Shown here piece after piece: positions 1-33,902 of a stretch of DNA of 33,902 bases. How positions within the stretch are numbered: position 1 is the first letter of the stretch; the number at the start of each line of letters is the position of its first letter. A program made the translations under genes and the position numbers. The DNA comes from Bacteroidota bacterium (lineage in GTDB: Bacteria; Bacteroidota; Bacteroidia; NS11-12g; UBA955): NCBI GenBank assembly GCA_030833525.1, contig JAURGZ010000017.1, positions 1-33,902 on the forward strand, in the 5' to 3' direction. The notes under the pieces were generated by a model. The model ran no database searches and had not been told where the DNA came from. It worked only from the letters and a program-made list of their open reading frames with translations.

Positions 1-127
1 CGCCTGATTTTTGAATGAGACCATTATCTACGGCGTACTTCAGGTCACGGCTAGCCGTAGCCGAAGAGATTTCTGGGAATTCCCGCAAGTAGTCGATGCG
101 TTGAAATCGTTTGTGATCGCCCAGCAT
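1..127 (-). CDS. Partial winged-helix/helix-turn-helix protein (N-terminal part, runs off the window)
   Basis: An open frame on the minus strand begins at ATG 127 (an in-frame GTG at 139 is also possible) and continues past position 1. The visible part reads like a recognition winged helix: a basic stretch HKRFQRIDYLREFPEIS, then SSATASRDLKYAVDNGLIQK. That pattern is seen in small winged-helix proteins and at the C-terminus of some Fic-family proteins. It lies just downstream of the tRNA terminator, so it is either a small separate gene or the remnant of a longer gene. No ribosome binding site or TAnnTTTG box is visible. The amino-acid pattern is convincing, but the start and the family are not. 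Confidence 0.4.
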   Translation of the reverse strand, partial: MLGDHKRFQRIDYLREFPEISSATASRDLKYAVDNGLIQKSG

Positions 128-160
128 GAAATAACGCACCCATGGTCGCGCCCAGAAAAG

Positions 161-190
161 AAAAAACCCGAGTCGAAAGACTCGGGTTTT
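161..190 (-). terminator. Rho-independent terminator of the tRNA-Glu/tRNA-fMet transcript
   Basis: A perfect stem of about 10 bp (165-174 with 179-188) closes a GAAA loop. Read on the minus strand it is followed by six T (166-161). It lies 7 nt beyond the 3' end of tRNA-fMet. The plus-strand side also carries TTTT, so it could work in both directions. Confidence 0.85.
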
Positions 191-196
191 GCTTTG

Positions 197-268
<72 letters not shown>

Positions 269-278
269 ATATATTTTG

Positions 279-351
279 TAGCCCGTAGGGGAATCGAACC
301 CCTCTTTCATCCGTGAAAGGGACGTGTCCTAAACCGATAGACGAACGGGCC
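279..351 (-). tRNA. tRNA-Glu (TTC)
   Basis: A 73-nt cloverleaf on the minus strand. The anticodon loop CTTTCAC gives anticodon TTC. The acceptor strands GGCCCGT and ACGGGCT pair with a G-T at position 1-72, and the T arm has the loop TTCGATT. CCA is not encoded. It is the first gene of a two-tRNA transcript with tRNA-fMet, driven by the promoter at 364-393. Confidence 0.93.
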
Positions 352-363
352 AAATCGGGGTTG

Positions 364-393
364 CAAAAATAGAGAGAAAATGTGAAATGCAAA
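364..393 (-). promoter_or_regulatory. Bacteroidota-type promoter for the tRNA operon
   Basis: On the minus strand TATTTTTG (371-364) matches the -7 consensus TAnnTTTG exactly. TTTG (393-390), 18 nt upstream, fits the -33 element. The box ends 12 nt before the first base of tRNA-Glu, leaving a short 5' leader for processing. The -33/-7 form is that of the Bacteroidota primary sigma factor. Confidence 0.75.
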
Positions 394-428
394 GCAAAAA
401 TTAAAAAATGCTCAAAACCAAGGGGCCT

Positions 429-436
429 TACCTTTG
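429..436 (+). promoter_or_regulatory. TAnnTTTG -7 box directly abutting the start codon at 441
   Basis: TACCTTTG is an exact match to TAnnTTTG. Only four bases separate it from ATG 441, so transcription would begin at or within a base or two of the start codon. No -33 TTG is obvious at the usual distance. This box supports 441 rather than 408 as the true start of the downstream gene. Confidence 0.5.
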
Positions 437-440
437 GATC

Positions 441-1016
441 ATGAAAAGGGGCATGCTGGCAATTCTGCTTTTGACGGCTGGATTCGCTCGAGCGCAGTCC
501 TTTTACAGCTTTGCTCAAATCGATGGGGTCGGCCTTGCTGTTGGTCAGGAAATGCATTGGAACGACAAGCATGGGCTGGGGCTGCAAATCAAGATTGGGA
601 ATTCCCAGGCCTTCTCGTTGGGGCCCTCTGGGTACTTGCGTTTTCGCGAGCACATGGTCTACGGGATTCACTATCAGCGGCGCATCAACAGCATGGAAAA
701 CCTGTTGGGTCGGCCGAATTTTCACCTCGATTCAGGCCAGGCCATCCTTTCGATTCTTCCCCCCATTGAATGGGTCTGGGACTTGGGCATTCGCGGCGGA
801 TACATCACCACCATCGATCACAATCCCAAACACGGGTTTTCGCACGGGTCAGGGGTGTATGCTTACGTTGCTCTGCGAAAGCAGCTCAATCCTTGGTTTC
901 AAATCGGTACGGAAATAGGAGCAGGGGTGCATGACGAAGCCATGATTTACGCGGGAACCTTGCAGTTTAGGGCGTCTTTGTTTACCCCTTATTTGAACCC
1001 GGCAAACTGGAATTAA
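441..1016 (+). CDS. Exported protein, probably a small outer-membrane beta-barrel, function unknown
   Basis: 191 residues. Residues 1-19 form a Sec signal peptide (K2 R3, hydrophobic core, cleavage after ARA). The mature part alternates aromatic/hydrophobic and polar residues with many glycines, and it includes segments such as YGIHYQRR and WDLGIRGGYITT, as in small outer-membrane barrels. I recognise no family or catalytic motif. An in-frame ATG exists at 408, but it would put 11 residues before the signal peptide and would lie upstream of the -7 box at 429-436, so 441 is preferred. The gene is convergent with rsfS, and the two stop codons overlap by 3 nt (TTAA at 1013-1016). Confidence 0.72.
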   Translation: MKRGMLAILLLTAGFARAQSFYSFAQIDGVGLAVGQEMHWNDKHGLGLQIKIGNSQAFSLGPSGYLRFREHMVYGIHYQRRINSMENLLGRPNFHLDSGQAILSILPPIEWVWDLGIRGGYITTIDHNPKHGFSHGSGVYAYVALRKQLNPWFQIGTEIGAGVHDEAMIYAGTLQFRASLFTPYLNPANWN

Positions 1017-1384
1017 TGGTCGGCGTGCTCCCGGCGAACGGCATCGCCCCAGAGCTCTTCGATGGCGTAGAAATCACGCTTTTCTTCACTGAAAATATGC
1101 ACCACAACGTTGATGTAATCCAGCAACACCCAGTCGCTTTCTTGTTGGCCTTCGCGGTGTGCAGGGCGATCCCCGACGGTTTTGCGCACGATTTCTTCTA
1201 CGCTATCAGCCAAGGCATCGACCTGACGGTTGGAGGTGCCGTGGGCAATGACAAAGAAGTCGGCGAAAGCTGAGTTCAAGTTGCGCAGGTCCAGCGAAAC
1301 GATCTTGTTTCCTTTTTTTTCTTGAAGGCCCGCTACAACAGCGGCAACCAGTGAGTCTACAGAAACTTCGTTTTTCTTGGCCAT
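1013..1384 (-). CDS. rsfS: Ribosomal silencing factor RsfS (RsfS/YbeB/IojAP family)
   Basis: 123 residues, the usual length. RsfS binds ribosomal protein L14 on the large subunit and blocks subunit joining when nutrients are scarce. Family motifs are clear: ADFFVIAHGTSNRQV at 41-55, DWVLLDYINVVVHIF at 84-98, and the closing FYAIEELW near 105-112. The start is taken at ATG 1384 (MAKKN). In-frame ATGs at 1393 and 1420 would add a non-conserved N-terminus, and the second would run across the birA start. The gene is divergent from birA across 34 bp and convergent with the exported protein at 441. Confidence 0.93.
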   Translation of the reverse strand: MAKKNEVSVDSLVAAVVAGLQEKKGNKIVSLDLRNLNSAFADFFVIAHGTSNRQVDALADSVEEIVRKTVGDRPAHREGQQESDWVLLDYINVVVHIFSEEKRDFYAIEELWGDAVRREHADH

Positions 1385-1390
1385 TTGGGT

Positions 1391-1409
1391 CATCTTTGTT
1401 GCAAAGAAC
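1391..1409. promoter_or_regulatory. Possible overlapping divergent -7 boxes between rsfS and birA
   Basis: CATCTTTG (1391-1398, plus strand, towards birA) and GTTCTTTG (1409-1402, minus strand, towards rsfS) each keep the TTTG half of TAnnTTTG. They differ from the TA half by one and two bases respectively. They lie 20 and 17 nt from the chosen start codons. Two polymerases could not occupy this site together. This is a weak call based on position and partial match. Confidence 0.3.
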
Positions 1410-1418
1410 GCTATTTTC

Positions 1419-2147
1419 ATGGAGTTTCAGGGCATTGACTGGATAGGAGATTGGCTGTGTGCCAATACCCCGGCTTGTGATTCGACCATGGAAGCCATTG
1501 AGCCCTTGTTGGCCCAAAGCGGCGCTCATTCGGTGTTTTTGTATACCTTGAATCAGCAAGCCGGGCGAGGGCAAATGGGTCGCAAATGGGTTGAAGAGCC
1601 CGGGCGTTCTTTGGCTTTGACCGTTTCGTATGCCCAAGGCAAATGGGGTCCCAACCCCGATTGGGTTCGCATCAACAAACAACTTTCAGCCTCGGTTTTG
1701 TTGGCCCTTCAAAAAGTTTGTGCTCAACCCCTGCAGTTGAAATGGCCCAATGATGTATACAGCCCAAACGGCAAAGTGGCAGGTTTGCTACAAGAGCTTA
1801 GGGGAGAACATTATCTGTTGGGATTGGGCGTGAATCTGCAACCCTTTGCTCAATCATATGGGTTGTATGCCGATTCGTTGTGGCCAGAGGGCTCCCCTCG
1901 ATTCTCAGAACTCATTGAAAACCTCATGCATGGATTGCGCTTGGAGCAGGTGTTGGAAATGCCGGTTGAACGTTTTGAAGAAAACCTCCTGTTTTTGGGT
2001 CAAGAAGTTCGCATTGAGTGGGCGAACGGCGTGGTGCAGGAAGCTCAGTTTTTGGGCGTTGATGAGCAGGGCCGTGCGGGTCTTCGAATCGAAGAGCAGG
2101 TGGCCTATTACCCGCATGGAAAGGTTCGATTGCTGCCACCGGCGTAA
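1419..2147 (+). CDS. birA: Biotin--[acetyl-CoA carboxylase] ligase (monofunctional BirA)
   Basis: 242 residues. Makes biotinyl-5'-AMP from biotin and ATP and transfers biotin to the carrier lysine of carboxylases. Motifs: DST at 21-23, the biotin-binding QAGRGQMGRKW at 47-57, LKWPNDVY at 107-114, the catalytic-region lysine in GKVAGLLQE (K119), and GLGVNL at 135-140. A small SH3-like C-terminal domain follows. The N-terminal helix-turn-helix of E. coli BirA is absent, so this is an enzyme only and not the bio repressor. An in-frame ATG at 1377 would overlap rsfS, so ATG 1419 is preferred. The rsfS/birA neighbourhood is common in Bacteroidota. Confidence 0.93.
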   Translation: MEFQGIDWIGDWLCANTPACDSTMEAIEPLLAQSGAHSVFLYTLNQQAGRGQMGRKWVEEPGRSLALTVSYAQGKWGPNPDWVRINKQLSASVLLALQKVCAQPLQLKWPNDVYSPNGKVAGLLQELRGEHYLLGLGVNLQPFAQSYGLYADSLWPEGSPRFSELIENLMHGLRLEQVLEMPVERFEENLLFLGQEVRIEWANGVVQEAQFLGVDEQGRAGLRIEEQVAYYPHGKVRLLPPA

Positions 2148-2211
2148 AATCTTGCATTTTAAGGACAAGCAAGAGTAAACGTTGGGGCCTAATTTGGCGT
2201 CTTATTAGAGT

Positions 2212-3831
2212 ATGCCCGAACAAAAACCGGTTCAACGCCGAACCAATACCACCTTGAATGCCTACAGCGGCACATTCGGTAGAACCGAGGTGCTGCACCT
2301 GCTGCGTCGAACCTTGTTTGGGTTTGATTTTGCTCAAATCAAGGATTTCGAAAAACTCAGCCTGGAACAGGCCGTAGACACCTTGTTGACGGCCCCCAGT
2401 TCGGCCCCCACGCCTCCTTTGAACAATTACAGTTTGCGTACACCTGATCCCAATGTCAAGTTCGGCGAAACTTGGATAGATGCCCCTTGGGATGCCAATT
2501 TTGAAAATCAGCGCAAATTCAGTTTGAAGGCATGGCTCTTTCAACAAGCGGCTAAAAAGAGCCATTCGCTGCATGAGAAAATGGCTTTGTTTTGGCACCA
2601 TCATTTTGCCACAGAGACATTGGTGGTGAACCTGGCGGTCAATTCATACAGCCACCATACCCTCTTGCGCACCCATGCCTTTGGGAATTTCAAATCCTTC
2701 GTGCGAGCCATTACCATCGATTCGGCGATGCTCGACTATTTGAACGGTCGGTTGAATACCAAAAAGGCCCCAGATGAAAACTACGCACGGGAGTTGCAGG
2801 AGCTGTTCACCCTGGGCAAGGGAAGTGATTCTCAGTACACCGAAGACGATGTCAAGGCCATGGCTCGCGTGCTCACGGGCTGGACGGTCAATTTCTTGAA
2901 TAAGCCTTATCCTTCGGCCTTCGTGAGTCAAAATCACGACAGCAACGACAAGTTGTTTTCGACCTTCTATGGCCAAAACATTTTGAAGGGTCGCACCGGG
3001 GCCACCGCCGGCGATTTGGAGCTCAATGATCTGATGGACATGCTCTTCTCTAAAGACACGGTGATTGCCAAACACATTTGCCGCAAGCTTTACCGCATGT
3101 TCGTGTATTACGACATCTCGGCCGATGAAGAAACAACCATCATTGAACCCCTGGCCCAATACTTCATCGATCAGAAATGGGAGATCAAACCGGTGCTGAA
3201 GAAGTTGTTCATGAGCGAGCATTTCTTTGATACCTTGAACCAAAGTTGCATCATCAAAGATCCCATTTCTCATCTGGCTGGTTTCTTGCGCCAAATGCAA
3301 ATGGAATACCCCAACAACGACGTCGATACCGAGTATAGCATTTATCAATTGGGTCGTTATTATGGCGAATTGCTCCAGCTCGATTTGGGTGATCCTCCAA
3401 ACGTATCGGGCTGGTCAGCCTATTACCAAGCTCCCTTGTACCATCGTACTTGGATCAACGCCGATACCTTCCCTAAGCGCAACCAGTTCTGTGATTTCTT
3501 GCTCTATGTGGGCTATGTCAAGAACGGTTATAAGTTCGCGGTTGACCCCATGTCTGTCATGGCTCAAACCAGCAACCCAGTCAATCCAGATGATTTGATT
3601 GCCGATTTATGCACGTGGCTCTTAGCCATGCCGCTCACCTCGACCAAAAAGGCTGAATTGAAAGCTATACTGCTGCCCGGTGGTATTCCCGATTACAACT
3701 GGAGCGATGCTTGGTATGCCGCCAACGACCCTCAAAATGCTGACCATGCTGCGCAAAAAGCGGCGGTCTTGTCCAAGTCTCAAGCCTTGTTGAAGGCCAT
3801 TACCAACCTCGCAGAATATCAACTTTCCTAA
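2212..3831 (+). CDS. DUF1800 family protein without a signal peptide
   Basis: 539 residues, typical of DUF1800. Family signatures: MALFWHHHFAT near 124-134, ENYARELQELFTLG near 189-202, GWTVNF shortly after, and DPPNVSGW near 394-401. The biochemical function of the family is not established. An in-frame TAG at 2206-2208 directly precedes the start, so no longer N-terminus is hidden, and the first 50 residues contain no hydrophobic segment. The protein therefore has no Sec or Tat signal of its own. It sits 5 nt upstream of the DUF1501 gene, its usual partner, which does carry an export signal. Confidence 0.9.
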   Translation: MPEQKPVQRRTNTTLNAYSGTFGRTEVLHLLRRTLFGFDFAQIKDFEKLSLEQAVDTLLTAPSSAPTPPLNNYSLRTPDPNVKFGETWIDAPWDANFENQRKFSLKAWLFQQAAKKSHSLHEKMALFWHHHFATETLVVNLAVNSYSHHTLLRTHAFGNFKSFVRAITIDSAMLDYLNGRLNTKKAPDENYARELQELFTLGKGSDSQYTEDDVKAMARVLTGWTVNFLNKPYPSAFVSQNHDSNDKLFSTFYGQNILKGRTGATAGDLELNDLMDMLFSKDTVIAKHICRKLYRMFVYYDISADEETTIIEPLAQYFIDQKWEIKPVLKKLFMSEHFFDTLNQSCIIKDPISHLAGFLRQMQMEYPNNDVDTEYSIYQLGRYYGELLQLDLGDPPNVSGWSAYYQAPLYHRTWINADTFPKRNQFCDFLLYVGYVKNGYKFAVDPMSVMAQTSNPVNPDDLIADLCTWLLAMPLTSTKKAELKAILLPGGIPDYNWSDAWYAANDPQNADHAAQKAAVLSKSQALLKAITNLAEYQLS

Positions 3832-3836
3832 ACGCC

Positions 3837-5414
3837 ATGAAAAGAAGATCGTTTTTAAAAGCCAGTTCGGCCGCTACTGTGGCGTTTGGAGCCTACAAGG
3901 CCAAAGCCTTGGCAGAATCTCCTTTGCTCGGGGCGTTGCGCCGAAGAGGGAATGCCAACGACCATATTTTGGTTTTGATACAGCTCAACGGGGGAAACGA
4001 CGGGTTGAATACCCTGATCCCGCTGGACCAATACAACAATTTGAGCAAAGCACGTACTCACGTGCTCATTCCTGATACCAAGGTGGCCAGTTTGAAAGGC
4101 TATTCTGGCACCGGCATTCACCCGGCATTGACGGGTATGAAAAGCCTGTTTGACAACGGCTTGGTTTCAGCGGTACATTCGGTGGGTTATCCGCAGCCGA
4201 ATTTTTCTCACTTTCGCTCGACCGACATCTGGATGAGCGGTTCAGATAGCAACGAAACTTGGACCACAGGCTGGATGGGTCGCTACCTCGACCAGCGTTT
4301 TCCTGGATTTCCAGAAGATTACCCCAACGCCGACATGCCTGATCCCTTGGGCATTCAAATTGGAAACGCGGTTTCCATGACCTTCATGGGGTCAGAGGCG
4401 AATATGGGCATGGTGCTTTCCAGTGTAGATGCCTTTTATGATTTGGTAGCGGGAGGCGATGCGAGCGGTTCGACACCCAGCACCCCCGCTGAAGAAGAAT
4501 TGGCTTATTTGCGCATGTTGGCGGCCCAAACGAATGCCTTTACCGATGTGGTCAAAGACGCCGCAAGCAAGGGTAAAAATCTATCAACCAAATATCCCAA
4601 CGGCAACGGCTTGGCCGATCAATTGAAAATTGTAGCCAAGTTGATCAACGGCGGTCTGAAAACGCCGGTTTACATGGTTTCGATGGGCGGTTTTGACACC
4701 CATGCCAACCAGGTCGATACCAGCGATACTTCCAAGGGTAGCCATGCCAACTTGATGAAAACCTTAGGCGATGCCGTCTTGGCCTTCCAAGATGACTTGC
4801 AGCTGTTGGGCCATGCCGATCGCGTTGCGGGAATGACTTTCTCGGAGTTCGGTCGCCGCATCATGGACAATGCCAGCAACGGTACCGATCACGGTGCCGC
4901 TGCGCCCCTATTTGTTTTTGGCACAGGGGTTCAATCGGGTATCATAGGGAAAAACCCCACCATTGCTTCTACGGTAACGGTCAACGACAACGTTCCCATG
5001 CAATTTGATTTTCGTCAGGTCTATGCCAGCGTGCTGCAAGATTGGTTTGAGTTGAGTCCCGAGGAAGTGAATGCGGCCATGGGAGGCAAGACCTTCAACA
5101 CCTTGCCCATCTTCAAATCAAATCCAGCGGGCTTGGAAGATTATTTGGACTTGGTGAGCCGCATTTCGATCAGCGAACCCTACCCAAACCCGGCCATCGA
5201 AGCCTGCAAGGTGCGCATTTCTAGCGATGGGGGTCAGGTAGAATTGAAGTTGTTTGATCCATTGGGCCGCGAATTGCGGGTGCTCTTGGATGAGCGCGTG
5301 GTGCCCGGTGAGCAGGAGATCGAAGTTGATTTGCGCGGACTTAGACCCGGCAATTACGTGTTGCAATTGGCGCAAGGTCCCAATCGCCAAAGCCGCATCA
5401 TCAGCAAGCGCTAA
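3837..5414 (+). CDS. DUF1501 family protein with Tat signal and T9SS C-terminal sorting domain
   Basis: 525 residues. The N-terminus has a textbook twin-arginine motif (R3 R4 S F L K) followed by a weakly hydrophobic stretch ending AKALA near residue 26. Family motifs of DUF1501, which is related to the sulfatase/alkaline-phosphatase fold: GGNDGLN at 52-58, GGFDTHANQ at 284-292 and FSEFGRR at 335-341. The C-terminal 75-80 residues are a type A T9SS sorting domain beginning EPYPNPA (Y449), then a beta-sandwich with DPLGRELR and LRPGNYVLQL, ending in a basic tail. The expected route is the Tat system, then the outer-membrane T9SS to the cell surface. It is translated 5 nt after the DUF1800 gene. 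Confidence 0.9.
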   Translation: MKRRSFLKASSAATVAFGAYKAKALAESPLLGALRRRGNANDHILVLIQLNGGNDGLNTLIPLDQYNNLSKARTHVLIPDTKVASLKGYSGTGIHPALTGMKSLFDNGLVSAVHSVGYPQPNFSHFRSTDIWMSGSDSNETWTTGWMGRYLDQRFPGFPEDYPNADMPDPLGIQIGNAVSMTFMGSEANMGMVLSSVDAFYDLVAGGDASGSTPSTPAEEELAYLRMLAAQTNAFTDVVKDAASKGKNLSTKYPNGNGLADQLKIVAKLINGGLKTPVYMVSMGGFDTHANQVDTSDTSKGSHANLMKTLGDAVLAFQDDLQLLGHADRVAGMTFSEFGRRIMDNASNGTDHGAAAPLFVFGTGVQSGIIGKNPTIASTVTVNDNVPMQFDFRQVYASVLQDWFELSPEEVNAAMGGKTFNTLPIFKSNPAGLEDYLDLVSRISISEPYPNPAIEACKVRISSDGGQVELKLFDPLGRELRVLLDERVVPGEQEIEVDLRGLRPGNYVLQLAQGPNRQSRIISKR

Positions 5415-5474
5415 GGATTTCAATTCTGGCCTAGAATCCTTGTTGGATTTTTTGCAAATCCTGCAGGCTAGCGA

Positions 5475-5503
5475 TTTGGAGATTGGATTTTTGATTATAT
5501 TTG
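5475..5503 (+). promoter_or_regulatory. Bacteroidota-type promoter for tRNA-Gln
   Basis: TTTG (5475-5478) and TATATTTG (5496-5503) are separated by 17 nt. The second is an exact TAnnTTTG. The -7 box ends 10 nt before the first base of tRNA-Gln. This closely resembles the tRNA-Glu promoter at 364-393. Confidence 0.75.
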
Positions 5504-5513
5504 CAGCCCTAAT

Positions 5514-5585
5514 TGCCCGATCGTCTAATTGGCAGGACAGCAGATTTTGGTTCTGTACGTCTAGGTTCGAGTCCTAGTCGGGCAA
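5514..5585 (+). tRNA. tRNA-Gln (TTG)
   Basis: A 72-nt cloverleaf. The acceptor TGCCCGA pairs fully with TCGGGCA. The anticodon loop TTTTGGT gives TTG, and the T loop is TTCGAGT. The discriminator is A and CCA is not encoded. It lies between the DUF1501 gene and prs. No hairpin terminator separates it from prs 55 nt downstream, so readthrough into prs is plausible. Confidence 0.93.
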
Positions 5586-5640
5586 CAAAAAAGTTTGATG
5601 ATATCCTTGGCGAATGCCTTGAGAGACAGTAGAACCCATT

Positions 5641-6621
5641 ATGGCATCTTTGATACACCCGGTCAAAATTTTTGCGGGCAGCGCTTCAGCCGCCCTGACC
5701 AACAGCATTTGTGAGTACTACGGCGCTATGCCTGGAGATTTGACGGTAAGTCGCTTCAGTGATGGTGAATTTCAGCCCAACATCAACGAGAGTGTGCGCG
5801 GTTGCGATGTGTTCTTCATTCAGAGCACGTACCCCAGCAGCGACAATTTGATGGAGCTGTTGATGTGCATCGACGCGGCCAAGCGTGCGAGCGCGAACTA
5901 CATCACCGCGGTTATTCCCTACTACGGTTTTGCCCGTCAAGATCGCAAAGACAAACCCCGTGTGAGCATTGCATCCAAACTGGTGGCTGATTTGTTGACC
6001 GCCGCTGGAGCCAACCGAGTCATGACCATGGAGTTGCACGCTCCTCAGATTCAGGGTTTCTTCAACATTCCCGTTGACCACCTGGAGGCCTCCATCGTCT
6101 TTACTCCCTACATCAAGGCCTTGCCCCAAGACAACTTGGTTCTGGCCGCCCCTGACGTAGGATCCTCAGCTCGTATTCGCGAGGTAGCCAAGGCGCTCAA
6201 CCTGCCCATGGTCATCTGTGACAAAGAGCGCAAAAAAGCCAACGAAATCGCCAACATGACCGTGATTGGAGATGTAGATGGGAAAGATGTGGTTTTGATC
6301 GACGACATCATCGATACCGGCGGGACCTTGTGCAAATCTTCAGCCATGTTGATGGAGAAGGGTGCCAAATCGGTTCGCGCTTTGTGCTGCCACCCGGTCT
6401 TGAGTGGCAAGGCTTATGAAAACATTGAAAATTCTGTACTGACCGAATTGGTAGTAACCGATACCATTCCCTTGAAGCAACACTCTGATCGCATCAAGAT
6501 CATGACGGTGGCTCCTTTGTTTGCTCGTGCCATTCGCAACGTACACGAAAACGGTAGCATCAGCTCCCTGTTTAAACAAATCTTCACCACCCAGACCAAC
6601 CTGGATTTGAAGAAACCTTAA
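5641..6621 (+). CDS. prs: Ribose-phosphate pyrophosphokinase (PRPP synthetase, class I)
   Basis: 326 residues, slightly longer than the E. coli enzyme. Transfers pyrophosphate from ATP to ribose 5-phosphate, making PRPP for purines, pyrimidines, histidine and NAD. Motifs: SRFSDGEFQPNI near the N-terminus, the ATP loop with FARQDRKDKPR, the metal-binding histidine in MELHAPQIQGFF, and the PRPP loop DDIIDTGGT at 221-229. The start ATG 5641 has no Shine-Dalgarno, as is usual in this phylum. It is followed after 23 nt by the L25 gene, an arrangement (prs-ctc/rplY) found in many bacteria. Confidence 0.96.
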   Translation: MASLIHPVKIFAGSASAALTNSICEYYGAMPGDLTVSRFSDGEFQPNINESVRGCDVFFIQSTYPSSDNLMELLMCIDAAKRASANYITAVIPYYGFARQDRKDKPRVSIASKLVADLLTAAGANRVMTMELHAPQIQGFFNIPVDHLEASIVFTPYIKALPQDNLVLAAPDVGSSARIREVAKALNLPMVICDKERKKANEIANMTVIGDVDGKDVVLIDDIIDTGGTLCKSSAMLMEKGAKSVRALCCHPVLSGKAYENIENSVLTELVVTDTIPLKQHSDRIKIMTVAPLFARAIRNVHENGSISSLFKQIFTTQTNLDLKKP

Positions 6622-6644
6622 TTTGAAAATTTACTAGAAAGCAT

Positions 6645-7235
6645 ATGAAAACTATTTTGTTGAAAGGAGAAATGCGCGCTGAAATTGGTAGCCGTACTGC
6701 CAAAGAATTGCGCAACGCAGGTCAAGTTCCCTGCAACCTTTACGGCGCAGGTGAGAACGTTCACTTTGCCGTGTATCAAGCTGATTTTAAAAATTTGGTA
6801 TACACCGAAAATGTATACAAAGTGCGTTTGGATTTGGGCGAGAAAACCTACGAGGCTGTATTGCAAGATTTGCAATTCCACCCCGTATCGGAAGCCATCT
6901 TGCACGCTGATTTCTTGGCAGTGAAGGCTGATAAGCCTGTTGTCATGGAAATCCCTGTGCGCATCGTGGGTAACTCTCCTGGGGTTCGTGCCGGTGGTAA
7001 ATTGGTCAAGAAAATCAACCGTTTGCGCGTGCGCGGTTTGATCGCCAACTTGCCCGATTATATCGATGTGAGCATCGATACCTTGGAAATTGGCCAGAGT
7101 ACCAAAGTAAGCCACTTGGAGGCAAACGGTTTCGAATTGCTCGACGCTCCTGCTAACGCCATTGCTACGGTTAAGACTACCCGTGCTTTGATGCAGGCTG
7201 CCGCCGAGGAGGCAAAATCTGCCAAAAAGAAGTAA
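6645..7235 (+). CDS. rplY: 50S ribosomal protein L25, CTC/TL5 long form
   Basis: 196 residues, so it is the long CTC form and not the 94-residue E. coli form. Residues 1 to about 90 are the 5S rRNA-binding L25 domain (REIGSR-like start, GQVPCNLYG, VLQDLQFHPVSEAILHADFL). The rest is the CTC beta domain with IVGNSPGVRAGGKLV and DYIDVSIDTLEIGQS. The C-terminus ends in a lysine-rich tail. It follows prs at 23 nt, is probably in the same transcript, and has a strong terminator 24 nt downstream. Confidence 0.95.
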   Translation: MKTILLKGEMRAEIGSRTAKELRNAGQVPCNLYGAGENVHFAVYQADFKNLVYTENVYKVRLDLGEKTYEAVLQDLQFHPVSEAILHADFLAVKADKPVVMEIPVRIVGNSPGVRAGGKLVKKINRLRVRGLIANLPDYIDVSIDTLEIGQSTKVSHLEANGFELLDAPANAIATVKTTRALMQAAAEEAKSAKKK

Positions 7236-7259
7236 TTCTGAAATTGTTGGTTGAGAGAG

Positions 7260-7287
7260 CCCCGCCCGAAATGGCGGGGTTTTTTTA
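7260..7287 (+). terminator. Rho-independent terminator of the prs-rplY transcript
   Basis: A perfect 7-bp G+C stem (CCCCGCC 7260-7266 with GGCGGGG 7273-7279), a 6-nt loop and a run of seven T (7280-7286). It lies 24 nt after the L25 stop codon. Confidence 0.9.
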
Positions 7288-7395
7288 TGCGCCGCTGTGT
7301 TTACCATCAAACCATGGGCCTGCCTGATAAGGCTGGGCTCAAACAGATGCTGGGATTGGGCATCAAGCAAGGCCTCGCCATAGGCAATGGCCCAA
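7288..7395. other. 108-bp spacer between two facing terminators, no gene recognised
   Basis: No convincing ORF or TAnnTTTG box is seen. On the plus strand it holds small G+C hairpins: GCCT-GATA-AGGC near 7323-7334, and GCCT-CGCCAT-AGGC near 7371-7384 nested in a longer 7-bp stem ATTGGGC (7355-7361) with GCCCAAT (7390-7396). The minus-strand sod terminator follows directly. It could be plain spacer or a small structured RNA. Sequence alone does not decide this. Confidence 0.3.
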
Positions 7396-7424
7396 TAAAA
7401 AAGCCCCGAGCGATCGGGGCTTTT
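7396..7424 (-). terminator. Rho-independent terminator of sod
   Basis: The stem GCCCCGA (7403-7409) pairs with TCGGGGC (7414-7420), extended by AA/TT, around a GCGA tetraloop. The minus strand then reads T-rich through 7402-7396. It lies 20 nt beyond the sod stop codon. The plus side also has TTTT, so bidirectional action is possible. Confidence 0.85.
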
Positions 7425-7443
7425 CAAGAGTTTCAAATGGAAA

Positions 7444-8046
7444 TTATTTAGCGGCGGCGAAGCGCTCAGCTACGGCGTTCCAATCGACTACGTTCCAGAA
7501 GGCTCCGATGTAATCGGGGCGACGGTTTTGGTAGTGCAAGTAGTAGGCGTGTTCCCAAACGTCCAAGCCCAAAATGGGAGTGCCTTTTACTTCGGCAATG
7601 TCCATCATGGGGTTGTCTTGGTTAGGGGTACTGGTTACCACCAACTTGTCGTCGTGCATCACCAACCAAGCCCATCCTGAACCGAAGCGAGTAGCAGCCG
7701 CGGCATTGAACTGCTCTTTGAAGGCGTCAAAACTGCCGAAACTGGCGTCGATGGCTGCCGCCAATTCGCCGCTGGGAGTGCCACCGCCATTGGGGCCCAT
7801 GATGCTCCAAAACAAGCTGTGGTTGTAGTGACCACCGCCGTTGTTGCGAACAGCCATTGGCAAAGTCGAAATCATGCCCATCAACTCGTCCAAGCTTTTG
7901 CTGGCGGCATCGTGGCCGTTCAGTGCGTTGTTCAAGTTGGTTACATAAGCATTGTGGTGCTTGGTGTGGTGAATGGTCATGGTTTGAGCGTCGATGTGCG
8001 GTTCAAGGGCATCGTACGCGTATGGAAGTGCTGGTAATTCAAACAT
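7444..8046 (-). CDS. sodA: Superoxide dismutase, Fe/Mn family (Mn-like or cambialistic)
   Basis: 200 residues, the normal length. Converts superoxide to oxygen and hydrogen peroxide. Metal ligands in the expected places: H26 (in [12 protein letters not shown]), H76 (in [11 protein letters not shown]), D162 and H166 (in [11 protein letters not shown]). The GGH-x-NH-x-x-FW context is the form seen in Mn enzymes, where the Fe-type has an active-site glutamine at that region. Metal preference cannot be fixed from sequence. There is no signal peptide, so it is cytoplasmic. A single-gene transcript is likely: TAACTTTG upstream and a terminator downstream. Confidence 0.96.
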
Positions 8047-8068
8047 AGCTTTTGTTGTTAAGGTCTAA

Positions 8069-8076
8069 CAAAGTTA
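8069..8076 (-). promoter_or_regulatory. TAnnTTTG -7 box for sod
   Basis: The minus strand reads TAACTTTG (8076-8069), an exact match. It ends 22 nt before the sod ATG at 8046, giving a leader of roughly 15-18 nt. No clear -33 TTTG is seen. Confidence 0.5.
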
Positions 8077-8098
8077 GGGCATCGAAGTTTCATGTGCC

Positions 8099-8106
8099 TA
8101 ATTTCG
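8099..8106 (+). promoter_or_regulatory. Near-consensus -7 box four bases before pnuC
   Basis: TAATTTCG differs from TAnnTTTG at one base and is followed by four bases and then ATG 8111. If active, the pnuC mRNA would be leaderless or nearly so. Confidence 0.35.
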
Positions 8107-8110
8107 CGGC

Positions 8111-8716
8111 ATGAGCTTGCTCTACAGCGCGGCAGAATGGTCTTGGATGCATTGGGAACCCCTTCTGGAATGGGTAGCGGCGGTTTTATCGCTGGCTTGC
8201 GTTTGGTTGGCGGCCCGAAACAAGATCTGGAATTGGCCGGTGAGCATGCTGGCCTCCCTGGCCTATGCCTGGGTGTTTTATCGCGCGGGCCTGGTGAGCG
8301 ATGCGGTATTGCAGGGAGTTTTCTTGTTGTTCCAATCTTACGGTTGGTGGCAATGGGCATCACCGGGGAAAGGTCCTTTGCCCATCAGCCACGCTTCTCG
8401 AGTTTGGTATGTGGGTACCCTCGCCCTCGCTGCCTTGCTGTATGGGCCCTGGGTGCAAGCCGTTTCCCATTTAAAGCCTGATGCTAGTTTCATTCAGGTC
8501 GATGCGGCCTTGACATTGCTGAGCATTTCGGCCTTGTTTTGGCAGTCGCGCCGCTGGATCGAAAACTGGTACCTCTGGGTGTTGGTTGATTTGGTTTATG
8601 TGCCCTTATACTGGTTCAACGGCCAACGGGTTACCTCGGTTTTGTACGCCCTTTTCCTGTTGCTGTGCCTGAGTGGCTACCGCCAGTGGCGGTCTGAATT
8701 AACATCGAGGGCATAA
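8111..8716 (+). CDS. pnuC: Nicotinamide riboside transporter PnuC
   Basis: 201 residues. An inner-membrane facilitator bringing in nicotinamide riboside for NAD synthesis. Family signatures: NKIWNWP at 37-43 at the start of a membrane helix, a helix with FYRAGLVSDAVLQGVF, and YGWWQW at 77-82. A similar aromatic pattern repeats in the second half (NWYLWVLVDLVYVPLYW), as expected of the internal pseudo-repeat. About seven hydrophobic helices are present. No kinase or salvage gene is adjacent. It is divergent from sod and convergent with the AlbA_2 gene (18-nt gap). Confidence 0.9.
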   Translation: MSLLYSAAEWSWMHWEPLLEWVAAVLSLACVWLAARNKIWNWPVSMLASLAYAWVFYRAGLVSDAVLQGVFLLFQSYGWWQWASPGKGPLPISHASRVWYVGTLALAALLYGPWVQAVSHLKPDASFIQVDAALTLLSISALFWQSRRWIENWYLWVLVDLVYVPLYWFNGQRVTSVLYALFLLLCLSGYRQWRSELTSRA

Positions 8717-8734
8717 TTCCAATCTGGCAGCCGC

Positions 8735-9367
8735 TCAGTGGCCCACGAGCGTGAAATACTCCTCTTTTTCAAAGGTGTGGGAGCGAAGCAAATCCAAACG
8801 CATCAGGTCCACGAGCATGCGGCTCGCCCTGCGGCGACCGATGTTGAAACGCTTGCACACCAGGTTGAGCGTGATTTTGCCTCGTTCGGCCGTGAATTTG
8901 AGAATTTGTTCTTCCAATCCGCCCATTTTGAGCTTTACGCTGCGACCTGAACGCTGTTCGCGCATGAAATCAACGGTGGTTTTAGAAGCCAAAATGCTGT
9001 TGTCGTGTACCCTTACGTAAACCCAGAATTTTTCGTCTTCACCCTTGGCTGCATAGGGGCGATCAGGCCCTTTGGGTATATGAGCCAACAGAACCGTTTT
9101 GCCTTGAACTTCTTGAATTTCAGTCTCAAAAGGAACCACAGGGCGGGAATAGAAATCGGCGGCCATGTGCAACATGTGCAGCTCATCTTCACTGCTGATG
9201 CCGCTGACGCGACCGTTGTCTTTGACCCCGATCAACAAGGTTCCCCCTTCGGTATTGGCAAAACTCACCATGGTTTTGGCAATCTTGGCGGCACTGGTGA
9301 TGCATTGCTTGAAGTCAAGCGACACCCCTTCTCCTTGTTCGATGAGCCGTTCTACTCGGCTTTTCAT
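8735..9367 (-). CDS. AlbA_2 (Schlafen-type) domain protein with C-terminal winged helix
   Basis: 210 residues. The N-terminal half carries the AlbA_2 pattern: SLDFKQ at 16-21, the helix AKIAKTMVSFANTEGG at 27-42, and the strand-turn GTLLIGVKDNGRVSGI at 42-57. The C-terminal part (about 150-205) looks like a winged helix (NLVCKRFNIGRRRASRMLVDLMRLDLL). Proteins of this type are usually annotated as putative DNA-binding or transcriptional regulators, but the activity of this subgroup is not established. It begins 2 nt after the stop of the M16 protease gene, so the two are co-transcribed and probably translationally coupled. Confidence 0.85.
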   Translation of the reverse strand: MKSRVERLIEQGEGVSLDFKQCITSAAKIAKTMVSFANTEGGTLLIGVKDNGRVSGISSEDELHMLHMAADFYSRPVVPFETEIQEVQGKTVLLAHIPKGPDRPYAAKGEDEKFWVYVRVHDNSILASKTTVDFMREQRSGRSVKLKMGGLEEQILKFTAERGKITLNLVCKRFNIGRRRASRMLVDLMRLDLLRSHTFEKEEYFTLVGH

Positions 9368-9369
9368 GA

Positions 9370-10614
9370 TTAGTTGGGAATGTACAACAAATGACTTTGC
9401 CTTTCGGGTTGAAGCAACTCATGGGCTACTTGCATGATGTCTTCTGCCGTGACCGCTTGAATGCGCTCAATGGCTTCTTGCAGGGAGTTGGCTCTTCCGT
9501 AACGCAATACGCCTTTTCCCAGGTGCAGCATAAGGGCATTCCCGTTTTCATTGCTCATGACCATCTGCCCAATGTACTGGTTCTTGGCCTGATTGAGCTG
9601 GCGAGTTCCCAGTGGCTCGTCTTGCAAGCGCTTCCACTCTTTGTGCACCAAGGCCAATGATTTTTCCAAATACTGCAGCTCGCACGAGAAATAACAGTGA
9701 AAAAGACCCTCTGACTTGAAGGCCTGATACCCGCTCTCTACGTGGTAAGTGTAACCGTGTTTTTCGCGAATGGCCAGATTCAAGCGGCTGTTCATGCCCG
9801 GCCCGCCCAGCAGGTTGTTCAACAGCAGCAAGGAATAGCGCTTGTCGTGGGTTTCGCCGTAGGCGGGGCTGCCCACAATGGCATAGGCTTGCATGAAATC
9901 GCTTTCTTGACGCTCTCGAAATGGCTTGTACTGTGTAAAGGCTGGGGTTTGACTGGCTTTCCAAAAACCCTTGCGCAATGGATAGCGCTTGAGGTACTTG
10001 TCCAAAGCTTGCAATACCCGGGCTTCGCTTACGTTTCCAACCACTGAAAACACCATGTTCTCAAGGTGGTAATGGGCGCCCACGAATCCCTGCAGGTCAG
10101 CTTGGCTTATTTTCTCGACGCTGTCTTTGCTGCCGAGTATGTTATGTCCCAGCGGATGCGACCCGTACAGCTTCTCCTGAAATTCATCGTAGATGTTCTC
10201 TTCAGGGCTGTCCAGGTACATGTTGATCTCATCGGTAATGACCTTTTTTTCTTTGGTCAATTCTGACTCGGGTAAGCTGGAATTGAAGACAATGTCGCTA
10301 AGCACATCAACGGCCTTTTGCAGGTGTCTGCTTTCGGTTGAAGCGTAAACAGCGGTTAAATCTTTGGTGGTGTAGGCGTTCAGTTCGCCACCCACTACTT
10401 CCAGGCTGCTGATGACGTGAAAGGCTTTGCGGCGGTGCGTGCCCTTGAACATCATGTGCTCCAAGCAATGGGCTAGGCCAGGGTTGTCGCCGTCGTGGCA
10501 ACTCCCGGTATCGATCAAGAAGCCGGTGTGCACCAAGCGGCTATGCGGCGTGCGCAAATGAACCACGCGCAGGCCTGACTCATGTTCAAGAATGGTATAC
10601 CTGCGTTCGGCCAT
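9370..10614 (-). CDS. M16 family zinc metallopeptidase (pitrilysin/insulinase type)
   Basis: 414 residues, one M16 unit. The inverted zinc motif is intact: H49-C-L-E52-H53, with the third ligand E129 in TDEINMYLDSPEENIYDEF, 76 residues later, as in the family. The GPGMNSRL segment and the RE-x-HGYTYHVES segment of the C-terminal domain are present, so it is probably active. No signal peptide is seen, so it is likely cytoplasmic. It is first in a two-gene operon with the AlbA_2 gene and is divergent from nrnA across only 39 bp. The start ATG 10614 is four bases from a perfect TAnnTTTG box. Confidence 0.94.
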   Translation of the reverse strand: MAERRYTILEHESGLRVVHLRTPHSRLVHTGFLIDTGSCHDGDNPGLAHCLEHMMFKGTHRRKAFHVISSLEVVGGELNAYTTKDLTAVYASTESRHLQKAVDVLSDIVFNSSLPESELTKEKKVITDEINMYLDSPEENIYDEFQEKLYGSHPLGHNILGSKDSVEKISQADLQGFVGAHYHLENMVFSVVGNVSEARVLQALDKYLKRYPLRKGFWKASQTPAFTQYKPFRERQESDFMQAYAIVGSPAYGETHDKRYSLLLLNNLLGGPGMNSRLNLAIREKHGYTYHVESGYQAFKSEGLFHCYFSCELQYLEKSLALVHKEWKRLQDEPLGTRQLNQAKNQYIGQMVMSNENGNALMLHLGKGVLRYGRANSLQEAIERIQAVTAEDIMQVAHELLQPERQSHLLYIPN

Positions 10615-10618
10615 GGGG

Positions 10619-10626
10619 CAAATTTA
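10619..10626 (-). promoter_or_regulatory. TAnnTTTG box four bases before the M16 start codon
   Basis: The minus strand reads TAAATTTG (10626-10619), an exact match. Four C follow, then ATG 10614. The predicted transcript start falls on or next to the start codon. It faces away from the nrnA box at 10641-10648, 14 bp away. Confidence 0.5.
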
Positions 10627-10640
10627 CCTTGCTTAGGCCG

Positions 10641-10648
10641 TATTTTTG
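10641..10648 (+). promoter_or_regulatory. TAnnTTTG box five bases before the nrnA start codon
   Basis: TATTTTTG is an exact match. Five bases separate it from ATG 10654, which predicts a leaderless nrnA message. It supports 10654 rather than the in-frame ATG at 10582, which lies inside the divergent M16 gene. Confidence 0.5.
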
Positions 10649-10653
10649 TGCGA

Positions 10654-11667
10654 ATGCCCATTGATACCACATACGAACTCTTGCAAAAGCTTCAACAGAA
10701 GGCTTATTCCCGCATTGCCATTACCACTCACCACAAGCCCGATGGCGATGCCATGGGTTCGAGCTTGGGTTTGGCAGCCTTGTTGCAGGGCTTTTGTCAG
10801 CAGGTTCAGGTGATTACCCCCACCGATTATGCCGACACCTACCAGTGGTTGCCCGGCAACGATAAGGTATGGGTGTATGAGGGCATGGAAGCGCAGAGCG
10901 AGGCTTATTTGGCTAGCTGTGATGCTGTTTTTTGTTTGGATTTCAATCGGCTATCTCGCATCAATTTTTTGGGTGAAGTAGTACGCGAATTGAAATGCGA
11001 CAAAATAATGATAGACCATCATTTAGAAGTTGAAGAATTCTATCATTATGCCCTCTGGGATACCCGCGCATCCAGTACTTGTGAACTCATTTTTGACTTT
11101 TATCAAAAACTCACTGGGGCCAAGCTAAGCTTGGACGCGGCAACCTGCCTGTATACGGGCATGATGACCGATACAGGCCATTTTCAATACGCCAACACCA
11201 CTCCCCATACGTTGAAAGTGGCGGCCGAATTGCTGGCCATGGGTGTCGATCAAGTGGCCATTCGCGAGCGCATTTTCGACAGCTTCAGCGCCGACCGATC
11301 GCGTTTATTTGGATACTGTTTGCATGAAAAGATGCAGCTTTTGGCGGGTGGTCAAGTGGCATTGATATACTTGAGTGCAGAGGAACTTCAACGTTTCAAC
11401 GTGCAAACCGGTGATACCGAAGGCCTCGTCAATTTTGGTCTGAACATCAAAGGGGTGCGTATGAGTGCCTTGGTCATCGATCGCACCGAACGGGTGAAAA
11501 TGAGTTTTCGCTCCAAAGGCGATATTGCCGTCAACGAGTACTCGGCTCAGTGGTTTTCGGGAGGCGGTCATAAAAACGCGGCTGGAGGTCAAAGCGAAGA
11601 CAGTTTGGAAAACACCGTGGCTTTGTTCAAGAAGACCGTAGTAGAATTTCAAAAAACATGGAAATGA
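10654..11667 (+). CDS. nrnA: DHH/DHHA1 phosphoesterase, NrnA-like (nanoRNase / pAp phosphatase)
   Basis: 337 residues. The family degrades 2-5-mer RNAs and dephosphorylates pAp. Motifs in order: THHKPDGDAMGSS at 25-37, LDF (D96), DHH at 121-123, MTDTGHF at 171-177, and the DHHA1 GGGH loop at 303-306. All metal-binding aspartates and histidines appear intact. The assignment to NrnA and not another DHH subgroup rests on length and motif spacing. The stop codon overlaps the ATG of the FKBP-like gene (ATGA at 11664-11667), so the two are translationally coupled. Confidence 0.93.
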   Translation: MPIDTTYELLQKLQQKAYSRIAITTHHKPDGDAMGSSLGLAALLQGFCQQVQVITPTDYADTYQWLPGNDKVWVYEGMEAQSEAYLASCDAVFCLDFNRLSRINFLGEVVRELKCDKIMIDHHLEVEEFYHYALWDTRASSTCELIFDFYQKLTGAKLSLDAATCLYTGMMTDTGHFQYANTTPHTLKVAAELLAMGVDQVAIRERIFDSFSADRSRLFGYCLHEKMQLLAGGQVALIYLSAEELQRFNVQTGDTEGLVNFGLNIKGVRMSALVIDRTERVKMSFRSKGDIAVNEYSAQWFSGGGHKNAAGGQSEDSLENTVALFKKTVVEFQKTWK

Positions 11668-12551
11668 AAAAGCAGTGGTTAGGAATCTTGGCGGCCTTGG
11701 TGCTGCTGAGCTCATGCAGCCCATATAGCCAAACTGAAACCGGTTTGGAGTATCGTTTTATCAAGGGAAAAGAGCTCAAAGAACTCTATGGACCCGGCCA
11801 TTATTGCCTGTTGAACTACATGCTCATTGGTCCCGGTAATGATACGATTCAAAATACGTATTCGTCAGATACCTTGGCTGAATTCCCCTACCCTGTAGAG
11901 GGAGGAAATGAATTGTTGGAGGCCCTTCAAATTTCCTCACCCGGGAGCATCATTGAAGTGCGCGTGAAAACCGATTCCTTGAAGGCGAAGATTTTGGGCA
12001 ATCCCCGCATCATGGCTTTGCCCGATGATGACTACGCCTATTTCGTAGTGGCGGTCGATCAGGTCTTGGATGGGCCTGATTATGAAGCCTACCGCAATCA
12101 AAAGTTTTTCGCACGCCTCATGGCTGAAAATGCCATGATTGATCGCTACTGCGAAGCCCACAATCAAGAGGGAAATTTTGACTTGGACAGCTTTCAGCAC
12201 ATGCGTTTTCGCATCTTCGATGCTCAAGGTAAGCAAGTCTCTGATCCCAATCGATTCTTGAATGCCCCCGTTCAAAAAGCTGCAACGGCCGTCTCCTTTC
12301 ATGCAGAAGTTCGCACCCTAGAGGGGCAATTGATCATTTCTTCGGCCATGGAAGGACGGCGCTACAAAGCCATTCGCCATGAGCATTTTTACGAATTGCC
12401 GGCCTTGAACGAGTGGCCCTTTTATCTCAACGAGGGCGAGCGCGTGGAGCTGGTCATTACCTCAGAATGGGGCTATGGAGCCGATGGGCGCATGGGGGTG
12501 CCTTCTTATGCCCCGCTTTACTTGATATTGAGCGATGTTCGTGCAGAATAA
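11664..12551 (+). CDS. FKBP-like lipoprotein with two PPIase-related halves
   Basis: 295 residues. The N-terminus is a lipoprotein signal with the lipobox LSSC (acylated C18), so the mature protein is membrane-anchored. Two regions resemble FKBP-type peptidyl-prolyl isomerases: roughly residues 40-135 (FPYPVEGGNELLEALQ, then GSIIEVRVKTDSL) and roughly 195-295, ending SEWGYGADGRMGVPSYAPLYL, close to the canonical GYG-x-x-G...IP-x-x-x-L. Several aromatic residues of the FKBP active site are not evident, so folding or chaperone use is more certain than catalysis. An in-frame ATG two codons earlier is possible. 11664 is chosen for the ATGA overlap with nrnA. Confidence 0.78.
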   Translation: MKKQWLGILAALVLLSSCSPYSQTETGLEYRFIKGKELKELYGPGHYCLLNYMLIGPGNDTIQNTYSSDTLAEFPYPVEGGNELLEALQISSPGSIIEVRVKTDSLKAKILGNPRIMALPDDDYAYFVVAVDQVLDGPDYEAYRNQKFFARLMAENAMIDRYCEAHNQEGNFDLDSFQHMRFRIFDAQGKQVSDPNRFLNAPVQKAATAVSFHAEVRTLEGQLIISSAMEGRRYKAIRHEHFYELPALNEWPFYLNEGERVELVITSEWGYGADGRMGVPSYAPLYLILSDVRAE

Positions 12552-12590
12552 TGCCCGGCTTCGATTTGACTGACTTAATTTTACACCTTC

Positions 12591-13649
12591 ATGGCTAATT
12601 ACGCTCAAACTATACTCATTACGGGAGGCGCCGGGTTTATCGGTTCGCACGTGGTGCGCCGAATGGTAAACCGGTATCCGCAGTATCGAATCATCAATTT
12701 GGATGCCTTGACCTACGCCGGCAATCTGGAAAATTTGCGCGACCTGGAAACGGCGAGCAATTATTCATTTGTCAAAGCTGACATCACCGACGCCGCGGCC
12801 ATAGAGGCCATTTTTACGCAGCAGCGCATCGATGGTGTCATTCACCTTGCCGCTGAAAGCCATGTCGATCGCAGCATCAGCAACCCCATCGATTTTGTCA
12901 TGACCAACGTGGTAGGAACGGCCATTTTGCTGAATGCATTCAAGGCTCATGGCAATATGGAGAGCGGTCGATTTTACCATGTTTCAACCGATGAAGTCTA
13001 TGGTACCTTGGGCGATGAAGGTAAGTTCACCGAGTCTACCCCATACGACCCCAACAGCCCTTACAGCGCTTCAAAAGCTTCCAGCGATCATTTTGTGCGC
13101 GCTTACCACGAGACCTTTAAGGTTCCCGTGGTGATTTCGAATTGTTCCAACAATTACGGTTCACACCAGTTTCCTGAGAAATTGATTCCCCTGATGATTC
13201 GCAACATTCAGCAGCGCAAACCCTTGCCGGTGTATGGAAAAGGGGAAAACGTTCGCGATTGGTTGTGGGTTGAGGACCATGCCTCGGCCATTGATGCCAT
13301 TTACCACGGCGGTCGCTTGGGTGAAACCTATAACATTGGTGGCAACAACGAATGGCAGAATCTGGATTTGGTGCACAAGTTGTGCGAGATCATGGATCGC
13401 AAATTGGGACGTGCGGCGGGTGAGTCAGCCGGATTGATTCAATTTGTGACTGACCGGGCAGGCCATGATTTTCGCTATGCCATCGATGCGTCGAAATTGG
13501 AAAACGAATTGGGATGGAGTCCCTCTGTAGCCTTTGACCAGGGCTTTGAAAAAACCATCGATTGGTACCTGGAAAACCAGACTTGGTTGGAAAATGTGAC
13601 CAGCGGCAACTACCAGGAATACTACGCGGCTATGTACGCAAACCGTTAA
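12591..13649 (+). CDS. rfbB: dTDP-glucose 4,6-dehydratase
   Basis: 352 residues. An extended short-chain dehydrogenase that converts dTDP-glucose to dTDP-4-keto-6-deoxyglucose for deoxysugars such as rhamnose. The NAD-binding loop TGGAGFIGS is at 11-19. The catalytic set T133-D134-E135 (in STDEVYG) and Y158-x-x-x-K162 (in YSASK) is intact, and the NNYGSHQFPEKLIPL substrate motif follows. The rest of the rhamnose set (rmlA, rmlC, rmlD) is not in the window, so the gene is separated from its pathway. It lies 39 nt after the FKBP gene and 11 nt before cysS. A partial -7 match TAATTTTA at 12576-12583 precedes it. Confidence 0.94.
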   Translation: MANYAQTILITGGAGFIGSHVVRRMVNRYPQYRIINLDALTYAGNLENLRDLETASNYSFVKADITDAAAIEAIFTQQRIDGVIHLAAESHVDRSISNPIDFVMTNVVGTAILLNAFKAHGNMESGRFYHVSTDEVYGTLGDEGKFTESTPYDPNSPYSASKASSDHFVRAYHETFKVPVVISNCSNNYGSHQFPEKLIPLMIRNIQQRKPLPVYGKGENVRDWLWVEDHASAIDAIYHGGRLGETYNIGGNNEWQNLDLVHKLCEIMDRKLGRAAGESAGLIQFVTDRAGHDFRYAIDASKLENELGWSPSVAFDQGFEKTIDWYLENQTWLENVTSGNYQEYYAAMYANR

Positions 13650-13660
13650 TCGAAATAAAC

Positions 13661-15133
13661 ATGTCCAAATTTCAATTATACAATACCTTAACTCGTAAAT
13701 TAGAAGACTTTGAGCCAGCCGTTTCGGGTCGGGTGGGTATGTATGTTTGCGGTCCTACGGTCTACGGTCCTCCCCATTTGGGGCATACCCGAGGCCCCAT
13801 CTTGTTTGATGTGCTCAGGCGCTTCATGGAACAACAAGGATGGTCGGTTCGATTTGTGAAAAACATCACCGATGTAGGCCATTTGGTGGGCGATGGCGAT
13901 GAAGGCGAAGACAAGCTGCAAAAGCAAGCGCGATTGGAGCAGATAGAACCCATGGAAGTCGCGCAGTCCTACACCGATGCGTACAACGCGGTCATGGACA
14001 AGATGAACGTCAGACGCCCTAGCATCGAACCCAAGGCTTCGGGCCACATCATTGAGCAAATTGAAATGATCCAGACCATACTCTCCAAGGGTTTGGCTTA
14101 TGAATCCAAAGGGTCGGTTTATTTTGATGTCGCGGCCTATGCCAAAGACCACCATTACGGGGAGTTGAGCGGTCGGGTCATTGAAGAATTGATGGCCGGT
14201 GCAGGCGAGCAGGCTCGCAGTTTGGAGGGACAAGAGGAGAAACGCAACGCCAACGATTTTGCTCTTTGGAAAAAGGCCAGCCCAGAGCACATCATGCAAT
14301 GGAGCAGCCCTTGGGGCAAGGGTTATCCCGGCTGGCACATTGAGTGTTCGGCGATGAGCGCTAAATATTTGGGCACTCAATTTGACATTCACGGCGGCGG
14401 TATGGATTTGTTGTTTCCTCACCACGAAGGGGAGATTGCCCAAAGCTGCGCCGCCCACGGGGTCAATCCCGCTCGTTTTTGGGTGCATCACAATATGATC
14501 ACCATCAACGGGCAGAAAATGGCCAAAAGCCTGAACAACGGCATATTGGCCGAAGATTTGTTCAGCGGGAATCACGCCTTGTTGGCTCAGCCCTATTCGC
14601 CTATGACTTTGCGCTTCTTTGTGCTTCAGGCGCATTACCGCAGCACTCTGGATTTTAGCAACGATGCTTTGCAGGCGGCTCAAAAAGGTTTGCAGCGCAT
14701 GCAAGCTGCCTGGAAAACGGCTCAAGGCTTGAAAGCCTCGGCGAGCAGCAGCTTGGAAATGGCTGATTTGCACCAAGCTTGTGCCGAAGCCATGCGCAAC
14801 GATTTGGCTACTCCTCAGGTCATTGCCCATTTGTTTGAGTGGGCACGACGCATCAATTTGGTGAACGATGGCCGAGAAACGCTCGATCAAGCCGGCTTGG
14901 ATCAGGCCTTGGAATTGTTCCGGACCTATTACTTTGAGGTGCTGGGTATGCAGTTGGAAGGCAGCGGCGATGACCAAGGTTTGGTGAGTGCGATGCAGGT
15001 CTTGTTAGACTTGAGAGCTCAGGCCAAAGCCGATAAAAATTACGCCTTGAGCGACTCGATTCGCGACCGTTTGGCTGAGGCTGGGTTTCAAATCAAAGAC
15101 GGGAAAGACGGCAGCAGCTGGTCCCGCTCCTAA
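13661..15133 (+). CDS. cysS: Cysteinyl-tRNA synthetase
   Basis: 490 residues, a class I synthetase that charges tRNA-Cys. The first zinc cysteine is C30 in YVCGPTVYG. The HIGH motif appears as PHLGH at 38-42 and the KMSKS loop as KMAKS at 286-290. The zinc-site region GWHIECSAMS and HHEGEIAQS are both present, and the C-terminal DALR-like helical domain follows. The ATG at 13661 gives the conserved start SKFQLYNTLTRK. Earlier in-frame ATGs lie inside rfbB. The gene is 11 nt after rfbB and 3 nt before rsmE. Confidence 0.96.
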   Translation: MSKFQLYNTLTRKLEDFEPAVSGRVGMYVCGPTVYGPPHLGHTRGPILFDVLRRFMEQQGWSVRFVKNITDVGHLVGDGDEGEDKLQKQARLEQIEPMEVAQSYTDAYNAVMDKMNVRRPSIEPKASGHIIEQIEMIQTILSKGLAYESKGSVYFDVAAYAKDHHYGELSGRVIEELMAGAGEQARSLEGQEEKRNANDFALWKKASPEHIMQWSSPWGKGYPGWHIECSAMSAKYLGTQFDIHGGGMDLLFPHHEGEIAQSCAAHGVNPARFWVHHNMITINGQKMAKSLNNGILAEDLFSGNHALLAQPYSPMTLRFFVLQAHYRSTLDFSNDALQAAQKGLQRMQAAWKTAQGLKASASSSLEMADLHQACAEAMRNDLATPQVIAHLFEWARRINLVNDGRETLDQAGLDQALELFRTYYFEVLGMQLEGSGDDQGLVSAMQVLLDLRAQAKADKNYALSDSIRDRLAEAGFQIKDGKDGSSWSRS

Positions 15134-15136
15134 TCC

Positions 15137-15826
15137 ATGCCTGGCCATTTTACCTTTTTCAGTTCTCAGCGCCAGGGTCAAACCCTGCTTTTCGATGAGG
15201 CTGAGGCCAAACATTTGGGGCAGGTATTGCGGTTTCAAATAGGGGATTCCCTAGAGGTGAGCAACGGTCAAGGTACTTTGTTTCAAGCGCGCCTCACGGA
15301 GTTGAATAAGAGAGGGGCTAGTGCCGAGATTCTGAATGAAAGGCAAGTGATGGCGGCCCGGCGTTTTGTCTTGGCCATGGGCATCTTGAAGTCGTCTGAC
15401 AAGATGGAATGGGTGGTTGAAAAAGCCACTGAGCTAGGGGTGCCAGAATTGGTTTTTTTACACAGCGATCGCTGCGAACGCAGCAAATTGAATCGAGATC
15501 GATTGGAAAAGGCAGCACTGTCTGCTCTCAAGCAAAGCCACAGCGCTTGGATGCCAATCATTCGCGAAACTTCATTTGAAGATTTTATACGGGAGCATGT
15601 GGGTATGAGAGGCTACATCGCCCATTGCCCCGACGAATTGCCCGCTCCTTCAGCATTTGCTACTGAAGAGGCCGTTGTTGCCATTGGCCCAGAAGGTGAT
15701 TTTTCAGAGCGAGAAGTGGCCTTGGCTCTATCCCAGGGCTTTGAAGCCATTTCCATGGGCACCCAGGTGCTCAGAAGCGAAACGGCGGCCCTTTATGCTG
15801 CGGTTTGCTATGCCCGTGGGTTGTAA
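15137..15826 (+). CDS. rsmE: 16S rRNA (uracil-1498-N3)-methyltransferase RsmE
   Basis: 229 residues. A SPOUT-class methyltransferase modifying U1498 of 16S rRNA in the assembled 30S subunit. The N-terminal PUA-like domain includes HLGQVLRFQIGDSLEV. The conserved MEWVVEKATELGV is at 90-102, and the knot carries the SAM-binding GPEGDF at 184-189 and LRSETA at 212-217. Translation starts 3 nt after cysS. The gene's stop codon lies inside the putative purD -7 box. Confidence 0.94.
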   Translation: MPGHFTFFSSQRQGQTLLFDEAEAKHLGQVLRFQIGDSLEVSNGQGTLFQARLTELNKRGASAEILNERQVMAARRFVLAMGILKSSDKMEWVVEKATELGVPELVFLHSDRCERSKLNRDRLEKAALSALKQSHSAWMPIIRETSFEDFIREHVGMRGYIAHCPDELPAPSAFATEEAVVAIGPEGDFSEREVALALSQGFEAISMGTQVLRSETAALYAAVCYARGL

Positions 15827-15831
15827 CTTTG
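15804..15831 (+). promoter_or_regulatory. Promoter for purD ending four bases before its GTG start
   Basis: TTTG (15804-15807), 16 nt, then TAACTTTG (15824-15831), an exact TAnnTTTG. Four bases later comes the GTG start at 15836. The box overlaps the rsmE stop codon TAA (15824-15826). Of the leaderless-type promoters in the window this is the only one with a visible -33 partner. Confidence 0.5.
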
Positions 15832-15835
15832 TGGG

Positions 15836-17122
15836 GTGAATATTTTGCTTTTGGGTTCTGGTGGGCGTGAACATGCCTTTGCCAAAGCTCTATCCAATAG
15901 TCCTGGCTGCGATCAATTGTACATTTCTCCCGGCAATGCAGGTACGGCTCAGTGCGGCATCAACGTTGGGTTGGATTTGAATGATTTTGAGGCCGTGGGC
16001 CAATTTTGCCTTGAAAACCACATTGAATTGGTGGTTCCCGGCAATGAAGATCCCTTGGTAGCGGGCATTAGCGACGCGCTCGAGGATTTCGCGGCTGAGC
16101 GAGGCATTCACTTGGGGGTTGCCGGTCCCGACAAATGGGCCTCTCAATTGGAAGGAAGCAAGCAATTTGCCAAAGAGTTCATGATGAAATATGGGGTGCC
16201 TACAGCGGCATACCAGAATTTCAATGCCGATAACTTGGCTGAATCAGATGCATTTCTCGAGTCTTTGACGCCCCCCTACGTGCTAAAGGCAGATGGTTTG
16301 GCGGCTGGAAAAGGGGTGATCATCACCCATGATTTGCTAGAAGCCAAAGCAACCTTGAAAGACATGATTCTCGGGGCCCGTTTTGGGGCCGCAAGCGCCA
16401 ATGTGGTGGTTGAAGAATTTTTGCAAGGCATCGAGATTTCGGTCTTTGTGGTCAGCGACGGCATCGATTGGCACATCTTGGATTCAGCCAAAGATTACAA
16501 ACGCATTGGCGAAGGCGATACCGGCCCCAACACAGGGGGTATGGGCGCCATTTCACCCGTTCCCTTTGCTGATGAAAGTTTCATGCACAAGGTCAAGGAA
16601 CGCATTGTCATTCCCAGTCTGGAAGGACTGCGCGCTGAGGGGCATCCCTACCGCGGATTTCTATTCCTGGGTCTGATGAACGACCATGGAGACCCCAAAG
16701 TCATTGAATACAACGTGCGCATGGGGGACCCCGAGACAGAAGCCATTTTCCCTCGCTTGAAAACCGACATGGTAGAGCTGTTGAATGGAGTGGCGCATGG
16801 CAATATTTCCCAAGTGCCATTTTCAATTGATCCCCGAACGGCTGCAACGGTATTCTTGGTGTCTCAAGGCTACCCCGGCAGCATTCAAAAAGGGTTTGAA
16901 ATGAGTTTGCCTGTTGGTATTGAAGCTGATCAATACCTGTATCATGCGGGAACCGCCCTTGATGGCGATCGGGTATTGACCAACGGGGGGCGCGTGTTGG
17001 CCGTCACCAGCCTAGCCGACACATTGCCTGAGGCTTTGCAGGCATCGTATAATTTGGTAGATGCCATTCGGTTTGAAGGAAAGGCTTATCGCCGCGATAT
17101 TGGACAAGATTTGCTAATATGA
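15836..17122 (+). CDS. purD: Phosphoribosylamine--glycine ligase (GARS)
   Basis: 428 residues. Joins 5-phosphoribosylamine and glycine with ATP, the second step of purine synthesis. The N-terminal NILLLGSGGREHAF motif is complete, followed by the ATP-grasp core (KADGLAAGKGVII, VVVEEFLQGIEISVFV, DTGPNTGGMGAISP) and YNVRMGDPETEAIFPRL. The start is GTG at 15836; no ATG gives the conserved N-terminus. The stop TGA overlaps the ATG of the DUF502 gene by 3 nt. Confidence 0.96.
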   Translation: MNILLLGSGGREHAFAKALSNSPGCDQLYISPGNAGTAQCGINVGLDLNDFEAVGQFCLENHIELVVPGNEDPLVAGISDALEDFAAERGIHLGVAGPDKWASQLEGSKQFAKEFMMKYGVPTAAYQNFNADNLAESDAFLESLTPPYVLKADGLAAGKGVIITHDLLEAKATLKDMILGARFGAASANVVVEEFLQGIEISVFVVSDGIDWHILDSAKDYKRIGEGDTGPNTGGMGAISPVPFADESFMHKVKERIVIPSLEGLRAEGHPYRGFLFLGLMNDHGDPKVIEYNVRMGDPETEAIFPRLKTDMVELLNGVAHGNISQVPFSIDPRTAATVFLVSQGYPGSIQKGFEMSLPVGIEADQYLYHAGTALDGDRVLTNGGRVLAVTSLADTLPEALQASYNLVDAIRFEGKAYRRDIGQDLLI

Positions 17123-17727
17123 AAAAATACGATTTTGACCCTCAGCACTTTAACAAAACCTTGAAGTCGCCGTTTCAGCGTGTAATCGGATATCTGCTGC
17201 GCGGCTTATTGGTATTGGTGCCCATAGGCGCTACAGTGGGCATCGTCATGTGGATCTTGGGATGGCTATCGGGCTTGCTTCATCTGGATGAAGTGAGCTT
17301 TTTGCAGTTCTGTTTGTATGCTGCTTTGGTGTTGGCTGGCATCGTCGGGGTGGGTATTTTGACCCAAGGGGTAGTAGCCAAACAAGTCTTGGATTTCTTT
17401 GAGGGAATCATTGAAAAGGCTCCGGGTTTGAGTTTCATCTTCGGCACGACCAAAGACATGACCGAAGCTTTTATGGGCGAGAATAAGAAGTTTGACAAGC
17501 CCATTGTTGTGGAATTGGAAGGGGGCATGCACCGAATGGGATTTCTGACCCAAGAAGACATGTCCATAATCAACATGCCTGACCACTGTTCAGTCTATTT
17601 GCCATTGTCGTATGCCTTGACTGGCGAAATGCTCATCGTGCCGAAAAACAAGGTCAAACCCATTGATGTAGAGCCCAGCCACGTAACCAAGTTTGTGGTG
17701 AGCGGTGGGGTAGCGGGTTTGGACTGA
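17119..17727 (+). CDS. DUF502 family inner-membrane protein
   Basis: 202 residues. Two hydrophobic segments (about 30-50 and 66-82) are followed by a soluble domain. DUF502 features are visible: RGLLVLVPIGATV at the first helix, GVGILTQG, the PGLSFIFGTTKDM loop, and VYLPLSYALTGEMLIVP near the C-terminus. No biochemical function is established for the family. The gene overlaps the purD stop (ATGA), so it is coupled to purD translation. The next gene starts 67 nt later with its own putative promoter. Confidence 0.85.
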   Translation: MKKYDFDPQHFNKTLKSPFQRVIGYLLRGLLVLVPIGATVGIVMWILGWLSGLLHLDEVSFLQFCLYAALVLAGIVGVGILTQGVVAKQVLDFFEGIIEKAPGLSFIFGTTKDMTEAFMGENKKFDKPIVVELEGGMHRMGFLTQEDMSIINMPDHCSVYLPLSYALTGEMLIVPKNKVKPIDVEPSHVTKFVVSGGVAGLD

Positions 17728-17782
17728 GCGCATTGGGGATAAAATCTGCAAAGTGCACTGCGCAGGACTGCCTGCATTCCGT

Positions 17783-17790
17783 TTTCTTTG
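17783..17790 (+). promoter_or_regulatory. Near-consensus -7 box four bases before exbB
   Basis: TTTCTTTG differs from TAnnTTTG at the second base and is followed by four bases and ATG 17795. No clear -33 element is seen. The 67-bp gap before exbB contains no other recognised feature. Confidence 0.35.
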
Positions 17791-17794
17791 AACT

Positions 17795-18484
17795 ATGTCT
17801 TTGTGGTTAATTTTACTGCAGGCCGGTGCCGACACCAGTGCGGCTGCCGGTGCAACCGAACACGTTTCGGCTCCCATCATTGAAATCATGGCCAAAGGGG
17901 GCGTGGTTATGGCCTTGTTGGCCTTGAGTTTGTTGATTGGCATCTATTTCATTGTGGAGCGTTTCTTGTACCTCAAGAGCCGCGCTGTCATTGACTTCAA
18001 TTTGATCAGCGTGGTGAAAGACAACCTCAAGGAGAATCGTCCCGAGGCCGCCCTTTCATACTGCGAACGCACCAATACGGCTCAAGCCCAGGTGATTGCC
18101 ACGGGTCTTCGTTTCTTGGGTTCCAATATGCGTGAAATTGAAAGCGCCATGGAGACCAAAGCCAATGTAGAATTGAGCGCCATGGAAGGCAACTTGCATT
18201 ATTTGAGCCTGATCAGCCGCATTGCACCCATGTTGGGTTTTGTGGGAACGATTTGGGGTGTAATCAACATCTTCTACAGCATTTCCACCACCGGTGACTT
18301 GAGCATTGGGGCCATCTCGGGCGGATTGTACACCAAAATGGTGGCTTCGTTTGCCGGCCTATTGGTGGGTATGATTGCCTTCTTTGGGTATCAGTTGTTC
18401 ATGCGTCGCATCGATAAATTTGCCGAGCGCTTGCAAGAACAAAGCTTGAGCCTGCTGGAAATGTTGACCAAGTCCAACTTCTAA
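17795..18484 (+). CDS. exbB: MotA/TolQ/ExbB proton channel family protein
   Basis: 229 residues. An inner-membrane subunit of a proton-driven energiser. Helix 1 is at about 37-58 (MALLALSLLIGIYFIVERFLYL). The conserved SRIAPMLGFVGTIWGVI segment is at 141-157, and a third helix (VASFAGLLVGMIAFFGYQ) follows. ExbB pentamers surround an ExbD dimer and pass protons to power outer-membrane work. The partner exbD follows after 9 nt. No tonB is adjacent, so which outer-membrane system is served is open. Confidence 0.9.
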   Translation: MSLWLILLQAGADTSAAAGATEHVSAPIIEIMAKGGVVMALLALSLLIGIYFIVERFLYLKSRAVIDFNLISVVKDNLKENRPEAALSYCERTNTAQAQVIATGLRFLGSNMREIESAMETKANVELSAMEGNLHYLSLISRIAPMLGFVGTIWGVINIFYSISTTGDLSIGAISGGLYTKMVASFAGLLVGMIAFFGYQLFMRRIDKFAERLQEQSLSLLEMLTKSNF

Positions 18485-18493
18485 TCCACGGCC

Positions 18494-18955
18494 ATGAAAA
18501 TTGGAAGAAGAAGAAGGGAAGAAGCCGAGGTCGAATCGTCGGCATTGAACGACATTATGTTCTTTCTGCTCCTGTTCTTCTTGATCGCGAGCACATTGGC
18601 CAACCCTAACGTCATCAACGTTCTGCTTCCCAAAGCCAAAACCACATCCAAGATCCAAACCAAGCCCATGATTTTGACCGTAAAACGCCCCGATGGCGCG
18701 GTCATGGGTGAAGATGGAACGGGTCCTGTCGTTTACTACATCGACAACAACAAAGAACCCGTTGAGGTTGACGAATTGGAGCGGGTGATGCTGGAAAGAG
18801 ATAAGGAATTTTACGATCCCAACAACCCCGACAGCCGCTTGAGTGTCGTGCTTCGATTGGACAAAAAATTGACCATTCAAGAGGTGGTTGATGTGATGCA
18901 AATTGGCGCCAACCAAGGCATACGCATGGTGTTGGCGACTGATAAAAAGCAATAA
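18494..18955 (+). CDS. exbD: ExbD/TolR family biopolymer transport protein
   Basis: 153 residues. A basic cytoplasmic start (RRRRE) is followed by one membrane helix (about 20-38) with D20 in LNDIMFFLL, the position of the proton-carrying aspartate, and then a periplasmic domain. The insert with YYIDNNKEPVEVDELE and the closing VVDVMQIGANQGIRMVLATDKK fit the Bacteroidota ExbD type. It lies 9 nt after exbB and 3 nt before the PagL-like gene, so all three appear co-transcribed. Confidence 0.9.
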   Translation: MKIGRRRREEAEVESSALNDIMFFLLLFFLIASTLANPNVINVLLPKAKTTSKIQTKPMILTVKRPDGAVMGEDGTGPVVYYIDNNKEPVEVDELERVMLERDKEFYDPNNPDSRLSVVLRLDKKLTIQEVVDVMQIGANQGIRMVLATDKKQ

Positions 18956-18958
18956 ATC

Positions 18959-20059
18959 ATGAGGCGGTTAGGCTTGGTCCTGGCCTTGGCAATTGGCCCG
19001 ATTTGGCTTCGCGCAGATGGGTTGAATCCTGTCCTTACAAAGCCGCTTCCGCAGCAGCAATTTGCTTCATGGTTGTACCAAGCGCACGGTGGCTATCTGT
19101 TGCCACATCGCCCCGATATGGAACATCTCTTGGGACGAGTATGGACCTTCAGCGCAGAGCGCAGGTATTTGGAAAAATCGCTGCATCGCGTTAGGCTTTT
19201 GAGCTCGGTCCAAGCGATCCATTCATCGGTTCATTACCGCGGGTTATTGTTCAATGCCAGTCATTTGGGTAACGCCATCACGGGAAATGCCTTGGGAATG
19301 GGCCTAACCATGGGCTGCGTAACCAAACGCGGTTTCGATTATTCATTTGCTGCCGGTGCCGGGTACATCAGCCGGCCTTACCATGCTTCGAAAAACCCTC
19401 AGAACAACGCCGTTGGAAGCCACTTGAATGGCATGATGCGCTTGCAATTGGGTTATCAAAAGGGACACTGGTCGGGGTATGCAGGACTCTTGCATTTTTC
19501 CAATGGCTACTGGCGTTCCCCGAATTTGGGCATCAATTTGCCTTATCTATCGCTGGCCTGGAGCAGCCCTTTGATCGCTCAAAACCGAACGCATTTGTGG
19601 CCCTATCAAAAGGAGAGCCCATGGGTGTTTTGGCCTTCGCTTCGAATGGGCAAGGTGGAGTATGATTTAGACGATAGACAGGCATTGCTGAAGGCCTGTC
19701 TGGATTTGCGCTTCCAGAAACAAGTTCCCCATTGGCACAGAAAAAGCCCGTCTGTGGGCTTGCAGTATTTCTATGACCCCTTGTATGGATACACGAAATT
19801 CCAGGGTATGCAAGAACGGGGATTGGCCCATTTGAGCGAAGTAGCTGCCTTCGGAGGCATGGAATGGACCCTGGATCGTTGGGGCTTCCAATTGGATTTG
19901 GGTTGGTATTTGCTTCGTCCCGATCGTCGAAAGTATCCTTTCTATGAGGGCGTGGGCTTTAACTATTACGTGAATCCGCGCAGCCGTGCGATGGTGCGAT
20001 TGAAGGCCAATCAGTTCTCTGCCGATGTCATGGAATGGGGATGGGCCTTGGCCTTTTGA
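18959..20059 (+). CDS. PagL-like lipid A 3-O-deacylase / acyloxyacyl hydrolase family outer-membrane protein
   Basis: 366 residues with a signal peptide (about 1-19, ending RAD). The PagL motif is visible as LLHFSNGYWRSPNLGIN, with catalytic-type H179 and S181 two residues apart, as in PagL, and a conserved N-x-G further on. The remainder reads as outer-membrane barrel strands ending in a C-terminal aromatic (F366). PagL removes the 3-linked acyl chain of lipid A at the outer leaflet. This protein is about twice the length of Pseudomonas PagL, so added strands or loops are present and the substrate may differ. It starts 3 nt after exbD. Confidence 0.75.
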   Translation: MRRLGLVLALAIGPIWLRADGLNPVLTKPLPQQQFASWLYQAHGGYLLPHRPDMEHLLGRVWTFSAERRYLEKSLHRVRLLSSVQAIHSSVHYRGLLFNASHLGNAITGNALGMGLTMGCVTKRGFDYSFAAGAGYISRPYHASKNPQNNAVGSHLNGMMRLQLGYQKGHWSGYAGLLHFSNGYWRSPNLGINLPYLSLAWSSPLIAQNRTHLWPYQKESPWVFWPSLRMGKVEYDLDDRQALLKACLDLRFQKQVPHWHRKSPSVGLQYFYDPLYGYTKFQGMQERGLAHLSEVAAFGGMEWTLDRWGFQLDLGWYLLRPDRRKYPFYEGVGFNYYVNPRSRAMVRLKANQFSADVMEWGWALAF

Positions 20060-20064
20060 GGACT

Positions 20065-21162
20065 TTAAAATGAAACCTTGACGTAGGCGGCTGCCGAAAC
20101 CATGAACCGCTTTTGCCTGAAATCATACATGGGTTCCAATCGAGCATCCAACTGCGTTCCTTCCAAAGGCAGGTAACGAGTGGTATGAAGCCGGTATTGA
20201 ATCATGGCGCGATCTCGAACGGTGGTATAGGGTTGGGCGCGATCGACGTTGCTCATCAAAGGGGCTCCAAGGGGAGCTGAAAATTCGTGGGATCGCACAA
20301 ACACCAAGGCCTGTTCCCAAGATTCGCTTCGGTATTGAATCCAAGAGCAGCTCGCCCATCCGTCGCGATAGGGTTGGCGAAGCTGAGGACTCGCATCTTG
20401 GCTCTGCAGCCATAGGCTTTGCAACTCCCAATGGGGTGATTTCCATTGAATACCAGTGGACAGGTTGAACTGCGTGACCAGCGGCTTGCGCTGCGCCAAA
20501 TTCTCACCCCCTTGGTGGTATACCAAGGCATGAATGGGAAGCGACAAAGTACCTTGGCCAAGGCTGGAAACGTCTTGGCGAACATAGATGCCGGCGTTGA
20601 TGATTTCCTGGCGACTTTCTTTGGCCACGGCGGCTTGTCGCCAGTCGATCCAAGTATTGAACAGGGTTTTGGATCTAAACAAGTGGTAGTCGATGCCGTA
20701 TTCAACCGGGCGATTCCATGCCCAGTCATAGTTCATGAGAATCTCTGGCAGACCGTGGGAAAATGGCCCTTGGGTATTGCCCAGATACAACCGTTGGTAT
20801 TTGCGCTGATACCGCAGCTGAAGCAAGGGAAACAATCGAATGGGCGATTGAAGATTGAGCCATTGTAGGTTGGTGGGAGCCCCATACAAGCCTTGAAACA
20901 ACAGGCCCCCACTTATGGTGCTTTGTCCACCTAGGTCCCGGTTCCAAAGGGCTTTGACCTGTGCTCCCAAGAGGGTTTGCCCTGGGGCTACGGGGTCGAA
21001 GTATTCGCTGTTCTTATGGAAGAAAAGCGCTTCGCTTTCGAAGGCCTGCCTAGGAGCATGGGGTGTAAAAAAGGCATTGTTCAGCTGCGCTTCAGCCCAA
21101 AAAGGCAGGAGAAACAATAAGCTGGCGGCTATTTTATTGACCCGTGAGGCGGCGATACGCAT
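20065..21162 (-). CDS. Outer-membrane beta-barrel protein of unknown family
   Basis: 365 residues. Signal peptide at about 1-26 (hydrophobic IAASLLFLLPFWAEAQ). The mature chain is full of alternating aromatic/polar segments (QLRYQRKYQRLYLG, GIQWKSPHWELQSLWLQ) and ends in the aromatic SF, a classic barrel terminus. I recognise no family. The chosen ATG lies 29 nt inside the upstream TPR gene; no better start is visible. It is third in the run ABC exporter, TPR protein, barrel. It is convergent with the PagL-like gene, 5 nt apart, with no hairpin between. Confidence 0.7.
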   Translation of the reverse strand: MRIAASRVNKIAASLLFLLPFWAEAQLNNAFFTPHAPRQAFESEALFFHKNSEYFDPVAPGQTLLGAQVKALWNRDLGGQSTISGGLLFQGLYGAPTNLQWLNLQSPIRLFPLLQLRYQRKYQRLYLGNTQGPFSHGLPEILMNYDWAWNRPVEYGIDYHLFRSKTLFNTWIDWRQAAVAKESRQEIINAGIYVRQDVSSLGQGTLSLPIHALVYHQGGENLAQRKPLVTQFNLSTGIQWKSPHWELQSLWLQSQDASPQLRQPYRDGWASCSWIQYRSESWEQALVFVRSHEFSAPLGAPLMSNVDRAQPYTTVRDRAMIQYRLHTTRYLPLEGTQLDARLEPMYDFRQKRFMVSAAAYVKVSF

Positions 21163-22936
21163 GTCTGGCTTCAATGATATGCAAACTGGCTGAATGTTCG
21201 AGTATGAGCTTGCGGTAGCACTCGGCGGCCTTTTGCGGGTTGTGTTGTTGATATTCGTACCATTGGGCCAATTGCAACAGGGCTTTGTCGGCGAGCACTT
21301 CCCGTCCAAAGGCCAAAATCAGGGTCTCCAAACAATCTATGGCCAAGGAATCTCGCCCACATGCGTGGTGGATCATGGCTTTGTGGTACAGCACATCGTC
21401 ACTCAGCGAATGGCCGGGGAACGCTTTGGGAATGGCATCAAAGGCTAGGAAAGCAGAGTCAAATTGCCGTTGACGCTCGAGCAGCATGGCACGGCTAAAC
21501 AGGGCCATGGCTTCGTAATTGGAGTCGATACCGAGGTTTTCTTTGAGCAGCAAAGAGAGTTCCATGGCGTCGTTGGCGATGAGTTGGGTGCTAGCATCTT
21601 TGAGGACATTCAGTTGCATATCGGCCCATTCGTAATCGCCGCGAAAAAAACTCAACTCGGCCCGCTTGTATTTGGCCCACTGGCCCATGGGTTCATCTTT
21701 CAAGGCTTTTTCTACCTTGGCCAGCAGCAGCTCGGCGGTCCAAATTTCGCCTGCCAGCAACCAAGCGTCTGCGGCTTTGATCTTGGCTTGAGCCACCAAG
21801 GTGGGTGGGAGGTTTTCGGCATTCAATTCGCTGTAACGTTCCATCAAACCAATGGCTCGGTCGGTTTGACCCCATTGAGTCATCAATAAATCGGCCCAAC
21901 AAATGGAAGATACAAAGGTGATTTCATCTGGACCGTATTCGTGTTCCAGATGCATCATGGAGAGACTCAGCGCTTGGTATTGACTGCTGTCTGCGCCTGT
22001 CTGTTGGTATTGCCAAAAAAGGAGGGCATTTCGCTGGGCCAATCCCCTTTTCTTGCTGTCTGGACTTTGTGCGGCAGAAACCGCATAATCAAAGCATCGC
22101 AGGGCTTCTTGGTAGGCCGAGTTGCTCTGACACAGCAAGCCCAGTTCGTAGACGCGGTTCCCACCCTCCTTCAACCGTAAGTCCATGGATTTGGCAAACA
22201 AAAATGCACGGGACCAATCTTGGGTTTTGATGAAGGTCCAGTTTAAGGCATCTCCCAGTTCAGTGTTGTCGGGCTGATCTTGTATGACTTCCAACAAGGT
22301 ATTCTGGAGCATGAGCATGTCAGCACTGTCGCTCAAATGCGATTCAAATACGGGTTTGAGTTGGGTGAAGCTGAGGTTTTGATTGGCCAGCAACTGAACA
22401 TAACGTCCCAGGGCTTCACTGCGCCGGCCGCCTTGCATCATGAGCACGGCCATGCGTTGATTCAAATGGGGATTGGCCCCAAATTGGGTTTCGGCTCGTT
22501 GGTAACAGTCCAAGGCCCAATCATCGAGGTTGCGTTGTTCAAACAGGGCTCCCAAGTGCATCAAACGCGGATACTCTCCCTGGCTTTTATCGATCAGCAG
22601 TTGGGCTAAATCGGCTTCCTTTTGTTGGCCGTCTTCTTGCAGGCTCCAAATCCAACATTCTGCCACCATGGATTCGGTAGGGAATCCTTTTTTAGCTCGC
22701 TTTCTCAGGTATTTGAAGGCTTCCTCCAAATTGGGGATTTTAACCAAGCACTGCAGGTATTGCTCGTGCAAAAAGGCCGAGGCTTGTTCATCTTTAATGA
22801 GATCTTCGTATAGAAACAGGGCTTGTTGGTATTCGCCTCTGTCGTATAGGGCTTGAGCAATGGCTGCTTGGTCTTGGGCCTTTGCAAAGGAGGCCCAAAT
22901 TCCCAAAATCAAAGCAAGGAGAAGCCTTTTGTTCAT
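21134..22936 (-). CDS. Exported tetratricopeptide-repeat protein
   Basis: 600 residues. Signal peptide at about 1-21 (LLLALILGIWASFAKA). The rest is helical, with TPR-like units throughout: YDRGEYQQALFLYEDLI near the N-terminus, NSAYQEALRCFDYAVS in the middle, and QHNPQKAAECYRKLILEHS near the end. TPR arrays act as protein-binding scaffolds. It is probably periplasmic, since no lipobox or membrane helix follows the signal. The ATG at 22936 overlaps the stop codon of the ABC exporter gene (ATGA), so the two are translationally coupled. An in-frame ATG three codons earlier is less likely. Confidence 0.8.
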   Translation of the reverse strand: MNKRLLLALILGIWASFAKAQDQAAIAQALYDRGEYQQALFLYEDLIKDEQASAFLHEQYLQCLVKIPNLEEAFKYLRKRAKKGFPTESMVAECWIWSLQEDGQQKEADLAQLLIDKSQGEYPRLMHLGALFEQRNLDDWALDCYQRAETQFGANPHLNQRMAVLMMQGGRRSEALGRYVQLLANQNLSFTQLKPVFESHLSDSADMLMLQNTLLEVIQDQPDNTELGDALNWTFIKTQDWSRAFLFAKSMDLRLKEGGNRVYELGLLCQSNSAYQEALRCFDYAVSAAQSPDSKKRGLAQRNALLFWQYQQTGADSSQYQALSLSMMHLEHEYGPDEITFVSSICWADLLMTQWGQTDRAIGLMERYSELNAENLPPTLVAQAKIKAADAWLLAGEIWTAELLLAKVEKALKDEPMGQWAKYKRAELSFFRGDYEWADMQLNVLKDASTQLIANDAMELSLLLKENLGIDSNYEAMALFSRAMLLERQRQFDSAFLAFDAIPKAFPGHSLSDDVLYHKAMIHHACGRDSLAIDCLETLILAFGREVLADKALLQLAQWYEYQQHNPQKAAECYRKLILEHSASLHIIEARHAYRRLTGQ

Positions 22937-24768
22937 GCCATCCAATCAGAGGGTTCAATCTGCTTTTCGACCATTTGTCGGTACAGGCCGTTTTCGAGAT
23001 TCATCAGTTCTGGGTGGCTGCCGATTTCTAAAATCTGGCCATGCCGCATCACCGCAATGCGGTCTGCGTGGCGCACAGTGCTGAGTCGATGGGCAATGAC
23101 CAAGGCGGTTCGACCCTTCATGAGCTCAATCAGTGCTTTTTGAACCCAAGCCTCGCTTTCGGCATCCAAGGCACTGGTGGCCTCATCGAGGATCAACAAT
23201 TGAGGGTTGCGAATGATGGCTCTGGCCAGAGCTACCCGCTGTTTTTGACCACCCGAAAGCAAAACCCCGCGATCTCCGACTAAGGTGTCATAACCATCTG
23301 CAAATGCGGTAATGAAATCGTGGGCATAGGCTTTTTGAGCGGCCTGTTCAATTTGCTCTTGGGTGGCATTTGGGTTGCCGTATCGTATGTTATCGCCAAT
23401 GCTACCGGCGAATAGTACAACTTCTTGGGGCACGAAAGCCATGTGCTGGCGGTAGGTTTTCAAGGGTAAATCGTGTATGGAGGTATCTCCTAAAAGAATT
23501 TGGCCCGCTTGGGGTTCGTAAAATCGATACAGGAGCTGAGCCACGGTGCTCTTGCCTCCCCCCGAAGGACCTACCAAGGCCAGGGTTTCGCCGGGTTTCA
23601 GGGTCAAGTTGAATTCGCCCTTGAAAACCGCATTGTCAGGGCGACTGGGGTAAGCGAATTGCACGTTTTGAATGCGCAATTCTTGGTCAAATGGAGGGAC
23701 TCGATCAGCGTTTGGCTCTGAAGAAAATTCGGTAGGGCTATCGATCAAATCCAATACCCGTTCAACCGATCCCAAAGTCTTTTGTATTTGCACGAACTGC
23801 TCGGCCATGCCGCCAATGGAACCACCTACAAATCCAGTTAGCAACATGAAATTAACCAATTCCCCAACACCCATCTCGCCGGCATGAACCATGGCTAAGC
23901 CTCGGTAAATGAGCCATACAATGCTGCCGAATAAACACAGAATGATGAAGCTTGAGAAGGCACCCCTCCAATACCCACGCCAAACGCTCTCCTTCATCAA
24001 CTGCGTGCTGTTGGCGGTGTAGCGCTCTGATTCGAAGTCCTCGTTGCTGAAAGCTTTGACATTCACAATGCCGCTCAAAGCTTCTTCTGCGATGACATTG
24101 TTCGAGGCAGTGAAGTCTTGAACTTGACGGGAAATTTTGCGAATGAATCGCCCGAAAAACAAGGCGACTATGACTATAACTGGGAAGCTTCCCAGCATGA
24201 GCAAAGCCAGATCGGCGCTGGTCTTGAAAATCATGATCAGGCCTGCTACCATGATCAATATTTGGCGAATGAACATGGCCAAATTTGTGGTAAACGTATC
24301 TTGGATTTGGGCAATGTCAGCGCTGAAACGGCTGAGCAAATCACCGCGGTTGTGGCTGTGGTGAAAGGCCATATTTTGACCAATGACGCTGCGAAATAAA
24401 TCACGGCGCAAGCCCAGGGTCATGCCTTCGGTTACCTTGACATAGATGGCCATGCGCCCAAAACTAAAAAGGGCTTGAACGGCAAAGAGAACTACAAACC
24501 AACGGGCAACGGTATACAGGGTTTCTAAATTCGGTGCGGTTTGAATGCCTTTGGGGTCATATACGAAAATGCCGTCGAGCATGTCGCCCAAGAACTTGGG
24601 GAATAAGACCGAAGAACCCGCTGAAATGGCTAGAAAGAAGGTTCCCAAGGCAAACAACCAGCGGTTGGCTGGCGACATGTACCGAAACAGACGGGTAGAT
24701 TGGCGAAAACTCGCCCAGCTGAATTTGCTCTTGGGTAGGTCTCGTTCGAGTTGCTCGCGCCTTGACAT
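22933..24768 (-). CDS. ABC exporter, fused permease and ATPase (MsbA-like half-transporter)
   Basis: 611 residues. Six membrane helices in about the first 330 residues, then the ATPase: Walker A GPSGGGKST near 400-408, Q-loop FVPQEVVLF, signature LSGGQKQR, Walker B LLILDEATSALD, and the H-loop IAHRLST. It works as a homodimer or heterodimer; the substrate is unknown and could be lipid, drug or peptide. There is no C39 peptidase domain. ATG 24768 is chosen because a -7-like box lies five bases upstream; an in-frame TTG at 24786 would precede that box. The gene leads the TPR/barrel operon and is divergent from comF. Confidence 0.93.
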   Translation of the reverse strand: MSRREQLERDLPKSKFSWASFRQSTRLFRYMSPANRWLFALGTFFLAISAGSSVLFPKFLGDMLDGIFVYDPKGIQTAPNLETLYTVARWFVVLFAVQALFSFGRMAIYVKVTEGMTLGLRRDLFRSVIGQNMAFHHSHNRGDLLSRFSADIAQIQDTFTTNLAMFIRQILIMVAGLIMIFKTSADLALLMLGSFPVIVIVALFFGRFIRKISRQVQDFTASNNVIAEEALSGIVNVKAFSNEDFESERYTANSTQLMKESVWRGYWRGAFSSFIILCLFGSIVWLIYRGLAMVHAGEMGVGELVNFMLLTGFVGGSIGGMAEQFVQIQKTLGSVERVLDLIDSPTEFSSEPNADRVPPFDQELRIQNVQFAYPSRPDNAVFKGEFNLTLKPGETLALVGPSGGGKSTVAQLLYRFYEPQAGQILLGDTSIHDLPLKTYRQHMAFVPQEVVLFAGSIGDNIRYGNPNATQEQIEQAAQKAYAHDFITAFADGYDTLVGDRGVLLSGGQKQRVALARAIIRNPQLLILDEATSALDAESEAWVQKALIELMKGRTALVIAHRLSTVRHADRIAVMRHGQILEIGSHPELMNLENGLYRQMVEKQIEPSDWMA

Positions 24769-24773
24769 GAGAA

Positions 24774-24781
24774 CAAAGTTC
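24774..24781 (-). promoter_or_regulatory. Near-consensus -7 box five bases before the ABC exporter
   Basis: The minus strand reads GAACTTTG (24781-24774), one base from TAnnTTTG, and is followed by five bases and ATG 24768. It would drive the whole ABC-TPR-barrel operon with almost no leader. Confidence 0.35.
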
Positions 24782-24820
24782 CGCAATTTGGGGGATGTGG
24801 CCCCGATTGTTTGTTAAAGA

Positions 24821-25516
24821 ATGGAAATGATTCGTTCGATTCTTGGGTCCTGCCTGCGTGATTTTTTCTATGCGCCTATTTGTTGCCAATGTTCCAGGGC
24901 CCTCGAAAGCCCGGTTTCTCCCTTGTGCTTGTCTTGCGAACTGCGGCTTCCTTATGCGTGCCGGACCTTTGGCCAGACCCACAATTTGCAGGCGCGATTG
25001 GCAGGTCGAACGCGTTTGGCTGCCTCGGGCTATTTTCTGGAATTTCGAAAAGGCTCGAGTGGGGCTCAATTGATTCATCAAATAAAATATGACACGGCTC
25101 TGAACCTGGCTCAGTATTGGGCACAAGTTTGGTCTCGAAGTCTAACGTTCGAAGGCATTTGGCAAAAAAGCATTTTGGTTTCGGTGCCTCCCAATCGCTG
25201 GAAATCGAGGTTGAGGGGTTACCACGCCGCTTGTGAATTGGCCGATTATTTGGGGGAGTATTTAGGCCTAGATGTAAATCATAACTTATTGAATAGAAAA
25301 TGGATAACTCGATCTCAGACCCGCTTGGGACGGTCCGATCGCTGGGACAACTTACAGGGCGTTTACCGCTGGAGCGGAGCCCCCATTCCCGATACTCCCT
25401 TGATCTTGGTAGACGACGTGGTGACCACCGGTGCGACAGTTGAAGCTTGCCTGAAAATCTTGCAAAAGCAGACGGCCCAACCTCTAGGCTTGTTGAGCTT
25501 GGCCTATACGGTTTAA
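24821..25516 (+). CDS. comF: ComF family protein (phosphoribosyltransferase fold)
   Basis: 231 residues. An N-terminal zinc-type cysteine cluster (C21, C22, C24 and C36, C39) is followed by a phosphoribosyltransferase domain with the PRPP loop VDDVVTTGAT at 197-206. ComF/GntX proteins are associated with DNA uptake during natural transformation, but their biochemical role is not settled. No other competence gene is in the window. A second in-frame ATG two codons later is possible. The next gene begins 38 nt downstream with its own promoter. Confidence 0.9.
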   Translation: MEMIRSILGSCLRDFFYAPICCQCSRALESPVSPLCLSCELRLPYACRTFGQTHNLQARLAGRTRLAASGYFLEFRKGSSGAQLIHQIKYDTALNLAQYWAQVWSRSLTFEGIWQKSILVSVPPNRWKSRLRGYHAACELADYLGEYLGLDVNHNLLNRKWITRSQTRLGRSDRWDNLQGVYRWSGAPIPDTPLILVDDVVTTGATVEACLKILQKQTAQPLGLLSLAYTV

Positions 25517-25532
25517 GCCCGATAAAAAACCG

Positions 25533-25540
25533 TATTTTTG
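25533..25540 (+). promoter_or_regulatory. TAnnTTTG -7 box for the Calx-beta protein gene
   Basis: TATTTTTG is an exact match. It is 17 nt after TTTA (25512-25515), close to a -33 TTTG. It ends 14 nt before ATG 25555, giving a short leader of about 10 nt. Confidence 0.5.
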
Positions 25541-25554
25541 AATCTACGAGTATT

Positions 25555-28500
25555 ATGAAAAAGTTTGCCCTCGCCATTTTGGCTTTGTTGGCCGGTCAAT
25601 TGACCGCTCAGATCAATCCTTTCGGTTTGGCTGGAATTTCCGTTCCCCAGTACATGGTGAGCGGAACGAGTAACCGCATTCCTGTGGTATTTCGCATGCG
25701 GGTTTTCGGTCTGCAGCCCAATACCCAGTATCAGTATGTGACCCGCGCCATCACTTCGGCTGATTTTGGTAGCACCACTTTGGTTTCTGGAGCGGGAAAT
25801 GCCTTCTACTTCAATTCCAACGGGAACATCAAGTATTTGACCACTGCGGGTATCAACAGCAGCAACCAAAGTGACACCTTCACCACCGACATGTTTGGTG
25901 ATTATGAGGGTTGGTTTGGCATTTCTCAAACGGGCAACTCGCGCTTCAATGCCGGTAGCCACATCTACCCCCATATTGTCGCCGTAAGCTTGAACAAACA
26001 AGACACCTTGCGGGCTTATTGCAGCGATTCCATTACCGTACTGGCTTTTGGATCTGGCAGTGGAGATTGTTCGGCCATTTGGGGCGAGAGCCAAGCAGCA
26101 GCCAAATCAGTAGTAGCCTTGTGGGACGATGCCAATGGTCCAATGAGCGGCCAGCGGCCTTTGGCCATGACCATGGTTGAATCGATGGGATTGACCAACT
26201 TCACCAGCCAAGCCTCATTTTACTCGAGCAACGTATCGGGTGTGAAAGGCAACTGGGGTACCATTTTCCCAAATAACTTGAGCAAAGGCATCAAGGCTGT
26301 TTCCAACTATTCTTTCAAAGACAACAAATTGGTTCATGCCAATACCGATGCTGACGGCATTTGGGGTCCCGATAAAATCAATACCGTTAATGCCAGCAAT
26401 GGTTCTACCGCTGTTAAATTGAGCAACGATGCGGCGGCCCTGGTACCCACCAAAATCGAATTCTGGGCCCGTACCAGCAATACCGCCGAAGGCAAAACCA
26501 GCCACCAAATCTTCGTATCGCGCAAGTACTCGAATGACACGAATCAGTCGGTGCGCATCAGCTTGGTGGGTGGAACAGCAACGGCTAGCAAGGATTTTTC
26601 TATCAGCATGCCTCAAACCTTGGTCTTCAAGGCGGGTGCGGCTGTTCTTGATACCCTAACGCTAACTATTGACGATGACAACATTCAAGAAGGGGATGAA
26701 ACCGTCGTTTTCCGTTTGGACCAGGCACAGAATTGCACCATTGGAACCGAGGTGGCCCACACCATCACCATCGCCGATAACGATACTGCTACCATTTCGG
26801 TTCAACCCCTGAGCATTGTCAAAGAAAATGCCGGTACTATTGGTGTATGGGTGAAATTCGACAAGCCTGTTTCCAAGGCTTCTAAACTGCAATTGATTGT
26901 CAAGCGCCAAGGTGACTCAACCTTGATTCCCGCTGAATTCAAGTTGGGTGCTAGCGAGCGCGACTCGATCTTTGACTTGGGAACTGAAAACGGTGCAGAC
27001 AGCATCATGATTTTCGCTAAAATTTCTGATGACATCAAAGCCGACCCCAACGATACGGTGATCTTGGCTCTGCGTCAGCTCAGCGGCAACTGCTTAGTTT
27101 CATCTGACAGTTTGGCCACCTTGGTCATGTTGGATAATGACGGTCCTTCTTACATTCAGTTCGTAGACAATAAGATCACCGTAAACGAAACCGATGCCAG
27201 CTTCAAGGTGAAAATCAAGGTGATCAGCAAAACCGATGCTGGGGGAGACTTCACCTTGCGTTTGTTGCCCAACTTGAGCACGGCTAAAGAGGGTTCAGAC
27301 TTTACATTCAACCCCACTTCTAAAATCATCAACATCAACAGCAATACGCCTGATGTCATTGAGATAACGGTTTCCATCAAAGACGACACCGAATACGAAC
27401 CCAGCGAAACCATCAAGTTTGGTTTGGGCAAGCTGAGCAACGTAGTCATCACAACTCCTGATACTTTCTACGTAACCATGTTGAACGATGATATGCCCAT
27501 GTACACCATAGGCCAAATCAATAACCAGAGCGGTGCCGCCATGACGGCTGATTCTTTGGGTGTTCGCTGCCGCGTTCGCGGTACCGTTCACAGCAGCAAC
27601 ATGCGCAGCGGCTCCATGAGCTTTACCATCGCCGATGCTACCGGTGGCATGGGTGTATACAGCACCAATTTCTTCGGGTACTCGCCACAAGTAGGTGACT
27701 CTGTCTTGATTCAGGGCAAAGTGGGTCAGTTCATGGGCTTGGTTCAAATGGACAACTTGGATACGGTTATTTTGATTGCCAACAACCGCAATTTGACCGC
27801 CAAAACCCAGGTGACTCAGGTTGATGAGAGCACCGAAAGCCAATTGGTTTGGTTCCGTCGGGTGAAGTTGGTAGACCCCAGCGAGTGGCCAACCACTGCC
27901 TTGGCTGCCAACAAATATGCCTATGTGCGCATCATGGGCACTACCGGTCGAATCGATACCTTGAACATCGATGCTGAAACCGATTTGGATGGCACAACCG
28001 CTCCCAGTGGCTACTTGAATATCACGGGTATTGGCATGCAGTTCGATGGTACCAACCCTTATAAGAGCAATTATGTTCTGACCCCACGCGGTTGGAGCGA
28101 TATCGTCAGTGCTCCCCTGCCCACTGTCAATTTTGCCAATGGCGTAACGGCTACCATCACCGAATTGGCTGACTCTTTCCGCATGGATTTCAGCATCATC
28201 CCCGCTGATGAAAACTTCACATTTGACGTTGCAGTAGCTTCGGCCACTGCTGTTTCACCCACCGATTACAACTTCGCTACCCGCACCATCAACGTAGCCA
28301 AGAACAACAGCGTGTATACCATTCGTTGCAACATCAGCGATGACGATGTGTACGACGGCGATAAGCAGATTGTGTTTGCCATTCGCAACGTGCAAGGTCC
28401 TGCTGCCATTGGCGCTGACTCCTTGTTGACTTTGACCATTACCGACAACGAGGTGAACGCTGTATTGAGTCTTTCAGCCTTGGGTGCTCAACTGTTCCCC

Positions 28501-28713
28501 AATCCTGCTCAGGATCAGGTTACCTTGCGTTCTTCACAAGACATTGCTTCGGTTGAAGTATTGGATATGCAGGGTCGTTTGGTTTTGGGTATGGACGCGC
28601 GCGGAAGCCGCGAATTGAGCATCGATACCCGCAACTTGAACGGAGTGTATGTTGTTCGTATGACCACCAGCTCAGGTGCTGTGGCCAGCGAGCTATTGCA
28701 AGTGCGTCGTTAA
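25555..28713 (+). CDS. Large secreted Calx-beta repeat protein with T9SS sorting domain
   Basis: 1052 residues. Signal peptide at 1-19 (ending LTAQ). An N-terminal beta-rich region (about 20-270) of unknown family is followed by three Calx-beta-like domains ending near 410 (IADNDTA), 530 (MLDNDGP) and 647 (MLNDDMP). Next is an OB-like region at about 649-760 (CRVRGTVHSSN, then VGDSVLIQGKVGQF), a fourth Calx-beta-like domain ending near 966 (ITDNEVN), and a type A T9SS domain from about 975 (LFPNPAQDQV). Acidic DND/DDD clusters fit calcium binding. It is probably a cell-surface adhesin or matrix protein; a nuclease or other catalytic motif was not found. Confidence 0.88.
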   Translation: MKKFALAILALLAGQLTAQINPFGLAGISVPQYMVSGTSNRIPVVFRMRVFGLQPNTQYQYVTRAITSADFGSTTLVSGAGNAFYFNSNGNIKYLTTAGINSSNQSDTFTTDMFGDYEGWFGISQTGNSRFNAGSHIYPHIVAVSLNKQDTLRAYCSDSITVLAFGSGSGDCSAIWGESQAAAKSVVALWDDANGPMSGQRPLAMTMVESMGLTNFTSQASFYSSNVSGVKGNWGTIFPNNLSKGIKAVSNYSFKDNKLVHANTDADGIWGPDKINTVNASNGSTAVKLSNDAAALVPTKIEFWARTSNTAEGKTSHQIFVSRKYSNDTNQSVRISLVGGTATASKDFSISMPQTLVFKAGAAVLDTLTLTIDDDNIQEGDETVVFRLDQAQNCTIGTEVAHTITIADNDTATISVQPLSIVKENAGTIGVWVKFDKPVSKASKLQLIVKRQGDSTLIPAEFKLGASERDSIFDLGTENGADSIMIFAKISDDIKADPNDTVILALRQLSGNCLVSSDSLATLVMLDNDGPSYIQFVDNKITVNETDASFKVKIKVISKTDAGGDFTLRLLPNLSTAKEGSDFTFNPTSKIININSNTPDVIEITVSIKDDTEYEPSETIKFGLGKLSNVVITTPDTFYVTMLNDDMPMYTIGQINNQSGAAMTADSLGVRCRVRGTVHSSNMRSGSMSFTIADATGGMGVYSTNFFGYSPQVGDSVLIQGKVGQFMGLVQMDNLDTVILIANNRNLTAKTQVTQVDESTESQLVWFRRVKLVDPSEWPTTALAANKYAYVRIMGTTGRIDTLNIDAETDLDGTTAPSGYLNITGIGMQFDGTNPYKSNYVLTPRGWSDIVSAPLPTVNFANGVTATITELADSFRMDFSIIPADENFTFDVAVASATAVSPTDYNFATRTINVAKNNSVYTIRCNISDDDVYDGDKQIVFAIRNVQGPAAIGADSLLTLTITDNEVNAVLSLSALGAQLFPNPAQDQVTLRSSQDIASVEVLDMQGRLVLGMDARGSRELSIDTRNLNGVYVVRMTTSSGAVASELLQVRR

Positions 28714-29378
28714 TCGACCTTATAACTAAGCCCTTTTTCTCCAGCCTCGACCGCCAGGTCGAGGCTTTCTTTTTGTGGGACTATGGGACAAGCATAGCCA
28801 TCGGTGTAGAAGCAATAGGGGTAGTAGGCATAGTTGAAATCAATGTATCCTGATTCGGCATCTACTTCTACGTAGCGGCCTCCCTTGTAGGTCGCTTTTC
28901 CGTTGGTTTTATCATGGAACATGACAAACAGATCTGAACTGCCTTCTAGGCTGTAAGCCGTCAATCGGTACAATTGCCCACCCTTGTTGAAAGTCAAATC
29001 ACCGGCGACAGTCATGGGTCTGCGGTTGCCTTTGCTGTCGTTTAGGGTGTCGATGCGATTGCTATTGCCTATCAACAGTTGAAAGGGCAAGCGGAAGGTA
29101 GAGTCAGGTTCGTAGTAATCCAGGCCCTTGTAGTAGGTTTGGGTAACCACAAAAGGACTGGCCTCGTGAAACCGATAAAAACTGTCTTGGCTTTTGCGAT
29201 GGTCGCTTACCTGACGGTAGTACGGCGATAAATAATAGGGGTCTTGCGAGTGAAAGCGGCACGATTGGCTTCCCAGGCCTGTGATTAGGGCGGCTAGGAT
29301 GAACCAGTGAAAGCGACAAGATTGGAATATCATGGCGAAGAATGTCGATGCAATTAAGAACAAGGGAAACCGCTTCAT
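28710..29378 (-). CDS. DUF1684 family lipoprotein with duplicated signal region
   Basis: 222 residues. The DUF1684 core ends DFNYAYYPYCFYTDGYACPIVP followed by LAVEAGEKGL, the typical close of the family. Function is unknown. The N-terminus is odd: two hydrophobic stretches, each ending in QSCRFH (C21 and C40), either of which could be a lipobox. ATG 29378 is favoured by a -7-like box five bases upstream. ATG 29330 would give a single normal lipoprotein signal ending at C40. The 3' end overlaps the stop codon of the Calx-beta gene and contains that gene's terminator. Confidence 0.82.
   Translation of the reverse strand: MKRFPLFLIASTFFAMIFQSCRFHWFILAALITGLGSQSCRFHSQDPYYLSPYYRQVSDHRKSQDSFYRFHEASPFVVTQTYYKGLDYYEPDSTFRLPFQLLIGNSNRIDTLNDSKGNRRPMTVAGDLTFNKGGQLYRLTAYSLEGSSDLFVMFHDKTNGKATYKGGRYVEVDAESGYIDFNYAYYPYCFYTDGYACPIVPQKESLDLAVEAGEKGLSYKVD
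28743..28775 (+). terminator. Rho-independent terminator of the Calx-beta gene, inside the DUF1684 coding region
   Basis: A perfect 10-bp stem (AGCCTCGACC 28743-28752 with GGTCGAGGCT 28757-28766) closes a GCCA tetraloop and is followed by TTCTTTTT. It begins 29 nt after the Calx-beta stop. On the other strand the same bases encode the conserved end of DUF1684. Confidence 0.85.
29250..29324 (-). repeat. 18-bp imperfect direct repeat encoding QSCRFH twice
   Basis: The copies at 29250-29267 and 29307-29324 match at 16 of 18 bases and are 57 bp (19 codons) apart in the same frame. Each copy encodes the lipobox-like end of a hydrophobic stretch at the N-terminus of the DUF1684 protein. Confidence 0.7.
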
Positions 29379-29383
29379 GGTTG

Positions 29384-29391
29384 CAAATTTG
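29384..29391 (-). promoter_or_regulatory. Near-consensus -7 box five bases before the DUF1684 gene
   Basis: CAAATTTG (a palindrome, one base from TAnnTTTG) lies five bases before ATG 29378 on the minus strand. It is 2 bp from the oppositely oriented box at 29394-29401. Confidence 0.35.
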
Positions 29392-29393
29392 CG

Positions 29394-29401
29394 TATTTTC
29401 G
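29394..29401 (+). promoter_or_regulatory. Near-consensus -7 box six bases before the second ABC exporter
   Basis: TATTTTCG differs from TAnnTTTG at one base and ends six bases before the GTG at 29408. The position argues for GTG 29408 over the in-frame ATGs at 29342 and 29348, which lie inside the divergent DUF1684 gene. Confidence 0.35.
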
Positions 29402-29407
29402 CCAGAC

Positions 29408-31225
29408 GTGAAGGCCGTTTTTCAATTTCTCCGCTATGCGGCAAAGCACAAGGGGCTGATTTTCTACAACTTCTTCTTCAATTTGTTGTACATCGTCTTT
29501 CACTTGATAAGCCTGTTGCTGATCATGCCCGTGCTGCGGTATCTTTTTGCTTCGGGGCAGCCTGAAAGCCCCAGTATATCAGTTACGGCGGGGGCTTGGT
29601 TTCAAGCCCAGTATCAATCGTTCTTGGCTTGGTTTTCGCAAATGGCCGCTGGTGAGCCTTATCAAGCTTTGGCTTACCTCGCCGGCGGGTTGGTAGCCGT
29701 CACTCTTTTGAAAAATGCCAGCCGCTTTTTGGCCATGAATTTCATGGTTTTGATACGAAATCGCAGCGTACAAGGCATGCGTGTTGGGGTTTATGAACAA
29801 TGCTTGAATTTGCCTTTGGGCTTTTATACCAATGAAAGAAAAGGGGATTTGCTCTCTCGTATGAGCAATGACATGAAAGAGATCGAGTTTGCGCTGATGG
29901 TATCTTTGGAAGCTCTGTATTTCATGCCCTTGAATATCTTATTGTTTTTAGGGGCGTTGCTGATATTATCGGCAAAACTCACGGGTTACATATTGTTGTT
30001 TTTGCCCTTAACGGCGGGTATTGTAGGCTTGATTGGCCGCTCCTTGCGTAAGAAATCGCAGCGCAACCAAGCCTTGTTGGGCACGGTCATGAGTTCCTTT
30101 GAAGAGACCTTGGGTGGCATTCGCATCATCAAAGCATTCAGTTCTTCGGCCTTCTTTTTGAAGCGCTATCAAGAACAAGACGAAGCTTATACCCGAAACA
30201 ACATCGGCGTGCAGCGCCGCTATGACCTGTCGTCGCCACTTTCAGAGACCATTGGAATTTCGGTATCAGCCTTATTGCTTTGGTTGGGTGGTTCCATGGT
30301 CTTCAAGGGCGAATTGAGCCCAGAGCTATTCTTAACCTATTTCGCCATTTTTGCCCAGCTGATTCCCCCCTTTAAGGGCTTTTCCAATGCCTTGTATGCC
30401 GCGCAAAAGGGTATGGCTTCCTTGGAACGCATTCAGGAGCTGGTGCAGGCAAAACCGGTACCCGGGCCCCGAGAGACCGGGCAGAAGCCCAACTTTCAAT
30501 CAAGGTTGGAATTTCGCTCGATGGGATTCGCCTATGCCGAAGGCAAAGAGGTGCTCAGCGGCATTGATTTGAGCTTGCAAAAGGGACAAACCTTAGCCCT
30601 TGTGGGTCCATCTGGGGCGGGGAAAACCACCCTGACCGATGTGTTGGCTGGATTCTATCAACCCACCAGCGGTGAGATTCTGCTCGACGGCCAACCGGCT
30701 TCCAGTTGGAATGAGAACGATTGGCGCTTGATGCTGGCCATGGTTTCGCAAGAGAGCATTTTATTCAACGACAGCGTTCGTAACAACGTGGCACTGGGCA
30801 GGCCCGATATCCCCGAAGATGAATTGATAGCCGCCTTGAAAGCCGCCCATGCCTGGGATTTTGTTTCGGCTATGCCGGGTGCATTGGATGCCAACATTGG
30901 AGAAAGAGGTTCTCGCCTTTCAGGAGGGCAACGTCAACGATTAGCCATAGCCCGGGCATTGTTGCGAAATCCTGATTTGCTGATACTCGACGAAGCAACC
31001 AGTGCTCTGGACTCACAAAGTGAAAAAGCGGTACAGTTGGCTTTGAATGAGCTCATGAAAAACCGCACGTCAGTGGTTATCGCACACCGATTGAGCACGG
31101 TCCAGCATGCTGATTGCATTGCAGTCATGGACCAAGGTAAAATCGTTGAGCTTGGCACCCATAGCGAGCTGATGGCCAAACAAGGCTTGTATTACAACCT
31201 CATTCAGCTGCAGCAACTGGGCTAA
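29408..31225 (+). CDS. ABC exporter, fused permease and ATPase (second half-transporter)
   Basis: 605 residues from GTG 29408 (VKAVFQFLRYAAKHKG). Six membrane helices, then the ATPase: Walker A GPSGAGKTT near 400-408, Q-loop MVSQESILF, signature LSGGQRQR, Walker B LLILDEATSALD and H-loop IAHRLST. It is MsbA-like in layout but clearly a different sequence from the exporter at 22933-24768. The substrate is unknown. In-frame ATGs at 29342 and 29348 would overlap the divergent DUF1684 gene. It is convergent with ftsH: the two stop codons directly abut (31223-31225 and 31226-31228), with no hairpin between. Confidence 0.93.
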   Translation: MKAVFQFLRYAAKHKGLIFYNFFFNLLYIVFHLISLLLIMPVLRYLFASGQPESPSISVTAGAWFQAQYQSFLAWFSQMAAGEPYQALAYLAGGLVAVTLLKNASRFLAMNFMVLIRNRSVQGMRVGVYEQCLNLPLGFYTNERKGDLLSRMSNDMKEIEFALMVSLEALYFMPLNILLFLGALLILSAKLTGYILLFLPLTAGIVGLIGRSLRKKSQRNQALLGTVMSSFEETLGGIRIIKAFSSSAFFLKRYQEQDEAYTRNNIGVQRRYDLSSPLSETIGISVSALLLWLGGSMVFKGELSPELFLTYFAIFAQLIPPFKGFSNALYAAQKGMASLERIQELVQAKPVPGPRETGQKPNFQSRLEFRSMGFAYAEGKEVLSGIDLSLQKGQTLALVGPSGAGKTTLTDVLAGFYQPTSGEILLDGQPASSWNENDWRLMLAMVSQESILFNDSVRNNVALGRPDIPEDELIAALKAAHAWDFVSAMPGALDANIGERGSRLSGGQRQRLAIARALLRNPDLLILDEATSALDSQSEKAVQLALNELMKNRTSVVIAHRLSTVQHADCIAVMDQGKIVELGTHSELMAKQGLYYNLIQLQQLG

Positions 31226-33343
31226 TTAATACTGAACCAAACCGTCTTCGTCGCCAGGAGTACCCTCTGTTGGAGTTTCTTCAGCAGAAGTGACCTGGTC
31301 TGTTGCTGTTGTTTCTTCTGACGCTGTTTCGCTAACCAAAGGCTCCACTTCTGAAGGCAATTCAGAGGCTTCGGTGGAATCAACTAACAATTCTGCTGGA
31401 GGATCGTAAGGTCTAACACCAATCAATCGCTCGATGTCTGCTTTGAAGATGATCTCTTTCTCGAGCAATTCTTTGGCTACGGTCTCAACTTGCTCCTTCT
31501 TCTCGGTCAAAAGTGCGAGGGTGCGGGCGTAAGCCTCGTTGATCAAGCGACGCACTTCCTCGTCAATCATTTGGGCGGTTACTTCGCTGTAGGGACGTTG
31601 GTAACCGTATTCTCCTTGGGGATCGTGGAAACTCACCTGGCCTACTTTTTCACTCATGCCATACATGGTGATCATGCTGTATGCCAATTTGGTGATGCGT
31701 TCCAAATCGTTTTGGGCTCCAGTAGAGATTTTTTCAAAGAAGATCTGCTCAGCTGCACGTCCTCCCAGGGTCATGCACATGGAATCCAACAATTGTTCGG
31801 TGCGGTAGAGATATTGCTCTTTGGGCAGGTATTGGGCATATCCCAAAGCAGCTACTCCGCGGGGAACGATGGAAACCTTCAGCAAAGGATCGGCATGCTC
31901 CAAGAACCAGCCGGCAATGGCGTGACCTGCCTCGTGGTAAGCCACGATGGATTTTTCTTCGGGGGAAATGATTTTGTTCTTTTTCTCCAAACCGCCAATC
32001 ACGCGGTCGATGGCATCTTGAAAATCAGCCATGTCGACTTCTTCTTTGCCTTTTCTGGCAGCAATCAAAGCGGCCTCGTTGCAGACGTTGGCGATTTCAG
32101 CACCTGCAAAACCAGGAGTTTGGGCGGCCAATTTGTGGGCATCTACATCGGCGTTGAGCTTGGTGAGAGGAGTCAAATGCACCTTGAAAATATGCTCACG
32201 ACCCACGATGTCAGGGCGGTCAACCGAAATCTGGCGGTCGAAACGACCGGGACGCAACAAGGCGCTGTCCAAAATCTCGGCGCGGTTGGTCGCGGCCATG
32301 ATGATGACACCCGAATCGGTACCAAATCCGTCCATTTCGGCCAGCAATTGGTTCAAAGTATTTTCTCGCTCATCGTTCGAACCCTGATAGTTGTTCTTAC
32401 CACGGGCTCGGCCAATGGCATCAATCTCGTCGATGAAAATGATGGCCGGTGATTTTTCTTTGGCCTGTTTGAACAAATCGCGCACCCGGCTGGCTCCAAC
32501 TCCTACAAACATTTCGACAAAATCAGAACCGCTCAAGGAGAAGAAAGGAACCCCGGCCTCGCCGGCTACGGCTTTGGCCAAGAGCGTCTTACCCGTACCT
32601 GGAGGGCCTACCAAAAGCACGCCCTTGGGGATTTTGCCACCCAGGCTGGTGTATTTTTTGGGATGTTGAAGGAAGTCGACAACCTCCATGACTTCCTCTT
32701 TGGCTTCTTCCAAACCGGCTACGTCTTTGAACGTGACGTTTACTTTGGTGTCTTTGTCAAACAACTGGGCTCGAGCGCGTCCTATGGAGAAGATATTGCC
32801 CCCGCCACCGCCGGCACCGCCACCCATTCGACGAAAGAACATGTTGCTGATCAACAAGAAGATGGCAATGAAAAATACCCATTGGAATAGCTCTCCAAAA
32901 ATGTCGCTGTGGCTTTCATAGGCAATCACCAAGTCGTTGGGTCCAAGGGCCGTTTCGCCCGCAGATTTCTTTTTGCTCAACTCTTTTTTGAGGTCTTCTA
33001 CTTCTTGGTTGAAGTATCCTTTCTCTATCTCAAAGCTGAAATTAGGCTCAGTAGAGCCGAGCATGTCTTGGCTGGGTTTGTTCTTTTTATAGCGACTCTG
33101 TTGAGAAGCTTCGCGGGTCAAATAGACTTCGAGGTAGCGATCGTTGACCAAAACCATTTTCTTCACATCGCCCTGAATCACCATGTCCCGAACCTCGTTC
33201 CAATTGGAACTTTGACCGGCACTGCGCGGGAAAATGCTAATGGCTAGAAAGACCAAAAAGAGTATTCCGTAAATCCAGTAGGGGTTGAATCGAAAGCCGT
33301 TTCCGCTGGGTTTGGGGGAATTGGGTTGGGAGGAGTTATCCAT
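31226..33343 (-). CDS. ftsH: ATP-dependent zinc metalloprotease FtsH
   Basis: 705 residues. A membrane-bound AAA+ protease that extracts and degrades membrane and regulatory proteins. Order: cytoplasmic start, helix 1 (about 22-38), periplasmic domain, helix 2 (about 153-169), a glycine-rich linker at 174-182, Walker A GPPGTGKT at 246-253, pore loop FVGVG, Walker B IIFIDEID at 301-308, SRH arginines R364/R367, and M41 zinc motif H470-E-A-G-H474. The C-terminus is a long acidic, Thr/Ser/Glu-rich tail of about 50 residues. ATG 33343 is preferred over an in-frame TTG at 33361, which overlaps the putative -7 box. Confidence 0.96.
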
Positions 33344-33358
33344 GTGTACAGAGCCTAA

Positions 33359-33366
33359 CAAATATT
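33359..33366 (-). promoter_or_regulatory. Near-consensus -7 box for ftsH
   Basis: The minus strand reads AATATTTG (33366-33359), one base from TAnnTTTG, and ends 15 nt before ATG 33343. A small inverted repeat GAACC/GGTTC (33367-33381) lies immediately upstream of the box and could be an operator, but the evidence is slight. Confidence 0.35.
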
Positions 33367-33461
33367 GAACCGCTGGGGTTCATTTTCTTCAAATCTACAA
33401 CATAGGGGAAGATGCACTGCCACAAGGGCTGAAAAATCGATGGGACTGCAATTCTGTCAGT

Positions 33462-33902
33462 CTATTTGCGAAATTCCAACAGGGCTTGACCCACTCGGTA
33501 AGCATCTTCAAAGCTGTTGTACATGGGTACGGGTGCCATGCGAATCACATTGGGTTCACGCCAGTCAGCTACAATGCCCTTGGACTCCAAAAAGTCGAAC
33601 AATGACTTTCCGTTTTCGTCGCTTAATAGTGAGAGTTGAGCACCTCGAGACTCCGGGGTGATGATGCTCAAGTGCAGATCGGGATTCTGCGACACAGCCT
33701 CTTGAATGACAAACTCCAAATAGGAGGTTAGCGCTTTGCTTTTGGAGCGAAGTTGGGCCATTCCAGCCTTGTGAAACAATTCTAAACTCGCCAAATGAAC
33801 GGCCATGCCGAAGACAGGGGCATTGCTAAGTTGCCAACCCGCTGCACCTGGCTCTGGGATGTAGCCTCTTTTCATCAAGAAGCGCACGTCTTCTTTGTGG
33901 CC
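33462..33902 (-). CDS. kynU: Kynureninase, C-terminal part (runs off the window)
   Basis: The last 146 residues are visible and the frame is open to the window edge. Kynureninase is a PLP enzyme that splits kynurenine to anthranilate and alanine (or 3-hydroxykynurenine to 3-hydroxyanthranilate for NAD synthesis). Recognisable C-terminal signatures: GWQLSNAPVF, the conserved RGAQLSLL (substrate/PLP-site arginine region), and GIVADWREPNVIRMAPVPMYNSFEDA. The catalytic PLP lysine lies outside the window. The 118 nt between this stop codon and ftsH hold only the ftsH promoter region and no strong terminator. Confidence 0.92.
   Translation of the reverse strand, partial: GHKEDVRFLMKRGYIPEPGAAGWQLSNAPVFGMAVHLASLELFHKAGMAQLRSKSKALTSYLEFVIQEAVSQNPDLHLSIITPESRGAQLSLLSDENGKSLFDFLESKGIVADWREPNVIRMAPVPMYNSFEDAYRVGQALLEFRK

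What the first reader, a model, noticed from the sequence alone, without database searches (positions are those of the whole stretch)
2212..5414. DUF1501 protein carries both a Tat signal and a T9SS domain, next to a signal-less DUF1800 partner
T9SS cargo usually reaches the periplasm by Sec, but this DUF1501 protein has a strong RRSFLK twin-arginine motif and a C-terminal type A sorting domain. Its partner DUF1800 has no signal at all; an in-frame stop at 2206-2208 rules out a hidden N-terminus. The Tat system exports folded proteins and can carry a bound partner. The inference is that DUF1800 folds with DUF1501 and is carried out as a hitchhiker, and the complex or DUF1501 alone then goes to the surface.
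Basis: partly seen in the sequence, partly recalled or inferred. Interest (0 to 1): 0.58.

Follow-up and report, generated by a model that had tools for sequence, protein, structure and literature searches.

The report
Tat-exported protein pair, surface-bound
Two neighbouring genes appear to make a protein pair that folds together inside the cell, leaves through the export gate for folded proteins on one partner's pass, and is then tagged for the cell surface by a second system; the parts are known, the combination seems undescribed and is untested at the bench.

Summary
Window 2212-3831 is a DUF1800 protein with no export signal; 3837-5414 is a DUF1501 protein with a twin-arginine (RRSFLK) signal and a C-terminal type IX sorting domain (CTD). 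The genome has TatC, SprA and PorU. Among 36 CTD places in this genome, DUF1501 is the only one with an N-terminal twin-arginine box.

This is not a local oddity. The pair is conserved across Bacteroidota and occurs, in the same gene order, in Proteobacteria, Actinomycetota and Deinococcota. DUF1800 is signal-less in nearly all Bacteroidota pairs, but has its own Sec- or lipoprotein-type signal in six of 14 readable plasmid pairs and three Bacteroidota pairs, so it can act outside the cytoplasm.

AlphaFold2 on an in-frame read-through of a close relative's pair (L210) gave pTM 0.86, implying a docked complex. A thiolase-DUF1800 control gave 0.59 but is confounded by a poorly modelled partner.

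Best reading: a Tat hitchhiker pair feeding T9SS, like PlcHR2 (Tat, then type II). Export is untested; a cytoplasmic-chaperone role for DUF1800 is the main rival.

New in passing: about half of the CTD-type DUF1800s keep an N-terminal twin-arginine box without a hydrophobic core; the window's genus has lost it.

The parts
2206..2208 (+). In-frame TAG stop immediately upstream of the DUF1800 start; no hidden N-terminal extension
   Evidence: sequence read directly
2212..3831 (+). DUF1800 protein, 539 aa, no Sec, Tat or lipoprotein signal and no CTD
3394..3453 (+). DUF1800 residues 395-414, most conserved loop (PPNVSGW..YYQ.P.Y...W); ordered in the DUF1501 fusion model, disordered in the thiolase control; candidate interface
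3837..5414 (+). DUF1501 protein, 525 aa, alkaline-phosphatase-superfamily fold
3837..3914 (+). Predicted Tat signal peptide, residues 1-26 (cleavage after Ala-26 inferred by eye), with lysines in the c-region
3843..3860 (+). Twin-arginine box RRSFLK
5181..5411 (+). C-terminal type A sorting domain (T9SS CTD)

Best explanation
DUF1800 and DUF1501 are made from adjacent genes and form a 1:1 complex in the cytoplasm (predicted). DUF1501, a metal-hydrolase-like protein of the alkaline phosphatase superfamily, folds there, and its twin-arginine signal takes the complex through Tat, with signal-less DUF1800 as a hitchhiker (inferred). In the periplasm the signal is cut and the CTD of DUF1501 engages the type IX system, bringing at least DUF1501, possibly the whole complex, to the cell surface (inferred).
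For: Shown: signals, families and machinery. Shown: 99 of 105 intact long (>= 500 aa) DUF1501 genes have an intact DUF1800 directly upstream, gap <= 30 nt in 92 of the 99; of the other 6, all at contig edges, 5 have a cut DUF1800 and 1 has too little sequence. Shown: DUF1800 has no signal-like hydrophobic stretch in 132 of 134 non-redundant long pairs, while 131 of the 134 DUF1501 partners have an RR or RK box with a more hydrophobic stretch behind it. Shown: DUF1800 homologues in the same kind of pair carry their own Sec- or lipoprotein-type signal in 6 of 14 readable plasmid loci and in 3 of 29 short Bacteroidota pairs; one has a GbpA_2 domain, known from a secreted GlcNAc-binding protein. 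Predicted: AlphaFold2 of the in-frame read-through of L210 DUF1800-DUF1501 (DUF1800 83% identical) gives mean pLDDT 90.8, pTM 0.86 over 1068 residues; for two undocked halves of this size I estimate about 0.55 (my arithmetic). A conserved DUF1800 loop disordered without DUF1501 is ordered with it. Precedent: PlcH-PlcR2 leaves as a folded heterodimer by Tat, then type II.
Against: No export data. Complex formation also fits a chaperone that stays in the cytoplasm. The AlphaFold alignment was flawed: the last ~118 residues of 51 unpaired DUF1800 rows were misaligned into the DUF1501 half. The control (thiolase-DUF1800, pTM 0.59) had a poorly modelled thiolase half and only 4 paired rows. No fused DUF1800-DUF1501 gene was found among 80 loci. 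21 of 105 long DUF1501 boxes are RK, not RR. TatC gave no hit in 11 of the 129 genomes with DUF1501, three of them at least 97% complete. The fold searches say nothing on DUF1800.
Confidence: 0.6

Rival explanations
1. DUF1800 is a dedicated cytoplasmic chaperone or maturase: it binds pre-DUF1501, guards folding or metal loading, and stays inside when DUF1501 leaves by Tat (like NarJ, DmsD or NapD).
For: No signal on DUF1800; predicted complex; tight pairing. Tat substrates with dedicated cytoplasmic chaperones are well described.
Against: DUF1800 homologues with their own Sec- or lipoprotein-type signals exist in 6 of 14 readable plasmid loci and 3 of 29 short Bacteroidota pairs, which a cytoplasmic chaperone would not need. 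At about 540 aa it is large for such a chaperone.
Confidence: 0.22
2. DUF1501 is Tat-exported and T9SS-sorted alone; DUF1800 is an unrelated cytoplasmic enzyme that is merely co-transcribed.
For: Absence of any signal on DUF1800.
Against: Near-perfect co-occurrence and adjacency, the same order in other phyla, pTM 0.86.
Confidence: 0.08
3. The DUF1501 signal is read by Sec in practice, so the CTD cargo takes the ordinary Sec-T9SS route and no folded partner can be carried.
For: The window signal is under both curated Tat cut-offs; 21 of 105 long homologues have RK; 11 of 129 genomes with DUF1501 lack a TatC hit.
Against: R3 and F6 invariant in 53 homologues; a modest hydrophobic core; Lys, Arg or His 10-32 residues after the box in 122 of 131, a Sec-avoidance feature (recalled); 0 of the 35 other CTD places in the same genome has an N-terminal twin-arginine box, and 28 of the 30 with closed frames show a Sec-like hydrophobic stretch.
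Confidence: 0.1

Closest known systems
PlcH-PlcR2 of Pseudomonas aeruginosa (Tat, then Xcp type II)
   Same: Secreted phosphoesterase of the same broad fold superfamily (PLC-N 9gy2 is the top Foldseek match) with an accessory protein; described as leaving as a fully folded heterodimer by Tat and then through an outer-membrane system.
   Different: Outer-membrane step is type II, not T9SS; PlcR2 is 17 kDa and not known to resemble DUF1800 (not compared here); gene order is reversed (plcR downstream).
Tat hitchhiker complexes (E. coli hydrogenase 2, PaoABC)
   Same: One subunit bears the Tat signal; signal-less partners are carried as a folded complex (abstract start listed; reference titles).
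   Different: Redox cofactor enzymes that remain periplasmic (recalled); no CTD and no second secretion step.
T9SS type A cargo
   Same: C-terminal Por_Secre_tail domain and machinery in the genome.
   Different: Known cargo is described with a classical Sec signal; this one has a Tat signal.
DUF1800-DUF1501 pair next to bacterial chitin synthases
   Same: Same two families, adjacent; DUF1501 noted to carry a twin-arginine motif (passages of PMC5122149).
   Different: No CTD or T9SS mentioned; co-export of DUF1800 not proposed in the passages seen.
Remnant Tat signal peptides (NarG, bound by NarJ)
   Same: Twin-arginine-derived N-terminus retained on a protein that Tat does not export by that signal (passages).
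   Different: NarG is cytoplasmic-facing; the DUF1800 box has no recognisable hydrophobic part and no known chaperone.

Membership tests
Tat substrate (DUF1501) | RRxFLK box followed by a modest hydrophobic core | tested here: met
Tat substrate (DUF1501) | Score above curated Tat-signal models | tested here: not met
   PF10518 15.3 against 22.7; TIGR01409 16.4 against 16.7; these models also miss most homologues: 7 of 53 and 2 of 53 match at E <= 0.1
Tat substrate (DUF1501) | TatC in the genome | tested here: met
   198.5 bits
Tat substrate (DUF1501) | Export lost without TatC | not testable with these tools
   needs a bench experiment
T9SS type A cargo (DUF1501) | C-terminal sorting domain | tested here: met
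   E 7.2e-6, 26.6 bits, cut-off 27; 29.9 bits, over the cut-off, in the six-frame search; 51 of 53 homologues at E <= 0.1
T9SS type A cargo (DUF1501) | T9SS machinery in the genome | tested here: met
   SprA 2216.6 bits, PorU 917.7 bits
T9SS type A cargo (DUF1501) | Classical Sec signal peptide (as described for known cargo) | tested here: not met
   Twin-arginine signal instead; description of known cargo
T9SS type A cargo (DUF1501) | Secretion lost without T9SS | not testable with these tools
   needs a bench experiment
Tat hitchhiker complex | Exactly one partner carries a Tat signal | tested here: met
Tat hitchhiker complex | Partners form a stable complex before export | tested here: inconclusive
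   Predicted only, on the L210 relative: pTM 0.86; flawed alignment; confounded control 0.59
Tat hitchhiker complex | Co-translocation dependent on the partner's signal | not testable with these tools
   needs fractionation in partner and tat mutants
Alkaline phosphatase superfamily (DUF1501) | Superfamily fold | tested here: met
   Predicted model of L210: 7mw8 Z 18.6, 247 aligned, rmsd 3.3
Alkaline phosphatase superfamily (DUF1501) | Conserved Asp/His/Ser positions that could form a metal site | tested here: inconclusive
   D55, S124, H125, D130, D287, H289, D351, H352 invariant in 53; not superposed on a metal site
Remnant Tat signal (the window's DUF1800) | Twin-arginine box at the N-terminus without a working signal | tested here: not met
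   The window protein lacks the box; 63 of 134 non-redundant long-pair relatives have it, shuffle mean 0.86

The most novel reading that the evidence does not exclude
A folded DUF1800-DUF1501 heterodimer crosses the inner membrane by Tat and the outer membrane by T9SS, so that T9SS moves a non-covalent passenger that has no sorting domain; and in many relatives the hitchhiker keeps a core-less twin-arginine box (M[DNQK]RR[DEQ]F[LF]) that still works, as a docking or proofreading element used together with the partner's full Tat signal.
Probability: 0.18. Interest if true: 0.75.

Novelty: new variant of a known kind. Interest (0 to 1): 0.52.

Why it matters
T9SS cargo is described as arriving through Sec. 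A widespread, conserved Tat-CTD cargo with a carried partner would show that T9SS, like type II, accepts cargo already folded in the cytoplasm, and would give two very widespread unknown families (DUF1800, DUF1501) a place and a testable job. The core-less twin-arginine box on the hitchhiker of many relatives is a natural test of which part of a Tat signal does what.

Tried and rejected
Fused DUF1800-DUF1501 genes: none in 80 loci, and no DUF1800 frame over 647 aa among the matches in 197 genomes. TatC phylogenetic profile: uninformative, TatC is in 182 of 197. Literature: both DUF names together, 2 papers; Tat signal with T9SS and Bacteroidetes, 3 papers, listing seen only; at least two of twin-arginine, type IX secretion and DUF1501, 33 papers, 25 listed, passages of five of those read; none of what I saw describes a Tat-dependent T9SS cargo. 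'vestigial' with NarG and twin-arginine: none. Sequence relatives with solved structures: none at E <= 1 for DUF1800; three weak matches (E 0.55-0.91) to unrelated proteins for DUF1501. DUF1800 fold: the fold searches of both models were filled by the partner, so its fold is untested, not new. Thiolase control: planned as a clean negative; its partner half was modelled poorly (blocks of pLDDT 27-80, though it still matches thiolases at Z 20), so it only shows that DUF1800 is not docked onto anything by default. Phylogenetic independence of the box: 15 changes on a FastTree tree, so 63 counts are far fewer events. The box pattern itself fixes some columns (M, R, R/K, hydrophobic); only D/N/Q at -1, D/E/Q at x, the preference for F then L, and T/S at +5 are unforced.
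Full report
What is there. The window carries DUF1800 (2212-3831) and, five bases later, DUF1501 (3837-5414), both on the + strand. A TAG at 2206-2208 is in frame with the DUF1800 start, and no start codon lies between, so the protein cannot be longer at its N-terminus. DUF1501 starts MKRRSFLKASSAATVAFGAYKAKALA and ends in a Por_Secre_tail domain. In direct scans the sorting domain and the Tat signal fall below the curated cut-offs, mostly narrowly; the CTD passes in the six-frame search of the genome (29.9 bits). The genome (G000, 1.93 Mb in 93 contigs, 94% complete) has one DUF1501, one TatC, SprA and PorU.

Is Tat plus CTD unusual here? The genome has 36 places that match the CTD model at E <= 0.001, 30 of them over the cut-off. 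I read the other 35. None has a twin-arginine box near its N-terminus; one match further in (MPRRLVL in L191) lies behind an ordinary Sec-type start. Of the 30 with a closed 5' end, 28 have a Sec-like hydrophobic stretch; five frames run off a contig. So within this genome DUF1501 stands alone.

Is the pair general? DUF1501 was found in 129 of 197 relative genomes and DUF1800 in 129 of 197: both in 125, only DUF1501 in 4 (G053, G066, G120, G138), only DUF1800 in 4 (G042, G044 under the cut-off, G064, G104); G053 in fact has a truncated DUF1800 at a contig edge. I fetched 140 stretches; three further match places (in G060, G195 and G106) and the five matches under the cut-off were not fetched. 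They and the window held 136 intact DUF1501 frames, 105 of at least 500 aa ('long') and 31 shorter. Of the 105 long ones, 99 have an intact DUF1800 directly upstream; of the other six, all near contig edges, five have a cut DUF1800 and one has only 202 bases of upstream sequence; three short ones with more than 2.2 kb upstream have no DUF1800 there. Long DUF1501 boxes: 83 RR (72 plus 11 that my pattern first read as KR inside KRR), 21 RK, 1 neither. 'Long' mostly but not always means a recognised CTD: 51 of 53 in one aligned set match, whereas L045 (535 aa) does not.

Signals on DUF1800. Pooling with 80 named loci from genome contigs gave 196 intact pairs, 163 after removing DUF1800s at least 85% identical: 134 long and 29 short. 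Using the best mean hydropathy over 12 residues in the first 40, long DUF1800s have a median of 0.50 and only 2 of 134 exceed 1.6, while the stretch after the DUF1501 box has a median of 1.56. This is a simple score, not a trained signal predictor. Three of the 29 short pairs (L160, L162, L169) have DUF1800 with a plain Sec-type signal. Outside this set I read 15 of the 54 plasmid records that matched (families from the records' annotation for nine, from Pfam for five, by eye for L290). All 15 have DUF1800 then DUF1501, and all 15 DUF1501s have an RR box (in L294 and L296 just upstream of the annotated start). DUF1800 has its own Sec- or lipoprotein-type signal in 6 (Sphingomonas, Phyllobacterium, Novosphingobium, Paraburkholderia, Cupriavidus, Photobacterium), none in 8 (Persicobacter, Miltoncostaea, Vibrio, Azospirillum, Rhizobium, Paracoccus, Methylobacterium, Pseudoroseomonas); in Thermus the gene is broken by an insertion sequence. 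The Photobacterium DUF1800 also has a GbpA_2 domain. These signal calls were made by eye. If a family works outside the cytoplasm where it has a signal, its signal-less members beside a Tat-bearing partner are most simply carried out by that partner. This is an inference from relatives.

The complex. The two genes of the window are not in one frame, but in L210 (Bacteroidetes bacterium casp15-mb.148; DUF1800 83% identical) they are. Reading the stop as glycine gives one 1068-residue chain whose flexible linker is the Tat signal itself. With 17 paired and 110 unpaired rows AlphaFold2 gave pLDDT 90.8 and pTM 0.86, with pLDDT under 50 over most of 553-583. My estimate for two well-folded but undocked halves is near 0.55. 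Flaw: in 51 unpaired DUF1800 rows the last ~118 residues were aligned to the wrong half. Control: thiolase and DUF1800, in-frame neighbours in L229, gave pTM 0.59, but the thiolase half was modelled poorly and only 4 rows were paired. One comparison is suggestive: L229 DUF1800 residues 414-428, equal to window residues 398-412 and part of the most conserved loop of the family, have pLDDT about 48-57 in the control and 80-90 in the DUF1501 fusion. No coordinates could be inspected, so the interface itself is not mapped.

What DUF1501 is. The predicted fold is of the alkaline phosphatase superfamily: nucleotide pyrophosphatase 7mw8 at Z 18.6 over 247 residues, rmsd 3.3; phospholipase C PLC-N and choline sulfatase top the Foldseek list. 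Asp, Ser and His positions in the GGNDG, SHFR, GFDTH and GTDHG motifs are invariant in 53 sequences, which suggests a metal-dependent hydrolase; activity is inferred. Metal loading in the cytoplasm would be a reason to use Tat (established reasoning, not tested).

The core-less box. In 63 of 134 long pairs DUF1800 itself begins with a twin-arginine box, mostly with its first arginine at residue 3 (M-[DNQK]-R-R-[DEQ]-F-[LF]-[TS]), against a mean of 0.86 and a maximum of 5 in 500 shuffles of the N-termini; 0 of 29 short pairs have it. What follows is not hydrophobic (median 0.03 against 1.56 in DUF1501), and conservation drops at once. Some columns are fixed by my search pattern. On the tree the state changes at least 15 times, and the window's genus, which lacks the box, sits inside a box-bearing clade: it has most likely lost it. 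Retention of a box without its core across many genera suggests a function, perhaps docking on Tat or on a chaperone, as for the remnant Tat signal of NarG; decay in progress is the plain alternative.

Verdict. Observation confirmed; interpretation partly supported. The pair most likely works as a Tat hitchhiker complex, with DUF1501 then sorted by T9SS. The closest working analogue is PlcH-PlcR2, described as leaving by Tat as a folded heterodimer and then by type II (abstract and passages of PMC3601568); further Tat-then-type-II proteins are known in the same species (passages of PMC4899797). For T9SS the review passages I saw describe Sec signals only (PMC5445135). Within the searches named I saw no report of Tat cargo for T9SS; most subscription papers and bioRxiv preprints are outside that library.

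Noticed in passing
L210-L289 and L035-L174, DUF1800 N-termini (e.g. L229, L053, L238): About half of long-pair DUF1800s start with a twin-arginine box and no hydrophobic core (63 of 134); a possible remnant or functional part of a Tat signal.
   Followed up: partly
L160, L162, L169 (Bacteroidota); L292, L293, L296, L297, L300, L303 (plasmids): Pairs in which DUF1800 has its own Sec- or lipoprotein-type signal while DUF1501 keeps a Tat box.
   Followed up: partly
L303:2206-4197: Photobacterium DUF1800 with an N-terminal GbpA_2 domain (30.5 bits, cut-off 26.6), a hint of a link to chitin or GlcNAc surfaces.
   Followed up: no
L239, L242 (Puia): DUF1501 of about 430 aa without the C-terminal sorting-domain region although nested among long, CTD-type pairs: apparent loss of the CTD.
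   Followed up: no
L259:4447-6102, L268:6412-8067: A second gene that looks DUF1800-like by eye (552 aa each) beside the pair: L259 upstream begins MQRRDFLQLF, L268 downstream begins MPITPYTGPFG.
   Followed up: no
L135, L148: A DUF1501 subfamily that scores 514-546 bits to the Pfam model, is Tat-like and has no DUF1800 neighbour in the fetched stretch.
   Followed up: no
L295:1000-3005: Thermus thermophilus plasmid DUF1800 gene split by an IS982-family transposase.
   Followed up: no
window 5514-5586; 196-351: tRNA-Gln between DUF1501 and the next gene; tRNA-Met and tRNA-Glu on the other strand near the start of the window.
   Followed up: no
window 25447-28713: Another CTD-bearing protein in the window (frame of 1088 aa, CTD at 28492-28686), with an ordinary Sec-type start (MKKFALAILALLAGQLTAQ).
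   Followed up: no
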